64,000 bases of DNA from Afipia sp. (lineage in GTDB: Bacteria > Pseudomonadota > Alphaproteobacteria > Rhizobiales > Xanthobacteraceae). Below the pieces are notes generated by a model. That model was given only the letters and a program-made list of their open reading frames with translations. It made no database searches and was not told where the DNA came from. A program made the translations under genes and the position numbers. How positions within the stretch are numbered: the stretch's first letter is position 1; each line of letters opens with the position of its first letter. Of the stretch, positions 1 through 64,000 are shown piece by piece. The stretch spans positions 620,001 through 684,000 of the forward strand of contig JANINQ010000021.1 in assembly GCA_024508675.1 (NCBI GenBank), read 5' to 3'.

Positions 1-528
1 AACTTCGTTCAGCGCATCCATATCGATAGGATGGCCAAAGATATGAACCGGCAGGAGCGCAGACATCCGGGCGCCGGTCAACCGATTGCGGCAGACACCA
101 TCGCTGACGACAGCAATATCCGCCAAGTACCGGCCAAGTGCATCGGGATCGACACCGAGCGTATCACATGAACTCTCAATGAAATGCGGTCTGGCTCCGC
201 AATAAACTATGGGGTTGACCGTTCCGATAAACGTCAAGGCTGGAACAAGTACCTCGCTGCCAGCCTCTACACCTACCGCCAGCAAAGCCGCATGCAGCGC
301 GGCCGTTCCATTCACCACAGCAATGGCATGCCGGGCACCGGTATACTCAGCCAGTTGTTGTTCAAAGCGATCAACAAAGCGCCCGACGGATGAAACCCAG
401 CCCGTCTCGATGCACTCGCTAAGATATTTGATCTCGTGCCCGGCGAAAACCGGCTCGTGCAGCGCAGCCGGCGCAGGCCCTGCAACATGCCGAACGGCCG
501 CAACGATCTGATCAGCAAGGTTAGTCAT
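1..528 (-). CDS. legC: LegC-like DegT/DnrJ/EryC1 aminotransferase, C-terminus cut by window edge
   Basis: PLP-dependent nucleotide-sugar aminotransferase, expected to aminate a 4-keto sugar nucleotide in nonulosonic (legionaminic-type) acid synthesis. The minus-strand frame opens at ATG 528 and is still open at position 1, giving 176 N-terminal residues. Visible family motifs are GWVSSVG near the N-terminus, VNGTAALHAAL (cofactor phosphate region) and VPALTFIGTVNPI. The catalytic lysine lies beyond the edge. It starts 9 bp after the legB stop, so the two are one transcription unit. The LegC assignment depends on the LegB neighbour; another DegT-family sugar aminotransferase is possible. Confidence 0.85.
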   Translation of the reverse strand, partial: MTNLADQIVAAVRHVAGPAPAALHEPVFAGHEIKYLSECIETGWVSSVGRFVDRFEQQLAEYTGARHAIAVVNGTAALHAALLAVGVEAGSEVLVPALTFIGTVNPIVYCGARPHFIESSCDTLGVDPDALGRYLADIAVVSDGVCRNRLTGARMSALLPVHIFGHPIDMDALNEV

Positions 529-537
529 TCGAGTCGA

Positions 538-1539
538 TCAAATATTGTAAGTGTCGGCTTTATAGCGACGCTGGTTCGCTGGATTCAAAAACCACTCGAT
601 CGTGGCTTGCATACCGCTGCGTAGTCCTTGAGCACCCGAATTTCGCGGCTGCCAGTCAAGCAGCCGCTGGGCCTTTTCATTACTGGCCAGCAGGCGGAAC
701 ACCTCGCTGGTTTCCGGACGAATTCGAACCTCATCGCGGCCAATATTGATTTTGACGTTCATCAGTTCGGCAATGAGCTGCGCCGTCTCTCCGATACTGA
801 TCTCGAAACCTGTTCCCAGATTGACGACCTCGCCAAGGCATCGATCCGATCGCAACGCCGCAACGAAACCCGCAGCCGTGTCGCCAACAAAATTGAAATC
901 ACGCGTGGGACGCAGATCACCCAGTTCGACGCGCTCCCTGCCCGCGGCAAGCTGCGTGATGATGGTTGGGATCACCGCGCGCGCGGATTGGCGCGGTCCG
1001 AAAGTATTGAACGGGCGAACGATTGTTACCGGCGTCTCAAACGAGCGATAAAACGAAATCGCGAGTTGGTCGGCACTGATCTTAGTCGCAGAATAGGGTG
1101 ATTGAGCCTGAAGCGGATGCTCTTCGTCGATCGGAACGTAGCGCGCCGTTCCGTAAACTTCGCTCGTCGAGGTGTGAATGACGCGTCCGATGTCCAGTTC
1201 GCGCGCCGCCTGAAGAACATTCAATGTCCCGTTGATGTTCGTCTCTACATAGGCGGCAGGCGAATGATAGGAAAATGGGATTGCGATGAGAGCTGCGAGA
1301 TGCAAGACCGCATCGCATCCCGTCATGGCGGCCTTAATCCCAAAAGGATCGCGAACATCGCCCGCGACCACCTCGAACTTGCCTTCGACATCGGCAGCGC
1401 ATTCATCAAGCCAGCCCCATGAATTGAAGGAGTTGTATTGAACGAAGGCACGAACGTCGTAACCCTCACGAACTAGAAGCTCAGTGAGATGCGACCCGAT
1501 GAACCCATCGGCTCCGGTAACAAGGATGCGAGGAGACAT
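538..1539 (-). CDS. legB: LegB-like NAD-dependent nucleotide-sugar 4,6-dehydratase
   Basis: Extended short-chain dehydrogenase of 333 residues, predicted to convert a GlcNAc nucleotide to its 4-keto-6-deoxy form, the entry step to legionaminic acid. The NAD motif is TGADGFIGSH near the N-terminus, followed by the TSTSEVYGTA segment and the SPYSATK motif that supplies the catalytic Tyr and Lys. RPFNTFGPRQSARAVIPT and the RDFNFVGD segment are typical of this subfamily. The start is ATG 1539 with a purine-rich site (AAGAAAGAG) just upstream. It is followed after 9 bp by legC and preceded by a predicted operator-promoter at 1711-1740. UDP- or GDP-linked substrate cannot be told from sequence. Confidence 0.88.
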   Translation of the reverse strand: MSPRILVTGADGFIGSHLTELLVREGYDVRAFVQYNSFNSWGWLDECAADVEGKFEVVAGDVRDPFGIKAAMTGCDAVLHLAALIAIPFSYHSPAAYVETNINGTLNVLQAARELDIGRVIHTSTSEVYGTARYVPIDEEHPLQAQSPYSATKISADQLAISFYRSFETPVTIVRPFNTFGPRQSARAVIPTIITQLAAGRERVELGDLRPTRDFNFVGDTAAGFVAALRSDRCLGEVVNLGTGFEISIGETAQLIAELMNVKINIGRDEVRIRPETSEVFRLLASNEKAQRLLDWQPRNSGAQGLRSGMQATIEWFLNPANQRRYKADTYNI

Positions 1540-1710
1540 TGCTCTTTCTTACTGAGAGGCCGGGACCTCAAGATAGCGAGATCCCCCACGGCTACCGCAG
1601 CCCGGGTGAATCACCCAGACCGAAAGATGGGCGGCGGTGCTCTATACAGAAAATACTCTGCACTCCGGCGCTAGCTCATGCGCCTTGGCAACCTAACCCA
1701 TTGAAAACAA

Positions 1711-1740
1711 ATAATAGTCTCATGTTCACGAAATGAACAA
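1711..1740 (-). promoter_or_regulatory. Predicted promoter with palindromic operator for legB-legC
   Basis: On the minus strand, TTGTTC (1740-1735) and TATTAT (1716-1711) are separated by 18 bp and fit a -35/-10 pair. The spacer overlaps a palindrome, TGTTCA-CGAAA-TGAACA, at 1723-1739. Near-identical palindromes occur at the same place in the predicted promoters at 5118-5146 and 11163-11190. The predicted leader to legB is about 165 nt. The stretch 1540-1842 holds nothing else that I can recognise. The likely binding protein is the winged-helix regulator at 10480-11139, by inference. Confidence 0.6.
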
Positions 1741-1842
1741 TGCCTTTTAGCAGACAGTTGGGCTGCCGCCAAGGCCGGGATCGGCAAAACCTGACGCCAG
1801 TCCAACCTGGTTAACAATCCTCAGGGGCAGATCCGCCGCGCA

Positions 1843-2841
1843 TTATCGATTGTGGGTGCTTGCCGGTTTCCAGCGCCAATCGAAATTCGCGTCCATGCGG
1901 GTCACAAACCCGCGTTTAAAAAATCCGATATTGTATTGTTTCGTGTCAATCGCCCCGAGCTGGTGAATCGGCCCAAGCTCCATATCCTTCATTCCACGCA
2001 GATGTGCTCGTTCCATCCCGTGCCAGATCATATAGTGCGCAAGGGGATCTTCGCTGTCCCGATCGTAAACCCCTGTCATGTAAAGTGACGTCACGGTCCC
2101 ATCGACAAAGAGCACCGCAGCGGTGAGCTTGCCAGCGATCTCCGCCATGATGACTTCGCCACGGCCCACGCGGACAGTCTCCGCCATCGCATTCCACGAT
2201 TCGATGGGCCTGGTCACCCTTCCCGCCACATGGGCGTGAAAGCGGCGAAACCTGTCAAACGCCTCGTGCGAAAAATTCCCCGCATTGATGTAACCAACCG
2301 AAAAGTTCTTTCGACCCCAGTTGATCAATTGCTGAAAACTCTTGCGCAGGGATTTTTTCCAGACGGCTGGTCCGGCATCAATATCAACCATGCCGATCAA
2401 GGTAACATCAGCTTTCGCGCCGCGGGACAGTGAGGATTCTCCAACCGGCGAGAGCTGTGGTGCTGCCGGCTCGCTCACGACGACTTCGCGCACCTTGGCA
2501 GCCGCTGCAATCTCATCAATGTGAGCAAAGGCCTGCTTGACCGAGGCCTTGTGAACCGCCGTCTCCAGACCAGGCTCAGCAAAAATCCGCGCAGGAATAC
2601 CGTGCATTCCAAGAACACCGTCGATCACGGAACACAGCACAACCAGCCGTGGTTCGTTTTGCCATTCGACGGCGAACGAGTAATTCCGATGATTATCGCC
2701 ATGAACGGCTGGATAGTAAGAGCGCCCAAAAACACCAGCCTGGGGATGCGCTTCAATGGCTGCAAAGCGCGGATCATCCAGAACGGACGAAAACGCCGCG
2801 GCATCCTGATCAACTGCGACAATCCTGAAATTTCTATCCAT
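1843..2841 (-). CDS. GNAT / FemAB-like acyltransferase
   Basis: Protein of 332 residues whose C-terminal half resembles the GNAT acetyltransferase fold used by FemAB-like proteins. Features are a segment with FSVGYINAGNFSHEAFDRF, the AGKLTAAVLFVDGTVTSLYM strand pair, and a terminal ELGPIHQLGAIDTKQYNIGF region typical of this group. The N-terminal half has no clear family. It begins 2 bp after the cytidylyltransferase stop and is the last gene of the aminotransferase-cytidylyltransferase-acyltransferase operon. Context suggests that it acylates an amino group on the nonulosonic acid or a linked sugar, but the substrate is unknown. Confidence 0.7.
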   Translation of the reverse strand: MDRNFRIVAVDQDAAAFSSVLDDPRFAAIEAHPQAGVFGRSYYPAVHGDNHRNYSFAVEWQNEPRLVVLCSVIDGVLGMHGIPARIFAEPGLETAVHKASVKQAFAHIDEIAAAAKVREVVVSEPAAPQLSPVGESSLSRGAKADVTLIGMVDIDAGPAVWKKSLRKSFQQLINWGRKNFSVGYINAGNFSHEAFDRFRRFHAHVAGRVTRPIESWNAMAETVRVGRGEVIMAEIAGKLTAAVLFVDGTVTSLYMTGVYDRDSEDPLAHYMIWHGMERAHLRGMKDMELGPIHQLGAIDTKQYNIGFFKRGFVTRMDANFDWRWKPASTHNR

Positions 2842-2843
2842 CG

Positions 2844-3563
2844 CTAGTGCCGACCCAAGGCATCGGCCATCTTCAGTTTCTCGAACAGAAATTCGACGAT
2901 CGACAAATCAAACGGACTGTCGATCTCGCGCGATCGCTCCGCAGGCATCTCGAACAAACGCGTGTCGTCGTAGAAGACCGAAGGGTCCGCAACAAGCCGA
3001 TCGCGATTCCACACATAAATCGAAGCATTCATGTCGTAACAAACCGGAACGTCCTGCCTGCGAAAAACGGGACGCGCCGGGGTTTTCGAAACGCGTACCG
3101 TGCCGTCATCCTGCAACTCAACGAGATCGAAGTATGGTGAGCGGTAAGCCGTGTTTCCCGTGATTACACTGCTTGATCCGGTACTTTCGAGAAGAGCAAC
3201 AGCACCGGCAATGTCCACGGGCAACCGCAACGGCGCGGTTGCATCCAGATCGACCAGGATGTCATAGCGCTCGTTGATCTCCCGCTCGGTTTCCAGAAGC
3301 GCGTGGAGAATTGCAGGAACTTTCGGTGCCTCGTCGGTCGCCATGTCGATTGGCCTGTTGACGACGCCATTGGCGCCCGCCTGCAATGCTGCTGACCGGA
3401 TATCCTCAGAGTCGCTGGAGACGACGATGCGATCGAACAATCCTGTCGCCCTTGCCTGCAGGATGCTCCATGCGATCAGCGGCCGGCCTCCCAGCAGCTT
3501 CAAGTTTTTGTTGGGAACGCCTTTTGAGCCGCCCCGCGCGCAGATGGTCGCCAATCGCTTCAT
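2844..3563 (-). CDS. CMP-nonulosonic acid cytidylyltransferase (NeuA/LegF family)
   Basis: Predicted to activate a sialic-acid-like nine-carbon sugar with CTP to its CMP form. The start is placed at ATG 3563 so that the protein opens with MKRLATICARGGSKGVPNKN, the nucleotide-binding motif of the family; a longer frame upstream would add a non-conserved arginine-rich leader. It has 239 residues, normal for this family. The DILVDLDATAPLR segment matches the LQPTSPLR-type loop, and there is a C-terminal EIDSPFDLSIVE segment typical of the family. It lies 14 bp after the class III aminotransferase and 2 bp before the acyltransferase. It probably serves the LegB/LegC pathway, since both transcription units share an operator. 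Confidence 0.87.
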   Translation of the reverse strand: MKRLATICARGGSKGVPNKNLKLLGGRPLIAWSILQARATGLFDRIVVSSDSEDIRSAALQAGANGVVNRPIDMATDEAPKVPAILHALLETEREINERYDILVDLDATAPLRLPVDIAGAVALLESTGSSSVITGNTAYRSPYFDLVELQDDGTVRVSKTPARPVFRRQDVPVCYDMNASIYVWNRDRLVADPSVFYDDTRLFEMPAERSREIDSPFDLSIVEFLFEKLKMADALGRH

Positions 3564-3577
3564 GGTATCTTGATGAC

Positions 3578-4984
3578 CTAGCTGCCGGTGGCCTGACTGG
3601 CGATTTCGTGTTCGCAGGGGTTCTCGGCGCATACGCGATCGCAACTTACATATTTGCGAAATACCGGCCGTATCGGATCGCCGACGAGATGCTGATCCAG
3701 CCCGTGTTCCAGCGCGTGCGCATAAACCGCGAAAGCCTGGTCGAACGCCTCAACAATCGTATCGACGTCGGACTCGGTGTGCGAGAAGCACGGCAGAAAC
3801 ACACCCTGAAACAGCACGCCCCGCCCGATCATCTCCTGCAGCAGCAGGGTGCGGAACGCCAGCGAGACCTGCCCGTCAGCGTCCTTGCAATTGAAGAAAA
3901 TCCGCCATGGTGCCGGATGCAATTCGACAGCGCGGCCAATTTTATGTTTTTCGATTGCGCGGCGCACTCCTTCACCAACGCGAGCGACAATGCGCCGATG
4001 ATGACCCAGCACATCCTTGGTGCTGTATTCGCGAATAACAGCACGCGCGGCCGCAAGCGAATGAGCCTCACCGCCGTGCGTGGATGAGAGGAGAAACACG
4101 CGAGGCCGGGACGTCTGCTTGATTCCGCCGAGATCCATAATCTCCGCCCTACCCGTCAACGCACAGAACGAGAATCCATTGCCGCTTGCCTTGCCCCATG
4201 TCGCCAGATCCGGCGACAGTCCAAGCTGGACGTATGACCCGGGTAATCCGGCGCGAAAGCCGGTGATCATCTCATCGACGATGAAAACTGCACCACCACG
4301 CTTGGCAATCACTTCAATTGCGCGAACCGCGTCTGGCGAGAACGGTATCATCTCCTCCGGTTCGGTAATCACGCAAGCGATCTGTCCGGGATATTTTGCG
4401 AACAGCTCAGACAGGGTGTCCGGATCAGTCGAGTCGTAGGTGAGCGAGAAGCGCCGCACACCGTCCGGAATGCCCGAATGAATCGACGTGGAGCCAATGA
4501 ACCAGTCGTCGAAGCTGAAGAAGGGATGGTTCTTCGGAAAAGCCACCAGTTCGCGGCCAGTATAGGCGCGAGCCAACTTAACAGCGGCGGTCGTGACGTT
4601 GGACCCGTTTTTCGCAAACTTGATCCGGTTCATACCCGGGGTCAGCGCGAGAAATTCCTCCGCAAGGTCAAGCTCGAGAGCCGCAGGACGCTGAAAACCG
4701 GCACCTAATTCGAGTTGCTCGCGCACCGCGCTCAGAACCGGTTCATAGGCATGACCGAGACTGACCGCCCCGAGGCCGAGCGTGCAATCGATGTATTCGT
4801 TATCATCGACGTCCCAGACGCGAGCCCCTTTGCCTCGGGCAATTGCCGCAGGAGCTAGTGCCGGAAATTGATCATCGCCTCGTGAATAAGTGTGTGCGCC
4901 GCCGACGATCACCTGGTGCACGCGTTCGCGGTACCGGTCGGACAACGCAAAATTTGTGACCGTACGAGGCGGCAGGTTACTCAT
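3578..4984 (-). CDS. Class III PLP-dependent aminotransferase (glutamate-1-semialdehyde aminomutase-like)
   Basis: Aminotransferase of 468 residues. The start at ATG 4984 (MSNLPPRTV) has GGGAAA upstream and avoids a non-conserved leader. Family features are GKGARVWDVDDNEYIDC, the KFAKNGSNVTTAAVKLARA cofactor region, ACVITEP, VFIVDEMITGFR and the ATWGKASGNGF segment with the PLP lysine. The C-terminus has GVFLPCFSHTESDVD, like glutamate-1-semialdehyde aminomutases. In this surface-sugar context a role in haem synthesis is unlikely; homologues occur in polysaccharide and flagellin-glycosylation loci. First gene of the operon with the cytidylyltransferase and acyltransferase. Substrate unknown. 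Its predicted promoter lies at 5118-5146. Confidence 0.82.
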   Translation of the reverse strand: MSNLPPRTVTNFALSDRYRERVHQVIVGGAHTYSRGDDQFPALAPAAIARGKGARVWDVDDNEYIDCTLGLGAVSLGHAYEPVLSAVREQLELGAGFQRPAALELDLAEEFLALTPGMNRIKFAKNGSNVTTAAVKLARAYTGRELVAFPKNHPFFSFDDWFIGSTSIHSGIPDGVRRFSLTYDSTDPDTLSELFAKYPGQIACVITEPEEMIPFSPDAVRAIEVIAKRGGAVFIVDEMITGFRAGLPGSYVQLGLSPDLATWGKASGNGFSFCALTGRAEIMDLGGIKQTSRPRVFLLSSTHGGEAHSLAAARAVIREYSTKDVLGHHRRIVARVGEGVRRAIEKHKIGRAVELHPAPWRIFFNCKDADGQVSLAFRTLLLQEMIGRGVLFQGVFLPCFSHTESDVDTIVEAFDQAFAVYAHALEHGLDQHLVGDPIRPVFRKYVSCDRVCAENPCEHEIASQATGS

Positions 4985-5117
4985 GACCGTTTCCCAGAGT
5001 GGTCGCGAAGCGCACAGACGGCTAGAGCCTATCCCGGCATAGCGCAAGCAAACTCGTCCGGCCGCAGGGCCGTTCGCAAATCTGCGAGCGAAGACGACCG
5101 TAACAACAACTACTTAC

Positions 5118-5146
5118 CCATATCGTGTTCACGCCATGAACGTCAA
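5118..5146 (-). promoter_or_regulatory. Predicted promoter with palindromic operator for the aminotransferase operon
   Basis: On the minus strand the -35 is TTGACG (5146-5141), followed after 17 bp by ATATGG (5123-5118). The spacer contains the palindrome TGTTCA-CGCCA-TGAACG at 5126-5142. Apart from four differences in the middle, the stretch from TATCG to TCAAG is the same as that at 11166-11191 in front of the winged-helix regulator gene. The operator lies about 140 bp upstream of the aminotransferase start, in the gap after the flavoprotein gene, and both neighbours are on the minus strand. Confidence 0.65.
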
Positions 5147-5177
5147 GAACAATCCCGCCGCCCGAAAGAATTTGCCC

Positions 5178-6497
5178 TCAGATGGCCGATTCATCAGCAA
5201 TAGCCTGGTAAACCTGCTTGAACACCGAGGGAACGATGCGGTTGATATTGTCTGCCTCCAACCCGACGTACGGATATGTGATGTTGGTGCTGGGCAGAAG
5301 CCGGGCCTGAAAATCCGCGACCATCTGCCGAGGATCATAGTTGGAGATGAAACCCTTCACTGCTCCGAAATACTTGTAATCGACGGGCTCGGCATTCTCC
5401 GGGATCAAACCCCTTTCCCGAACATACTTCAGACAATCGGCCCGCCAGGCCTCCGCCGTAACATTCATGTCCCCTACCGGATAGGCAAATTCGATCTGAA
5501 GAAGGTCGTTCTTTTTTCCTGCAATCGCTCCCGGAAAGGAAATGCGATTGATCGGGACGTCCTTCTCACCGATCAGAATCTCATGAAACCGAAACGGAAG
5601 TTCGTTCTCAAACGCATAGCTGCCCAGGCACAGCATTTGCGGATGAGCGACAGGAAACTCCATGCCGAGCAGACGGCCCATGATGACGAGCGGCGCGCAC
5701 CAAAAATAGCGAGTGGCCGAGTAAGAGTTGCCGTCAATAACGATGCTCGAGACCCGCTGATCCTTCTGATCCAGAGCGACGTCGAGGGATGCGAATCCCT
5801 TCACCACCTTCACGTTGGAATGATCGATGTGATCGTATATTCCGGCGATGAAAGCACCAAATCCGCCTTCGTTCGGATACATCACCAGATGTTCGCCCTG
5901 ATTACGAACCTTCTGGTGAAACTTGACCCACTCCGGACCATCTACCGCCTTTGGCGAAGTCTGAGGAAAGAACCATGGATAGACCGAGTCCATCAAATCG
6001 GATTCCGGCTTGCCCTTCTTCCTTTGCCAGGCCAGCGACGGATACGACGGCAGGATTTCGTCGAAAGCAACACGCATCAGATAAGATCCATAGATCTTCT
6101 CGATCGCGTCTCGCGTTGGCGGTCCGTTCAAGCTGTCGTGAAATTCCGACGCGCTGATCTTGTCAGCAAGAGCCTTCGGCCATTCTGAAATCGGAGCGTT
6201 ATAAGGCAACGTATGCCCCTGCAAAGCTATGCCTCGCCGCAAGGACAATAAATGAAACTTGTCCTTCAGCATCCGCGCAAAATAACGCGTGGTGAATGGC
6301 GACCGGTTGTAATCGATAGTGTGATATCCGAAATCGAAGGTATCGCCTCTGGCGTTCTGAAAGGAACCGTTGGTGCCGCCCAGGCTTGCTTCCTTTTCCG
6401 CAAGCAAAACGCGATAACCAGCCTGGCTCAAAATCTGGGTAGTAATCAGCCCCGATATTCCGCCACCGATAACGACAGCATCAAACTTCTCATGCAT
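5178..6497 (-). CDS. FAD/NAD(P)-dependent oxidoreductase of the amine-oxidase / UDP-galactopyranose mutase-like superfamily
   Basis: Flavoprotein of 439 residues. It begins MHEKFDAVVIGGGISGLITT, a canonical FAD dinucleotide motif, followed by LLAEKEASLGGTNGSF. The C-terminal part (YVGLEADNINRIVPSVFKQ) fits the second flavin-contacting region. The start at ATG 6497 is preceded by AAAGGGGC. Similar proteins act as mutases, desaturases or protoporphyrinogen-type oxidases, so the reaction is not determined. It is divergent from the methyltransferase at 6571 with a 73 bp gap and lies upstream of the operator at 5118-5146, so it probably has its own promoter. Position suggests a surface-sugar role. 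Confidence 0.75.
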   Translation of the reverse strand: MHEKFDAVVIGGGISGLITTQILSQAGYRVLLAEKEASLGGTNGSFQNARGDTFDFGYHTIDYNRSPFTTRYFARMLKDKFHLLSLRRGIALQGHTLPYNAPISEWPKALADKISASEFHDSLNGPPTRDAIEKIYGSYLMRVAFDEILPSYPSLAWQRKKGKPESDLMDSVYPWFFPQTSPKAVDGPEWVKFHQKVRNQGEHLVMYPNEGGFGAFIAGIYDHIDHSNVKVVKGFASLDVALDQKDQRVSSIVIDGNSYSATRYFWCAPLVIMGRLLGMEFPVAHPQMLCLGSYAFENELPFRFHEILIGEKDVPINRISFPGAIAGKKNDLLQIEFAYPVGDMNVTAEAWRADCLKYVRERGLIPENAEPVDYKYFGAVKGFISNYDPRQMVADFQARLLPSTNITYPYVGLEADNINRIVPSVFKQVYQAIADESAI

Positions 6498-6570
6498 GAC
6501 TTGCCCCTTTACATGAGCTATCTTTGAACGATCGGCCAAGCCCCGTCCAGTCAGGAGCAATACCCCAAAT

Positions 6571-7296
6571 ATGCAAGCCGCGCCCACAGACCATGCCGCT
6601 CAGACATTTCACGACGGAACGTATAGAAAACTGGGTTTTTCCGCGCAGCGCCTTTATCCCAACGAGGAATTGTTGCGCTTCATGGGCAGCTATTACTTTT
6701 CCCTTCCGCTGAACGAGCGAAAGATGCTGAGGTTTCTGGAGGTCGGTTGCGGCTCCGGCGCAAATCTCTGGATGATCGCGCGAGAAGGTTTTGAGGCGCA
6801 TGGCCTCGATCTATCACAAGAAGGTCTCCTGCTGTGCGAACAGGTCCTGGCCCGATGGGGCGTGAACGCAACGCTGAAGCAAGGGAGCATGATCGAAACA
6901 GGGTATCCTGACCGTCACTTCGATGCTGTCGTAGATGTCTTCTCAGGGTACTGTTTTGACGACAAGAATTTCAATACATACCTCGACGAGGTTGCTCGCA
7001 TTCTAAAACCAGCCGGCCGTTTTTTCGCGTATACTCCCTCCAAGAATAACGACAGCTTTCGCGATCCCGGCCCGTCACGGATGATCGATGACAGCACCCT
7101 CGACGGCCTTCACAGACCGACCTCTCCCTTTTTCGGTCAGTATTATCCGTTTCATTTTACAGAGCCGGAAGAATATGAGGCCTTGCTCGTCCGGCGCGGG
7201 TTCTCCGTTTTGCGCAACGAACGGATCGGGCGGACCTATCGCTCGCGTGAAGAATACTTCGAATTCACCAGCATTCACGCGCAACGCGGCGGATAG
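6571..7296 (+). CDS. Class I SAM-dependent methyltransferase
   Basis: Methyltransferase of 241 residues. The SAM motif I is RFLEVGCGSGANLWMIAREG, followed by AHGLDLSQEGL (motif II acidic residue) and DAVVDVFSGYCF. The later FAYTPSKNN and FHFTEPEEYEALLVRRGF segments match the small-molecule methyltransferase fold. It reads away from the flavoprotein gene and is followed after 50 bp by a second methyltransferase on the same strand. It probably methylates a sugar or lipid-linked intermediate in the surface polysaccharide pathway; the acceptor cannot be read from sequence. Confidence 0.82.
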   Translation: MQAAPTDHAAQTFHDGTYRKLGFSAQRLYPNEELLRFMGSYYFSLPLNERKMLRFLEVGCGSGANLWMIAREGFEAHGLDLSQEGLLLCEQVLARWGVNATLKQGSMIETGYPDRHFDAVVDVFSGYCFDDKNFNTYLDEVARILKPAGRFFAYTPSKNNDSFRDPGPSRMIDDSTLDGLHRPTSPFFGQYYPFHFTEPEEYEALLVRRGFSVLRNERIGRTYRSREEYFEFTSIHAQRGG

Positions 7297-7346
7297 CAAA
7301 TTCCGGCTCAAGTGATTCAAGAACGACTCGATAAGAAAGATCCAGC

Positions 7347-8183
7347 GTGTCAAACGAAGCCCTGAAGAAACTGGATAGTCATTTCGCCTTCGGCGAAAAC
7401 TGGGCTTCCTATGCGAAGCTTATTGGAGAGCCACAAATCGAGCAGGCCAAGGAGGGTTTGCTAAAGCTCATCCCAGCCGAAGACTTCAGGGGGCGATCAT
7501 TTCTCGACATCGGCTGCGGATCAGGTCTTCATGCACTGGCTGCCACCCAGCTTGGGGTGGCTCGCGTGGTCGGCGTCGATATCGATCCGAACAGCACAGC
7601 CACTGCAAAGCACGTTCTATCAGAACGGGCTCCGCACACGCCCTGGCAAATCGAGAATGTGAGTGTCTTCGATCTCACGCCAGAGAAGCTTGGAGTCTTC
7701 GACATCGTTTACTCGTGGGGGGTGCTGCATCACACCGGAGACATGTGGCAAGCACTTAATAATGCGGCCGCACTCGTCGCTCCGGGAGGCCTGCTTGCAG
7801 TCGCTTTTTATCGTGAAACCTATCTGGACCCGTTCTGGCAACTCGAAAAACGCCTCTACACAAGCGCACCGCCGGTCATCCAGAGTATCGTCAAGAGCGG
7901 GTATATCGGCGCATTCCGCCTTGCCCGGGCCATGACGCGACAAGGATCGTTTTCGGACTATATTGCGAACTACAAGTCACGGCGCGGCATGGATTTCGAA
8001 CATGATGTCCATGACTGGCTTGGGGGATACCCGTATGAATCGGTACTTGCCCCCGAGGTGGATCGCCGACTGACGGCACTCGGCTTCAAGGCAGAGCGTG
8101 TCTTTGCCCGTCCAAAATCCAGCGGAATATTCGGCTCCGGCTGCGATGAATATGTCTACCGGTCCGAGCGGAGGGCCTCTTAA
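7347..8183 (+). CDS. Class I SAM-dependent methyltransferase
   Basis: Second methyltransferase in the pair, 278 residues, beginning at GTG 7347 with AAGAAAGA just upstream. Motif I is FLDIGCGSGLHALAATQLG, then VVGVDIDPNSTATAK and DIVYSWGVLHHTGDMWQAL, a UbiE/COQ5-like core. The C-terminal extension (residues about 170-278) includes a GMDFEHDVHDWLGGYPYES segment recalling polysaccharide-locus methyltransferases. Its stop codon overlaps that of the convergent ABC exporter: both use the four bases TTAA at 8180-8183. The acceptor is unknown. Confidence 0.82.
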   Translation: MSNEALKKLDSHFAFGENWASYAKLIGEPQIEQAKEGLLKLIPAEDFRGRSFLDIGCGSGLHALAATQLGVARVVGVDIDPNSTATAKHVLSERAPHTPWQIENVSVFDLTPEKLGVFDIVYSWGVLHHTGDMWQALNNAAALVAPGGLLAVAFYRETYLDPFWQLEKRLYTSAPPVIQSIVKSGYIGAFRLARAMTRQGSFSDYIANYKSRRGMDFEHDVHDWLGGYPYESVLAPEVDRRLTALGFKAERVFARPKSSGIFGSGCDEYVYRSERRAS

Positions 8184-9919
8184 TCCGCAGCAAACTGGGC
8201 GAGCGATGTCTCAATTCGCTCGGCGCTTCCGTTGCTCAGATGAACGACAAAATCCGCTTCGCGCACCAAAGCCGGACGATGCGAGATCGCAATAACTGTG
8301 ATCCGGCTTTTCAAGCGCATCAGCGCCCTGGTCACAATTTCCTCGGTTTCCGCATCGAGCGAGCTTGTCGCCTCGTCCAGCACGAGCAAGCGCGGAGCGC
8401 CCAACAAGGCTCTCGCAAGCGCAATGCGCTGACGCTCGCCGCCCGACAGCCGGCTGCCGTGATCGCCAACGATCGTATCCAGCCCATTGGGCAAACCATA
8501 AACAAAGTCCGCGGCCGCCGCTTCGAGCGCCACGCGAATCTCGTCGTCGGTCGTTCGAGGCCGAATCCAGCGCAGGTTTTCACCAATACTGGCGTTGAAT
8601 AACATCGGATCTTGTCCGAGATAGCCAATGCCCTGCCGCCAGGACACACTCGGTAGCGAGTCCAGTGCGTGCCCATCAACGCGGACCGCACCGGATGTCG
8701 GCTTTCGTAGTCCGAGGATGCAGTCCATTAACGTCGTCTTGCCTGCTCCGGTGTGACCGGTGAACGCCACGAATGCGCCGGAGGGTATTTCAATATTGAC
8801 GCCCTGCAGAAGCGAGCGTGAACCAAATGTCACCGATACATTGTCGAGCACAATCGCAGCAGGCGCATGTGCCGGCCATCCGTCCGGCCTGGCAACGGTT
8901 GCTACTTCTCGTTTTGATTCTGCTTCCCGCAGCAGAGTCGACGCAATTCCAAATGCCGGAATGTGAAAATCAACAATTTGAAGATTCTGCCGCAATCCAG
9001 TGATCTTGGGAAAAAGCCGCACGAAGATAGCAACAATCACCAGGATCGCGCCGACATCGACCGATAAAAGCGTGGGGCCAAGAACCAGAAGTCCGACAAC
9101 AAGGAGCCCGCCGCTGTATTCAAAGATCGCGCGAACTATTTGGCTGTCAAACGCATTTCCAAACGACAATGCCTCTAGCCGATCGACGGAGCCCGCGAAC
9201 CGGTCAAATGCCCGAATCTCGGTCGCCGTCGCTTTCACGAACTTTGCGCCGCCAACAATCTCGCTCGTATCGACGGTCAGATCGGCGTTGACCTTCGTGA
9301 GCTCCGTTCCAAAATGCGCGGCACGCACGGTCCACCATCGCGTCGTGGCGAACAGCAATGCTCCCACAGCAACCAGAAGACCGACGACGACAGGCGCGAT
9401 GAAAAGAGCAATCACAACCTGCACGAAGATAAAAAGCACCGCAGCGATCACAAGATTGACCTGCGAGAAAACCAGGCCGATGCGCCACGGCTCATTGGTC
9501 ACAGCGGCAACCAAATCACCCGTTCTACGAGAGGAAAAAAAATCATAGTCCGAGGCAAGGAATGCAGAAAACATCCGACGCTGCCAGGATGCCACGTAAC
9601 GCGCCTGCAGCCATGAGGCTATATAAGATTGAGTGATAAAGGTGGCTGCACTGATCGCGATCAAGAATACAATCAGCCCGGCGATCGTTCCGGCAGTAGG
9701 CGATAATCCAAACCATCCCAGGCTCTCAGCGAGTACTCTGCTGATACGATCCGGCTTTGAGGAAGCATCACCGCCCAGGGTGGCGAGCAGCGGCAACAAG
9801 GCTGCGACGGTCGCACCTTCAAGAAGCGCGTTCGCAAACGTCAGAAGCGCTAATAGGGGCAGCCACCAGCGCAAGGTCCTCCATGCATCCTTGATGAAAT
9901 CGAATGACGTCGGCGTCAC
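8180..9919 (-). CDS. ABC-type exporter, fused permease and ATPase
   Basis: Half-transporter of 579 residues with an N-terminal six-helix domain (about residues 1-330) and an ATPase domain. Walker A is GHTGAGKTT at 388-396, the signature LSGGERQRIA begins at 491, and Walker B is LLVLDEAT at 511-518. The start is GTG 9919 with GGAAAG upstream. It follows the NusG-like gene by 45 bp in the same direction and is probably transcribed from the regulator's promoter. In this locus it may flip a lipid-linked glycan, like PglK or MsbA; a drug or lipid exporter remains possible. Confidence 0.83.
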   Translation of the reverse strand: MTPTSFDFIKDAWRTLRWWLPLLALLTFANALLEGATVAALLPLLATLGGDASSKPDRISRVLAESLGWFGLSPTAGTIAGLIVFLIAISAATFITQSYIASWLQARYVASWQRRMFSAFLASDYDFFSSRRTGDLVAAVTNEPWRIGLVFSQVNLVIAAVLFIFVQVVIALFIAPVVVGLLVAVGALLFATTRWWTVRAAHFGTELTKVNADLTVDTSEIVGGAKFVKATATEIRAFDRFAGSVDRLEALSFGNAFDSQIVRAIFEYSGGLLVVGLLVLGPTLLSVDVGAILVIVAIFVRLFPKITGLRQNLQIVDFHIPAFGIASTLLREAESKREVATVARPDGWPAHAPAAIVLDNVSVTFGSRSLLQGVNIEIPSGAFVAFTGHTGAGKTTLMDCILGLRKPTSGAVRVDGHALDSLPSVSWRQGIGYLGQDPMLFNASIGENLRWIRPRTTDDEIRVALEAAAADFVYGLPNGLDTIVGDHGSRLSGGERQRIALARALLGAPRLLVLDEATSSLDAETEEIVTRALMRLKSRITVIAISHRPALVREADFVVHLSNGSAERIETSLAQFAAD

Positions 9920-9964
9920 GACACTTTCCGGCTGTTGTCCATGCGATAACGGCGCTGCAAGCCA

Positions 9965-10483
9965 TTACGCCGGTTCGATGGAACGCACGTCGGTTATAAT
10001 CCGAACCTTGCGACCCAGCATTTCAAGAAGAATCTCAACCCGCTGACTATCCGTGCGAGCCTGAAATATGCCGCGGCATGAATCGAACGCACCACTCAGC
10101 ATCCGAACAGCATCACCGGCTTTAAAGCGTACTGTCGGCACCAACATCGACAGGAATCCATCTGCCTGCTCATGCTGCCTAAGACCCTCGACGAGGTCCG
10201 TAGCGATCTGCACAGGAGTTCCCTCGTGACCAACCAGACGTTTGATGCCGACCGTTGAATTTATCGCTCGCCAACGCTGCGTCTCCAGGTCAATCCGGAC
10301 AAAGATGTAGCTCGGAAACAGGGGCGATTTAACAACATTGACACGTCGCGCGTGACGCACGGTCTTGAGATAGCGCGGCACATAAACTTCAAAACCTTGC
10401 CGGACGAGATTTGCACCCGCCTTGGCTTCCGCCTGAATTTGCGTTTGAGCGACATACCATGCGGAACTCGAGGAAGAATTCAT
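9965..10483 (-). CDS. NusG-family transcription elongation factor (RfaH/specialised NusG paralogue)
   Basis: Protein of 172 residues with an N-terminal NGN domain (WYVAQTQIQAEAKAGANLVR, then the FEVYVPR and PLFPSYIFVRID segments) and a C-terminal KOW domain from about residue 118 (FKAGDAVRMLSGAFDSCRGI). Housekeeping NusG lies next to rplK in most genomes, so this copy is a paralogue. Such paralogues (RfaH, LoaP) ride RNA polymerase and suppress termination in long surface-polysaccharide operons. Its start overlaps the stop of the winged-helix regulator by 4 bp, so both should be made together. The targets are probably the operons in this region, by inference. Confidence 0.87.
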   Translation of the reverse strand: MNSSSSSAWYVAQTQIQAEAKAGANLVRQGFEVYVPRYLKTVRHARRVNVVKSPLFPSYIFVRIDLETQRWRAINSTVGIKRLVGHEGTPVQIATDLVEGLRQHEQADGFLSMLVPTVRFKAGDAVRMLSGAFDSCRGIFQARTDSQRVEILLEMLGRKVRIITDVRSIEPA

Positions 10484-11139
10484 GACGCGGATTCCCCTCT
10501 CACCTTACGCGGCCGTGAATCGACAAGGTCCGGAATCAAAATCGCTTCTGCGCCCAGCTTTTCTCGCACACCATCGATCAAAGCATCGATTGCGGATGAA
10601 GAGAGAAGCGCTGTTACGATGGCACCATCGACTTCTTCGTTGACGGAATCCAGATCTGCAACCACCGGCAGACCAACGAACCGCTCAAGCTTGCTCGCTG
10701 GATCGACCGCGCAAACCAGAACAACTCCACTCTCAATCGCACAGATCGCAGCAATTTCTGCAAGATCGGAAACGCCCAGCAGGATAAGCCGCTTGAGCTG
10801 GCGCTCCTTTGCGGTCTCAAGAACCTTGACGCAATCCGCCTTCGCCTTTCTGAAAAATCCGAACGAGGACGACAGATACTCGACTGTAAGACGGGATTTT
10901 TCCGCAAATCCTTGCGGCGTGAGATAGTAGGCATATCGGCGCGCAGGCGCCTGGCTTGCCTTGACCAATCCCTTCTTGATGCAGCGGTTGAGATAGGCGT
11001 TCACAAGGCCGAGCGCGATTCCGAGCTCGGCTGCGTAATGGCGTTGCGAGCGCGCACCGTCCTGTTCCACAGAATTCAGCAGACCGAGAACAATCCGGTC
11101 GCTGTCTTCGCGCTCGTTCTCGGAAAACGCCCGATCCAT
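10480..11139 (-). CDS. Winged-helix regulator with Rossmann-like C-terminal domain
   Basis: Regulator of 219 residues. The N-terminal 75 or so residues form a MarR-like winged helix (SQRHYAAELGIALGLVNAYL, then KGLVKASQAPARRYAYYLTP), as in EPS-associated regulators. From about residue 108 the sequence LKRLILLGVSDLAEIAAICA and later VDGAIVTALLSSSAIDAL looks like a Rossmann nucleotide-binding domain, recalling the Rex layout. A good Shine-Dalgarno (AGGAG) precedes ATG 11139. The promoter upstream carries the palindrome shared with two other promoters, so autoregulation and control of the nonulosonic acid operons are likely. The ligand, if any, is unknown. Confidence 0.78.
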   Translation of the reverse strand: MDRAFSENEREDSDRIVLGLLNSVEQDGARSQRHYAAELGIALGLVNAYLNRCIKKGLVKASQAPARRYAYYLTPQGFAEKSRLTVEYLSSSFGFFRKAKADCVKVLETAKERQLKRLILLGVSDLAEIAAICAIESGVVLVCAVDPASKLERFVGLPVVADLDSVNEEVDGAIVTALLSSSAIDALIDGVREKLGAEAILIPDLVDSRPRKVRGESAS

Positions 11140-11162
11140 TGCTCACTCCTGAGAATGGCCTG

Positions 11163-11190
11163 CTTATCGTGTTCACTCCGTGAACGTCAA
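11163..11190 (-). promoter_or_regulatory. Predicted promoter with palindromic operator for the regulator-nusG-like unit
   Basis: On the minus strand TTGACG (11190-11185) and ATAAGC-like bases (11167-11162) flank a 17 bp spacer filled by the palindrome TGTTCA-CTCCG-TGAACG at 11170-11186. The site lies about 25-50 bp upstream of the regulator start. AT-rich sequence continues to 11260. A repressor bound here would block polymerase directly. Confidence 0.65.
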
Positions 11191-11293
11191 GCTCACTCCT
11201 TTTCCATGACGTTAAGTATTTGATTTATATATGATAATTTAGGGAGCCGGATTTAATCTGAAACCAGCATCCGGATGACCCATTCGAATTTTA

Positions 11294-12346
11294 TCAGGGC
11301 ACGGCTCGTTTATGACTGCGCAACCACAAATGCTCATGCTGCTTTCCGAACGCGACCGTCGGAACTTCGACCAAACGGTAAGAAATGAAGGCAATGAGTG
11401 TGGTCGCGGCAATGACGAGCACGATGGCCAGCACGTTGAAAGCCAAGTCAGCCGAAGGCGGGAATAAAGTCAGAAAAACATAACCCGCTGCGGTGTGATA
11501 GAGATAATGGCTGTAGGAAATCCGGCCAAAGAAACTCAGCACTGAGTTCGATACCGCAGCACGCAGCGAGACAACCAGCATCACCATCTCGCCGATAACG
11601 TAAGCTGCAGACCATATTCCGTAGTATTCGTCGAAAGCAGCAAGACTGGCTGCAACAACCAAGGTCACACCAACAAGTTGAAGCACCGCGGAGCGTCCCC
11701 ACTTCGCTGTTTCAGCCCGCCTGATTTGGATGCCGACGTAGAAGGCAGGGAAAAATGTCAGCAGGAGACTCGCATGTCCCCGCACCGCCCAGACTGCGAT
11801 ATTGACGCAAATCAGCGCCGCCAGAACGACGAGCACCCCGCGATCCCGCAGAACAAAGTGCTGAAAAGCCAGAAACAGATAGAACTTCACTTCGATCAGC
11901 AGCGTCCAGTACACGCCGCTTAAGGACTCCTTTCGAAAGACGTCCTGCATCATGAAGAAATTGCCGAGCACAACATCCAGTGGAAAGACTTCTTTCCCGG
12001 CCAGCGCACTTAGCAGCACAATCAGTACGACATTGACCCAATAGGCGGGGAAAATCTTGAACAGTCGCCGGGAAACGAAGGTGATTGTATCTTGCTTCTC
12101 AATGTTACGGAAAACCAGATAACCGCTGAGAAGAAAGAACAGCATTACGCCACCCCGCCCCAGCGAGCTCACGTGATAGGATGCATCTCCCAAGGCAATT
12201 CGAACAGGAATGAAATGCCCAAGGATGACCATCAGAATTGCAATGCCCCGCAACACATCCAGGGATTGAATGCGGCCTGTATCTGACTGTCGCGCTCCTG
12301 TTTGCGCCGGACCAGCTACACGGGCCGTGGACATTCCAGATGACAT
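11294..12346 (-). CDS. Acyltransferase 3 family membrane protein (OafA/ExoZ-like)
   Basis: Integral membrane O-acyltransferase of 350 residues with about ten hydrophobic segments. It opens after a short soluble leader with RIQSLDVLRGIAILMVILGH, the conserved R and H of the family. GVMLFFLLSGYLVFRNIEKQ and the FLLSGYL segment are also typical. Such enzymes move acetyl or other short acyl groups from acyl-CoA onto polysaccharide sugars across the inner membrane. The start is ATG 12346 with GGTAGGG upstream. It stands alone, divergent from the GT4 gene, with roughly 155 bp between them. Confidence 0.87.
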   Translation of the reverse strand: MSSGMSTARVAGPAQTGARQSDTGRIQSLDVLRGIAILMVILGHFIPVRIALGDASYHVSSLGRGGVMLFFLLSGYLVFRNIEKQDTITFVSRRLFKIFPAYWVNVVLIVLLSALAGKEVFPLDVVLGNFFMMQDVFRKESLSGVYWTLLIEVKFYLFLAFQHFVLRDRGVLVVLAALICVNIAVWAVRGHASLLLTFFPAFYVGIQIRRAETAKWGRSAVLQLVGVTLVVAASLAAFDEYYGIWSAAYVIGEMVMLVVSLRAAVSNSVLSFFGRISYSHYLYHTAAGYVFLTLFPPSADLAFNVLAIVLVIAATTLIAFISYRLVEVPTVAFGKQHEHLWLRSHKRAVP

Positions 12347-12502
12347 AAGCCCTACCTGACGAGACAGTGGATGCGGATGGAAACAGCTTTAAATGTTATG
12401 AGGTGCGAACGCCATATTTCACAATAGCCGGCGGAAACGGTATAGGTTCTTCATGTTTTCTGTATTCCGCCGGTGCCAATGAAGGCCCCTCATTTATCGC
12501 CC

Positions 12503-13624
12503 ATGACGCTTCTCTACGTCGAGACCGAGGACAAGGCTTTCCTGTCCCATCGGCTTCCCATGGCCCGTGCGGCTCGTGACGCCGGATTCGATGTTCATGT
12601 GGCGGCATCGGTCGGGTCGAATGGCGATGCCATACGCTCCGAAGGTTTTACGGTTCATCCCATTCCGTTCAGGCGCGGCCGCTTGTCGCCATTCAGCGCG
12701 ATCTCGACCATTCTGGGGCTTCGCAAGATCAAGCGCGAGCTTTCGCCGTCCCTCGTACATCACGTCGGCATGCAAACCTGCGTCCTTGGGGGTATCTCGT
12801 CGCTTGGAATAGCGACGCCTCAGGTCAACGCGATGACCGGTCTTGGCTACGCGTTCACCTCGACGGCACCAAGGGCGCTTCTGCTGCGCTTTGTGATTGC
12901 GATTGCGCTGCGGTTCCTGCTCAACCGGAATCATGCGGTCTTCCTGGTGCAAAATCCGGATGACAGGGCCGCGCTTGAGACGATCGGGATTGATCCTCGG
13001 CGGCTCGCCTGCATCCCCGGATCAGGCGTCGATACCGAGCAGCTCGCGCCACTTCCTGAACCCGATGGTCCCATCACGGTCGGGTTTGCAGGACGCCTGC
13101 TGACCTCCAAGGGTATCCGCGCACTGGTAGCCGCACACCGGATTCTGCGGGCAGGGGATGAAACCATCCGGCTCCTGATTGCCGGTACGCCGGACCTCGC
13201 AAATCCCGATTCCGTTTCACTCGAAGAAGCGAGGGAATGGAACAATGAGCCCGGCATCACTTGGCTTGGTCAGGTGACAGACATCAGCACCTTGTGGCGC
13301 GATTGCCATATCGCGGCCCTCCCCTCCCATCGGGAAGGTTTGCCCAAAAGCCTTCTGGAAGCCGCCGCATGTGGCCGGCCGCTTGTTGCAACTGATGCGC
13401 CCGGCTGCCGAGAGATCGCAATCCCCGATGAAACAGGCTTGCTGGTGCCGATCGAAGATCCGCAGGCTCTCGCCGATGCCATCGGCCGACTGGCCAGGTC
13501 GAAAGAACTGAGGACGCGTTACGGCGCGGCAGCCAGGCGACTCGTGGTCGACAAAATGTCTGCGCGAGCAATCGGCGCGGCAATTGTCAGCCTTTACAAA
13601 GAGCAGATTCAGCGCGCCGGTTAG
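12503..13624 (+). CDS. Glycosyltransferase family 4
   Basis: GT-B glycosyltransferase of 373 residues if started at ATG 12503 (MTLLYVETEDKAFLSHRLP), which matches the usual N-terminus of this group; in-frame starts at 12473 and 12479 are possible. The C-terminal nucleotide-sugar domain has VGFAGRLLTSKGIRALV and the EGLPKSLLEAAACGRPLVAT segment that contains the E-x7-E motif of retaining GT4 enzymes. It resembles PglA/WbnK-type transferases that add the second sugar to an undecaprenyl-linked intermediate. The initiating transferase lies a short way downstream on the same strand. Confidence 0.86.
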   Translation: MTLLYVETEDKAFLSHRLPMARAARDAGFDVHVAASVGSNGDAIRSEGFTVHPIPFRRGRLSPFSAISTILGLRKIKRELSPSLVHHVGMQTCVLGGISSLGIATPQVNAMTGLGYAFTSTAPRALLLRFVIAIALRFLLNRNHAVFLVQNPDDRAALETIGIDPRRLACIPGSGVDTEQLAPLPEPDGPITVGFAGRLLTSKGIRALVAAHRILRAGDETIRLLIAGTPDLANPDSVSLEEAREWNNEPGITWLGQVTDISTLWRDCHIAALPSHREGLPKSLLEAAACGRPLVATDAPGCREIAIPDETGLLVPIEDPQALADAIGRLARSKELRTRYGAAARRLVVDKMSARAIGAAIVSLYKEQIQRAG

Positions 13625-13662
13625 ACATCATCGTGCCAACCTTCTTTACAAGATGGATGCAG

Positions 13663-14028
13663 TCAGAATGGCGAAAACCTGCGGGTTTCGCATTTGTCAT
13701 TGATGACCGCAGGCCGCCATGTCGCCACCGTTTCTCCCTTCAGGAAGAAAGTGAAATAGCGCAATTCGTTTCCGGCGTTTCCGCGCGAGCATACGGTCCA
13801 TTTTTCCGGTCCCGACTGCGCCTCATTCGGTCCAATGTTGGAAACTTCGGACTGTCTGACATCTTTCATCGACTGAATGATCTGCTGGATGCGCTCGAAG
13901 ATGATTTTCTGCTGCCGGGAATCCGGCTCGGGATCCGACTGAACTGAATCCTGCACATCGAAAAAGAATGTGCACCCGCCTAGCACGAGAGTCGCGAGCA
14001 GCACTTGAAGCCACCGTACAACCACCAA
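13663..14028 (-). CDS. Small predicted lipoprotein, unknown function
   Basis: Open frame of 121 residues starting at TTG 14028 or GTG 14025. The N-terminus is a short charged stretch, a hydrophobic helix and the lipobox VLGGC with cysteine at residue 19, so it should be processed by signal peptidase II. The mature part is hydrophilic and ends with two short strands (TFFLKGETVATWRPAVINDK) and two cysteines. It is convergent with the GT4 gene and divergent from the WecA-like gene. I do not recognise a domain family. Confidence 0.6.
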   Translation of the reverse strand: MVVVRWLQVLLATLVLGGCTFFFDVQDSVQSDPEPDSRQQKIIFERIQQIIQSMKDVRQSEVSNIGPNEAQSGPEKWTVCSRGNAGNELRYFTFFLKGETVATWRPAVINDKCETRRFSPF

Positions 14029-14263
14029 TGATACGCACTCCCCTGTCCGGCAGCCTTACTATCGCTTTGGCGCTTTGATGAAAAGTGATATCGGGGGGTT
14101 GAAAAACCGTTCGCGTTGACGTGTAACGCACTTGGCTGAAATTATCCCGAACGGCAGAGTCCTTCTTCCAAGTTGTGCAGGATAAATGACCAACGCCGGT
14201 CCAGTTGCATCGATCCCGGCGATGCGCGGTCAGCCCGGATACTGAACGGATAATTGCAGCCTT

Positions 14264-15277
14264 ATGCATTCAGCTTTGATGATCGCAACACCATTGAGCG
14301 CTTGCGCCATTTGCGCGGCCCTTATCGTGTTGCTTCGCCCCGTTTTGCAGCGTTACGCGCTGGCCCGGCCGAATGCGCGCTCCTCGCATCGCATACCGAC
14401 GCCGCAAGGCGGCGGACTCGCAGTCATCATTGCAGCGATTGCCGCCACCGCAATTTCGGTTTCGTTTTCCGGCCTCGTGGCAAGTCCCAGCCTGCTCACC
14501 GTCTTTGCGGCAGCCATTCTGCTGGCCCTTGTCGGCGCCTACGACGATCTGCGTACCATGCCCGTTCTTCCTCGCCTGATGATGCAGACCGCGGCTGTCG
14601 GCATCGCGCTCTGGGCTCTCCCCGCAGAATTTCATCTTTTCCAAGCTATCCCCTTATGGGCCGAACGCATTGTGTTGCTGATTGGCGGACTGTGGTTCGT
14701 CAATCTGGTCAACTTCATGGATGGTCTCGACTGGATGACCGTTGCCGAAGTTGTGCCGGTGATGGGCGCACTCGTTCTGTTCGGCCTCTGCGGCCAGCTA
14801 CCGATGGCTTCAACGATCGTCGCTCTCGCGCTTGGCGGCGCAATGATCGGCTTCGCTCCCTTCAACAAGCCGGTTGCGAAACTGTTCCTTGGCGATGTCG
14901 GCAGCCTGCCGATCGGACTGCTGATGGGATGGTGTCTATTGCAACTCGCGGGAAGCGGAAACCTCGTCGCCGCGCTGCTGCTTCCGCTCTACTATCTGGT
15001 TGATGCAACGCTCACCTTGCTTCGGCGGCTGATGAGGGGCGAAGCGGTCTGGGTGGCCCACCGCTCCCACTTCTATCAGCAGGCCACGGACAACGGATTC
15101 AGCGTGATCCAGGTCGTTCGCGAGGTCTTTGTGCTCAACATTGTCCTCGCTGCGCTTGCCGCACTCACCATCTGGATGAAATCGCCTGCTGCTCAGGGCA
15201 TCATGCTGCTACTTGGCACGGGCGCGGTCGCAATCGTGCTGTACCGGTTCTCCCACCAGCGCAAGATCGCAAGCTGA
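14264..15277 (+). CDS. Undecaprenyl-phosphate sugar-1-phosphate transferase (MraY/WecA/WbpL family)
   Basis: Multi-spanning membrane enzyme of 337 residues that links a sugar-1-phosphate to undecaprenyl phosphate and so starts glycan-chain assembly on the cytoplasmic face. Family motifs visible are SSHRIPTPQGGG, LVGAYDDLRTMPVLPRLM, VNLVNFMDGLDWM (catalytic acidic region), KLFLGDVGSLPIG and the cytoplasmic HRSHFYQQA loop. It has about ten hydrophobic segments. The stop is 2 bp from the stop of the convergent CapD-like gene. The HRSHFYQ loop suggests a WbpL-type enzyme using an N-acetylated amino sugar. Confidence 0.9.
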   Translation: MHSALMIATPLSACAICAALIVLLRPVLQRYALARPNARSSHRIPTPQGGGLAVIIAAIAATAISVSFSGLVASPSLLTVFAAAILLALVGAYDDLRTMPVLPRLMMQTAAVGIALWALPAEFHLFQAIPLWAERIVLLIGGLWFVNLVNFMDGLDWMTVAEVVPVMGALVLFGLCGQLPMASTIVALALGGAMIGFAPFNKPVAKLFLGDVGSLPIGLLMGWCLLQLAGSGNLVAALLLPLYYLVDATLTLLRRLMRGEAVWVAHRSHFYQQATDNGFSVIQVVREVFVLNIVLAALAALTIWMKSPAAQGIMLLLGTGAVAIVLYRFSHQRKIAS

Positions 15278-15279
15278 GC

Positions 15280-17205
15280 TTACGCAGCTCCGCTTTTGAA
15301 TTCCGGGATAGCATCCTTCAGCACACCGACAATCACGCTGCGCTGCTCGCTGGCCACGGCTTTCTCGAGCGTCGATAACCATCGTTGCAACGTATCGAGC
15401 GGCGGCTCGTTGGGGCGCGCCGCGACAATACCCGCGATGCCGATCTCGGCGGTCGGCTCCTCGTGGGCAAACAGAATTTCATTGAGACGCTCGCCCGGCC
15501 GAACGCCGGTGAAGACGATGTCGATGTCATAGCCGGGCTGAAGACCCGACAACCGGATAATGCGTTCGGCGAGATCGACGATCTTGACCGGCTGTCCCAT
15601 GTTCAGGACGTAGACGGACACGTCCGGCCGCACCGGACCAAGCGCATGGGTGGCGGAGGTCACGACGAGATCGCACGCTTCGCGAATGGTCATGAAGTAG
15701 CGCACCATGTCCGGATGCGTCACGGTCACTGGTCCTCCGGCTTCGATCTGCGCCTTGAACTTCGGCACCACCGAGCCATTCGACGCCAGCACATTGCCAA
15801 ACCGCACGGAAATCAGGCGCATCGGCGTCTTGCCGTTCGCCCTGGCCAGCAACTCCCGGTCAAGCGCCTGGCAATACATTTCGGCAAAGCGCTTGGTCAG
15901 CCCCAGCATCGACACCGGCTCGATCGCCTTGTCGGTGGAAATCATCACCATCGCTTCAGCTCCGGCAGCCACTGCAGCGTCAGCCACGTTGACGGTGCCG
16001 AAGATGTTGGTCTTGACGCCCTCGCCCCAGTCACGTTCGAGAATCGGAACATGTTTCAGGGCTGCGGCATGGAAAACGATGTCTGGCTTGAACTGCTCCA
16101 TGAGAAGAGCAATGCGCGCGCGGTCGCGAATGTCCGCGATGCGACCTTCGATCACCGCGTCCGGGAATTTCGCCGTCAGATTTTCCGTCACGGCATGCAG
16201 CGCGGGCTCGGCATTCTCCACAATCAGCAGCCGCGCGGCGCCGAATGTCACAACACGATCGCAAATTTCGGAGCCAATCGATCCGCCACCACCGGTGACG
16301 ACAACCGATTTGCCCTTCACGAAATTTTCCAGCCGCTGATAATCAATCTTCACGCTTGGCCGAAGCAACAGATCTTCCACTGCAACCGGCGCAAGGCGCG
16401 GAGCCTCACCGCTGCCTTCCAGCGATGGCAGGCGGCTGACGGTCAGCCCCAACTTGCGCGCACGTGTCAACACCGATTCAGGCGACGCATCCGCCTCAAA
16501 GGCCGACGGCAGCATGACAAGACGCTCGATGGGCCGTTCACGACCTGCGAAATCACCGACAACATCGCCGAGATCGTCGATGGCGCCAAGGACCGGGATG
16601 CCGCGGATGGATTGCCCACGATCCGATGCAGACGGCGACAACAGTCCGACCGGCCACATCCGCCTCACGGCTCCGCTCTCAATGCCGCGCAACAGCACTT
16701 CTGCATCGGCGGCCCGGCCGACCAGCAGCGTCGGTGAAGCATCAAGGCTGCGAGCCTGGCTGAGTGTCCGGGTGTAGCGGAAGTAACGATAGGCGACGCG
16801 CAACGCACTCAGTGCGAAGTTCTGCAAGAACCAATAGATAATGATCGTGGTCTTGCCGAAAAAGAACGTGCCGTAGAGGTTCGGCGCGATGAAAATATAA
16901 TCCAGCACCAGCAGCATCAGCGCCAGCACTGTCGAAACCTTCGCGATATTGATGAAGTCCGGCAGCGATATGAACCGCCACTTGGTGGTCGTCAGCTTGA
17001 AAACGTAACAGACGACAATGCTGAAAAGGACGAAGTACGGCAGGACGCGCAGCAGCAAAGGCAGGCGGTCGACGAACTCATTGCCTTCAAATCTGAGGTA
17101 GAAGCTGGCAATGACCGCGAAGGCCGTCGCCAGCGCGTCATGAATGGCGATCAGCAGATTGCGCCAGGTCAGACGCCGCAATCCGAACCAGGATGAACCG
17201 GCCAT
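15280..17205 (-). CDS. CapD/WbpM-type membrane-anchored nucleotide-sugar 4,6-dehydratase
   Basis: Protein of 641 residues with four N-terminal membrane helices (about 15-125), a middle CoA-binding-like Rossmann domain, and a C-terminal SDR dehydratase. The SDR domain has VVTGGGGSIGSEICDRVV and MISTDKAIEPVSMLGLTKR, where the WbpM/FlaA1 family uses a Met or Tyr in place of the usual catalytic Tyr. It probably makes UDP-4-keto-6-deoxy-GlcNAc for QuiNAc, FucNAc or bacillosamine in the O-antigen. It begins 2 bp after the ligase gene stop with GGAGCAGGG as ribosome site. It is the last gene of the hldD-hldE-ligase-capD unit. Confidence 0.9.
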   Translation of the reverse strand: MAGSSWFGLRRLTWRNLLIAIHDALATAFAVIASFYLRFEGNEFVDRLPLLLRVLPYFVLFSIVVCYVFKLTTTKWRFISLPDFINIAKVSTVLALMLLVLDYIFIAPNLYGTFFFGKTTIIIYWFLQNFALSALRVAYRYFRYTRTLSQARSLDASPTLLVGRAADAEVLLRGIESGAVRRMWPVGLLSPSASDRGQSIRGIPVLGAIDDLGDVVGDFAGRERPIERLVMLPSAFEADASPESVLTRARKLGLTVSRLPSLEGSGEAPRLAPVAVEDLLLRPSVKIDYQRLENFVKGKSVVVTGGGGSIGSEICDRVVTFGAARLLIVENAEPALHAVTENLTAKFPDAVIEGRIADIRDRARIALLMEQFKPDIVFHAAALKHVPILERDWGEGVKTNIFGTVNVADAAVAAGAEAMVMISTDKAIEPVSMLGLTKRFAEMYCQALDRELLARANGKTPMRLISVRFGNVLASNGSVVPKFKAQIEAGGPVTVTHPDMVRYFMTIREACDLVVTSATHALGPVRPDVSVYVLNMGQPVKIVDLAERIIRLSGLQPGYDIDIVFTGVRPGERLNEILFAHEEPTAEIGIAGIVAARPNEPPLDTLQRWLSTLEKAVASEQRSVIVGVLKDAIPEFKSGAA

Positions 17206-17207
17206 GG

Positions 17208-18479
17208 TCAGCCCTGCTCCGCTTGGGTTGTGCGCCGATCACGAAGCACCATGCCTCCGGCCACGCCCACCGCCAGCACGTAAATCCATCCTTCATGAAA
17301 ATCAAAGAGATGCGAATTGAGCAGCGAGCTGACAAAATTCTCAACCACAGCAGTCAGACCGATCCATGCTGCCACACCCGATCCCACGAAGAGCCTCAGA
17401 TGTGTCGCCCACATCGCGTAGAGCACCAGAGAACCTATCAAACCCCATTGCACGGCCACATTGAGCGTCTGGTTATGCGGATTGCCGATGACCTGGGCGG
17501 ACGCTCCGGATTGTCCTACAGCATCCTTCTCGAACAGCGTTTTTGTTGATCCCGTTCCATGCCCCGCAAGGGGAGCTTCCGCAACAAACCTGATCGACTT
17601 GCGCCAGAACTCCAGCCGTTCACCGACTGACGTCACGGCGTTGCTTTCCTGATAGCGCTGATACTCGCTTCCTATCATCCCTGCGCGCATGCGTAGATAA
17701 GGCGACGAGGACCATGCAATGGCTCCGACGGCAACGATACCAGCGATCGACAGTATGAATCCGCGGGTGCTGAAATGCCTGAAGGCGAAGATGACAAACA
17801 GCACCGGGATACAAACGAACACCGTTCGCGAACTCGCAACGAATATCATGTTGGCAAGAAACCCGATGCCGAGAACAAGGAGAAGCAATCCCCATTCCCT
17901 TCGCTGCGCCTTCAGCAGATAGACGGCGCCGCCAAATGCCGCGAAAGCGCAGAGGGCAAACTCCTGACTCTGCGCGATATAGTTCTTGACCGGAACGCCA
18001 AGCGAGCGGGCTGGATCAAATGCCAGGCGCGGATCAACGAACATCAGCCATGACGCCAACATTACCGCTGTGCAGGACGCGAGAAAGCCGAGAACGACCC
18101 ACAGCCCGCGCCCGGATCGCTCAAAGTGATAGAACAAGACGGGGATTGCGAGCAGCTTCGCCACGGGATTGATTCCATGAAGACGGGCTGCCCATGGCAC
18201 ACCGGTCGCCCACAACGTCCCTACAACGGCCAGCGCGAAAAGCAGAAGCGGAGTGACACATGCCGGTCGCTTCATCGATGCAAGAAAATCCCGCCATTCC
18301 GCTGTCGGGATCAACAGCACCAGCCACGCAACGGCAAAGATCGCGACCAGCGACGTCGACCATGGCAGCGAGATAGCAATCAGGACCGCGGCGATGTCCG
18401 TAGCCTTCATCCACGCGGCTGTGTTTCGCCAAATCGACGGCGACACGTGAGCCGGAAGATCGGACGCGCTCGCGGTCAT
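17208..18479 (-). CDS. O-antigen ligase / polymerase family membrane protein (WaaL/Wzy-like)
   Basis: Polytopic membrane protein of 423 residues with ten or more hydrophobic segments. The large periplasmic loop is followed by the conserved [20 protein letters not shown] segment that marks the Wzy_C (O-antigen ligase) family. It should either transfer finished glycan from undecaprenyl pyrophosphate to the lipid A core or polymerise repeat units. The neighbouring core-heptose genes favour ligase. Its ATG overlaps the hldE stop by 4 bp, so translation is probably coupled. Confidence 0.85.
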
Positions 18480-19948
18480 GCCTTGTTCTCTCGCGCACGC
18501 TTGACCAGCGACGTGGTGCTATGTCCCGGCAGAATATCCACCAGCACGACCTCGCCACCGTTGGCCGCGACAATTTCGTGACCAACCACCTGCTCGCGTG
18601 TGTAATCGCCGCCCTTGACCAGCACGCTCGGCTTGATCTGCGTGATCAGCTCCAGCGGCGTGTCCTGCTCGAAGATCACGACCAGATCGACCGCTTCGAG
18701 CGCCGCGAGCACTTCGGCACGCGAACGCTCGTCCTGCACCGGCCGCTCCGGCCCCTTGAGCCGCCGCACCGATGCATCGCTATTCAGGCCTAGGATCAGG
18801 CGATCGCATGCGGCCCGCGCCTGCGTGATGACGCGGACGTGGCCGGGATGAAGAATATCGAAACAGCCGTTGGTGAAGCCAACACGCAAGCCCTGCGCTC
18901 GCCATTCGGCGACGCGCGCATCGAGATCGGCGGCGCTTGACGCAATCTTCTCCTCCGCAGCCAATGAGGCGTGCGGCAGAATCTTGCGCCGCAGTTCGGC
19001 CAGCGACACCGTTGCAGTGCCCGGCTTGCTGACGGCAACGGCGGCGCCTGCCGCCGCGCAGCGCAGCGATGTATCCCAATCGGTTCCGACCGCCATGGTG
19101 ACGGCGAGTACCGCGGCCACCGTATCGCCTGCGCCGGACACGTCGCGGACCTTTGCAGGCTGCGCCGGAACATGGATCAGCGTGCCGTCACGATGCGCCA
19201 GCGTCATGCCGTCTTCGCTTTTGGTCACAAGAACGGCTTCGGCGTCGGCAGTGCGCAGCGCCTCGATCGAGGCGTCGGCAATGTCTGCGTCGGTCTGAAT
19301 GCGGCGGCGCGTAGCTTCCGCAAATTCCTTGCGGTTCGGCGTGAGCAGCGTCGCGCCGCGATAGATCGCGAGATTGGCGCTCTTGGGATCGACGATCACC
19401 CGCTTGCCGAGTTTACGCGCAGCGTCGATCACATTGCGGATCACCCGTGCAGTCAGCACGCCCTTGGCGTAGTCCGACAACAACACGATGTCGGCACGCG
19501 GCAAGGCCGAGACGACGGCATCGATCAGCTTGCGCTCGGTCACTTCCGAGGCCGGCGCGGACAATTCCCAGTCCGCACGCAGCATGTGCGTGGAAAAATG
19601 CTCGGAAACAAAACGCACCTTGCGCGTGGTCGGCCGCGACGGATCGACCACCAGCACCGGCTCAATGAATATTTCCTTCGCCAGTTCCACCGTCAGCATC
19701 TCGCCTGCGGTATCATTGCCGATGAGACCGACGAAAATACACCGCGCGCCAAGCGCCGCGATGTTGCGTGCGACATTGCCAGCGCCGCCGACATTGAGTT
19801 CGCTGCGCCGAGCCGCGATCACCGGCGCGGGCGCTTCCGGCGAGATGCGCGAGACTTCGCCATAGACGAATTCGTCCAGCATCAGATCGCCGACGCACAG
19901 CACGGTCTGGCGGACAATCGCTTGCGACAGCGCATCAAAGTCGAACAT
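18476..19948 (-). CDS. hldE: Bifunctional heptose 7-phosphate kinase / heptose 1-phosphate adenylyltransferase
   Basis: Two-domain cytosolic enzyme of ADP-heptose synthesis, 490 residues from ATG 19948. The N-terminal PfkB/ribokinase domain has [20 protein letters not shown] and the [11 protein letters not shown] catalytic motif. The C-terminal nucleotidyltransferase domain starts near residue 350 with [18 protein letters not shown] (the HxGH motif) and ends with [15 protein letters not shown]. Length equals the usual HldE of fused type. The frame extends further upstream, but that part is arginine-rich noise over hldD. It sits 26 bp after hldD and overlaps the ligase gene. Confidence 0.95.
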
Positions 19949-19974
19949 GAGAACGCCTATATCCCTCTGCCCGA

Positions 19975-20955
19975 TCAGCGATAGCGATCGGGCCGGTCGA
20001 GAAAATCCCTGACATAGCTGTCGACGCCGTCTTCCAGCGCCGTGAAGCCGCCATTGTAGCCCGCGCCGCGCAGATGATCGACCTCTGCCTGCGTGAAGTA
20101 TTGGTAGCTGCCGCGAATTTGTTCGGGCATGTCGACGTATTCGATGTTCGGCTTGGTGCCGAGAGCGCTGTAAGCGGCGAGGATCAGATCGCGGAAGCTG
20201 CGAGCGTGACCGGTACCGACATTGAACAGGCCGCTCACCGAGCGCGTCGCCAAGAGCCACATGATCACGCGCACCACGTCATCGACATGGATGAAATCGC
20301 GCCGCTGGTCGCCGTCCGCGATGCCATCGCGATGCGACTTGAAGAGCTGCACCACGCGGCCCTCGCGGATGTCGTCAAATCGCTTGGCCAGCACGCTCAT
20401 CATCGTGCCCTTGTGATATTCGTTCGGGCCGAACACGTTGAAGAATTTCAGGCCGGCCCATTGCGGCGGCATCCTCTCGCCCTTGGCGATGCGCTCCATG
20501 AGCGCGAGGTCGAACAGATGCTTGCTCCAGCCGTAGAGATTCATCGGCCGCAGGGTTTTCAACGCCGCGAGCGATTCATCGTCACGAAAACCCTGGTCGC
20601 CGTCGCCATAGGTCGCGGCGGAAGACGCATAGATGAAGGGCACGGAATTGGCCGTGCACCAGTCCAACAAGCGCATCGACAGGCGGAAATTGGTCTCGAT
20701 GACAAGGTCGCCGTCGGTTGCGGTGGTTTCCGAGATCGCGCCCATATGGATGACGGCATCGAGCTTGCGGCCGCTCAGCCACTGCATCAGTTCCGCAGGC
20801 GGGACGATGTCGGCGAGTTGGCGCTTGGCGAGATTGCGCCACTTGCCGTCGGACCCGAGAAAGTCGCACACAACCACGTCCGCGCGGCCCGCCTCGTTGA
20901 GGGCGGCGACGATGTTCGATCCGATAAAACCGGCTCCGCCGGTCACCAACAGCAT
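19975..20955 (-). CDS. hldD: ADP-L-glycero-D-manno-heptose 6-epimerase
   Basis: Extended SDR enzyme of 326 residues that inverts C6 of ADP-D,D-heptose to give the ADP-L,D-heptose used for inner-core LPS. It begins [19 protein letters not shown], has [12 protein letters not shown] and the catalytic [26 protein letters not shown] and [10 protein letters not shown] are typical of HldD. It is the first gene of a minus-strand unit with hldE, the O-antigen ligase and capD genes, and is divergent from waaF with about 200 bp between them. Confidence 0.95.
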
Positions 20956-21157
20956 GAAGGAATCCCGCCCGATGAACGCGCGTCACCTTTGCCTCAACCC
21001 CGCCCCCCAGGCAACTCACGTCCATGGGCTTGGTGAAGGCCGGGGATGGGTTGCGGACCCTTGAAAAGGCATCTGGACGCCGTGCAGGCGACGCGGTAAC
21101 CGGCTGATCGTCCACAATTCTCCCGGACCTGTAACCATCGGCCCGAAACCCTTTAAT

Positions 21158-21177
21158 AAATGAATATAAATTCATTT
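21158..21177. promoter_or_regulatory. AT-rich inverted repeat across the waaF start codon
   Basis: AAATGAAT at 21158-21165 and ATTCATTT at 21170-21177 are perfect 8 bp arms around a 4 bp centre. The ATG of waaF (21160-21162) lies in the left arm. The surroundings are GC-rich, so this AT-rich palindrome stands out. It could be an operator in the hldD-waaF divergent region or an mRNA hairpin that hides the start codon. No clear Shine-Dalgarno precedes this ATG. Confidence 0.45.
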
Positions 21178-22221
21178 CTAAGCGATATTGGGGTGACACC
21201 CGATCCCGCGGAAACCAGCCCGGTTCTGGTCGTTCCGTATATGTGGATCGGCGATTTCGTGCGCGGGCACACGGTGGTCCGGGTGCTCAAGGAGCGCTGG
21301 CCCAACCGGCCGGTGGATTTGCTGGTCACCAGCCTCTGCGCTCCGCTGGTGGATTACATGCCCGGGGTTCGCAAGGGCATCATCTGGGACCTGCCGCGCG
21401 GGCAACTGGCGCTGAAAAAGCAATGGGCGCTGGCGGAGCAATTCCGGGCCGCCGGTTACGGCACAGCGCTGGTGATGCCGCGAACCTGGAAATCGGCCAT
21501 TGCTCCGACGCTGGCGGGAATTCCCCAGCGCACCGGATGGGTCGGCGAGGTCCGGTTCGGCCTGATCAACGACTGGCGCTGGGGCGAGCGCAGCATGCCC
21601 CGCTTCATCGACAAGAACGCAGCCCTCGCCCTGCCCGCCGATGCACCCCTGCCGAAGGAATGGCCGGTGCCGCAGCTTGTGGTGCCGCCCGCCGAGGTCG
21701 CCGCATGGCGGCAGGCCAACAATCTCGGCCAGACCTCCGCTGTGGCACTCGCGCCAGGATCGGTCGGTGCCTCCAAGCGCTGGACCTATTACAAGGAAGC
21801 CGCCCGGATGTTCGCCCAACAGGGGCTCGATGTCTGGGTTGTCGGCGGTCCCGGCGAAAAGGCCATCGCCACCGAGATCGCAAGCTTCGGCGGCCCGCGC
21901 GTGCGCGACCTCACCGGTACGGACCTGCGCAACGGCATCATGGCCATGGCCGCGGCAAAAACCGTGATCTCCAACGACTCCGGCCTGATGCATATCGCCG
22001 CCGCCATCGGCACCCCGGCCATCGGTATTTTCGGCCCGACCAGCCCCTATCACTGGGCGCCGCTCAACGGCCTCGCCGCCACCATCAAGCGCGCCACCGA
22101 CCTGCCCTGCCAGCCGTGCCACAAGCCAGTTTGCACCCAGAACGATCATCACTGCATGCGCGACATCCCGGCCTCGCAGGTGGTGGAGACCGCGCAGCGC
22201 GTGATGGCCGAGGCCCGTTAA
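21160..22221 (+). CDS. waaF: LPS heptosyltransferase II-type enzyme (GT9)
   Basis: Glycosyltransferase family 9 protein of 353 residues that transfers heptose from ADP-heptose to the LPS inner core. The N-terminal VLVVPYMWIGDFVRGHTVVR segment matches the IGD motif of heptosyltransferases. The C-terminal ADP-heptose domain has VALAPGSVGASKRWTYYKEA, VISNDSGLMHIAAAIGTPAI and FGPTSPYHWAPL. A cysteine-rich CQPCHKPVCTQNDHHCM segment near the end is usual for WaaF. It leads the plus-strand waaF-gmhA-gmhB unit. Confidence 0.92.
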   Translation: MNINSFLSDIGVTPDPAETSPVLVVPYMWIGDFVRGHTVVRVLKERWPNRPVDLLVTSLCAPLVDYMPGVRKGIIWDLPRGQLALKKQWALAEQFRAAGYGTALVMPRTWKSAIAPTLAGIPQRTGWVGEVRFGLINDWRWGERSMPRFIDKNAALALPADAPLPKEWPVPQLVVPPAEVAAWRQANNLGQTSAVALAPGSVGASKRWTYYKEAARMFAQQGLDVWVVGGPGEKAIATEIASFGGPRVRDLTGTDLRNGIMAMAAAKTVISNDSGLMHIAAAIGTPAIGIFGPTSPYHWAPLNGLAATIKRATDLPCQPCHKPVCTQNDHHCMRDIPASQVVETAQRVMAEAR

Positions 22222-22307
22222 TCTCGACGGCTGGCCGCACTTGCACCTACTTGCGCCGCTATTGCGCTGTGACTACCACTGACGACTAATCAACAACGCG
22301 GTGACAT

Positions 22308-22901
22308 GTGAGCCAGGACCGGATCGCAGCCCATTTCCAGAGTTCGCTCGATGGCCTGACCAAAGCCGTCCAGAGCGCCGACCTGCGCGCGACCACGCAC
22401 ACCATCGCGCGCGCCGTCGCGGATGCCTTGAAGGCAGGCAACAAGCTGCTGCTGATCGGCAATGGCGGCAGCGCAGCGGACGCGCAGCACATCGCCGCCG
22501 AGATCGTCGGCCGCTACAAGCAGGAGCGCCCCGGCTGGGCCGCGATCGCGCTGACCACCGACACCTCCGCGCTAACGGCCATCGCCAACGACTACGGCTT
22601 CGAACACATTTTTGCGCGGCAGGTGCAGGGACTGGCGAAGCGCGGCGACGTACTGTTCGCGCTCACCACGTCGGGCCGCTCGCCGAACATTCTCGCCGCG
22701 CTCAAGGTGGCGCGCGATCTCGGCGTGACCACCGTGGGCTTCACCGGCACCAAGGGCGAGAGCATGCGAACCGCGTGCGATCACCTCTTTGTCTCACCGA
22801 CCGACGATACGCCGGTGGTCCAGCAGATTCACATGATGGCGATGCACGCGATCTGCGACGAAGTCGAGCAAGCGCTGATCGCAGCGACGACGGCAAAATG
22901 A
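22308..22901 (+). CDS. gmhA: Sedoheptulose 7-phosphate isomerase
   Basis: SIS-domain protein of 197 residues that converts sedoheptulose 7-phosphate to D-glycero-D-manno-heptose 7-phosphate, the first step to ADP-heptose. Start is GTG 22308 (SQDRIAAHFQSSLDGL). The SIS phosphosugar motif is LLIGNGGSAADAQHIAAEIV, and FALTTSGRSPNILAAL and VGFTGTKGE follow. The C-terminal histidine-bearing VVQQIHMMAMHAICDEVE helix is conserved in GmhA. It overlaps gmhB by 4 bp (ATGA). Confidence 0.95.
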   Translation: MSQDRIAAHFQSSLDGLTKAVQSADLRATTHTIARAVADALKAGNKLLLIGNGGSAADAQHIAAEIVGRYKQERPGWAAIALTTDTSALTAIANDYGFEHIFARQVQGLAKRGDVLFALTTSGRSPNILAALKVARDLGVTTVGFTGTKGESMRTACDHLFVSPTDDTPVVQQIHMMAMHAICDEVEQALIAATTAK

Positions 22902-23419
22902 CTTTGGAGACAAAGCCAGCGGCGTTTCTCGACCGCGACGGCGTCATCAACCTCGACGACGCCTATGTCGGCACCCGCGACAGGCTGCGCTGGATGCCGG
23001 GCATCACTCCTGCGATCCGGGCGCTGAACGAGGCGGGCTATTACGTCTTCGTCTTCACCAATCAGTCCGGCGTCGCACGCGGGTTTTTCTCCGAAGACGA
23101 TGTCCGCGCGCTGCATGACTGGATGCGCGACGAACTCTTGCGCGAAGGCGCGCGCATCGACGACTTCCGCTATTGCCCGCATCACCCCGATGGCGTGGTT
23201 CCCGCCTACACGCGCGAATGCGAATGGCGCAAGCCGCGGCCGGGCATGGTGCTCGATCTGATGAAGCACTGGCCGGTGGACCGCGAGCGCAGCTTCGTTA
23301 TCGGCGACAAGCAGCGCGACCTCGATGCAGGCAAAGCCGCAGGCGTCGAAGGCCATCTGTTTGCAGGGACGAATATTGCGGGATTTGTCGAAGGGATTTT
23401 AGCGCGGCAATCCCGGTGA
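22898..23419 (+). CDS. gmhB: D-glycero-D-manno-heptose 1,7-bisphosphate 7-phosphatase
   Basis: HAD-superfamily phosphatase of 173 residues. The catalytic motif is FLDRDGVIN near residue 10, with VFVFTNQSGVARG as motif II and RKPRPGMV and FVIGDKQRDLDAGKAAG as motifs III and IV. The zinc-binding loop is recognisable around YCPHHPDG with a later ECEW. It removes the 7-phosphate between the two HldE reactions. The ATG at 22898 overlaps the gmhA stop by 4 bp, so the start is clear. Confidence 0.94.
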   Translation: MTLETKPAAFLDRDGVINLDDAYVGTRDRLRWMPGITPAIRALNEAGYYVFVFTNQSGVARGFFSEDDVRALHDWMRDELLREGARIDDFRYCPHHPDGVVPAYTRECEWRKPRPGMVLDLMKHWPVDRERSFVIGDKQRDLDAGKAAGVEGHLFAGTNIAGFVEGILARQSR

Positions 23420-23423
23420 CTCG

Positions 23424-23530
23424 TGATCCTCATGGTGAGAAGACGCGAAGCGCCATCTCGAACCATAGGCCACAACGCTCTTCAACTCATCCTTCGAGAC
23501 GCGCGCAAGTGCGCGCTCCTCAGGATGAGG
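23424..23530. repeat. Palindromic intergenic repeat pair between gmhB and waaC
   Basis: Two imperfect palindromes. The first has arms around CTCATGGTGAG and CTCGAACCAT (23428-23467). The second pairs CTCATCCTTCGAGACGCGCG with its complement up to CCTCAGGATGAG (23486-23529). The same consensus occurs at 35966-36063 and 62900-63008. The waaC stop codon (23520-23522) lies inside the second palindrome, so it supplies that protein's last residues. Probably a REP-like dispersed element and transcript end for both convergent genes. Confidence 0.75.
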
Positions 23531-24476
23531 CTCCCACCCGCAGCTTCTCTGCCGCTTCGATGACCCGCTCGAACGACGGATAAACATCCTTCCCGCCAAC
23601 CACTGTGATCGGGCCGTTCCCCACCGGCCCTGTCAGCCCCGGATCGGTGGCGAGGAAAACCGCGATCAGCGGCACTTCATAAGCCGCCGCCAGATGCAGC
23701 AAGCCGGTATCGACACCAACCACCAGCGAGGCATTGGCAATCACTTTCGCAGTCTCATCAAGCGGCAGGCGATCGAGAATGTGGCTTCCCGGAATCGCTG
23801 CCTTGAGCCGCTCAGAACGCAGGCGCTCGCGCTCATTGCCCCATGGCAGCACAACCTCGAGGCCCTGCGCATGCAGCCACTTGCCGGTACCGATCCAGTC
23901 GACTTCGCGCCACTCTTTTGACGCGCGCGATGTGCCATGAAACAGCACCGCATAACGAGCATCACCGCTGCGCGGCGGCTTGACCAACCCGTAATCGATC
24001 GCAGCATCCGGCGAATAGCCGAGGCTCAATCCGGTGAGCATCCGGTTGCGCGTCACCGCATGCTGATCGCGCGCGACCGTATGTTTCACATCGTAGAACC
24101 ATGACGCCAACGGCTCCTTGATGCTCGCGGCGTCATAGCCGTGGCGCTCGCCGTGCGCCGTCCGCGCAATCAGCGCGGAGCGGATCAGCCCCTGCGTATC
24201 GATCACCTTCTCGGACTTGATTGATTTCAATCTCGCCTTGAATGCCGAGACTTCGCTCCAGGTCTGCCCGCTCAACAATTGCGATCGCCAGCGCCGCGTC
24301 GAAACCGGGATCACTTCATCGATGGCAGGATGAAGCCGCGCCAGAGGCTGGAAAGCCTCTTCAACCACCCATGTCAGCCGCGCATCGGGATGGCGTCGCC
24401 GCGCATCTGTCACTGCCGGCATATGATGCACGACATCGCCGAGCGATGAGGTCTTGATGAACAGGATACCGTGCAT
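23520..24476 (-). CDS. waaC: LPS heptosyltransferase I
   Basis: GT9 glycosyltransferase that adds the first L,D-heptose to Kdo of the inner core. 318 residues from ATG 24476 (MHGILFIKTSSLGDVVHHMP); a TTG four codons earlier is possible. FIKTSSLGDVVH with the catalytic Asp matches WaaC, as do VLFHGTSRASKEWREVDWI and LVVGVDTGLLHLAAAYEVPL with the LSGTD-type active-site region. It is convergent with gmhB across a palindromic repeat that encodes its last residues. Confidence 0.92.
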   Translation of the reverse strand: MHGILFIKTSSLGDVVHHMPAVTDARRRHPDARLTWVVEEAFQPLARLHPAIDEVIPVSTRRWRSQLLSGQTWSEVSAFKARLKSIKSEKVIDTQGLIRSALIARTAHGERHGYDAASIKEPLASWFYDVKHTVARDQHAVTRNRMLTGLSLGYSPDAAIDYGLVKPPRSGDARYAVLFHGTSRASKEWREVDWIGTGKWLHAQGLEVVLPWGNERERLRSERLKAAIPGSHILDRLPLDETAKVIANASLVVGVDTGLLHLAAAYEVPLIAVFLATDPGLTGPVGNGPITVVGGKDVYPSFERVIEAAEKLRVGASS

Positions 24477-24703
24477 CGGCGAGATCAACCCGGAAGTCGC
24501 AATAGCGCGTTACGTTTTGGAAACCATAAACCGTGTTCCTGCGGGAAAATCCAAGGGATTCACCGCGAAGTTCCGGTCTTATACCCCATTTCCATCGTTT
24601 CTCTGCAAGCTTCCGGCAAGAAGTTCGCTCCACATTCCGCGCCAAGTCACGAAAAGATTATGGCGCGAGGGTAGCGCGCGGAAGCAATGCGGATTGGAAT
24701 GCC

Positions 24704-25717
24704 ATGACGATCTTGGTCACCGGAGGCGCGGGTTATATCGGTAGCCACACGGTTCGCGCGCTGGTCGATGCGGGCGAAAGCGTTGTCGTGGTCGACAATC
24801 TCTCGACCGGCTTTTCACAGTTTCTGCCGGAAGGCGTGCCGCTGTTCATCGGCGATGTCGCGGACGAAAACCTCGTCGAAGGTGTGATCGCCGCGCACAA
24901 TGTCAGCTCGATCATTCATTTCGCTGGCTCAGTCGTCGTGCCGGATTCGATGCGCGACCCACTCGGCTATTATCGCAACAACACCATGACCACGCGCAAT
25001 CTCCTGAATGCCGCGGTCAAGTGCAACATCAGCCGGTTCATCTTCTCGTCGACAGCCGCCGTGTACGGCAATCCGGACAGGACTCCTGTTGCCGAAGAGG
25101 CACCGACGCGTCCGCTTTCACCTTACGGTTCATCCAAGCTGATGACCGAGATCATGCTGCACGATGTCGCCTCCGCACACGGCATGCATTACGTGGTGCT
25201 GCGTTATTTCAACGTCGCCGGCGCCGATCCGCAGGCGCGTATCGGCCTTGCGACAGTTGGCGCAACACATTTGCTCAAGATTGCTGTTGAAGCGGCGACC
25301 GGCCAGCGCGCCAAGATCGACGTGTTCGGTACCGATTATCCGACCATCGATGGAAGCTGCATCCGCGACTTCATCCATGTCACCGATCTGGCGGAAGCGC
25401 ACCGCGCTGCGCTGAGATACCTTGAACAGGGCGGCCCCTCCGCCACGCTGAATTGCGGCTACGGCCGCGGCTATTCCGTGCTCGAAACCATCGAGGCGGT
25501 GCGCCGTGCATCGGGCCGCAATTTCGCGGTCCAGTATGCCGACCGCCGTCCCGGTGACATCATGACCATGATCGCGGACACAGCCCGCATTCGCGCCACG
25601 CTGGACTGGACGCCGCAATACGACAACCTCGACACCATCGCGCGCCATGCGCTGGCATGGGAAGAAAAGCTGCTGATCGAGCGCCAGCAGGACCACCGCC
25701 ACGCGGTTCCGGCATAG
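24704..25717 (+). CDS. galE: UDP-glucose 4-epimerase
   Basis: Extended SDR epimerase of 337 residues, close to the 338 of E. coli GalE. It begins MTILVTGGAGYIGSHTVRAL at ATG 24704, which sets the start; the frame runs further upstream without conserved sequence. VVVDNLSTGF, FSSTAAVYGNP and the catalytic SPYGSSKLM are present, as is RYFNVAGADPQARIG. It supplies UDP-galactose for surface glycans. It stands alone between waaC and the MsbA-like gene. Confidence 0.94.
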   Translation: MTILVTGGAGYIGSHTVRALVDAGESVVVVDNLSTGFSQFLPEGVPLFIGDVADENLVEGVIAAHNVSSIIHFAGSVVVPDSMRDPLGYYRNNTMTTRNLLNAAVKCNISRFIFSSTAAVYGNPDRTPVAEEAPTRPLSPYGSSKLMTEIMLHDVASAHGMHYVVLRYFNVAGADPQARIGLATVGATHLLKIAVEAATGQRAKIDVFGTDYPTIDGSCIRDFIHVTDLAEAHRAALRYLEQGGPSATLNCGYGRGYSVLETIEAVRRASGRNFAVQYADRRPGDIMTMIADTARIRATLDWTPQYDNLDTIARHALAWEEKLLIERQQDHRHAVPA

Positions 25718-25837
25718 TCTCAAATCGGGTAAAAAGCCCTGATTTCACTTGAAAATCCGCCCCATAGCGGGCAAGGAAGGTCATCGCAGAAGGCCTGACG
25801 ACGAGCGCGTACCGCGCCGACCGTCCATGGAACGCGG

Positions 25838-27640
25838 ATGACCGAACTTCCACGAAAAATCACGGACGACCCCTATGGGGCGGCTGCCCTTATTCGCCGC
25901 CTGATCACCGAGCAGGGCCTCCAGCACTGGCGGCGCTATGCGGTCGCGTTCGCACTGATGGCCGTCTCCGCCGGGGCGACCGCGGCCTCCGCGTGGATGC
26001 TCGGTGCGGTTATCAACGAAACCTATGTCAATCGCAGCGTCCACGGCATCGTCATGCTGTCGCTGGTCATCATTGCCCTGTTCGCCGCGAAGGGCGCCGC
26101 GACCTACGGCCATTCGGTCATCCTGGCGAAGATCAGCAACGCCATTCTGGCGTCGAACCAGCGCCGGCTCTTTGCCAAGCTGATGTGCGAAAATGTCGGC
26201 TTCTATTCCGAGCGGCATTCCTCCGAATTTCTCGCGCGTCTCACTGCGGGCGCGCAGTCGGTTACACAGGTCCTCAACCTGCTCATCACCGCCGTCGGCC
26301 GCGATTTCCTGTCGCTGGTTGGCCTCGCCGCCGTCATGGTCATTCAGGACCCGTGGATGTCCATCTCCGGGCTTCTGATCGCACCGCCCGCGCTGTTCTT
26401 CATCCGCAAGCTGGTACGCCGGATCAAGAACCTCGCGCATGACCAGTTCAGCGGCAACGCCGATATTCTCGAGACCATGCTGGAATCCCTGCAGGGCATC
26501 CGCACGGTGAAGGCGTTCACGCTCGAAGACACAATGCAGGCGCGCATCGACAAGAGCATCGGCATTGTCGAAGCCAACGCCAACAAGATGGCGCGGGTGC
26601 AAAGCCGCTCCAGCCCGCTGATGGAAATGCTCGGCGGCTTCGCCATCGCGGGTGTGCTGATGTATGGCGGCTATCGCATCATCGCGACCGGGGCCACGCC
26701 GGGCCAGTTCTTCTCGTTCATTACCGCGTTCCTGCTGGCCTATGAACCGGCCAAGCGCCTTGCCCGGCTCAACATCGAACTCAACAGCTACCTGATCGGC
26801 GCCCGCAAGCTGCTGGAGATCGTCGACAGCCCGGCGAGCGAACCCGACGACAGCGACAAGCCCGCGCTGAAGCTGAGCGAAGCGAAGGTCGAATTCCGCG
26901 ATGTCACCTTTGCCTATCGTGGCAATGAAATCGTGCTCAACCGCATGAGCTTCGTCGCAGAGCCCGGCAAGGTCACCGCGCTGGTCGGCCCGTCCGGCGG
27001 CGGCAAATCCACCGTGCTGGCGCTGCTGCTGCGCTTCTATGAAGCGAAGTTCGGTGCCATCGTCATCGACGGGCAGATCATTTCCGACTGCTCGCGGCGC
27101 TCGCTGCGCCAGCAGACCGCCTATGTCGGGCAGGACGTCTATCTGTTCCGCGACACCATCCGTGAGAACATCGCATTCGGCCGCTCCGGCGCCTCGCAGG
27201 ACGAAATCGTCGCCGCGGCGAAAGCCGCCTGCGCGCACGACTTCATCATGAGCTTCCCGCTCGGCTACGATACGCCGGTCGGCGAGCACGGCACGCAACT
27301 CTCCGGCGGTCAGCGCCAGCGCATCGCCATCGCCCGCGCGCTGGTGAAGAATGCGCCGATCATCCTGCTCGATGAAGCAACCGCCGCGCTGGACTCCGAG
27401 TCCGAGAAGCAGGTGCAGGAAGCCATCGAGCATTTGTGCCAGGGCCGCACCACCATCGTGATCGCGCATCGCCTGCACACCATCATGCATTCCGACCAGA
27501 TCCTGGTGGTCGAGAATGGCGCGATTGTCGAAACCGGCGGTCATGACGACTTGCTGCGGCGCGGCGGACGCTACGCCTCGTTCTTCCGCTTGCAACATCG
27601 TGACACTAACCCGCTGGCTCCTGTCGCCGCGAGCGCGTAA
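25838..27640 (+). CDS. msbA: MsbA-like lipid/LPS ABC exporter, fused permease and ATPase
   Basis: Half-transporter of 600 residues. The membrane domain (about 20-320) ends with SRSSPLMEMLGGFAIAGVLM, a segment common in MsbA-type proteins. Walker A is ALVGPSGGGKSTVLALLLRF near residue 390, the signature is LSGGQRQRIAIARALV and Walker B is IILLDEATAALD. ATG 25838 is preceded by GGAACGCGG. By family and by position after LPS core genes, it probably flips lipid A-core across the inner membrane. The exact substrate is inferred. Confidence 0.85.
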   Translation: MTELPRKITDDPYGAAALIRRLITEQGLQHWRRYAVAFALMAVSAGATAASAWMLGAVINETYVNRSVHGIVMLSLVIIALFAAKGAATYGHSVILAKISNAILASNQRRLFAKLMCENVGFYSERHSSEFLARLTAGAQSVTQVLNLLITAVGRDFLSLVGLAAVMVIQDPWMSISGLLIAPPALFFIRKLVRRIKNLAHDQFSGNADILETMLESLQGIRTVKAFTLEDTMQARIDKSIGIVEANANKMARVQSRSSPLMEMLGGFAIAGVLMYGGYRIIATGATPGQFFSFITAFLLAYEPAKRLARLNIELNSYLIGARKLLEIVDSPASEPDDSDKPALKLSEAKVEFRDVTFAYRGNEIVLNRMSFVAEPGKVTALVGPSGGGKSTVLALLLRFYEAKFGAIVIDGQIISDCSRRSLRQQTAYVGQDVYLFRDTIRENIAFGRSGASQDEIVAAAKAACAHDFIMSFPLGYDTPVGEHGTQLSGGQRQRIAIARALVKNAPIILLDEATAALDSESEKQVQEAIEHLCQGRTTIVIAHRLHTIMHSDQILVVENGAIVETGGHDDLLRRGGRYASFFRLQHRDTNPLAPVAASA

Positions 27641-27686
27641 GGTTCACGTCTCCCGCCTCATCGCCCTCCCAGAACCCGGAATTGCC

Positions 27687-28376
27687 ATGACCACCAGCTA
27701 CGTCATTCCCGCACTCACGCAGCCTTCCATTCCCGTCGCCGGCGAGTCGAAGTCCTTTCCGGTCCGCCGTATCTGGTGCGTGGGCCGCAACTATCTCGAG
27801 CACATCCGCGAGATGGGCAATGACGAGCGCCAGCCGCCGTTCTTCTTCGCCAAACACGCCGACATGGTGACCGGCGACGGCGCGACGATTCCCTATCCGT
27901 CATTGACCAAGGATTTCCAGCACGAGGTCGAACTCGTCGTCGCGCTGAAGAGCGGCGGCGCGAATATCGATCCTGCGAAGGCGCTCGATCACGTCTACGG
28001 CTATGGCGTCGGCATCGACATGACCCGCCGCGATCTGCAGATCGCTTCGCGCAAGAAGGAGCAGCCGTGGGAGATCGGCAAGTCGTTCGATTTCTCCGCG
28101 CCCTGCGGTGCGCTGCGTCCCGCCGCCGAGATCGGCCATCCGGTGAAAGGCAAGATCTGGCTCTCGGTCAACGGCACCGAAAAGCAGAAAGGCGATCTTT
28201 CCGAGATGATCTGGAACGTCCCGGAGATCATCGGCAAGCTCTCGCTTCAGGTCTCGCTCGGCGCGGGCGACATCATCCTGACCGGCACACCTGCTGGCGT
28301 CGGCCCCGTTCAGCCCGGCGACAAGATCGAATGCGGCATCGACGGCATCGGCACGCTGAAAGTGTCGATCGGTTGA
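27687..28376 (+). CDS. Fumarylacetoacetate hydrolase family protein
   Basis: FAH-fold protein of 229 residues from ATG 27687; an upstream extension in the same frame overlaps msbA and is not conserved. The family core is RIWCVGRNYLEHIREMGND, FFFAKHADMV and the metal-binding DFQHEVELVVAL, followed by GYGVGIDMTRRDLQ and ILTGTPAGVGPVQPGD. The closest functional model is fumarylpyruvate hydrolase of gentisate breakdown, but related acylpyruvases share these motifs and no pathway partner lies nearby. Confidence 0.87.
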   Translation: MTTSYVIPALTQPSIPVAGESKSFPVRRIWCVGRNYLEHIREMGNDERQPPFFFAKHADMVTGDGATIPYPSLTKDFQHEVELVVALKSGGANIDPAKALDHVYGYGVGIDMTRRDLQIASRKKEQPWEIGKSFDFSAPCGALRPAAEIGHPVKGKIWLSVNGTEKQKGDLSEMIWNVPEIIGKLSLQVSLGAGDIILTGTPAGVGPVQPGDKIECGIDGIGTLKVSIG

Positions 28377-28397
28377 TCGGCAGCTAGATTAATCTAA

Positions 28398-29537
28398 TCA
28401 GGCTGATCTGGCTGCGATGGCGGAAGCCGTCACAGCATCGTGCGGCATCTCGCCGACAACATTGCGCAGCCTGACGCGCAGCGGCCTTTCAACGAGATAG
28501 TAAAGCGCTGCCGCGCAGGCGATGCATGCGCCTATGCACAGACAATAAACACCAGCAGCGGCCAACGGTGCCATGGCCGCGAGGCGCTCCGGTCTGAAGA
28601 CGATTCCCAGTGCGCGAAGCACCGGAAAATGGACCATATAAAGCGAGTATGAAATCTCGCCGAGCCAGACCATCGGTGCCAGAGCGAACAGCCGCGCTGT
28701 CACACCGCTCGACATCGCCAAACACGCGATGAACATGGCAAGTAGCGCGATCAGCACATAATCCGGTGTGCCGAATGAGGGCAGAACCAGAAACGCAGCG
28801 AGTGCCGCCATTGCAGCCGCGTCGTTGAACGCGGATCTGCTTTCAAGCGCGTCTTGCAGGACGGCGTAACGGCACAGCGCTGCGCCACAGACGAACGATC
28901 CTGTAATCCGGACCAGTGCGGACGGTGCTATCCATGCGCCGGACAGCCCCCATCCCGCCAGTGAGAAAATCAGCGCCGCAGTGCCAAGGCTCGCGACGGC
29001 AACCACAAGCAGCATTGCCGGGTTGCGGATGCACCGAAGACCCAAGGCAACCAGCGGGAAGCACAGATACGCGAACCACTCGGCGCTGATCGACCATGAC
29101 GGCACGTTCCAGCTCATCTGGTCCGTCACGCCCCAGGCATGAACCAGCAAAACCTGCCACGGCAGCGCATCGAAGGTAAATGCTTCCGGCGAACGGAGAT
29201 TGAGGCCGAGCCGTCCAGCCGCCAGCACCACAATCACCAATGCGGCCAACACCGCGATATGCACGGGATACAGCCGGATAAAGCGGTGCCACATGAAGAT
29301 CGCGAACTTACGCCCGGTGGGCCGCTCCATGCTGTCAAAGTAAACGTATGTGAGAATGAAGCCGGACAGCAGGAAAAACAGATCGACGCCGAGATAACCG
29401 CGCGACACCACGCCAACATGCGTGATGCCGATTGGAATGTTCTGGTCCGCGTGCAGAAAGAGCACGAGGAACGCCGCGAGCGCGCGAATACCCGTAAGCG
29501 AAGCAATCGCCGGCTTCGACTGGGCCGCAACACTCAT
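28398..29537 (-). CDS. Acyltransferase 3 family membrane protein (OafA/YrhL-like)
   Basis: Membrane O-acyltransferase of 379 residues with about ten hydrophobic helices. It begins after a short leader with IASLTGIRALAAFLVLFLHA, carrying the conserved R and H of the family, and has GVDLFFLLSGFILTYVY and RFIRLYPVHI. It resembles surface-polysaccharide O-acetylases. Start at ATG 29537, 4 bp from the amidase stop, in the same direction. Second member of this family in the window (see 11294-12346). Confidence 0.87.
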   Translation of the reverse strand: MSVAAQSKPAIASLTGIRALAAFLVLFLHADQNIPIGITHVGVVSRGYLGVDLFFLLSGFILTYVYFDSMERPTGRKFAIFMWHRFIRLYPVHIAVLAALVIVVLAAGRLGLNLRSPEAFTFDALPWQVLLVHAWGVTDQMSWNVPSWSISAEWFAYLCFPLVALGLRCIRNPAMLLVVAVASLGTAALIFSLAGWGLSGAWIAPSALVRITGSFVCGAALCRYAVLQDALESRSAFNDAAAMAALAAFLVLPSFGTPDYVLIALLAMFIACLAMSSGVTARLFALAPMVWLGEISYSLYMVHFPVLRALGIVFRPERLAAMAPLAAAGVYCLCIGACIACAAALYYLVERPLRVRLRNVVGEMPHDAVTASAIAARSA

Positions 29538-29541
29538 CGCT

Positions 29542-30840
29542 TCACGCCCCCAACTGTTTCTCCACCGCCGCGGCGATGGCGAGCAGCCTGCGGTCGTCGC
29601 CGTGGCGGCCGACCAGCATCAGCCCGACCGGCAGCGCGTTGCCGAACCTGATCGGCAGCGAGATAGCGCAGACGTCGAAGAAATTCCAGATCGAGGTGTT
29701 CATCAGCGCCTGCACGTTGCGCTTGACGAAACTCTCGGGCGTCGAAATCTCGTCCATGGTCGGCGCGACGATCTGCACCGTCGGCATCACCAGCACATCG
29801 ACCTGATCGAACACCGCGTCCATCTGCGCGATGCCGCGTTCGCGGTCGCGCAAGGCGAGGATGTAATCGGCGGCGCTGACTTTCTCCGAACGCAGCAGGC
29901 GGGCTCGCACGGTGGGATCGACGCCCTCGCCCGCTTCCGCGAGCAGCGCGCGGTGAATCGCGAACGCTTCCGGCGGCGCGACGCCGCCGCGTTCGTTGGC
30001 CGTGTGCATGATGTCCAGCGCCTTGAGCGTGACATCCGCGCCCGATTTCCAGTGCGATGACAGCTTCGCCAGCGCCTGCGGATAGGCCTTGCCGACGATG
30101 TCATCGAGACCGTCGATGGGATAGCCCTGCACGAAACCGGCGCGCACATCCTTGAGCGATGGCGCAGCGAGAGGCGACGGCGTTTCGCCCGCCATCACCG
30201 CGTCGGCATTGGCGCAATCGGCGACGGTCCGCGCGATCGGTCCGATCGAATCCAGCGTGAACGACAGCGGAAACGCGCCTGCGCGCGGCACGCGCTTCAC
30301 CGTCGGCTTGAAACCGGTGACGCCGCAGAACGCCGCCGGAATGCGGGTCGAGCCGCCGGTGTCGGTGCCGATGCCGATCTCGCCGATCCCGTCACCCACC
30401 GCGACCGCCGCGCCGGAGGACGAACCGCCCGGCACGCGCTTGCGGTCCGCCGGATTGCCCGGCGTGCCGAAATGCGGATTGGCCCCGAGACCCGAATAGG
30501 CGAACTCGGTCATGTTGGTCTTGGCCGCGATGACCGCGCCCGCTTCGCGCAGACGCTGCACGATCACGGCATCGGCCTCCGCGGGCTTGCCGCGCGATGC
30601 GAGCACCTTCGAACCGGCGCGGGTGACCTCGCCCTTGACGTCGAACAGATCCTTGATGGTGATGACCGCGCCATCGAGCGGCCCGCGCGAACTGCCGGAT
30701 TTGATCCGCGCGTCGGCTGCGTCGGCGGCCTTGCGGGCGTCATCGGCATAGACGGTGAGGCAGGCGCGGGCGCCCTCGCCTGCAGGATCGGCGATCTTGC
30801 TGAGGGCTTGTTCGAGACGGTCGCGGGATGAAGCGGTCAT
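29542..30840 (-). CDS. Amidase (amidase signature family)
   Basis: Amidase-signature hydrolase of 432 residues; the start is ATG 30840 (MTASSRDRLEQAL) with AAGAAGAA upstream. The Ser-cisSer-Lys triad is visible: VITIKDLFDVKG supplies the lysine and VPGGSSSGAAVAVGDG with IGTDTGGSTRIPAAFCG supplies both serines. TGFKPTVKRVPRAG follows. Members hydrolyse small amides or act as GatA-like subunits; no GatB or GatC is nearby, so it is probably a stand-alone amidase. Substrate unknown. Confidence 0.88.
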   Translation of the reverse strand: MTASSRDRLEQALSKIADPAGEGARACLTVYADDARKAADAADARIKSGSSRGPLDGAVITIKDLFDVKGEVTRAGSKVLASRGKPAEADAVIVQRLREAGAVIAAKTNMTEFAYSGLGANPHFGTPGNPADRKRVPGGSSSGAAVAVGDGIGEIGIGTDTGGSTRIPAAFCGVTGFKPTVKRVPRAGAFPLSFTLDSIGPIARTVADCANADAVMAGETPSPLAAPSLKDVRAGFVQGYPIDGLDDIVGKAYPQALAKLSSHWKSGADVTLKALDIMHTANERGGVAPPEAFAIHRALLAEAGEGVDPTVRARLLRSEKVSAADYILALRDRERGIAQMDAVFDQVDVLVMPTVQIVAPTMDEISTPESFVKRNVQALMNTSIWNFFDVCAISLPIRFGNALPVGLMLVGRHGDDRRLLAIAAAVEKQLGA

Positions 30841-30965
30841 ATTTCTTCTTATTTTGCTGAGGATCGAGGCCGGGAGAATGGATTTTTCGGGCGCGGAAGG
30901 CAATGCTTCTAAATTTTCGCATTCTCCCGCCGCGTCTCGCGAAACCTCGTGGCGCGCCGCCTGGC

Positions 30966-31391
30966 TTATTTCTGCAGCACCGTGTTGACCGCGCCCTTCT
31001 CCACCATGTCGATCACCAGCAGCTTTACCGGCTCAGCGCCCTTGTTGGCGCCGAAGTGCCACTGATCGACAGCCTCCACAATAAAGTCGCCGGTCCTGAA
31101 GGTTTCGGTCTTGCCGATGTCGAGATTGGTGACCTCGATGGTCCCCCCCTGCACATAGCCATAACGCGGGAACGGATGCTTGTGCTTCGGCAGCACCGCA
31201 CCCGGCGGAATCTCATAGGTCGAGACGCTGACCTGCGCGTCCTTTTGCGGCAGCACGATGGGCTGGCCGCTCGATGTCACGGTGGTGGACAGCACCGGCT
31301 TGACCACCACCTTGCTCGCCGCCGGCTGCGTGTCCGCCTGGAGCGGCGATGCCATCAACAGCAGACCGAACGCGAGAACGAGAGATTTCAT
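30966..31391 (-). CDS. Secreted cupin-domain protein
   Basis: Protein of 141 residues starting at ATG 31391 with a signal peptide (MKSLVLAFGLLLMASPLQA). The single cupin domain has GAVLPKHKHPFPRYGYVQGG (metal-binding His and conserved Gly) and a second motif TGDFIVEAVDQWHFGANKG. A longer in-frame start upstream lies in a repeat and is rejected. Periplasmic cupins of this size have varied or unknown roles. It follows a palindromic repeat and precedes the amidase in the same direction. Confidence 0.75.
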   Translation of the reverse strand: MKSLVLAFGLLLMASPLQADTQPAASKVVVKPVLSTTVTSSGQPIVLPQKDAQVSVSTYEIPPGAVLPKHKHPFPRYGYVQGGTIEVTNLDIGKTETFRTGDFIVEAVDQWHFGANKGAEPVKLLVIDMVEKGAVNTVLQK

Positions 31392-31412
31392 CGACAGGAA
31401 CTCCAGAGCTTT

Positions 31413-31512
31413 GTCATTCCGGGGCGCGAGCCTCGCGAGCGAACCCGGAATCCATAACCTGACACAAAGAATGGATTCCGGGTCTGCGCCAAAGGCGCAT
31501 CCCGGAATGACG
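31413..31512. repeat. Palindromic intergenic repeat
   Basis: Inverted repeat whose outer arms are GTCATTCCGGGGCGCG and CGCATCCCGGAATGAC, with inner arms ACCCGGAATCCAT and ATGGATTCCGGGT. It resembles the dispersed palindromes I recall from Bradyrhizobium and Rhodopseudomonas. It lies between the cupin gene and the monooxygenase stop. Confidence 0.75.
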
Positions 31513-31527
31513 GCGGAGAGTGTCGTC

Positions 31528-33018
<1,491 letters not shown>

Positions 33019-33735
33019 TGGTGTCTCCCTTGGATCGACTCTGCGCGCAGGCGCGCTGCGATGCAACCGTTGACATGGACCGGGACGTGAGGAAACCGCC
33101 TTGTTCTTTACGGCAGCGCGCTTGGCGCTTGCACCATTCGCGCCAGAAAAATCTGCGCCTATTCGCAGACGTGCTTGATCATCCCTGTTCTTTACGGCGC
33201 GGGCGCGCCGGAGAGGTCTTGCATTCCCGCCCTCCTGAATGAGGGCGCGCGGAACGCCGGATGCTCAGCGCATCCGCAGCCTCATGCGCAATGAAAACAA
33301 GCGCACGAGTGTAGTCACCACGAAAGCACCGGACACATCCGGCGTTCCGCACGCAATGGTTTTAACGGCTTGCTTCGCGAAAACCCCCGGTGAACGAGCC
33401 TTAGGTAATCACCGCTGAGAGGACTTATTGCCGCCTCGCGCCCTCTTGCGAGGGCGGAGTTGGCGTTGCCTCATGGCGCAAGGCGATGCGCCGGGATAAC
33501 GCGCTTTGGGCCGTCCGCAATACGACGCCGTCGTCTCCCTGCCGGTGATCTTTCGGACCCAAACAGGTCCGCTCCCGTTGGCCGGCAGAGCGACGCCGCA
33601 AGCGGCCACCGCATCCCGCCCCGCGTTCGTGACGATCGCGAGCGCCCCTCATGTGGGACGAGATGAATAGGAATATATACCCATACTCACTCGACGTCAA
33701 GTTGTTTGGCTTAGTATTCCCTCTCAGCGCTAAAT
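33019..33735. other. Gene-free stretch with repeats, downstream of the reverse transcriptase
   Basis: About 700 bp without a convincing gene. It holds a direct repeat TGTTCTTTACGGC at 33102-33114 and 33185-33197, the long-armed inverted repeat at 33249-33350, and a second GC-rich block to about 33655 that looks like more dispersed-repeat sequence. Short open frames on the minus strand (for example 33425-33700) are arginine-rich, lack a ribosome site and look like by-products of the repeat. The last 80 bp before the reverse transcriptase stop turn AT-rich, marking the edge of a compositional island. Confidence 0.6.
33249..33350. repeat. Inverted repeat with perfect 15 bp arms
   Basis: GCGGAACGCCGGATG at 33249-33263 is the exact complement of CATCCGGCGTTCCGC at 33336-33350, enclosing 72 bp. 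It is followed by ACGCAATGGTTTTAACGGCT. I recall very similar sequences scattered between genes in Bradyrhizobium-group genomes, so it is probably a family-wide dispersed element and not a terminator of one gene. Confidence 0.7.
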
Positions 33736-34482
33736 CTAAACAGGCTCGGAAGTAGAATTGTTGGAAGCCACCAGATGCCGATATTGCGCGAAGGATGCGT
33801 CTGATAGCGGCGTCCTCGTCTCTTTCGCCTCATATTTAGCAACTCGGTCGGCGGTAACGTTTGCCGAGCGGAATGTGAGGTCACAGTTAAACGCCGTTAT
33901 AGCTGTAGTAGGTGGTACAAGTTTATCTGGATTTGGAATAAGCCCCGCCGCAACGGAAGCAGTTCGAATGTCGTTGTATGCGGCTTCGAGAACATGCGGG
34001 TCGTCGTGCGATCCGATAAAGTCATCCATGTATACAGATACACAGACACCGTTCTCAATCGCTCTTACGATTGCAGCGTCTACCTGCGACTTCATTAGTA
34101 CGAGACTAGCCAACAGTGGCGATTGAACAAATCCGATCGGCAACACATGATTGGTTGTGCCAGGATATGGATTTTTTACACACGACCAAGTCGCAAGTGT
34201 ATTTGCGCCAGGATATGCGTAGCTCCGCAACGCGCGCGTAACGCGCATTCGGTTAATCGAATAGTAGAAATTCTGAATGTCAATTTTAAAGAACAGCTTA
34301 TTGGCAAGATGCGCGTGAAGTGCTGCAACATGCCCACCGCTCTTATAGTGATAGAAGTATTCCGGAAATTCAAAGCGCGAGAAAAACTTAATTATACGAC
34401 GTCCCTTGCGTTCGCACTGCTCAGTGGGAACGAAGATGTATCTACCTCTTGTGCGATACTTGAATTTGTAATTCGTGAGCAT
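33736..34482 (-). CDS. Compact reverse transcriptase (retron/UG-like RNA-directed DNA polymerase)
   Basis: Protein of 248 residues with the ordered RT motifs: RT1 YIFVPTEQCERKGRRIIKFF (15-34), RT2 HYKSGGHVAALHAHLANK (45-62), RT3 FFKIDIQNFYYSI with Asp68 (64-76), RT4 LPIGFVQSPLLASL (114-127), RT5 VSVYMDDFIG with Asp153 and Asp154 (149-157), and RT6/7 NPDKLVPPTTAITAFNCDL (184-202). It stops about 45 residues later, so there is little or no thumb, and it is shorter than group II intron or typical retron enzymes. GC is around the mid-40s by eye against over 60% nearby, a sign of transfer. Its ATG lies inside the preceding small membrane-peptide gene. A phage-defence role is an inference from such small unclassified RTs. 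Confidence 0.88.
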   Translation of the reverse strand: MLTNYKFKYRTRGRYIFVPTEQCERKGRRIIKFFSRFEFPEYFYHYKSGGHVAALHAHLANKLFFKIDIQNFYYSINRMRVTRALRSYAYPGANTLATWSCVKNPYPGTTNHVLPIGFVQSPLLASLVLMKSQVDAAIVRAIENGVCVSVYMDDFIGSHDDPHVLEAAYNDIRTASVAAGLIPNPDKLVPPTTAITAFNCDLTFRSANVTADRVAKYEAKETRTPLSDASFAQYRHLVASNNSTSEPV

Positions 34483-34600
34483 TGCAGTTGACGACCTTAT
34501 TCGCTAATTCGATCAGGAGCTTGATGGCCGTCAAGACCGGCACCAAAAACACTGCGACATCGCGAATAAGGTTCGCCATACGTGCAATAAACTTGCGCAT
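34442..34600 (-). CDS. Small single-helix membrane peptide overlapping the reverse transcriptase
   Basis: Predicted 52-residue peptide from ATG 34600, preceded by GGAG eight bases upstream. A basic N-terminus (MRKFIARMANLIR) leads into a hydrophobic helix (DVAVFLVPVLTAIKLLIELA) and a polar tail with NKVVNCNAHELQIQVSHKR. It overlaps the reverse transcriptase gene by 41 bp in another frame, so translation is probably coupled. The size and layout recall membrane-acting toxins or anchors, but I do not recognise a family. The frame extends further upstream without a ribosome site. Existence is supported by the ribosome site, hydrophobic pattern and overlap only. Confidence 0.5.
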   Translation of the reverse strand: MRKFIARMANLIRDVAVFLVPVLTAIKLLIELANKVVNCNAHELQIQVSHKR

Positions 34601-34869
34601 ACAGCGTCTCCATTCGTTACACCGCCAGCTACCAGCGACACCAAGATTATGGAGCCGACAACCGAGAAGGATCCCCGTAGCGCTATTTGCCTTGGAGTCT
34701 TCGAGCCGGAGCGTCACGTCGCCGAAACGTTCATAACGCCGCCGTGGTCGCCAGGTCTTCGCCGACGGATAGCTCCAACATGGGCAGAGATGGAACTTCT
34801 GGCAAGGGGCCAAACATGATGTCGGATACGCACTGAATGCTCAATACCGCACCGCAACAAGCGGCCCCC
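34601..34869 (-). other. Leader region upstream of the membrane peptide and reverse transcriptase; no clear gene
   Basis: Lies between the arginase stop and the small membrane peptide. Parts read as short coding-like pieces in two frames on the minus strand (one ends at 34731 with PMLELSVGEDLATTAAL, the next runs into the peptide), which may be remnants of a frameshifted gene. A non-coding RNA partner of the reverse transcriptase, if there is one, should be sought here and in 33660-33735. I could not find a convincing msr/msd pair by eye. Confidence 0.4.
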
Positions 34870-35826
34870 TCACACCACCGCATTGGTCGGCGTCGGGCGA
34901 TCATGAATCTGCTGACCGAACAGTGAGCCGACAAGCTCAACCACCGTACGCGCGGTAAGGCCGCGATTGTCCAGAAACGGATTGAGCTCGACCAGATCGA
35001 GCGAGCGTACCAGCCCTGAATCCTGCAGCATCTCCATGACGAGATGTGCCTCGCGATAGGTCGCCCCGCCCGAGACAGTGGTGCCGACGCCGGGCGCGGA
35101 CACGGGATCGAGAAAATCCACATCGAGTGAGACATGGAGCACGCCGTTTCGCGCACTCACGCGCTCGATGAATTCGCGCATCAACACACTGACGCCGAAT
35201 TCGTCGATCCGCCGCATGTCCGCGATCCAGACATCGCGCTGCGCCAATAGCTCCTTTTCCCGCTTGTCCACCGAGCGCAGGCCGAACAGGCCGAGCTGGC
35301 GCGGCGCAATCGGCGAGCGCAGCGCGCGCGGCAACAGATCGTCCAGCCCCGGCTCGCCGCACAGGAACGCGCCGGACATGCCGTGCATGTTGCCGGTGAT
35401 CGTGGTTTCGGGCGTGTTGTAGTCGGCATGAGCATCGAGCCAGAGCACAAACAGCTCGCGCCCCTGCTCATGCCAGTGCCTTGCGACGCCCGAGACCGAG
35501 CCCATCGACAGCGAATGATCGCCGCCGAGAAACACCGGGATCGCGCCGGACTTTGCCATGGCGTAAGCGCGTGTCGCGGTCTCGCCGGTCCAGGCCTTGA
35601 TCTCGCGATAGTGTTTGGCGTTTGGCGGCGGCGCTTCGTCGGTGAAAGCGAGTTCGCGCAGCAGAATGTCGCCGTGATCCGCGACGGTGAAATCGAGGCT
35701 TTCCAAGAGCGGCACGATGCCCGCCGTGCGCAGCGCCGCCGGTCCCATCAGCGCGCCCTTTTGTGACGCGCCGACTTCAATCGGCACGCCGAGCAGCGCG
35801 ATGTCTTTCGGATAGGAGTTTGTCAC
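34870..35826 (-). CDS. rocF: Arginase
   Basis: Manganese enzyme of 318 residues that hydrolyses arginine to ornithine and urea. Metal-binding motifs are FLGGDHSLSMGS (101-105 core), WLDAHADYNTPETT (131-137 core) and VSLDVDFLDPVSAPGVG. IEVGASQKGALMGPAALR at the N-terminus and DLVELNPFLDNRGLTA near the C-terminus are standard for arginase and separate it from agmatinase. ATG 35826 lies in a gap with the terminator of the ahcY unit, so it has its own promoter. Confidence 0.94.
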   Translation of the reverse strand: MTNSYPKDIALLGVPIEVGASQKGALMGPAALRTAGIVPLLESLDFTVADHGDILLRELAFTDEAPPPNAKHYREIKAWTGETATRAYAMAKSGAIPVFLGGDHSLSMGSVSGVARHWHEQGRELFVLWLDAHADYNTPETTITGNMHGMSGAFLCGEPGLDDLLPRALRSPIAPRQLGLFGLRSVDKREKELLAQRDVWIADMRRIDEFGVSVLMREFIERVSARNGVLHVSLDVDFLDPVSAPGVGTTVSGGATYREAHLVMEMLQDSGLVRSLDLVELNPFLDNRGLTARTVVELVGSLFGQQIHDRPTPTNAVV

Positions 35827-35912
35827 GGCGACCTCGCTGCGGATGACGGCGGCGGCGGAACCCTGCCCGCCATTCTATCGGGATTCGCCCGCCGCGATAT
35901 GTCATCAACGCA

Positions 35913-35940
35913 AAAAGCCCCGGATCGCTCCGGGGCTTTT
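35913..35940. terminator. Rho-independent terminator-like hairpin
   Basis: AAAAGCCCCGGA and TCCGGGGCTTTT form a 12 bp stem with a 4-base loop, A-rich before and T-rich after, so it can work in both directions. It lies downstream of ahcY (minus strand) and upstream of the arginase start. Confidence 0.85.
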
Positions 35941-35965
35941 GTGTTTTACGCGTATGCCGTGGCCG

Positions 35966-36063
35966 CCTCATCCTGAGGAGCGCTTCGCAGAAGCGCGTCT
36001 CGAAGGATGACCCATTTCATCCCCATGGTTCGAGACGCCGCTGCGCGGCTCCTCACCATGAGG
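35966..36063. repeat. Palindromic intergenic repeat downstream of ahcY
   Basis: CCTCATCCTGAGGAGCGC with its partner GCGCGTCTCGAAGGATGA, followed by GGTTCGAGACGCCGC and GCGGCTCCTCACCATGAGG, the same consensus as at 23424-23530 and 62900-63008. It sits between the ahcY stop and the terminator. Confidence 0.75.
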
Positions 36064-36071
36064 AACAGCAC

Positions 36072-37508
36072 TCAATAGCGATAGTGGTCGCTCTTGTACG
36101 GGCCTTCCTGCTTCACGCCGATATAGTCGGCCTGATCCTTGCGCAGCTCGGTGAGCTTGACGCCGATCTTGGCGAGGTGAAGACGCGCGACCTTCTCGTC
36201 GAGCGACTTCGGCAGCACGTAGACTTCCTTCTTATACTTGCCGTCCTTGTTGTTGGCGTAGAGCTCGATCTGCGCCAGCGTCTGGTTGGTGAACGACGCC
36301 GACATCACGAACGAGGGATGCCCCATCGCGTTGCCGAGGTTCACGAGGCGGCCTTCCGACAGCAGGATGATGCGCTTGCCGGATGAGAACTCGATCTCGT
36401 CGACCTGCGGCTTGATGTTGGTCCACTTGAAGTTCTTCAGGCTTGCGACCTGAATTTCGTTGTCGAAGTGGCCGATGTTGCAGACGATGGCCCGGTCCTT
36501 CATCCCGCGCATATGCTCAAGGGTGATGATGTCCTTGTTGCCGGTGGCGGTGACATAGATGTCGGCGCGCGGCAGCGCGTCTTCAATCGTCACCACCTCA
36601 TAGCCTTCCATCGCCGCCTGCAGCGCGCAAATGGGATCGACTTCAGACACCAGCACACGACAGCCGGCCTGACGCAGCGACGCAGCCGAGCCCTTGCCGA
36701 CGTCGCCGAAGCCAGCGACGAACGCGACCTTGCCCGACATCATCACGTCGGTGCCGCGGCGGATGCCGTCCACCAGCGACTCGCGGCAGCCATAGAGATT
36801 GTCGAACTTCGACTTGGTGACCGAGTCGTTGACGTTGATCGCTGGCCACAGCAGCGTGCCGGCCTTCTGCATGTCGTACAGGCGGTGCACACCCGTGGTG
36901 GTTTCTTCCGAAACGCCCTTGATGCTGTCGGCGATGGCCTGGAAGTAGCCCTTCGGCTTTTCCTTGAGCTGCTTCTTGAGCAGCGCGAAGAACACTTCCT
37001 CTTCCTCGGAGCCCGGCTTGTCCAAGAATGCCACGTCGCCCTTCTCGGCGCGCAAGCCGAGGTGGACATACATGGTGGCGTCGCCGCCGTCATCGAGGAT
37101 CATGTTCGGGTGCTCTTCACCCTTTTTTGCGCCGTGCCAGTCGAACAGCTTGGCGGTGTAGTCCCAGTAATCGACCAGCGTTTCGCCCTTCTTGGCGAAC
37201 ACCGGAATGCCTGCGGCGGCGATGGCGGCAGCGGCGTGATCCTGCGTCGAATAGATGTTGCACGACACCCAGCGGATGTCGGCGCCGAGCGCCTTCAGCG
37301 TCTCGATGAGAACGCCGGTCTGAATGGTCATGTGCAGCGAGCCGGCGATGCGCGCGCCCTTCAGCGGCTGCTTCGGGCCGTATTCTTCGCGCGTCGCCAT
37401 CAGACCCGGCATTTCGGTTTCGGCGAGCGACAGTTCCTTGCGGCCGAAATCGGCAAGGCCGATGTCAGCGACGATGTAATCGGTGAAGCCTGAGGGGGGC
37501 TTGGTCAT
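36072..37508 (-). CDS. ahcY: S-adenosylhomocysteine hydrolase
   Basis: NAD-dependent enzyme of 478 residues that cleaves S-adenosylhomocysteine to adenosine and homocysteine, removing the inhibitory product of methylation. [20 protein letters not shown] and the [22 protein letters not shown] motif are plain, and the C-terminus KSDHYRY is the conserved tail that reaches the partner subunit's NAD site. ATG 37508. It lies downstream of metK in the same direction, separated by a palindromic repeat, so the two form a SAM-cycle unit. Confidence 0.97.
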
Positions 37509-37538
37509 GTGATGTGTTCCTTCGGGTTACGGTCTGTT

Positions 37539-37672
37539 CCCTCTCCCCGCCAGCGGGGAGAGGGTTGGGGTGAGGGGCAACGGCCACACTCACAGCTTTG
37601 TTCGTGTTCTTAAGTGCCCCTCACCCGCCGCGACGCGGCGACCTCTCCCCGCTCGCGGGGAGAAGTGAAGAG
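37539..37672. repeat. Palindromic repeat between metK and ahcY
   Basis: CCCTCTCCCCGC and GCGGGGAGAGGG form the first hairpin, followed by TTGGGGTGAGGGGC. The second half is the reverse pattern, GCCCCTCACCCGCCGCGACG to GCTCGCGGGGAGAAG. The whole behaves as one large inverted repeat of the CCCCTCACCC / CTCTCCCCGC type common in alphaproteobacteria. Confidence 0.75.
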
Positions 37673-37680
37673 CGCTGTCG

Positions 37681-38877
37681 CTACACCGCCTTCTTCAGCG
37701 CATCGACGAGGTCGGTCTTCTCCCACGAGAAGCCGCCGTCCGCGTCAGGCGCCCGGCCGAAGTGGCCGTAAGCGGAGGTGCGCGCGTAGATCGGCTTGTT
37801 GAGGTCGAGATGCTTGCGGATGCCGCGCGGCGTCAGGTCCATCGACTCCGCGAGCGCCACTTCCAGCCGGTCCTCGCTCACCTTGCCGGTGCCGTGGGTG
37901 TCGACATAGATCGACAGCGGCTTGGCGACGCCGATGGCGTAGGAAAGCTGGATGGTGGCGCGGTCGGCAAGATCCGCCGCGACGATGTTCTTGGCGAGAT
38001 AGCGCGCGGCATAAGCGGCCGAGCGATCCACCTTGGTCGGATCCTTGCCGGAGAACGCGCCGCCGCCATGCGGAGCCGCGCCGCCGTAGGTGTCGACGAT
38101 GATCTTGCGGCCGGTGAGGCCGGCGTCGCCGTCCGGACCGCCGATGTAGAACTTGCCGGTCGGGTTGATGTGCCAGACGGTGTCCTTGCCGATCCAGCCA
38201 TCCGGCAGCGCCTTGCGCACATAAGGCTCGACCAGTTCGCGGATCTGCGCCGACGACAGGTTCTCGACGAGATGCTGATGCGAGACGACGATCTGCGTCA
38301 CGCCGACGGGCTTGCCGTTCTCGTAGCGCACGGTAACCTGGCTCTTGGAGTCCGGGCCGAGCACCGCTTCCTTGCCCGAGTGACGGGCTTCGGAGATCAG
38401 GCGCAGGATCTTGTGCGCGTAGTGGATCGGCGCCGGCATCAGTTCCGGCGTCTCGTTGGTGGCGTAACCGAACATGATGCCCTGGTCGCCCGCGCCCTCT
38501 TCCTTGTTGGTGCCGGGCTGCAGCGCGTCAACGCCCTGCGCGATGTCGGCGGACTGCGGGTGCAGCAGCACCTTGATGTCGCACTTGTCCCAGTGGAAAC
38601 CGTCCTGCTCGTAGCCGATGTCCTTGATCGCCATGCGGGCCACATGGGCGATCCAGTCCTTGGTCACCGTGGACGGGCCGCGCGTTTCACCGGCGATCAC
38701 GACCTGATTGGTGGTGGCGAGCGTTTCGCACGCGGCGCGGATCGCCCACGGATCGATGCCCGCCTTCGGGCCTTCGCGGAAAAACAGATCGACGATCTCG
38801 TCCGAAATACGGTCGCAGACCTTGTCCGGGTGACCTTCGGAAACCGATTCACTGGTGAACAGATAAGACGCGCGCAT
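37681..38877 (-). CDS. metK: Methionine adenosyltransferase (SAM synthetase)
   Basis: Makes S-adenosylmethionine from ATP and methionine; 398 residues from ATG 38877 ([19 protein letters not shown]), with AAGGGA upstream. Signature motifs are [34 protein letters not shown] and [19 protein letters not shown]. Its leader is only 58 nt and holds a short GC hairpin (38896-38911). It follows the HTH-methyltransferase gene and precedes ahcY. Confidence 0.97.
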
Positions 38878-38895
38878 CAACAATCCCTTTCAGAT

Positions 38896-38911
38896 GGGCC
38901 GCGTTCGGCCC
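38896..38911 (-). promoter_or_regulatory. Hairpin just upstream of the metK ribosome site
   Basis: On the minus strand GGGCCG-AACG-CGGCCC forms a perfect 6 bp stem with a tetraloop. It ends 18 nt before the metK ATG and stands alone in a 58 nt gap. It does not fit a SAM riboswitch that I know, and lacks a T-run for a terminator. It may stabilise or attenuate metK mRNA. Confidence 0.4.
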
Positions 38912-38935
38912 GTTTGGATTTTCAACTAATTCTTA

Positions 38936-40279
38936 TCACTCGCGACGCCGTGAGATGACGTAGGATTCATCGTAAAACCAGAGGCCGTTATGCTTGCGCA
39001 AAACCTCTCTGGTGGCGTCGAGATAGCGACCGCTTTGCGTGACTTCGTCCAGGCGATCGTCTTCGACCTGAGCGACATACACCGCCGCGTTCCATGCTGC
39101 AAAGGCTGTCGAAGTCCCGATCGGACCCGTCACCTCGTTGGGCAACGCCTCCATATCGTATCGGAAGATCGAGCGGTTATCCGCATAGGCATTAAAGTTA
39201 AGATCGCGCCCGCTTGAGCCGAGCTCGTATTTCACCGCGCGCAGCAGTTCGTGGCGGCTGACCGCGAAAGGATTTTCTCCCGGCCAGACCGATTGCACAA
39301 TCTCCATTCCGGGATCGTGGCCATAGGAGTGAATTCCGATCAGCCGCCCGCCTGCCCGCAGCGAGCGGGCCAGCGGTGCGATGATCTTCTTGGCGCGGAA
39401 ATTCAGCGACGATCTGGCGCGGTATGGCTGCGAGGCGATCACTAGATCGAAATTGGCTTCGACACGCCCTGCCCGCGGAATCATGGCGTCGAGCAGGAAC
39501 CGGTGATCCTCGCGGTAAATCACCAGCGCAATGGGCCGCTCATAGACCGGCATGCCCGAACGCGACGACACGCTGGCACGCCAGTTCTCTTCCAGAAACG
39601 GCTGCAGTTCGGTGATCTGGCTTTCAAAGTCGCCCGAGGCGCTGCCGCGCAGCGCAACCTCGCGCCAGATCATGCCAGCGGCGGCGGTCGGCGATTTCGG
39701 CGCAAGCCACGGCGCCTCGGCGTAATTCATGTTGGTGAGGACAAACACAGTGGCCGGATGTTCGAACAGCCGGTCCGGCACCTTCTGCAGGGTCAGCCGC
39801 ACGTCCTCGAGGCTGATCTCCTTGCCAGCCATATAGAACGGCATGTTCGGAAAGCGGCTGTGCATCGCGCGCATCACACGCGCCATCACGGTGCCGTCGC
39901 CCACGCCTGCGTCGAACACGCGCAAGGCCGGCGGGCGCGGATGAATACTGCCCAGCTCCAGCGCAACGCGGTCCGCGATCACCCGCTTCTCGGAGCAGGT
40001 GTGCACGAACAGCAGATACTTCTGCCGGTTTTCGAAGAAACGGAAATTGCCGGTGGGATCGCGCTTCTCGATCGGCGGTTCCGGCACGGTAATGACCGGC
40101 ACGCCGTCGCCGAGGAAAGCCTGAATCCGCTCCAGCGTATCGACGGTGATGCGCTTGCCCTCGCGAAGCCGGTGCACCAGCTTGCCGTCGTTCACCGCGC
40201 GGCGGCCAAACGTCGATTCCGCCATTCCTGCCTGACGGCAGTATTCGGAAATCTGGGCCAGGAGCTGGTCGTTTTTCAT
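38936..40279 (-). CDS. HTH domain fused to a Rossmann methyltransferase-like domain
   Basis: Protein of 447 residues. The first 60 or so residues form an HTH domain (ISEYCRQAGMAESTFGRRAV, then REGKRITVDTLERIQAFL). A linker (VPEPPIEKRDPTGNFRFFENR) leads to a class I SAM-methyltransferase-like domain with RVFDAGVGDGTVMARVMRAM as motif I and a later SLRAGGRLIGIHSYGHDPGM. It lies 58 bp upstream of metK on the same strand. Placement suggests that it senses SAM or methylates a target and regulates the SAM cycle. Function is an inference; I know no characterised member. Confidence 0.72.
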   Translation of the reverse strand: MKNDQLLAQISEYCRQAGMAESTFGRRAVNDGKLVHRLREGKRITVDTLERIQAFLGDGVPVITVPEPPIEKRDPTGNFRFFENRQKYLLFVHTCSEKRVIADRVALELGSIHPRPPALRVFDAGVGDGTVMARVMRAMHSRFPNMPFYMAGKEISLEDVRLTLQKVPDRLFEHPATVFVLTNMNYAEAPWLAPKSPTAAAGMIWREVALRGSASGDFESQITELQPFLEENWRASVSSRSGMPVYERPIALVIYREDHRFLLDAMIPRAGRVEANFDLVIASQPYRARSSLNFRAKKIIAPLARSLRAGGRLIGIHSYGHDPGMEIVQSVWPGENPFAVSRHELLRAVKYELGSSGRDLNFNAYADNRSIFRYDMEALPNEVTGPIGTSTAFAAWNAAVYVAQVEDDRLDEVTQSGRYLDATREVLRKHNGLWFYDESYVISRRRE

Positions 40280-40443
40280 CAGACCGGTGGGCAGCGTTCG
40301 GGTGGGCCGAATTTTGTGGGCAGAACGATTTTATGCGTCGCTTCCTACCACTATCTGCCCACGAATGAAATGCCCGCACGGGACTTATTTTCCGCAGACT
40401 CACAGCTTGTTTAATGAAGATTGCGGGCTGTTTTTGCCCAAAA

Positions 40444-41553
40444 TCAGCCTTTGGAGGGTGTGCCTGGTTGCGCGTCCTTTGGGACGAGGAATGCACAAAG
40501 GTCGGCAACGCATCGGGCCAGTGCCGGCCATGCGGTGACGAGGCCCAGCGGCCACAGCGGAGCGATCATCAGACCCCAGTAGGAATTGTTGTCGCGGCCG
40601 ACAAAGATGAAAGCGGCGATATAGCCGAACACGACCAGCATCACACGTTGGCCGAGATCATCGCGCCGCCCCGTCAGTCCCGCCAGCGCCAGCGGCACGA
40701 CGATCACGCCGACCCAGCGCGGCGCGGCCTCAATCAGCAAATTCCATTGCGTGGTCTGCAGCACGAACGACCAGCCGCCGATGCGCAGCCAGCTTGGCGA
40801 GGCCGGATCGGCTGGCGTGACCAGCGGATTCACGTTGTGCGCGTGAACCGCAAGCGCGGCGGCGAAGATCAGAAGTCCGAGTGCCCAAGCCGCCGCTTCC
40901 TTCCGCCAGCCATCCTTGAAGGCCATGACCATCATCGCCAGCAGATAGGCGGCGGCGAGTTCGCGGATGATCGCAGCCGCGACACCAAGAATGACAGCAA
41001 CGATCCACGCATTCGGCCTGCGCACCGCGAGCGACAGCGCGATCAATAATCCGGCCCAGACTTCATGCAGCGGCCAGGCCTGCGGCACGATGGCCGGAGC
41101 GATGCCGGTGGCCAGTACCATCAAGGAGAATGCATACAAGACCGGCGAAGATACCACCGCGCGCAGCCGCCAGGCCCACGCCAGAAACGTGATGGCCGCC
41201 AGCACGCAGAGCAGCGCACGCGGCACCATCTCATCGGAGATCGCAGCGAGGGCGACAGCCAGAACGGGAGGGCGGACCACGACGAAGGGACGGAGCGGAT
41301 AGTTGTTCTCGCGCAGTTCGCGGATCGCGGCTGTGTAATAGGACTCACCGCCCTGCACATGGGCGATGATGCGCTTGTAGAGCGCGATGTCGCCCGCGTT
41401 CGGCGCGTTGGCGACATCGCCGGGCAAGGTCGCGAGATTGACAAAGCCGAGGCCGATCAGAACTGCCAGAAGCACCAGCGTGACAAGCGCAACGGCCGCG
41501 CGCCATGGGCGGCGGTCAGTGCATGCAACTTGCCTGGTCTGGACCTCGGCCAT
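40444..41553 (-). CDS. Polytopic membrane protein, unknown function
   Basis: Integral membrane protein of 369 residues with about ten hydrophobic segments. After the first helix there is a periplasmic loop with GDIALYKRIIAHVQGGESYY and RENNYPLRPFVVVRPP, a layout seen in GT-C-type and DUF2029-like membrane proteins that use polyprenyl-linked sugars. I cannot assign a reaction. It stands alone, reading toward the HTH-methyltransferase gene, with 164 bp between them. Confidence 0.65.
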   Translation of the reverse strand: MAEVQTRQVACTDRRPWRAAVALVTLVLLAVLIGLGFVNLATLPGDVANAPNAGDIALYKRIIAHVQGGESYYTAAIRELRENNYPLRPFVVVRPPVLAVALAAISDEMVPRALLCVLAAITFLAWAWRLRAVVSSPVLYAFSLMVLATGIAPAIVPQAWPLHEVWAGLLIALSLAVRRPNAWIVAVILGVAAAIIRELAAAYLLAMMVMAFKDGWRKEAAAWALGLLIFAAALAVHAHNVNPLVTPADPASPSWLRIGGWSFVLQTTQWNLLIEAAPRWVGVIVVPLALAGLTGRRDDLGQRVMLVVFGYIAAFIFVGRDNNSYWGLMIAPLWPLGLVTAWPALARCVADLCAFLVPKDAQPGTPSKG

Positions 41554-41773
41554 CGGGCCTCCCTGTCACGAGGCATAGGCCCGCGGCTTTAAGATTCTGT
41601 GAGCGCGTGCGCACCGCCCACGACAAAGGCCGGCACATCGCCGCGAACGCACCGCCCATTGACCGCCATCGCCGCCATATCATGTGATGGGGCGGACATT
41701 CCCGCGCGGCGTCCGCGTTTCCACCTCATTCGTCGTCCATGGGTGACACCATGACTGACCCAAGAAAACCGGC

Positions 41774-42211
41774 ATGACCAGAACATCACGCGTCTTCCCC
41801 GTCCTCACATGGCTTTTCATCTGTCTTGTTGCATGTCTTGCGCTGCTGCTCGCGGATGCTGCGCAGGCGGCGAGCGCCCCGTCCGGCAAATGGCTGGCGG
41901 AAGACATCGACGGCGGCGGCGTGATCGACCGGCTGCAGACCACGCTTGAAATTCGCGACGACGGCATCGTCACCGGCATGGGCGGCTGCAACCGCTATGC
42001 GGGTTCGGCGAAATTCGATGCAACAACAATCAAATTCCTGCCGATGGCGTCGACGCGCATGGCCTGCTCCGCCGCCGTGATGAAGCAGGAATCGAAATTC
42101 CATATCACGCTGGACAAGATCCGCGCCTGGCGGATCGACGAGGCGCAGCGCAAGCTGATCCTGCTCGACGGCCAGGGTTTTGAGATGATGCGCCTCAGCC
42201 GGATGGACTGA
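41774..42211 (+). CDS. Secreted META-domain protein (HslJ-like)
   Basis: Protein of 145 residues with an N-terminal signal peptide (FPVLTWLFICLVACLALLLA, then a likely cleavage after AQAAS). The META domain has the GIVTGMGGCNRYAGSAKFD motif, then TRMACSAAVMKQESKFHITL and the terminal LILLDGQGFEMMRLSR. META proteins such as HslJ are periplasmic or outer-membrane and linked to stress or novobiocin resistance. It is monocistronic by spacing. Confidence 0.8.
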   Translation: MTRTSRVFPVLTWLFICLVACLALLLADAAQAASAPSGKWLAEDIDGGGVIDRLQTTLEIRDDGIVTGMGGCNRYAGSAKFDATTIKFLPMASTRMACSAAVMKQESKFHITLDKIRAWRIDEAQRKLILLDGQGFEMMRLSRMD

Positions 42212-42282
42212 CGCAACCGGCGATCAATTGTCGGCCCGGCGAAGCAAAAACCCGTCACCACCGCATCTGGAAAATAGTCCGC

Positions 42283-42323
42283 CGTCATCCTGAGGTGCGC
42301 GCTCTTGCGCCTCGAAGAATGAC
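42283..42323. repeat. Short palindromic repeat
   Basis: CGTCATCCTGAGGTGCGCGC pairs with GCGCCTCGAAGAATGACG around a short loop. It is a single-palindrome form of the element at 23486-23530 and 35966-36063, placed between the META-domain gene and the ECF41 promoter. Confidence 0.65.
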
Positions 42324-42360
42324 GCCCGTGTTTCCAAGGGCAAAAAATATTTCCCGGCCA

Positions 42361-42388
42361 TGTCACATCCGGCCCCTGCTGCCTCGTC
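42361..42388 (+). promoter_or_regulatory. Predicted ECF41-type promoter
   Basis: TGTCACA at 42361-42367 and CGTC at 42385-42388 are separated by 17 bp. These match the -35 and -10 elements reported for ECF41 sigma factors (TGTCACA and CGTC). An ECF41 sigma-factor gene lies in the operon about 120 bp downstream, so positive autoregulation is expected. Confidence 0.7.
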
Positions 42389-42508
42389 TTGATCGCGAAG
42401 GTGCGGACAAGAACCTCATGCCGCAGCGGAACCCCGCTGAAATCCTGAGAACTTTCCTGCACTTCCGCTATCAACCGCCGCACTGCTGCGGCCAGACAGG
42501 AGGCCAGC

Positions 42509-43267
42509 ATGAAAATCGTCGTTATCGGAGGTTCCGGCCTGATCGGATCGCGCGTTGTCACGCAATTGCGTCAGCGCGGCCATGAAGTCATCGCCGCCTC
42601 GCCGTCCACCGGCGTCAACACTGTCACCGGTGAAGGACTGAAGGAGGCATTCACCGGCACGGATGTCGTGATCGACGTCGCAAACTCGCCATCGTTCGAA
42701 GCCGAAGCAGCAATGCGCTTCTTCGAAGCGGCGGGCCGCAACATCTTTGCGGCGGAGAAAGCCGCCGGCGTGAAGCTGCATGTCGCGCTGTCGGTGGTCG
42801 GCACCGAGCGGCTGACGGCGTTCGGATATTTTGGCGCCAAGCTGGCGCAGGAGCGCGCCATCGAGAACTCCGGCGTGCCCTACACCATCGTGCGCGCCAC
42901 GCAGTTTTTCGAATTCGTCGGCGGCATCGCGCAGGAAGCCACGCAGGGACAGACCGTCCGTGTCTCGCCCGCAAAATTCCAGCCGATGGCGGCCGACGAT
43001 GTCGCTGCTGCTGTAGTCGATGCGGCGCTCTCGCCTGCAAAGGGAATGGTCGAAGTTGGTGGACCCGAGCTGGTTCCGATGGATCAGCTGATCCGGACCT
43101 ATCTCGCCGCGAAGAACGACCGCAAGGACGTCATCACCGATCCGGAGGCGCGTTACTTCGGCATCAGGCTCGACGACCGGTCGCTGACGCCGGATGCAGG
43201 CGCCCGCCTCGGCAGCATCACATTCGACGAATGGCTGCGCCGCGACCAGACCACCGCTGCGGCATGA
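42509..43267 (+). CDS. NmrA-like NAD(P)-binding oxidoreductase/epimerase
   Basis: Atypical SDR of 252 residues. It starts MKIVVIGGSGLIGSRVVTQL at ATG 42509 with a perfect AGGAGG upstream. Further motifs are DVVIDVANSPSFE and HVALSVVGTERL; there is no classical YxxxK, as usual for NmrA-like proteins. YTIVRATQFFEFVGG and the MEVGGPELVPM-like segment match the SDR proteins found beside ECF41 sigma factors. It is the first gene after the predicted ECF41 promoter and so probably the oxidoreductase/epimerase target of that sigma factor. Confidence 0.85.
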   Translation: MKIVVIGGSGLIGSRVVTQLRQRGHEVIAASPSTGVNTVTGEGLKEAFTGTDVVIDVANSPSFEAEAAMRFFEAAGRNIFAAEKAAGVKLHVALSVVGTERLTAFGYFGAKLAQERAIENSGVPYTIVRATQFFEFVGGIAQEATQGQTVRVSPAKFQPMAADDVAAAVVDAALSPAKGMVEVGGPELVPMDQLIRTYLAAKNDRKDVITDPEARYFGIRLDDRSLTPDAGARLGSITFDEWLRRDQTTAAA

Positions 43268-43287
43268 CAGTCATACAGGAGACAAAC

Positions 43288-43701
43288 ATGTTGAAGACAC
43301 TTCTCTGCTCCGCCGCGCTCGGGCTGCTGCTTGCCGGCAGCGCATCCGGCCATGACGCAACGAAAGAGGCCAGGGTGACCGTCGTGTTCGACCATGTGCT
43401 TCCCAACGCGAAGGGCAAGAGCATGAAGGGCGTGCTGGTCGAATACGGCCCCGGCGGCTCGTCGGCGGCCCACACCCATCCGTCCTCCGCCTTCATCTAC
43501 GCGACCGTTCTGAAAGGCGCGATCCGCAGCAAGGTCAACGACGGGCCGGAAAAGGTGTATCGTGCCGGCGAGAATTTTGCCGAACTGCCGGGCGACCGCC
43601 ATGCCGTCAGCGCCAATGCCAGCACCACCGAACCGGCAAGCCTGCTGGCCGTGTTCGTTCTCGATACCGACGAGAAAGTTTTGACGACGCCAATCAGGTA
43701 A
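43288..43701 (+). CDS. Secreted cupin-domain protein in the ECF41 operon
   Basis: Protein of 137 residues from ATG 43288, with GGAG upstream and a signal peptide (MLKTLLCSAALGLLLAGSAS). The cupin domain has YGPGGSSAAHTHPSSAFIYA (metal-binding His) and YRAGENFAELPGDRHAVSAN. It lies between the NmrA-like and carboxymuconolactone decarboxylase-like genes, 20 bp after the first and 45 bp before the second. Function is unknown. Confidence 0.82.
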   Translation: MLKTLLCSAALGLLLAGSASGHDATKEARVTVVFDHVLPNAKGKSMKGVLVEYGPGGSSAAHTHPSSAFIYATVLKGAIRSKVNDGPEKVYRAGENFAELPGDRHAVSANASTTEPASLLAVFVLDTDEKVLTTPIR

Positions 43702-43746
43702 TCCACCTCACAATCGAACGAACATCCGAACTGAATGGAGACAAAA

Positions 43747-44211
43747 ATGACCCCGAGAATTGCAGCCCCGTTCAAGCTGGCCCCCGAAGCCTACAAGGCG
43801 ATGGGCGCGCTCGAAGCCGCCATCAAGGCCAGCGGTCTCGAACACAGCCTGATCGAACTGGTGAAGATGCGTGCCTCGCAGATCAACGGCTGCGCTTTCT
43901 GCATCCACATGCATTCGACCGACGCGCGCAAGGCGGGCGAGACTGAAATGAGGCTCTACATGCTCAACGCCTGGCGCGAGTCCACGCTCTACACGCCGCG
44001 CGAACGCGCTGCATTGGCCTGGACCGAAAGCCTGACGCTGGTGGCTGCCACCGGCGCACCGGACAGCGACTATGACCTCGTGAAGGCCGAATTCAGCGAG
44101 GCCGAACAGGTCAACCTCACCATGCTGATCGGCGCGATCAATGCGTGGAACAGGCTAGCTATCGGCTTCCGCATGGCGCATCCGAAGGAAGGCGGCCGTG
44201 TCGCGGCCTGA
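43747..44211 (+). CDS. Carboxymuconolactone decarboxylase / AhpD-like protein
   Basis: All-helical protein of 154 residues from ATG 43747, chosen because GGAG sits at the right distance; an ATG at 43735 overlaps that site. The redox motif is QINGCAFCIHMHSTDARKAG with CxxC at residues 49 and 52 and a nearby His, as in AhpD peroxidases. AALAWTESLTLVA is typical too. Such genes are standard partners of ECF41 sigma factors. Its end overlaps the sigma-factor gene by 14 bp. Confidence 0.9.
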   Translation: MTPRIAAPFKLAPEAYKAMGALEAAIKASGLEHSLIELVKMRASQINGCAFCIHMHSTDARKAGETEMRLYMLNAWRESTLYTPRERAALAWTESLTLVAATGAPDSDYDLVKAEFSEAEQVNLTMLIGAINAWNRLAIGFRMAHPKEGGRVAA

Positions 44212-45100
44212 GACCAACACGCAAATCTTCGAGACGCACCGGCAACGGTTGGTGCGTCTCGCCTATCGCATGCTCGGCTCGATGGCAGAAGCTGAAGACG
44301 TGGTGCAGGATGCGTGGCTGCGCTGGCAGCAGACGGACCGGAGCAAGGTCGAAGCTGCTCCCGCTTTCCTTTCGCGCATTGTCACGCGGCTCTGCCTCGA
44401 TGTGATGAAGTCCGCGCGCTCGCGCCGCGAAACCTATGTCGGCTCGTGGCTGCCGGAACCCATGATCGAGGAGTCCGACGAGATGGACCAGGACGATCTC
44501 ACCCTCACGCTGATGCTCGCGCTGGAGCGCCTGTCGCCGCTGGAGCGCGCGGCGTTCCTGCTGCATGACGTGTTCGGCGTGCCGCTCGATGAAGTCGCGG
44601 AAACCGTCGAACGCGAACCCGCCACCGTCCGCCAGTTGGCGGCGCGGGCACGCAAGCATGTGCAGGAGGCCCGCCCGCGCTACACGGTGGCGCAGGACGA
44701 GGGCAGCCGCATTGCCAAAGCCTTTTTCACCGCCTCGCGCAGCGGCGACACCAATGCCCTGCGCGCAATCCTCGCCCAGAATGTCGTGGTCCGCTCCGAC
44801 GGCGGCGGCAAGGTTCACGCCTTTATCAATCCAATCCTCGGACTTGAGCGTGTACTGCGCGCCTACGAGGGCCTCTCGCGCAAGCTCGCGAAGCGTCCGT
44901 CACGCGACCTGTTCCGCCCCATGCTCATCAACGGCCTGCCCGGCTATGTCAGCTATGAGCGCGACGACATCTTCCAGACCACGGCCTTCGCCATCGAGGA
45001 TGGCAAGATCACGGAGATCTACATCACCCGCAATCCGGACAAGCTGCGCCGTGTGGCGCAGGCCTTGAACATCTCCGGCGAGGGCGACACCCGCCACTGA
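44198..45100 (+). CDS. ECF41-family RNA polymerase sigma factor
   Basis: Extracytoplasmic-function sigma factor of 300 residues from GTG 44198 with GGAAGG upstream. Region 2 spans about 8-75 (AYRMLGSMAEAEDVVQDAWL) and region 4 about 105-160 (LSPLERAAFLLHDVFGVPLD). All three ECF41 signatures are present: WLPEP (84-88) in the linker, and DGGGK (201-205) and NPDKL (279-283) in the SnoaL-like C-terminal extension that tunes activity. No anti-sigma gene is expected, and none is seen. It overlaps the AhpD-like gene and probably drives the promoter at 42361-42388. Confidence 0.95.
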   Translation: MSRPETNTQIFETHRQRLVRLAYRMLGSMAEAEDVVQDAWLRWQQTDRSKVEAAPAFLSRIVTRLCLDVMKSARSRRETYVGSWLPEPMIEESDEMDQDDLTLTLMLALERLSPLERAAFLLHDVFGVPLDEVAETVEREPATVRQLAARARKHVQEARPRYTVAQDEGSRIAKAFFTASRSGDTNALRAILAQNVVVRSDGGGKVHAFINPILGLERVLRAYEGLSRKLAKRPSRDLFRPMLINGLPGYVSYERDDIFQTTAFAIEDGKITEIYITRNPDKLRRVAQALNISGEGDTRH

Positions 45101-45382
45101 CGGCGACGCATTCTGCAAATGGCGGAATGGCGGCGAACTGCAGCGCAAAAGGCGGCCTGGTGACGCCCGCGAGGCACACCGCCCACCGCTGCCGAGCGAT
45201 GCGGCTGCCCGCCTTTGGCCGACCCACGGCTTTAAAAAGAACGCCGTCCCGCGTGGTGGGACGCTCATTGAACCGCCTGTGCCAACTCCGGCAATCGAAC
45301 CTTGGCGCTTGCCAAGTTCCAAACTTGTGCAAGGATGGAACCTGGTCGGCATCGCGCACGACCATTCGAGTGGAGGCAAGCC

Positions 45383-45838
45383 TTGAGCGAGTCCCTTCAT
45401 CCTGCTGCGCCGCATCACCTGCCCTCCTTCATCACCGCGCCCGGCGAGACCGACATTCTGATGGTCGTGGTCGGCCTGATCCTGCTCGCGGCCATTCTGT
45501 TTGTCGGCAACGTCTATCTGAAAATCCACTCGCTGCCCGAGCGGATGGCGCACAAGTCGCAGAAGCTGCAATTCGAGATCGTGGCCGTGCTGTGCCTGCT
45601 GGCGCTGTTCACGCACAATCACCTGTTCTGGGTGATCGCATTGCTTCTTGCGCTGGTCGACCTGCCCGATTTCAGCACGCCGCTGCGCAGCATCGCCGGC
45701 TCGGTGCAGAAAATGGCAGGCATTCCACCGGACCCCGATCCGTCCGAACCGGCGCCTCCTCACCCTCATGCGGCAACCGAAGCATCAACCCAGACCAAGG
45801 ATGCCGACGTCAAGAGCGAGGAGCCGCGTCATGCTTGA
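45383..45838 (+). CDS. DUF3302 membrane protein (YiaW-like)
   Basis: Membrane protein of 151 residues starting at TTG 45383 behind a strong GGAGG. Two hydrophobic helices (VVVGLILLAAILFVGNVYL and the AVLCLLALFTHNHLFWVIAL stretch) are followed by a proline-rich polar tail. It resembles DUF3302 proteins such as E. coli YiaW, which are encoded beside an HlyD-type protein, as here. Its stop overlaps the next gene by 8 bp. Probably an inner-membrane partner of that protein. Confidence 0.75.
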   Translation: MSESLHPAAPHHLPSFITAPGETDILMVVVGLILLAAILFVGNVYLKIHSLPERMAHKSQKLQFEIVAVLCLLALFTHNHLFWVIALLLALVDLPDFSTPLRSIAGSVQKMAGIPPDPDPSEPAPPHPHAATEASTQTKDADVKSEEPRHA

Positions 45839-47063
45839 GCTGATCCTCTGCTCGCTTCTGACCATCCTTCCGGATTATCTCTATCGCCGCTATGCGCAAG
45901 GCAAACGCATCGGCAACGAGATCACGCTGTTCTCCGTCTGGTATGAACTGCGCTGGGGCATCACCGCCTGCGTGATGCTGACCGTCGCGCTGATCACCGT
46001 GATCTTCTATTTCCATCCCTCGACCACCAGCGCGACCCTGTTCTACCGGACGGTGCCGCTGGTTCCGGAAATCACGGGCCGCGTCGCCGAGGTTCATGTC
46101 GATTTCAGCGCGCCCGTGAAGAAGGGCGACGTGATCTTCAAGCTCGACAGCGCCAAGCAGGACGCAGCGCTGCAAACCGCGAGGCGCAAGATCGCCGAGA
46201 TCGATGCGGCGATGATCGCGGCGCAGACGGACGTGCAGAAGGCCGACGCCCAGATTCAGGAAGCGAAAAGTTCGCTGCAGCAAGCCTCCGACGAACTCGA
46301 CGTCAAACGCGACTTGCAGAAGCGCAATCCCGGCATCGTCCCTCAGCGCGACATCGAGAAGCTCGAAGTCATTCTTACAGGCCGCCAGGGCACGCTCGAT
46401 GCCGTCACCGCATCGAAGCAGTCCGCGGTGATCCGCCTCACCTCGCTGCTTCCCGCCGAGAAGGCGAGCGCGGAAGCGGCTTTGGCCGAAGCGCAAGTCG
46501 ATCTGGACAAGACCAGCATTCGCGCCGGCGTGAACGGACGCGTCGAGCAGTTCTTCCTGCGGCCCGGCGATGTCGTCAATCCGATGATCCGCTCCGCCGG
46601 CGTCCTGATCCCCGAAGGCGCAGGACAGCGCGCGCTCTCCGCAGGCTTCGGTCAGATCGAGGCACAGGTGATGAAAGTGGGCATGGTGGCCGAGGCCACC
46701 TGCATTTCAAAGCCGTGGACCGTGATACCCATGGTGGTCACCAGCGTGCAGGACTACATCGCCGCCGGACAATTCCGCGGCGGCGAGCAACTGGTGGACA
46801 CGCAGCAGGTCCGGCAGCCCGGAACGATCCTCGTGTTCATGGAGCCGATCTACAAGGGCGGCCTTGAAGGCGTGACACCCGGCAGCAGTTGCATCGCCAA
46901 TGCCTATACCAGCAACCACGATGTGATCGCCGCGAAGGACACCGGCACGGGCAAGCGCATCTGGCTGCATGCGGTCGACGCCACTGGCATCGTCCATGCG
47001 ATGTTGTTGCGGATTCAGGCGCTGCTGCTGCCGGTCAAGACGCTGGTGCTGAGCGGGCATTGA
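45831..47063 (+). CDS. HlyD-family membrane fusion protein (YiaV-like)
   Basis: Periplasmic adaptor of 410 residues from ATG 45831 with GAGGAG upstream. Two N-terminal hydrophobic segments precede a biotinyl-lipoyl-like half (VPEITGRVAEVHVDFSAPVK, then GDVIFKLDSAKQDAALQTAR), a coiled-coil hairpin (about 115-215) and the second lipoyl half (LDKTSIRAGVNGRVEQFFLR). No outer-membrane channel or transporter gene adjoins. With the DUF3302 gene it matches the yiaW-yiaV pair. Exported substrate unknown. Confidence 0.85.
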   Translation: MLELILCSLLTILPDYLYRRYAQGKRIGNEITLFSVWYELRWGITACVMLTVALITVIFYFHPSTTSATLFYRTVPLVPEITGRVAEVHVDFSAPVKKGDVIFKLDSAKQDAALQTARRKIAEIDAAMIAAQTDVQKADAQIQEAKSSLQQASDELDVKRDLQKRNPGIVPQRDIEKLEVILTGRQGTLDAVTASKQSAVIRLTSLLPAEKASAEAALAEAQVDLDKTSIRAGVNGRVEQFFLRPGDVVNPMIRSAGVLIPEGAGQRALSAGFGQIEAQVMKVGMVAEATCISKPWTVIPMVVTSVQDYIAAGQFRGGEQLVDTQQVRQPGTILVFMEPIYKGGLEGVTPGSSCIANAYTSNHDVIAAKDTGTGKRIWLHAVDATGIVHAMLLRIQALLLPVKTLVLSGH

Positions 47064-47073
47064 ATCGTGCGAA

Positions 47074-48192
47074 CTACCTGCCCCACACATCATTGGCGAC
47101 ATCGACCACCAGACGCAGCTTGGCCCATTGCTCATCCTCGGTGAGGATGTTGCCTTCCTCCGTCGAGGCGAAGCCGCATTGCGGCGACAGCGCAAGCTGA
47201 TTCAGCGGCACGAGGCGCGCGGCCTCGTCGATGCGCCGCTTGATGTCGTCCTTTTTCTCCAGCGCGCCCGCTTTCGATGTGACAAGACCGAGCACCACGA
47301 TCTTGTTGCCGGTCGGCAGGAAGCGCAGCGGCTCGAAGCCTCCGGCGCGGTCGGAATCGTATTCGAGGAAATAGCCGTCGTAGTTGACACCCCCGAGCAG
47401 CAGTTCGGCCACCGGCTCATACCCGCCCGACGCGATCCAGTTGGAGCGGAAGTTGCCGCGGCAAACATGCGTGGTGATGGTCATATCGGCGGGGCGCTCG
47501 GCAATCGCGTAGTTGATGACGCGCGCATAGACACCGGGAAGCGTTTCCGGGTCTTCGCCGCGCGCGCGCAGCTTCGCCCGCTGATCCTCGGAACAGAAAT
47601 AGCCCCATGACGTGTCATCGAACTGCAGGTAGCGGCAGCCCGCGTCGTAGAACGCCTTCACCGCCTTGCGATACGTCATCGCCAGATCGACGAAGAACGT
47701 ATCGATGTCGGGATAGGCATCCTTCGAGACGGCGTCCCGGCCGCCGCGATAATGCAGCATCGACGGCGACGGGATCGTCATCTTCGGCATCACGTGGGCG
47801 AGATCGCAGCGGTCCTTGAGCAACTTGAAATGCGTGAGCATCGGATGGTCGGCCGGAAAATCCAGCTTGCCGCTGACGTGAATGCTCTCGCCGCTGGTGA
47901 CGCGGCCCGCGACAACAGCGCCTTCCGTCTTGTGAATCTCGCAGCCGCCAAGCTCTTTCAGGAAATCGAAGTGCCACCACGCGCGGCGGAATTCGCCGTC
48001 GGTCGCAAGCCGCAGGCCATTCTGCTTCTGCTTCTGGACGACAGTGCCGATCTCGAGCGACTCGATGCGCTGCAATTCGGCGGCTGGAATTTCACCTTTT
48101 GCGAAACGCGCCCGCGCTTCCCTGACCCGCTTCGGCCGCAACAGGCTGCCGACATGATCCGCGCGAAACGGCGGCTTCGACCTTTGCATCAT
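47074..48192 (-). CDS. MetE-like cobalamin-independent methionine synthase family protein
   Basis: Single-domain MetE C-terminal-type protein of 372 residues, like YxjG/YxjH. It opens FRADHVGSLLRPKRVREARA, and has CRYLQFDDTSWGYFCSEDQR, the zinc-site region TITTHVCRGNFRSNWIASGG and the terminal LALSPQCGFASTEEG with the zinc-ligand cysteine. Start ATG is 48192 or 48189. Members methylate homocysteine from varied donors or act on other thiols, so the exact donor is unknown. It is convergent with the HlyD-type gene, 10 bp apart. Confidence 0.87.
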   Translation of the reverse strand: MMQRSKPPFRADHVGSLLRPKRVREARARFAKGEIPAAELQRIESLEIGTVVQKQKQNGLRLATDGEFRRAWWHFDFLKELGGCEIHKTEGAVVAGRVTSGESIHVSGKLDFPADHPMLTHFKLLKDRCDLAHVMPKMTIPSPSMLHYRGGRDAVSKDAYPDIDTFFVDLAMTYRKAVKAFYDAGCRYLQFDDTSWGYFCSEDQRAKLRARGEDPETLPGVYARVINYAIAERPADMTITTHVCRGNFRSNWIASGGYEPVAELLLGGVNYDGYFLEYDSDRAGGFEPLRFLPTGNKIVVLGLVTSKAGALEKKDDIKRRIDEAARLVPLNQLALSPQCGFASTEEGNILTEDEQWAKLRLVVDVANDVWGR

Positions 48193-48360
48193 CTTCTCCG
48201 GATCAGGCGTTCTGCGATCCTGCCGCGCTCACAGCCACAACCCCGTCAGCAGGACCGGACGGCTGTGACGCATCGCATCCAATCCGATGATACCGCGGAC
48301 CTGCGGCAGGAACGAAAACCCGATGGAACGGCTTGTTCCCAGCACACCCGGAGACCATGC

Positions 48361-48816
48361 ATGAGCAAAGCTGAATCATTCCTTATTCCGCACAATGCCT
48401 ATGTCATCGTCGGCGATGGCCGCAAAGCCCTTTTCCTGCGCAACGAGGGCGGAGGTGCCGCCATTCGCCTCAAAACCGAACGGATTTTGACCAACGACAA
48501 TCCGCCCACCCGCGAACAGGGCTCCGGCCAGCCAGGGCGCAGCTTTCAGAGTTTCGGGAGCAGCCGCAGCGCGGTCGAACAGACCGACTGGCACGAGATC
48601 GGCGAACAGCGGTTTGCCCGCACCATCGCCGATGCCCTCGAGGCGCTGGCGCGCGACCGGGAGATTCCCGGCTTCGTGATCGTGGCCCCGCCGCGCGCGC
48701 TCGCAGACCTGCGCCAGTCCTTCGGCGCCGATACGAAAAGCCGCATCATGGCCGAGATCGACAAGGACCTGACCGGACATCCGATCAAGGACATTGAAAA
48801 ACATCTGACGGCCTGA
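48361..48816 (+). CDS. Host attachment family protein
   Basis: Protein of 151 residues of the family annotated as required for attachment to host cells (baeRF/eRF1-like fold). It begins MSKAESFLIPHNAYVIVGDG and has ALFLRNEGGG, then WHEIGEQRFARTIADALEAL, FVIVAPPRALADLRQSFG and IDKDLTGHPIKDIEKHL, which are the usual conserved blocks. Cytosolic by sequence. The biochemical role is not established, despite the name taken from Agrobacterium. Confidence 0.87.
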   Translation: MSKAESFLIPHNAYVIVGDGRKALFLRNEGGGAAIRLKTERILTNDNPPTREQGSGQPGRSFQSFGSSRSAVEQTDWHEIGEQRFARTIADALEALARDREIPGFVIVAPPRALADLRQSFGADTKSRIMAEIDKDLTGHPIKDIEKHLTA

Positions 48817-48923
48817 CGGCGCCCGGATCAAAAGTTTCCGATTAAGGAAACTATCTATTGCCATCCGGCCATCGCCGCCTCTAGAATAGTTTCCACAATC
48901 GGAAACCATTTTAGAGGCGAGGC

Positions 48924-49604
48924 ATGGCCCTGACGCTCTACATCCATCCGCTGGCGTCGTTCTGCCACAAGGTGCTGATCGCGCTTTACGAGAACGGCAC
49001 GGCGTTTCATTCGCAGACAGTGGATTTCAGCGATACCACCTCGGCCTCCGCGCTGCTGGAGCGCTGGCCGGTCGGCAAGATTCCGGTGCTGCATGACGAT
49101 GCCACCGGGCGCATCGTGCCTGAAACCAGCATCATCATCGAATATCTGCAGCAGACGTATCCCGGCCCGGTTCCGCTGCTGCCGCACGATCCGGAAGTGT
49201 TGTTGCGGACACGGCTATGGGACAGATTCTTCGATCTCCATGTCAGCACGCCGATGCAGAAGATCGTGACCGACCGCCTCCGACCCGAAGGCCGCAACGA
49301 TCCGCACGGCGTTGCGGACGCGCATGCGGCGCTCGACACGGCTTACGGCATGATCGAACGGCAGATGTCCGCGCATCCATGGGCCGCCGGAGAAAACTTC
49401 ACCATAGCGGACTGCGCGGCGCTGCCTGCGCTGTTCTTCGCGTCCATCGTGCATCCGTTCCATGAGGACCAGACCGCGCTTGGCGATTATCTCGACCGGC
49501 TTCTGGCGCGGCCTTCCGTTGCGCGAACGCTGCGCGAGGCGAAGCCGTTCTTCCATATGTTTCCCTACCGGGACGCCATGCCCGCGCGCTATCTTGCGCT
49601 CTGA
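48924..49604 (+). CDS. Glutathione S-transferase family protein
   Basis: Protein of 226 residues with an N-terminal thioredoxin-like domain (LYIHPLASFCHKVLIALYEN, then GKIPVLHDD and ETSIIIEYLQ, which bind glutathione) and a C-terminal helical domain with FTIADCAALPALFF. It leads a small plus-strand group with an ArsR-type regulator and an SRPBCC protein, spaced 17 bp and -4 bp. ATG 48924 follows GAGGCG. Substrate unknown. Confidence 0.9.
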   Translation: MALTLYIHPLASFCHKVLIALYENGTAFHSQTVDFSDTTSASALLERWPVGKIPVLHDDATGRIVPETSIIIEYLQQTYPGPVPLLPHDPEVLLRTRLWDRFFDLHVSTPMQKIVTDRLRPEGRNDPHGVADAHAALDTAYGMIERQMSAHPWAAGENFTIADCAALPALFFASIVHPFHEDQTALGDYLDRLLARPSVARTLREAKPFFHMFPYRDAMPARYLAL

Positions 49605-49621
49605 CACAACGGGAGAACCGC

Positions 49622-49957
49622 GTGCCTGCTTCGCAGAACCTCGACCTCATGTTCAACGCTCTCGCCGATCCGTCTCGCCGGAGCATGGTGGAGCGGCTGA
49701 GCCGCGGCCCGGCCTCGGTGAAACAACTCGCGGACCCGATGCAGATGGCGCTGCCCTCTGCGGTGAAACATCTTAAGGTGCTGGAGGACGGCGGCCTTGT
49801 GGTGTCCAGAAAGGCCGGGCGCATCCGTACCTACACCATCAAGCCGCAGGCGCTCGCCTCGATCGGGAAATGGGTGAAGCAGCGCGAAGCCGCGATCAGC
49901 CAGGCCTTCGACCGGCTGGCGCAGGCGATGATCGAACTTCCCGAGGATAACCGATGA
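49622..49957 (+). CDS. ArsR-type winged-helix regulator
   Basis: Regulator of 111 residues from GTG 49622 with GGGAGAA upstream. The winged helix has LDLMFNALADPSRRSMVERL, then VKQLADPMQMALPSAVKHLK (recognition helix) and EDGGLVVSRKAGRIRTYTIK. There is no cysteine metal-site motif (ELCVCDL), so it is probably not a metal sensor. It overlaps the SRPBCC gene by 4 bp, a common pairing in which the regulator may control the operon. Confidence 0.92.
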   Translation: MPASQNLDLMFNALADPSRRSMVERLSRGPASVKQLADPMQMALPSAVKHLKVLEDGGLVVSRKAGRIRTYTIKPQALASIGKWVKQREAAISQAFDRLAQAMIELPEDNR

Positions 49958-50427
49958 AGAACGAATCCGTGGATCACGCCACCTTCGTTGTCGAGCGCAT
50001 GCTGCCGGGGCGCCCGCCGCACGCCTTCCGCTTCTGGTCGGAGCACGATCTCAAGCGCCGGTGGACGTCATGTCATCCGGACTGGACGGTGCTGGAAGAC
50101 AGCTTCGATTTCCGCATCGGCGGATCGGAAGTGATGCGCTGGCGCACGCTGGAGGGCGAGACTCGCGAATTCCGCGCGCACTATTTCGACATCGTGCCGG
50201 GCGAGCGTATCGTCTACGGCTACGAGATGACTCTTGGCGAGCGGCGGCTCTCGGTGTCGCTCGCGACCGTCGCGTTCGCCGCGGACGGCGCGCAGACCCG
50301 CATGACATTCACCGAGCAGGCCGCCGTGCTGGATACCGATGCAGGAATAGAAATGCGCGCCTCCGGAACCGGCAGCGGCTTCGACCGGCTCATCGCGGCC
50401 ATGGAGCAGCAAGCGGCGCTCCATTGA
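49954..50427 (+). CDS. SRPBCC / AHSA1-like protein
   Basis: START-fold protein of 157 residues of the Activator of Hsp90 ATPase homologue type (DUF1801-like AHSA1). It has the RMLPGRPPHAFRFWSEHDLK opening, RIGGSEVMRW and FDIVPGERIVYGYEM blocks, and a TRMTFTEQAAVLD strand. It likely binds a small hydrophobic ligand. It is translated with the ArsR-type gene through the ATGA overlap and convergent with purU, 6 bp apart. Confidence 0.9.
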   Translation: MKNESVDHATFVVERMLPGRPPHAFRFWSEHDLKRRWTSCHPDWTVLEDSFDFRIGGSEVMRWRTLEGETREFRAHYFDIVPGERIVYGYEMTLGERRLSVSLATVAFAADGAQTRMTFTEQAAVLDTDAGIEMRASGTGSGFDRLIAAMEQQAALH

Positions 50428-50433
50428 CGAGCA

Positions 50434-51297
50434 TCAGTCCGTGAACACCACGGTCTTGCGGCCGTTCAGGATCACGCGGTCTGCGAGGTGATAGCGGATT
50501 GCGCGGGCCAGCACGCGGCGTTCGATATCCGCGCCCTTGCGCACCAGATCCTCCGGCGAGTCGCGATGGCTGATGCGCTCGATGTCCTGCTCGATGATCG
50601 GGCCTTCGTCGAGATCGCTGGTGACGTAATGCGCTGTCGCGCCGATCAGCTTGACCCCGCGCTCATGCGCCTGATGGTAGGGCTTGGCGCCCTTGAAGCC
50701 GGGCAGGAACGAGTGATGGATGTTGATACAGCGGCCTGACAGTTTGCCCGCCAGATCCTCCGACAGCACCTGCATGTAGCGCGCCAGCACCACCAGATCG
50801 GTCGAGGTCTCCTGAATGATTTTCCAGACTTTCGCTTCCTGCTCGTCCTTGGTGGCGCGCGTCACCGGCAGATGGTGAAACGGAATGCCTGCGAAATCGA
50901 GCCCAGCATAGGTTTCCAGCGGATGATTGGAGATGATCGCGGTCGGCGTCATCGGCAATTCGCCGCGCCTCCAGCGATAGAGAATGTCGGCAAGGCAGTG
51001 ATCGAACTTCGACACCATCAGCGCCACGCGCTGCTGGACCGCGCGGTCACGCAACTGCCAGACCATGTCGAACGGCTTTGCCATCACCCCGAAACCGGAC
51101 TGCAGCGTGGCAAGGTCCGCCTGAGCCCCCTGGGAATCGAAGCTCACCCGCATGAAGAAACGGCCCGTCTCGATGTCGCTGTATTGCTGCGCATCGAGAA
51201 TGTTCTGCCCATTGGCAAACAGGAAGGTGGACACCGCCGACACGATGCCGGGGCGATCAGGGCAGGACAGGGTTAGAACGAATTGCTGTGCGGACAT
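50434..51297 (-). CDS. purU: Formyltetrahydrofolate deformylase
   Basis: Enzyme of 287 residues that hydrolyses 10-formyltetrahydrofolate to formate and tetrahydrofolate. Start is ATG 51297 ([20 protein letters not shown]). An ACT domain covers about 1-80; the catalytic formyltransferase domain has [35 protein letters not shown], and [17 protein letters not shown] with DEGPIIEQD. The histidine and aspartate of the active site are both visible. It is divergent from the HemD-like gene. Confidence 0.95.
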
Positions 51298-51451
51298 GGG
51301 GGATTTTTCGGTTGGGAACAGCGGAAGGCGAGCGGAGCCCTCCTCTAACACCCGCGCAACAATTTCGCCAATCCCGCGTGCAAAACAGGCTGGCATAGGG
51401 GTCATGACAGCAATAGGCTGCGCCCATCATATTTGCTGCAAACGGGTTCAA

Positions 51452-52294
51452 ATGGCTGGCAGACTCGAAGGCTACCGCATCCTGATTCTGGAAACGCGCG
51501 AGGAAGCGCAGTTTTCGCGGCTGCTGCAGGAACAGGGCGCCAGCGTGCTGCAGTGTCCGATGTTCACCATCCGCGATGCGCCGGACCCCGCCCCCGTCGA
51601 GGCCTGGATCAGACTGTTCATCGCAAAGCCGTTCGACGATCTGGTGCTGATGACCGGCGAAGGGCTGCGGCGGATCATGACCGTCGCGCGCCGCATCAGC
51701 GCGGATCAGGACCTGATCGCCGCTATCGGCAAGGCGAAGCGATATGCGCGCGGGCCGAAGCCGGTGCGCGCGCTGCGCGAGATCGGCCTCGAAGCAAACG
51801 TGCAGACCGAAACGCCGACCTCGGAAGGCGTCGCAGCGATGCTGGCGCAGCAGGAGTTGAGCGGCCATCGCGTCGGCCTGCAGCTTTATCCCGACAAGGA
51901 CCACAGCAAGCTGATCGGCGCGATCACATCGCAGGGCGCGAGCGTCGAGACCGTGCTGCCTTATATCTATGACGGCGAAGCGGCGGACACCAACATCGTT
52001 TCCGCCATCGAGGAAATGGCGCAGCGGCGCGTCGATGCCATCGCGCTTACGAGTTCCGGTCAGGTGCGGCGGCTGGTCGATGTCGCGCGCGCACACAACT
52101 GCGAAGACAAGTTGCGCGACGGGCTGGCGCAGACGCCCATTGCGTCGGTCGGGCCTGTCGTGTCGGATGAATTGAAAGCGTTCGGCCTGCGCACGGATAT
52201 TTATCCGGCGAATGAGTCTTTCTTCATGAAGCCGCTGATCAGTGCGATGGCGGTTGAACTAAACAAGACGCCGCCGCGGATGGCGAAGGTTTGA
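51452..52294 (+). CDS. HemD-family protein (uroporphyrinogen-III synthase-like)
   Basis: Protein of 280 residues from ATG 51452 (MAGRLEGYRILILETREEAQ). It has the two-lobed HemD layout: RLLQEQGASVLQCPMFTIRD, DLVLMTGEGLRRIMTV, RYARGPKPVRALREIGLEAN and, in lobe two, DAIALTSSGQVRRLVDVA and TPIASVGPVVSDELKAFG. Sequence conservation in this family is weak. It could be a second HemD-like protein and not the haem-pathway enzyme, since no hemC or hemA adjoins. It is in its own unit, divergent from purU. Confidence 0.8.
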   Translation: MAGRLEGYRILILETREEAQFSRLLQEQGASVLQCPMFTIRDAPDPAPVEAWIRLFIAKPFDDLVLMTGEGLRRIMTVARRISADQDLIAAIGKAKRYARGPKPVRALREIGLEANVQTETPTSEGVAAMLAQQELSGHRVGLQLYPDKDHSKLIGAITSQGASVETVLPYIYDGEAADTNIVSAIEEMAQRRVDAIALTSSGQVRRLVDVARAHNCEDKLRDGLAQTPIASVGPVVSDELKAFGLRTDIYPANESFFMKPLISAMAVELNKTPPRMAKV

Positions 52295-52329
52295 GGCGGG
52301 CTTTCACGCATGAAGCCACCACCCATTCG

Positions 52330-52436
52330 ATGTCGTCCCCGCGAAAGCGGGGACCCATAACCACCGCGCTTGGTGACTATTCGCTATTGCAACAACATTC
52401 AGGGAGTATGGGTCCCCGCTTTCGCGGGGACGACGC
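52330..52436. repeat. Palindromic intergenic repeat
   Basis: ATGTCGTCCCCGCGAAAGCG with GGGGACCCATA on the left and TATGGGTCCCCGCTTTCGCG with GGGACGAC on the right form a long inverted repeat; each end also carries a local CCCCGCGAAAGCGGGG hairpin. The variant with CCCGGCGAAAGCCGGG is at 54981-55100, and one arm recurs at 62862-62888. Confidence 0.85.
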
Positions 52437-52507
52437 GGTGACGATTGCACGATGGGACCAGATCAGGCACCCTGCAAAAAACAAAGCCAATAAAAGACAG
52501 GGATCAA

Positions 52508-54973
52508 ATGCCATCTCTTCCTCTCTCCAGCCTGCGCATCGTTGAACTCGGATCGGGCGATACGCTCGGCTATTGCGGCAAGCTGTTTGCGGATTTCGGC
52601 GCGGAGGTCATCAAGATCGAACCGCAGGGCGGCGATCCCGGACGGCGCATTCCGCCGCTAGCCGATGCCGGCAGCGGACAGCGCGAGAGCATCACCTTCG
52701 CCTGGCTGAACACGAACAAGACAAGCATTGTCGCCGATCCGGAAACGGCGGACGGCGCGAGCCGCATTCTCGACCTGCTCGCCACCGCAGACCTGTTGCT
52801 CGACGCCCGGCATCCCGACGCAATCAAGACGTCGCAGATTTCGCATGATCGCCTGCGCAAGGCCGATCCCGGCCTCGCGATCACCGCGATCTCGTGGTTC
52901 GGCGAACATGGCCCCTATCGCAACTATCTCGCCACCGATTCCGTGTGCCGCAGCCTCGCGGGCCTTGTGAAACTCGTTGGTCCAATTGAAGGCCCGCCCG
53001 TGCTGCCGCGCGACGGCCAGATCGGCGTGGTCGGCGGGCTGACCGCGTTCATTCCGAGTCTTGCCGGTCTTTATGGATACGAACATGGCGCGCGCCGCTT
53101 CGCCGTCAACAATCTGGAAGCGATGCTGCACATCAGCGAGTTCGACACCGGACTTGCCCTTGAGTCCGGCTTCACGCGCCCCCGTCCCGGTATCAACCGC
53201 TTCGGGCGCGGCTATCCGAGCGGCAACTTCCAGACCAAGCATGGCTGGCTCGGCGTCACCGTGGTGACGCCAGCGCAATGGGTGGCCTTCTGCAAGATGC
53301 TGGACATGCCTGAATTGGGCGCCGATCCGAAATATTCGGCGACCATCGGCCGCTTCAATCATGCGGACGAACTGAAGGCGATCATCACACCGGCGCTGTT
53401 GAAGAAGACCGCGCTGGAGTGGTTCGAAATGGGCATCGAGTTGCGCCTGCCGCTCGCTGTCGTGCCCGACATGAAGGAACTGCTGGAGCAGGACGTGCAT
53501 CGCGAGCGCGGCGCATTCGGCAAAGTCGAAATCGGCTCGGCGTCGTTCGAGGGTCCGGTGCTGCCGCAATATCTGACCCGCTCGCGGCCCAAGCCGAACG
53601 GGCGCGCGCCGCTCCCCGGTGCGGACGACAAGGCGGCTCTCTCCGCACACAAGCGCAAGGCGACGCGTGCGGCGACACCGCAGGATGCGCTGCCGCTGAA
53701 AGGTTTGCGCGTCATCGATCTGACCATGGGCTGGGCGGGACCGACCGCGACACGCCAGATGGGCGACCTCGGCGCAGACATCATTAAAGTGGAGTCGTGC
53801 CAGTATCCCGACTGGTTCCGCGGCACCGACACACGCCCGCCCTATCATGAGGAGCGGACCTACGAGAAGACCTACTGGTTCCAGATGAACAACCGCAACA
53901 AGCGCGGCATCACGCTCGACCTCACCACCGAGGCAGGCCTGTCGCTGCTGAAGCGATTGATGAAGGACGCCGATGCGGTGATCGACAATTACGCCGCCGA
54001 CGTGATGCCCCGCCTCGGCCTCGGCGTCGAAGACATTCTCAAGATCAATCCGCGCCTGATCGTGGTGACCATGCCCGCGTTCGGCATGACCGGGAAATGG
54101 AGCGGCGTGCGTGCCTATGGCTCGACGCTGGAACAGGCATCGGGTTTGCCATCGGTGACCGGCGGCCCGGATGATCCGCCAGTGATGCAGCACGCAGCCA
54201 TCGGTGATCCGATCGGCGGGCTCAACGGTGCTGCCGCGCTATTGCTCGGCTTCATGGAGCAACGCAACACCGGACAAGGCCAGCATATCGATCTCAGCCA
54301 GGTCGAATGCATGCTGCCGATGGTCGCGCCGTCGATTCTCGAACAGTCTGCGACTGGCGCAACCAGCCCGCGCATCGGCAACCGCCATCTGCAATATGTC
54401 CCGAACGGATGTTTCCCCACACTCGGGATCGATCAGTGGCTGACCCTGTCGGTGCGTAACGATGATGAGTGGAAGGCACTCTGCGGCGTGATGCGGCGGG
54501 ACGATCTGGCGAACGATCCGTCGCTCGCGACCGCCGAAGGGCGGCGCGAACATGAAGACTCGATCGAGGTCGCGATCCGTCACTGGCTCGCCGATGTGCG
54601 CCCCGACATTGCGATGGTGACGTTGCAGAAAGCTGGTGTGCCCGCGGGCATCGCCAAGCTGCCTCAGGATCTCGCCAACGATCCGCATCTGCTCAAGACG
54701 GGTCACTGGCAGCCGAGCGACCGGCCGTTCATGGGTCCGCATCTGTTGCCATCGGTGGCCTATCGCGAAGGCGACAGCGAACTGCCCTATGCGATCACCG
54801 ACCTCGCGCCGACGCTGGGGCAGCACAATCACGAGGTGCTGCGCGAGGTTTTGGGATTGAGCGATACAGAGATCGCCGAACTTGAGCGCAATGAGGTGAT
54901 CGGCACCGAAGCGACGTTGCCTAAGCCGAAGGCAAAGAAGAGCGGCGGGAAGACCGCAAGCGCGGCGAGTTAG
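52508..54973 (+). CDS. Tandem-fused class III CoA-transferase (CaiB/BaiF family)
   Basis: Protein of 821 residues made of two family III CoA-transferase halves, about 1-395 and 398-810. ATG 52508 follows AGGGATCAA. The first half opens LRIVELGSGDTLGYCGKLFA and has GAEVIKIEP; the second opens LKGLRVIDLTMGWAGPTATR and has GADIIKVES. Each half keeps an aspartate in the catalytic position (Asp169 in LPRDGQIG; about 566 in AAIGDPIGG). Most family members are single-domain of about 400 residues that form interlocked dimers, so this is a pseudodimer fusion. It moves CoA between carboxylic acids; substrates unknown. Confidence 0.88.
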   Translation: MPSLPLSSLRIVELGSGDTLGYCGKLFADFGAEVIKIEPQGGDPGRRIPPLADAGSGQRESITFAWLNTNKTSIVADPETADGASRILDLLATADLLLDARHPDAIKTSQISHDRLRKADPGLAITAISWFGEHGPYRNYLATDSVCRSLAGLVKLVGPIEGPPVLPRDGQIGVVGGLTAFIPSLAGLYGYEHGARRFAVNNLEAMLHISEFDTGLALESGFTRPRPGINRFGRGYPSGNFQTKHGWLGVTVVTPAQWVAFCKMLDMPELGADPKYSATIGRFNHADELKAIITPALLKKTALEWFEMGIELRLPLAVVPDMKELLEQDVHRERGAFGKVEIGSASFEGPVLPQYLTRSRPKPNGRAPLPGADDKAALSAHKRKATRAATPQDALPLKGLRVIDLTMGWAGPTATRQMGDLGADIIKVESCQYPDWFRGTDTRPPYHEERTYEKTYWFQMNNRNKRGITLDLTTEAGLSLLKRLMKDADAVIDNYAADVMPRLGLGVEDILKINPRLIVVTMPAFGMTGKWSGVRAYGSTLEQASGLPSVTGGPDDPPVMQHAAIGDPIGGLNGAAALLLGFMEQRNTGQGQHIDLSQVECMLPMVAPSILEQSATGATSPRIGNRHLQYVPNGCFPTLGIDQWLTLSVRNDDEWKALCGVMRRDDLANDPSLATAEGRREHEDSIEVAIRHWLADVRPDIAMVTLQKAGVPAGIAKLPQDLANDPHLLKTGHWQPSDRPFMGPHLLPSVAYREGDSELPYAITDLAPTLGQHNHEVLREVLGLSDTEIAELERNEVIGTEATLPKPKAKKSGGKTASAAS

Positions 54974-54980
54974 GAGTTTT

Positions 54981-55100
54981 GTCGTCCCGGCGAAAGCCGG
55001 GACCCATACTCCCTGTCGTTGCAATTGAAATGACGAATTCGCAAACCCGCCGTTGAACACTTCATTCAGTGGTTGTGGTCCCGGCTTTCGCCGGGACAAC
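54981..55100. repeat. Palindromic intergenic repeat
   Basis: GTCGTCCCGGCGAAAGCCGG with GACCCATACTCCCT on the left and a matching TGGTCCCGGCTTTCGCCGG on the right. Each end is itself a CCCGGCGAAAGCCGGG hairpin. It is a close relative of the element at 52330-52436. Confidence 0.85.
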
Positions 55101-55136
55101 GCTGTGTGGAATATCGGTTTCATCGGCCTCCGATGC

Positions 55137-55213
55137 GTCATTGCGAGCGAAGCGAAGCAATCCACCGTTGATAAAGATGGATTGCTTCGTCGCTCACGCT
55201 CCTCGCAATGACG
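55137..55213. repeat. Palindromic intergenic repeat
   Basis: CGTCATTGCGAGCGAAGCGA with AGCAATCCA pairs with TGGATTGCTTCGTCGCTCAC and CTCGCAATGACG, enclosing about 15 bp. It is a different family from the adjoining element at 54981-55100 and very common in bacterial genomes of several phyla. Confidence 0.85.
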
Positions 55214-55225
55214 GATGGGGCCCGC

Positions 55226-55675
55226 TCAACTCCCCATGAACTGCATCACCACCTCGCGGCTATGCGGCCGCGTGCGGTGTTCGATCAGATAGATCGCCTG
55301 CCAGGTGCCGAGCGCGAGCGCGCCGTCGATCACTGGCATTTGCAGACTGACCGAGGTCAGCATGGTCTTGATATGCGCCGGCATGTCATCCGGTCCCTCG
55401 ACGGTGTGACGCCAGCCGCCGTCGTCGGGTGCAAGACGCCGTAGCGACGTCAGCAGATCCGCAAGCACGTCAGGATCGGCATTTTCCTGAACGGTCAGCG
55501 ATGCGGAGGTGTGGCGGATAAAGAGATTGATGCTGCCGTTGCTGCCGCCCGCCTCGCGCAGGAAGCGCGCGACCTCGCGCGTGATGTCGATGAAACTCTC
55601 GCCTTTTGCCGGCACGGTCAAAACCGATGTGGCGACCATTTCAATCAAAGTTGAAGTCACGGCTGTGTGTTTCAT
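55226..55675 (-). CDS. yjbQ: YjbQ / UPF0047 family protein
   Basis: Small cytosolic protein of 149 residues; ATG 55675 is preceded by GGAACGGGAT. It has the family blocks SINLFIRHTSASLTVQENAD (conserved His and Glu), WRHTVEGPDDMPAHIKTML and the terminal LALGTWQAIYLIEHRTRPHS. Some homologues have weak thiamine-phosphate synthase activity, but the physiological role is open. It is convergent with a repeat region and divergent from the DUF3551 gene. Confidence 0.9.
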   Translation of the reverse strand: MKHTAVTSTLIEMVATSVLTVPAKGESFIDITREVARFLREAGGSNGSINLFIRHTSASLTVQENADPDVLADLLTSLRRLAPDDGGWRHTVEGPDDMPAHIKTMLTSVSLQMPVIDGALALGTWQAIYLIEHRTRPHSREVVMQFMGS

Positions 55676-55749
55676 ATCCCGTTCCATCCCGCCTGCCGGA
55701 ACCCAAATCGGCGCGCCCGGTTTAATCCTCCGGACCCAGGGAGGAAACC

Positions 55750-56019
55750 ATGAAGACCGTCTTCATTCTCGCCGTCACCGCAGCCTGCCTTGCGGCACCA
55801 GCCATTAGCCGCGCCGACCCTCCTGTCGGAGCGACCGCGCCCTTGGCCGGTGCGACGGAGAACAAGGCCTTCTGCATCCGGACCAAGGGCGATCGCGCGC
55901 GTCCCGGCGACTGCCTGTTTGCATCCTATCAGGAGTGCAAGACCTCGATCGCCGCCGTCTATGCGGAATGCTACCGCAATCCGCGAGCGGCCAATGCACA
56001 GGCGCCGAGGCGGCAATAG
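55750..56019 (+). CDS. Secreted DUF3551 small protein
   Basis: Protein of 89 residues with a signal peptide (MKTVFILAVTAACLAAPAIS) and ATG 55750 after GGGAGGAAACC. The mature part has four cysteines in a FCIRTKGDRARPGDCLFASY, QECKTSIAAVYAECYRNP pattern, the DUF3551 signature that is nearly confined to Bradyrhizobium-type Rhizobiales and used here as a taxonomic clue. Function unknown. Confidence 0.8.
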   Translation: MKTVFILAVTAACLAAPAISRADPPVGATAPLAGATENKAFCIRTKGDRARPGDCLFASYQECKTSIAAVYAECYRNPRAANAQAPRRQ

Positions 56020-56037
56020 GTCGAGCACAGCCTTCGC

Positions 56038-56457
56038 CTAAAGCCGCGCAATCGTCGCCGGGTCTTCGTCGCCGCCGTAATATTTGTCGAGGACCGCACG
56101 GAACGCGGCGTTGTCATCGCTCGTCCGCGCAAACAGCGTCATGGACGATCTCAGCTTCATATCGTCCGGCGATCCCATGATCGCAGCGATGTTGGTACCG
56201 CTCGCGGCATTCACAAGCTGCGCGCATTCGCGCAGCCGCTTTCCGAGAACAGGATGGGCAAGATAAGCCTCCGCCTCTGCGCGTAAAACGATGGCATATT
56301 TCTGGGCCATCGCACTGAAACCAAGGCCTTCGATCTGGGGGAAGATGAACCACATCCAGTGGCTCTGCTTGCGGCCCGCGCGCAGCTCCGCGACAACCCG
56401 CGGATAGACCGGCTCCTGCGCATCGACAAACCGCTGAAGGTTGAACGGATCGCTCAT
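56038..56457 (-). CDS. DUF1810 family protein
   Basis: Protein of 139 residues with the DUF1810 blocks FNLQRFVDAQEPVYPRVVAE, GRKQSHWMWFIFPQIEGLGF, then YLAHPVLGKRLRECAQLV and DDMKLRSSMTLFA. The family is widespread and of unknown function; older annotation as calpastatin is not informative. It is convergent with DUF3551, 18 bp apart. Confidence 0.9.
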   Translation of the reverse strand: MSDPFNLQRFVDAQEPVYPRVVAELRAGRKQSHWMWFIFPQIEGLGFSAMAQKYAIVLRAEAEAYLAHPVLGKRLRECAQLVNAASGTNIAAIMGSPDDMKLRSSMTLFARTSDDNAAFRAVLDKYYGGDEDPATIARL

Positions 56458-56511
56458 CGCCTGCCGTCAAGCTTTGCCGGACCGGTTCGTTCCCGAAACG
56501 GCCTCGGCCGG

Positions 56512-57462
56512 TTACGACGGCGAACGCTCTGTGAGGAACGCCTGATAGGCGCGCGCCATGCCGTCCTCAAGGGAGGTCGATGCCCGCCAGCCGAAATTCG
56601 CAAGCTTGCCGACATCCAGCAGTTTGCGCGGCGTGCCGTCCGGCTTCGAGGTGTCGAACGTAATCTCGCCGGTATAGCCCACGGTCTTTGCCACCACCCG
56701 GGCGAAGTCCGCGATGGAAATATCTTCTCCGGTGCCGACGTTGATCAGGCCGCCCTCGGAATAATTTTTCATCAGATGGACGGACGCGTCGGCCATGTCG
56801 TCGACATAAAGAAATTCGCGCCGTGGTGTGCCCGTTCCCCACACCACAACCTCGCGCGCGCCGCTTTCCTTCGCCTCATGGAAGCGGCGGATCAGCGCCG
56901 CGACCACATGGCTGTATTCGGGGTGATAGTTGTCGCCGGGGCCATAAAGATTGGTCGGCATGATGCTGATGAAGTCGCTGCCATACTGGTCGCGGTAGGC
57001 TTCCGCCATCTTGACGCCCGCGATCTTGGCGATCGCGTAAGGCTCATTGGTCGGCTCCAGCGTATCGGTGAGCAGCGAATCCTCGCGCAGCGGCTGCGGC
57101 GCCAGCTTCGGATAAATGCAGGAAGAGCCGAGAAACAGCAGCTTTTCGACGCCATGCACATGCGCGGCATGGATCACGTTGGTCGCGATCAGCAGGTTCT
57201 CATAGATGAATTCGGCGCGCAGCGTGTTGTTGGCGACAATGCCGCCGACCTTGGCGGCGGCATGAAACACGACCTGCGGGCGATTGGCGGAGAACCACCG
57301 GGTGACCGCAGCCTGATCGAGCAGATCCAGCTCGCTCCTCGGCGCGGTCAGGACCTCGACATTCTCGCGGGCAAGACGGCGGACGATGGCGCTGCCCACC
57401 ATTCCGCGGTGGCCGGCGACAAACACACGCTTGCCCTTCAGTTCAAACGGTAAGGAAGCCAT
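56512..57462 (-). CDS. fcl: GDP-L-fucose synthase
   Basis: Epimerase-reductase of 316 residues from ATG 57462 ([20 protein letters not shown]); an ATG three codons earlier is possible. It makes GDP-L-fucose from GDP-4-keto-6-deoxymannose with [58 protein letters not shown] (Tyr and Lys) and [19 protein letters not shown] are diagnostic. The expected partner gmd is not next to it in this window, so its substrate must come from a gene elsewhere. Confidence 0.93.
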
Positions 57463-57830
57463 GGCGATCACATGCAGTCTTCAGTTTGGGTAGATTATTT
57501 TTTCAGCAGGCGGTCCAATCGCACCTGCAGGTTCGTTGTTCGCACCCCCCATGCGACAAACTGGCAGAAATGCCGATAGCAGGAAAAGCCAATCGTGCAA
57601 TACCGGCATATGCGGGTTATGGCACGCCAAGGCAAGAAAAACCGAATCCACGCGGGTTTGGCCCGGCCAGTTAAGCATTCCTCTTAAGGCCTCAAGACCG
57701 GGCTTGCGGCCCGCGGACCGTTGGACCACAATCCGGCCCATGAAACGGCCCGTGGGGTACAGGATCGAAAATCCTGACCATTCATGACAAGAACAGGCCG
57801 ATCACAAAAGAGATCTTAAGGGAGATCAAT
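57463..57830. other. Gene-free stretch with the predicted livK promoter region
   Basis: About 370 bp between divergent fcl and livK. I see no gene or clear repeat. A moderately AT-rich segment lies at 57483-57560 near fcl. The last bases before livK hold a strong ribosome site (AAGGGAGATCAAT). Promoter elements could not be fixed by eye. Confidence 0.5.
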
Positions 57831-59066
57831 ATGCGTAAATTGATGATGGCCGCGGCGTTCGCGCTTCCCATGATGGGCGGTGCGGCGATGGCGCAGGATA
57901 CCGTGAAAATCGGTTACATCGACCCGCTGTCCGGCGGCGGCGCCAGCGTCGGCGAAGTCGGCCTCAAGACCTTCCAGTTCCTGGCCGAAGAGCTGAACGC
58001 CAAGGGCGGCATCCTCGGCAAGAAGGTCGAAATCGTTCCGCTCGATAACAAGACCAATCCGCAGGAATCGCTGATCCAGGCGCAGAAGGCGATCGACTCC
58101 GGCGTCCGCTTCATCACCCAGGGCAACGGCTCGTCGGTGGCAGGCGCGCTCGCCGACTTCGTCAGCAAATACAACGAACGCAACCCCGGCAAGGAAGTGC
58201 TCTACTTCAACTACGCCGCGGTCGATCCGATCCTGACCAACGAGAAGTGCAGCTTCCCGCATTTCCGCTGGGACGCGAACTCCGACATCAAGATGGAAGC
58301 GCTCACCAACTACATGAAGGGCGTTCCCTCCATCAAGAAGCTCTACCTGATCAACCAGGACTACTCGTTCGGCGAATCCGTGCGCACCACCGCCCGCGCG
58401 ATGCTGAAGGAAAAGCGTCCTGACATCGAGATCGTCGGCGACGAAAAGCACCCGCTGCTGAAGATCACCGACTTCGCGCCCTACATCGCCAAGATCAAGG
58501 CATCCGGCGCGGATACCGTCATCACCGGCAACTGGGGACAGGACTTCGCGCTGCTGCTGAAGGCGGCCGCTGACGCCGGTCTCAAGGTGGGCTGGTACAC
58601 CTACTACGCAGGCGGCGCCGGTGGCCCGACCGCGATCAAGCAGGGCAACCTGAACGATCAGGTCTTCACCATCGTCGAAGGCGTTGCCAACCTCGACCAC
58701 AAGGAGTCGATGGACCTCGAGAAGGCTTTCCGCGCGAAATATAACGGCCAGACCTTCTGGTATCCGCGCGCGGCCAACGAAATGCGCATGCTCGCGCTGG
58801 CTGCCGAGAAGGCCAAGTCACTTGAGCCTGTGAAGGTTGCCGCGGCGCTCGAAGGCCTCGAGTTCGAGGTTTTCAACGGCGGCAAGGGCTTCATGCGCAA
58901 GGACGACCACCAGTTCTTCCAGCCGATGTACGTCGCGCAGTTCGGCGAACTGAAGAACAAGGAGCCGTTCGACGAAGAAAAGACCGGCTGGGGCTGGAAG
59001 GTGGCGGCCAAGATCGACACCGACAAGACCGTCCTGCCGACCACCTGCAAGATGACCCGCCCGTAA
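57831..59066 (+). CDS. livK: Branched-chain amino acid-type ABC transporter, substrate-binding protein
   Basis: Periplasmic binding protein of 411 residues with a Sec signal peptide (MRKLMMAAAFALPMMGGAAM, cleavage likely after AMA). The mature protein begins DTVKIGYIDPLSGGGASVGE, with ALADFVSKYNERNPGKEVLY and IKKLYLINQDYSFGESVR in the two lobes. Peripla_BP_6 family; ligand may be a branched-chain amino acid, amide or aromatic acid. It leads the livKHMGF operon, separated from livH by a strong hairpin. Confidence 0.9.
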   Translation: MRKLMMAAAFALPMMGGAAMAQDTVKIGYIDPLSGGGASVGEVGLKTFQFLAEELNAKGGILGKKVEIVPLDNKTNPQESLIQAQKAIDSGVRFITQGNGSSVAGALADFVSKYNERNPGKEVLYFNYAAVDPILTNEKCSFPHFRWDANSDIKMEALTNYMKGVPSIKKLYLINQDYSFGESVRTTARAMLKEKRPDIEIVGDEKHPLLKITDFAPYIAKIKASGADTVITGNWGQDFALLLKAAADAGLKVGWYTYYAGGAGGPTAIKQGNLNDQVFTIVEGVANLDHKESMDLEKAFRAKYNGQTFWYPRAANEMRMLALAAEKAKSLEPVKVAAALEGLEFEVFNGGKGFMRKDDHQFFQPMYVAQFGELKNKEPFDEEKTGWGWKVAAKIDTDKTVLPTTCKMTRP

Positions 59067-59098
59067 GAGGCAAGGCAAAATCCTTCACCTGCTAATTG

Positions 59099-59127
59099 CG
59101 CTCACCCCGGTTCCGCCGGGGTGAGCG
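59099..59127. terminator. Strong hairpin between livK and livH
   Basis: CGCTCACCCCGG and CCGGGGTGAGCG form a perfect 12 bp stem around TTCCG. No T-run follows, so it is more likely a 3'-end stabiliser or processing site than a full terminator. Such elements usually keep binding-protein mRNA more abundant than that of the permeases. Confidence 0.7.
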
Positions 59128-59161
59128 AGACCTTCACGTATCCGGGGGGAGTGCTGGGGTC

Positions 59162-60109
59162 GTGCTCGAGCTCATTGTCATATCCACGTTGAACAGCATC
59201 CTGTTCGGGATGCTGCTGTTCCTGATGGCCAGCGGCCTGACGGTCATCTTCAGCATGCTCGGCGTGCTGAACTTCGCGCATGCGAGCTTCTATATGCTCG
59301 GCGCATTTTTCGGATTTCAGATCAGCCGCTGGTTCGGGTTCTGGCCCGCTCTGCTGATCGCGCCGATTCTCGCGGGCCTCATCGGCGCCGCGGTCGAGCG
59401 CTACGGCCTGCGCCGCGTCCATCGCAATGGCCATGTCGCCGAACTGCTGTTCACCTTCGGGCTGGCGTTCGCGATCGAGGAAGTCGTGCAGATCATCTGG
59501 GGCAAGAGCCCGGTGGATTTCCGCGTGCCGCCGTCGCTGGACTTCCCGGCCTTCACGGTGTTCTCGACCAACTATCCCGCCTACAAGATTTTCATGCTGG
59601 CGGTCTCGGTGGCGATCTTCGTGGCGCTGCTGGTCGCACTCAAGAAAACCCGCGTCGGCATGATCGTCCAGGCCGCCCTCACCCATCCGCACATGGTCGG
59701 CCATCTCGGCCACAATGTCGGGCGCATCTTCATGATGGTGTTCGGCGTCGGCACCGCGCTCGCCGCGGTCGCGGGCGTGATCGCGGGACCGGCGCTGGTC
59801 ACCCAGTCGAACATGGCCGGGCTTCTCGGCCCGATCCTGTTCGTGGTGGTGGTGGTCGGCGGCCTCGGCTCGCTGCCCGGCGCGTTCATCGCCTCGCTGC
59901 TGATCGGCTTCGTGCAGACCTTCGCCGTGTCGATGAACGGCTCGCTCGCGGAAGTGTTCGGACCGCTCAGCCCCGCCTGGTCCTCGACCTGGGTTGCCGA
60001 TATCTGGAATGTTACCGTCGCACAGATCGCGCCGATCATGCCCTATTTGCTGCTGGTGCTGATCCTGGCGTTCCGTCCGATGGGTCTTTTGGGGACGCGT
60101 GAAACATGA
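59162..60109 (+). CDS. livH: LivH-type ABC transporter permease
   Basis: Inner-membrane permease of 315 residues, started at GTG 59162 (LELIVISTLNSILFGMLLFL) behind GGGGGGA; the frame is open further upstream but runs into the hairpin. About eight hydrophobic segments, with LMASGLTVIFSMLGVLNFAH and the conserved ALTHPHMVGHLGHNVGRIF coupling-loop region, where canonical LivH has ALREDRxAA. Overlaps livM by 4 bp (ATGA). Confidence 0.92.
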   Translation: MLELIVISTLNSILFGMLLFLMASGLTVIFSMLGVLNFAHASFYMLGAFFGFQISRWFGFWPALLIAPILAGLIGAAVERYGLRRVHRNGHVAELLFTFGLAFAIEEVVQIIWGKSPVDFRVPPSLDFPAFTVFSTNYPAYKIFMLAVSVAIFVALLVALKKTRVGMIVQAALTHPHMVGHLGHNVGRIFMMVFGVGTALAAVAGVIAGPALVTQSNMAGLLGPILFVVVVVGGLGSLPGAFIASLLIGFVQTFAVSMNGSLAEVFGPLSPAWSSTWVADIWNVTVAQIAPIMPYLLLVLILAFRPMGLLGTRET

Positions 60110-61407
60110 GCGAGATCACCAACCGCGCCGCGCCTCCGCCGCCGACCGCTGCCGAAAAACTGAAGTTCTACGGTCTCTGGATTGCCACCGCGATCTTCCT
60201 GCTGGTGCTGCCGAAGGTCTTCGGTTCGGGCGGCGCCCTGACCACGTTCAGCCTGATCGGCATCTCGATCATCTTCGCGCTGTCCTACAACATCCTGCTC
60301 GGCCAAACCGGCATGCTGTCGTTCGGCCACGCAGTCTATTACGGCATCGGCGGCTTCCTGGTCATCCATGCCATCAACATCATCGGCGGCAACAAGTGGC
60401 CGATCCCGCTGCCGTTCGTGCCGCTGATCGGCGGCCTGACCGGCCTCGCCTTCGCCATCCTGCTCGGCTGGGTCTCGACCCAGCGTTCCGGCACCGCCTT
60501 CGCGATGATCTCGCTCGGCGTCGCCGAACTCGTCGCCTCCTCCGCGCTGATCCTGCGGACCTTCTTCGGCGGCGAAGCCGGCATCTCCGCCAACCGCACC
60601 AAGCTGCTGAAATTCTTCGACTGGAATTTCGGCCCGCAGATCCAGATCTATTATCTGGTCGCGGCCTGGACGCTGATCTGCATGATCGCGATGTACGCCC
60701 TGACGCGCACGCCACTCGGGCGCATGTGCAACGCGGTCCGCGACAATCCGGAACGCGTGCAGTTCGTCGGCTACGATCCGCATGTGGTGCGTTACATCGC
60801 GTTCTGCTTCTCCGGCTTCTTCGCCGGCATCGCAGGCGCGCTGGCCGCCATCAACTTCGAGATCGCGAACTCGGCCTATCTCGGCGCGGTGCAGTCCGGA
60901 ACAGTGCTGTTCGCGGCCTATATCGGCGGCATCGGTTTCTTCATCGGGCCTGTCGTCGGCGCGATCTTCGTCACCATTCTGTCGCTCGGCCTCAGCGACC
61001 TCACGACGGTGTGGCAGCTCTACTTCGGCCTGATCTTCATTGCGGTGGTGGTGTTCGCGCCCGGCGGCATCACCGGCCTTTTGATGATGCATCGTCCGCT
61101 GGTGCGCAGCGGCATGCTGGGACGGGTGATCCCATCCTATCTGGTGGCGCTTGTCCCCACGCTGGCGCTGCTGCTCGGACTGATGCTCGGCATCGAGTCC
61201 ATCGTGCACTACACCATGAACTCCATGGAAGATCCGAACATCAAGGCGTTCGGCATTCCGTTCAACGCCGCAAGCCCCGTGACATGGGCCGCATCGGTGA
61301 TCCTGATCGTCGGCGGCTTCATGGTCGCGCGGATGACATGGAAGCGGATCGCCGTGGCCTGGGATGAGGCGCTGACCGCGGCGCGCGCGAAGGAGATGGC
61401 CGTATGA
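60106..61407 (+). CDS. livM: LivM-type ABC transporter permease
   Basis: Second permease, 433 residues, with about ten hydrophobic segments. Family blocks are YNILLGQTGMLSFGHAVYYG, TRTPLGRMCNAVRDNPERVQ (coupling loop) and GIAGALAAINFEIANSAYLG. The C-terminal extension with two further helices (about 345-425) is longer than in E. coli LivM. Overlaps livH and livG by 4 bp each. Confidence 0.92.
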   Translation: MSEITNRAAPPPPTAAEKLKFYGLWIATAIFLLVLPKVFGSGGALTTFSLIGISIIFALSYNILLGQTGMLSFGHAVYYGIGGFLVIHAINIIGGNKWPIPLPFVPLIGGLTGLAFAILLGWVSTQRSGTAFAMISLGVAELVASSALILRTFFGGEAGISANRTKLLKFFDWNFGPQIQIYYLVAAWTLICMIAMYALTRTPLGRMCNAVRDNPERVQFVGYDPHVVRYIAFCFSGFFAGIAGALAAINFEIANSAYLGAVQSGTVLFAAYIGGIGFFIGPVVGAIFVTILSLGLSDLTTVWQLYFGLIFIAVVVFAPGGITGLLMMHRPLVRSGMLGRVIPSYLVALVPTLALLLGLMLGIESIVHYTMNSMEDPNIKAFGIPFNAASPVTWAASVILIVGGFMVARMTWKRIAVAWDEALTAARAKEMAV

Positions 61408-62159
61408 CAAAGCCCAACGCCATCGACATCCGCGACGTCCAGAAGAGTTTCGGCATCACCAAGGTGATCCGCGACCTCAACCTGCAGGTCGCGCAGGGCG
61501 AGCGCCATGCGCTGATCGGCCCGAACGGCGCCGGAAAGTCCACCACCTTCAACCTGATCAGCGGCTACATGGCGCCGACCAGCGGCGAAGTGCTGATGCG
61601 CGGCGAGCGCATCGACGGCCTCCCGCCTTACCAGATCAACCGGCGCGGCCTGTCGCGCTCGTTCCAGGTCACCAACGTGTTCGCCAACATGACGGTGTGG
61701 GAAAACCTGCGCTGCGCCGTGCTGTGGGCGACCGGACACAAATACGCGTTCTGGAAGAGCGTCGATAACCTGCCGGAGGTGCGCGAGCGTACCGCGCAGA
61801 TTCTCGAAGACATCGGCCTCACCTCGCGGCGTGATATTCCGGCGGGTCTTCTGACCTATGCCGAACAGCGCGCGCTGGAAATCGGCATCACCACCGCCGG
61901 CGGCGCGGACGTCATTCTGCTGGACGAGCCGACCGCGGGCATGAGCCACGCCGAGACCGAGCGCGCTGTGGAGCTGATCCGCCGCCTTACCGTCGGCAAG
62001 ACGCTGCTGATTGTCGAGCATGACATGAGCGTGGTGTTCGGCCTCGCCGACCGCATCTCGGTGCTGGTCTACGGCCATGTCATCGCCTCCGGCACGCCGG
62101 AGGAAATCCGCAACAGCGCGAAGGTCAAGGAAGCCTATCTGGGCGAGGAAGCTGCCTGA
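61404..62159 (+). CDS. livG: LivG-type ABC transporter ATP-binding protein
   Basis: ATPase of 251 residues. Walker A is ALIGPNGAGKSTTFNLISGY (about 37-44), with FQVTNVFANMTVWENLRCAV as the Q-loop region, LLTYAEQRALEIGITTAGGA in place of the usual LSYGQQ signature, and VILLDEPTAGMSHAE as Walker B. It is coupled to livM (ATGA) and to livF by a one-base overlap (TGATG). Confidence 0.93.
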   Translation: MTKPNAIDIRDVQKSFGITKVIRDLNLQVAQGERHALIGPNGAGKSTTFNLISGYMAPTSGEVLMRGERIDGLPPYQINRRGLSRSFQVTNVFANMTVWENLRCAVLWATGHKYAFWKSVDNLPEVRERTAQILEDIGLTSRRDIPAGLLTYAEQRALEIGITTAGGADVILLDEPTAGMSHAETERAVELIRRLTVGKTLLIVEHDMSVVFGLADRISVLVYGHVIASGTPEEIRNSAKVKEAYLGEEAA

Positions 62160-62854
62160 TGTTGGAAGTTCGGGATCTGCACGCCTATTACGGCAAAAGT
62201 CACATCCTTCAGGGCGTCGATATGAGCATCGCCGCCGGCGAGGTCGTCAGCCTGCTCGGCCGCAACGGTGTCGGCCGCTCGACCACCGTGAAGGCGATCA
62301 TGGGCGAGGTGCCGCCTCACGGCACAGTCACGTTCAAGGGCCAGAACATCGCCGGGCTGCCGAGCTACAAGATCGCGCATCTCGGCCTCGGCTACGTGCC
62401 CGAGCACCGCGACATCTTCCCCGGCCTGACCGTGCGGCAGAACCTGCTGCTCGGCATCAAGGACACCCGCAAGCCGGGCAAGTGGAAGCTCGAGGACATG
62501 CTCGACATGTTCCCGAACCTGAAAGCCCGCGCCGACACCGCAGCGGGCGTGCTATCCGGCGGCGAGAAGCAGATGCTGACCATCTGCCGCACGCTGATGG
62601 GCGATCCCGAGTTGATCATGATCGACGAACCGACCGAAGGTCTCGCGCCGCTGATCGTGCAGCAGGTCGGCGACCTGATCGCAGAAATCGCCAAGCGCGG
62701 CGTCGCGATCCTTCTGGTCGAGCAGAAGCTCTCGATCGCGATGCGCATCTCGCATCGGCTCTATGTGATGGGTCACGGCCGCATCGTGTTCGAAGGCACC
62801 CCCGCCGATCTCAAGGCCAACCAGACCGTCCGCAAGGAATGGCTGGAGGTGTAG
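62159..62854 (+). CDS. livF: LivF-type ABC transporter ATP-binding protein with altered Walker A
   Basis: ATPase of 231 residues. The Walker A loop reads LLGRNGVGRSTTVKAIMGEV, with arginine (codon CGC) where the nucleotide-binding lysine is expected. The rest is canonical: AHLGLGYVPEHRDIFPGLTV, the VLSGGEKQMLTICRTLMG signature, LIMIDEPTEGLAPLI as Walker B and LLVEQKLSIAMRISHRLYVM as the H-loop region (here Gln-Lys). If arginine cannot replace lysine, the transporter would rely on the LivG site. Last gene of the operon. Confidence 0.92.
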   Translation: MLEVRDLHAYYGKSHILQGVDMSIAAGEVVSLLGRNGVGRSTTVKAIMGEVPPHGTVTFKGQNIAGLPSYKIAHLGLGYVPEHRDIFPGLTVRQNLLLGIKDTRKPGKWKLEDMLDMFPNLKARADTAAGVLSGGEKQMLTICRTLMGDPELIMIDEPTEGLAPLIVQQVGDLIAEIAKRGVAILLVEQKLSIAMRISHRLYVMGHGRIVFEGTPADLKANQTVRKEWLEV

Positions 62855-62861
62855 GCGCATA

Positions 62862-63008
62862 TGTCGTCCTGGCGAAGGCCGGGACCCATTAGAAATCACC
62901 GAATCCTCATGGTGAGGAGGCGCGTCTTCAGCGCCGTCTCGAACCATGAGGATTCATTGCTCCTCATCCTTCGAGACGCGCGCAAAGGCGCGCTCCTCAG
63001 GATGAGGG
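62862..63008. repeat. Composite palindromic repeat downstream of livF
   Basis: It begins with a single arm of the GTCGTCCTGGCGAAGGCCGG type (62862-62887) and continues with CCTCATGGTGAGGAGGCGCG, its partner CGTCTCGAACCATGAGG, and the palindrome CTCATCCTTCGAGACGCGCG to CGCGCTCCTCAGGATGAG. The second half is the same element as 23424-23530. It separates the convergent livF and Crp/Fnr genes. Confidence 0.8.
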
Positions 63009-63014
63009 CTCCTC

Positions 63015-63689
63015 CTACTCCCCGTATCCCCGCAGCCGGTCGAGATCGACCACGGTGACGCCGCCGTATTCCAGCCGCAGCAGGCCTTCCTTCTCCAGCG
63101 TCTTGAGGCACTGGTTGGCGTTCTGCCGGGAGATGCCGGAAATGGCGCCGAGTTCCTCCTGCGTGATCTCCAGATGCCGTGTGTGGTCCGGATACAGGAT
63201 CGGATTGAACAGCGAGGCAATCGAGCGCGCGAGCCGGGCCTTTGCATCCAGCATCCGGCCGTATTCGACCAGACCCATGAACTGGCCGAGCCGTTCGTTC
63301 AGCAAACCAACCAGAAAGCGGTTGAACGCGACGCTGTTCTCGAACAGCCAGAAGAACGTGGCCCGGTCCATCAGCGCGAGGCGCGTGTCGCGCAGCGCCA
63401 CCGCGTCATAACGTCTCGCCTCGTTCTTGAGGACGGTGCCCTCGCCGAACCACGCACCGTTGGTCATGCCGGTGAAGCTCACCGCCTTGCCGTCGCGCGA
63501 GCCGGTGCCGATCCGGACCAGCCCCGCCACCACGCCCATCCAGTATTCGAAATGATCGCCGCGCATGCAGATGAATTCGTTTGCACTGAACGATTTTTCG
63601 ACGATTCCGGCGCGGGCAACTTCGGCCTCCCGCTCGCTCAGGCCATGTGACCAGACCGCAATCCGCTTGAGATAATCCGCAGTAATCAT
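63015..63689 (-). CDS. Crp/Fnr-family transcriptional regulator
   Basis: Regulator of 224 residues with an N-terminal cyclic-nucleotide-type effector domain (about 10-135; FICMRGDHFEYWMGVVAGLV and SFTGMTNGAWFGEGTVLKNE) and a C-terminal winged helix with LEITQEELGAISGISRQNANQCLKTLEKEG. No N-terminal cysteine cluster is present, so it is not an iron-sulphur Fnr. It lies between the liv operon and the start of another ABC ATPase, and may regulate either. Confidence 0.92.
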   Translation of the reverse strand: MITADYLKRIAVWSHGLSEREAEVARAGIVEKSFSANEFICMRGDHFEYWMGVVAGLVRIGTGSRDGKAVSFTGMTNGAWFGEGTVLKNEARRYDAVALRDTRLALMDRATFFWLFENSVAFNRFLVGLLNERLGQFMGLVEYGRMLDAKARLARSIASLFNPILYPDHTRHLEITQEELGAISGISRQNANQCLKTLEKEGLLRLEYGGVTVVDLDRLRGYGE

Positions 63690-63961
63690 GCCGTCTCGAC
63701 AGCCCTTGGCGCCTGCAATGCTGCGGCGCGGTACAATGGTTATTGGTATACCGCGCGCGCACTGAAATTGCCCAACGAATTGTCAGGCACAAGACATTTA
63801 TGTGTCGCGAATTCCCGTAAGGACGCAACGGCAAATGCGCTCCTGCGGCGCAAAGCATCAATAGTAGAATGGCTTGCCGGGTCCCGCCGGTATAGGATCG
63901 GGGCCGTGGTGAAGAACCATAGATAAAGAGCGCGCGAAGCGCCGTATCTGGGAGGATTTGA
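63690..63961. other. Divergent intergenic region between the Crp/Fnr gene and the right-edge ABC gene
   Basis: About 270 bp holding both promoters. TGGTTATTGGTATACCGCG near 63736-63755 contains the perfect palindrome GGTATACC and is the most operator-like site. A good ribosome site (GGGAGGATTTGA) precedes the ABC gene. I could not fix -35/-10 pairs with confidence. Confidence 0.4.
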
Positions 63962-64000
63962 GTGGCTTACGCATTGGAGGTGCGGGGGGTCTCGCTACGG
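63962..64000 (+). CDS. N-terminus of an ABC transporter ATP-binding protein, cut by window edge
   Basis: GTG 63962 after GGGAGG opens a frame that runs off the edge after 13 residues (VAYALEVRGVSLR). The ALEVRGVSLR opening is typical of the first strand of ABC ATPases, such as LivG-type ones. The family is inferred from this short stretch and from the neighbouring Liv operon. Confidence 0.55.
   Translation, partial: MAYALEVRGVSLR

Follow-up and report, generated by a model that had tools for sequence, protein, structure and literature searches.

The module described here lies on the minus strand of the window, by which we mean the whole stretch of 64,000 nucleotides of Afipia sp. DNA that was analyzed. 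Its last gene (33736..34482) encodes a compact reverse transcriptase (RT) of 248 residues, identified by a match to the Pfam profile RVT_1 (56.4 bits, cut-off 29.6), by a structure model and by its catalytic residues, with D68 encoded at 34279-34281 and the YMDD motif (residues 151-154) at 34021-34032. Upstream lies an open reading frame (ORF) for a micropeptide of 52 residues (34442..34600), basic and hydrophobic or amphipathic, which is supported by homologues, alignment, hydropathy and natural fusions. The two ORFs overlap by 41 bp in different frames, and a Shine-Dalgarno-like GGAG (34608..34611, from reading the sequence) stands 7 nt 5' of the peptide ATG. Both genes and their overlap had been described in the original prediction and are confirmed. 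That description of a two-part pair was correct as far as it went and overlooked a third part, a structured non-coding RNA (ncRNA) upstream of the peptide that resembles the msr-msd of retrons (34619..34772, ends approximate) and is detected by a covariance model, R1. Covariation marks a long-range stem within it, P1, with an a1-like 5' arm CCGTCGGC (34761..34768) and an a2-like 3' arm GCTGGCGG (34622..34629). From ncRNA to RT stop the module spans about 1.04 kb in the window. GC content drops as predicted, to 47.7% in the RT and 46.5% in the peptide gene compared with 60.6% in the window, slightly higher than the mid-40s first given.

By ORF reading, the flanking genes are arginase-like and FAD monooxygenase-like. 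Among the 61 genomes searched, its own included, two gave a match at E≤1e-3, and the second match has only 27% identity. One genome with the same flanks (G027) has about 527 bp between the arginase gene and the downstream repeat, compared with about 1.19 kb in the window. Because its own genome alone holds a close copy and G027 is shorter between the same flanks, we consider the module an accessory insertion. Around it, the best 20-mer repeat matches at 16 of 20 positions against a shuffled maximum of 14, a marginal signal, and a clear insertion repeat was found at one of the 19 listed loci elsewhere (L005). At L005, a 38-bp direct repeat (4540-4577 and 5863-5900) brackets the ncRNA-peptide-RT module and spans the 3' end of a tRNA-Gly, so that the inserted unit measures about 1.3 kb. 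The window also contains, at 33167-33685, a dispersed repeat (about 520 bp) that occurs many times in the genus, at roughly 70-90% identity, and has additional copies within the window's own genome.

The predicted RT model is of high confidence (pLDDT 96.3). The RT had been said to have little or no thumb; the model shows that there is one, though a short one, consisting of two C-terminal helices (211-218 and 225-239). When the model was searched with Foldseek, ranks 1-15 were all chains of retron entries and the first DRT appeared at rank 16, and all four PDB sequence matches were retron RTs. RT_VI was the best PADLOC profile for the window RT (50 bits, compared with 26 for Drt3a and 22 for UG17) and also for the enteric RTs L045, L012, P0156, P0139 and P0121. 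Across 11 family RTs, including two fusions, the top profile was a retron type in 10 and a CRISPR RT profile in L013; a DRT/UG profile was best in none. RT_VI scores were 50 bits for the window, 80 for L012 and 38 for L013, against 213-301 in the eight best RT_VI matches. The family forms one clade in the tree (support 100/100), separate from L050-L053 and L056. The profile search and tree called for at the outset therefore give a retron-type best match and a separate clade.

Retron RTs are defined by an NAxxH motif in region X and a VTG motif in region Y. Both are present in many retron reference RTs, and neither was found in the family RTs in alignments of 45 and 59 rows. Four residues (A54, H58, F198 and N199) are invariant in both alignments, and their equivalence to the NAxxH and VTG sites is our reading. 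The retron-type fold, in the predicted model, and the catalytic YxDD are both present, as is an upstream ncRNA bounded by a1/a2-like inverted repeats, a further retron hallmark. Judged by sequence and model, the RT is a compact, retron-like RT in a clade of its own. A group II intron fragment was considered and rejected (TIGR04416 scored 12.7 bits against a cut-off of 300, and the window has no Rfam match), in line with the earlier statement that no group II maturase domain is present.

To count the micropeptide across the family we used a script that chooses the most hydrophobic candidate ORF. At 35 of the 41 loci it picked up a small hydrophobic ORF whose end lies close to the RT start, and it failed or took another ORF at L019, L020, L041, L042, L043 and L044. 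Inspection of the frame translations by eye revealed a family-like ORF in five of these six; the divergent L044, where none was seen, is the one locus lacking the peptide among those of this set and the next that have enough upstream DNA. In a second set, a small ORF precedes the RT at all 38 distinct loci with enough upstream DNA (49 loci, from which 2 with short upstream DNA and 9 with identical upstream sequences were removed). The 41-locus set contains same-strain copies obtained by two routes, and the sets overlap, L160 and L168 being the contigs of L022 and L020; L119 and L120 are the contigs of L074 and L075. Since the script favours hydrophobic candidates, these counts are biased towards success and the shared motif is the better argument. 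In the alignment, the peptides have a basic start and a hydrophobic helix followed by N-Y or N-C: K-V-[VA]-N-C in the window's clade and N-Y in the others, with exceptions that include L020/L168 and L042/L043. The helix and this motif are kept from alpha- to gammaproteobacteria, overlap of the peptide ORF with the RT start is common across the family, and a peptide profile recovered 44 small proteins, the window's own included, among 308 candidates.

In some members the peptide forms the N-terminus of the RT chain itself. This is the case for P0156 (302 aa, named Klebsiella pneumoniae), whose cluster comprises 173 member sequences and 1000 contigs, and for P0139 (309 aa, Serratia); at the DNA level the fusion was confirmed at two of the 38 loci (L132 and L136). 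The proposal that RT and peptide are a conserved pair has thus held up, with close and distant homologues keeping both and natural fusions occurring. The codon-substitution analysis suggested with it gave a signal that is frame-specific and weak, with a pN/pS of 0.64 in the peptide frame compared with 1.25 and 1.20 in the other two (10 sequences, 39 codons outside the overlap); codon position 3 was not more variable (21 of 39 columns, compared with 22 and 19).

For membrane helices, a Kyte-Doolittle value of 1.6 is the threshold used. Over 19 residues, the maxima of 18 family peptides range from 0.97 to 2.37 and exceed this threshold in 12. A place of the helix in the membrane is plausible only: Hessa sums, calculated with no position weighting, run from 1.9 to 10.2 and are thus positive, meaning unfavourable, in 18 of 18 peptides, and the hydrophobic moments are 0.35-0.70. 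By these sequence measures the helix of the peptide is hydrophobic and amphipathic and falls short of a clean transmembrane segment, and insertion into the membrane is possible. Because the RT comes after the helix in the fusions, a cytoplasmic RT would need the helix to be oriented N-out or to lie on the membrane surface.

The DNA between the arginase and peptide genes is conserved, and no common reading frame was seen in it. In the window's clade (15 sequences of 23 loci, with near-copies and L041 omitted), 97.5% of the cells of the 8-bp P1 stem are paired, its covariation score was reached by none of 500 shuffles, and pairing falls to 14-67% when the partner is shifted by 1 to 3 columns. 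Changes on both sides are seen at two of the eight pairs, which 72 of 500 shuffles match, and the covariation in this clade, taken alone, is moderate. Ten rhizobial sequences share a stacked P1+P2 with 95.5% of cells paired and both-sided changes at 10 of its 18 pairs, a number reached by none of 500 shuffles. R1 was built from these 10 sequences only, with the window's clade excluded. Applied to 40 sources, it found 14 of the 15 window-clade loci at E≤1, each where expected and 13 with E≤3e-4, and at the E≤1 limit missed L020 and all 25 other sources, whether enteric, type VI or other. In the window R1 gives a single match (34618-34772, minus strand, E 5.5e-5), which is also the single match in the whole genome (E 0.0038, with 150 of 990 first-look candidates scored). 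Because a model built elsewhere finds this site and no other, we take the ncRNA at the window locus to be real, and this is the strongest evidence for it. The thermodynamic fold alone is not unusual (z 0.79 in the window, -0.49 to -1.68 in four relatives), and Rfam gave no match in the window and no retron family at five loci (E≤1).

The enteric ncRNAs were compared in 31 sequences, namely 28 of the 38 distinct loci plus L012, L046 and L047. First comes a1, CCTGACG in most of them, with an invariant AG; short hairpins, a variable part and a conserved hairpin follow, and after these a2 and finally the ribosome site of the peptide. P1 is paired in 95.6% of cells, and six of its eight pairs are changed on both sides. 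A second helix, between the segment behind the first hairpin and the Shine-Dalgarno region of the peptide, is paired in 77.7% of cells and likewise has six of eight pairs changed on both sides. Taken together, the two helices outscore every one of 500 shuffles in four measures out of five; in the remaining one, further pair types, 59 of 500 shuffles reach them. As the order is a1, anti-site, a2 and site, the two helices cross, as in a pseudoknot or a switch. A swap test was run on 23 of these sequences, the other 8 being near-duplicates. The sequences' own pairs summed to 504.0, compared with a permuted mean of 400.8 and maximum of 454.4, and none of 5000 permutations reached the observed value. 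The result varies per sequence: the site of L158 is paired as well by 21 of 22 foreign RNAs. Masking of the peptide ribosome site is not supported for the window's clade, where 2245 of 5000 permutations were as good (12 sequences, of which L010 was cut 3 nt too far), and for the rhizobia, where 2966 of 5000 were (8 sequences). Because the swap test fails in these two groups, we claim the pairing for the enteric branch only. As R1 misses the enteric RNAs at E≤1, it is their layout alone that relates them to the window's RNA. The position just after a1, where retrons have their branching guanosine, is a G in 31 of 31 enteric, 13 of 15 window-clade and 6 of 10 rhizobial sequences. The ncRNA of L127 (2644-2849) has a variable part made up of tandem copies of the 9-nt unit GGGACTCCT, and L047, L125 and L158 have other repeats.

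Among known systems the likely working resembles that of retrons most closely, and the module is a candidate for strict retron status, of which msDNA with a 2'-5' linkage is the mark. By sequence it is akin to a type VI retron and not one itself, because it has no HTH gene and its RT falls in another clade. The two share RT_VI as best profile, and the type VI loci L050-L053 likewise have a small ORF, in their case the HTH gene, whose end reaches the RT frame or lies slightly within it. However, type VI RTs have about 300-330 residues instead of about 250, and the family differs from them in lacking NAxxH and VTG, in its lower RT_VI scores and in its separate clade. Between ncRNA and RT we find the peptide alone, and the peptides of the window, L045, L012 and L013 have no PADLOC match, while HTH_VI matches the ORFs before the RT in L050 (9e-31) and L053 (6e-26). 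A QSP motif, tried as a link to type VI, was discarded: in the type VI references it lies near the N-terminus, outside the catalytic region. Besides their HTH gene, L050-L052 carry a basic hydrophobic ORF of 49-57 aa some 320-525 bp before the RT frame, a feature they have in common with the module. That of L050 had no PADLOC match, and these ORFs may encode an undescribed effector.

The Klebsiella and Serratia fusions, as single chains with a putative effector, recall the retrons in which RT and effector are fused (I-C, XI, XII; Eco2/Ec67 is solved). There, however, PADLOC labels indicate a folded enzyme domain, whereas here a single N-terminal helix is fused and the peptide stays separate in most members. 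For Eco2, the part of PMC12405507 used here gives the effector domain as Toprim. DRT2, DRT9 and DRT10 likewise combine an RT with a structured RNA in mobile settings, but DRT systems score lower by profile and structural rank, and the listed DRT2 and DRT9 chains have 425-499 residues. Type I toxin-antitoxin systems combine a tiny, hydrophobic peptide with an RNA able to mask its ribosome site. The enteric branch shares both elements, but its RNA lies in cis upstream and is tied to an RT, and the masking has no support in the window's branch. The RT-peptide pair is undescribed in those portions of the retron and DRT literature that our search covered, with the original retron classification (doi 10.1093/nar/gkaa1149) outside it, and may have been published.

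A protein search with the window RT gave 317 homologues among 871 candidates (the best 120 of the 317 are listed), and one with an E. coli relative gave 72 among 398. Counting its own genome each time, the module RT occurs in 5 of 397 genomes of the order, 1 of 289 of the class (rhizobial query) and 7 of 398 of the phylum; another genus of the same family has it in 14 of 265. Matches were also found in 9 of 72,556 plasmid records, in 13 phage records, all of Klebsiella phages, and in 34 of the 5,426 E. coli genomes, among which 32 contain 80% or more of the query module. A further 9 loci came from genome contigs, and viral contigs gave 4 loci in one search and 45 in another. The pair of E. coli strain C2 (L045) occupies the end of a P2-like prophage, with an ogr-like gene on one side and ssrA on the other. 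Seven of the nine plasmid stretches are annotated: by annotation, three have within 4 kb neighbours named RES/Xre, AbiEii, or abortive infection family with DUF1837 and a helicase, and four do not. On two different plasmids the module adjoins a pair of an S8 family peptidase and an ATP-binding protein (L013 4841-8323, L024 1-3068). In the stretches read, the RT is annotated only as 'reverse transcriptase domain-containing protein'. The Salmonella Typhi protein STY2879, in the part of PMC4409374 used here, is a LAMP diagnostic target whose function is left open and an RT of 257 aa with 99% similarity to the E. coli member WP_000151541. The module ranges from soil bacteria to the prophages of gut bacteria.

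The reading we favour, with a probability of roughly 55% that includes the effector mechanism, is a minimal retron-like module made of an ncRNA of about 150 nt with a1/a2-like repeats, an amphipathic peptide of about 50 aa and a compact RT. It is based on the co-conserved parts, the stem covariation, the predicted retron-like fold, the catalytic residues, the fusions and the occurrence in prophages and plasmids. By analogy with retrons, the RT would bind the ncRNA and copy part of it, and the resulting RNA-protein (RNA/DNA) complex would hold the peptide inactive. Damage to or modification of the complex by a phage would then release the peptide, which may disturb the membrane and so abort the infection. 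In the enteric branch, the pairing of the ncRNA with the ribosome-binding site of the peptide suggests a second, translational lock. From settings and kinship alone, we infer that the module may act in anti-phage defence.

A serious if rather unlikely alternative is that the peptide is no effector and instead a split-off N-terminal subunit of the RT, possibly also its anchor, that stands in for the N-terminal helices preceding the fingers in canonical retron RTs. Alignment of the RT model with retron RTs begins only at their residue 22 (Ec83) to 42 (Ec86), so relative to them the RT is without 21-41 N-terminal residues, and the peptide gene sits exactly there; the in-frame fusions and the amphipathic helix with its uniformly positive Hessa sums would fit such a subunit. 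Yet in an AlphaFold prediction of the fusion the helix was neither placed nor docked (pLDDT 34-49, with fusions or peptides making up 8 of 60 alignment rows), Kyte-Doolittle maxima reach 2.3-2.4, and the covarying ribosome-site pairing of the enteric branch suggests a free peptide that needs limiting. It is highly improbable that the small ORF is a mere translated leader coupling RT translation to the upstream RNA: the common overlap with the RT start and the weak pN/pS would suit a leader, but not the helix and N-Y/N-C motif shared by alpha- and gammaproteobacteria, the in-frame fusions or the 44 small-protein homologues.

We also consider it quite improbable that the module is a DRT-like (UG) system, in which cDNA would be made from the ncRNA by other priming and the cDNA or its product would be the effector, with the peptide accessory. 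The separate RT clade, the fact that only one of three clades has an invariant priming G and the tandem repeats in some ncRNAs, such as that of L127, point in this direction, and tandem-repeat synthesis is reported for DRT10 in the part of PMC12632851 used here. Against it, the UG/DRT profiles score below the retron ones and the first DRT in the structural search comes after 15 retron chains.

Within the retron-like reading, a further and unlikely possibility is that a retron and a type I-like toxin switch have merged, in such a way that the RNA bound and copied by the RT also masks the ribosome site of the membrane-active peptide. The masking pseudoknot would cross the a1/a2 stem; the pairing is supported in the enteric branch, and its use as a switch is hypothetical. 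If the two have merged, how much toxin is translated would depend directly on reverse transcription or on loss of the complex between RT and RNA. More broadly, this is a very small retron-like module of three parts, in which a partner with a single helix accompanies an RT of about 250 aa, and an RT of this size with a defined RNA would be of technical interest if cDNA is made. The fusion and the pairing at the ribosome site also provide direct ways to test whether the peptide is an effector, and members of the family are found in E. coli prophages, in the cluster of 1000 contigs named Klebsiella pneumoniae and in Salmonella Typhi (STY2879).
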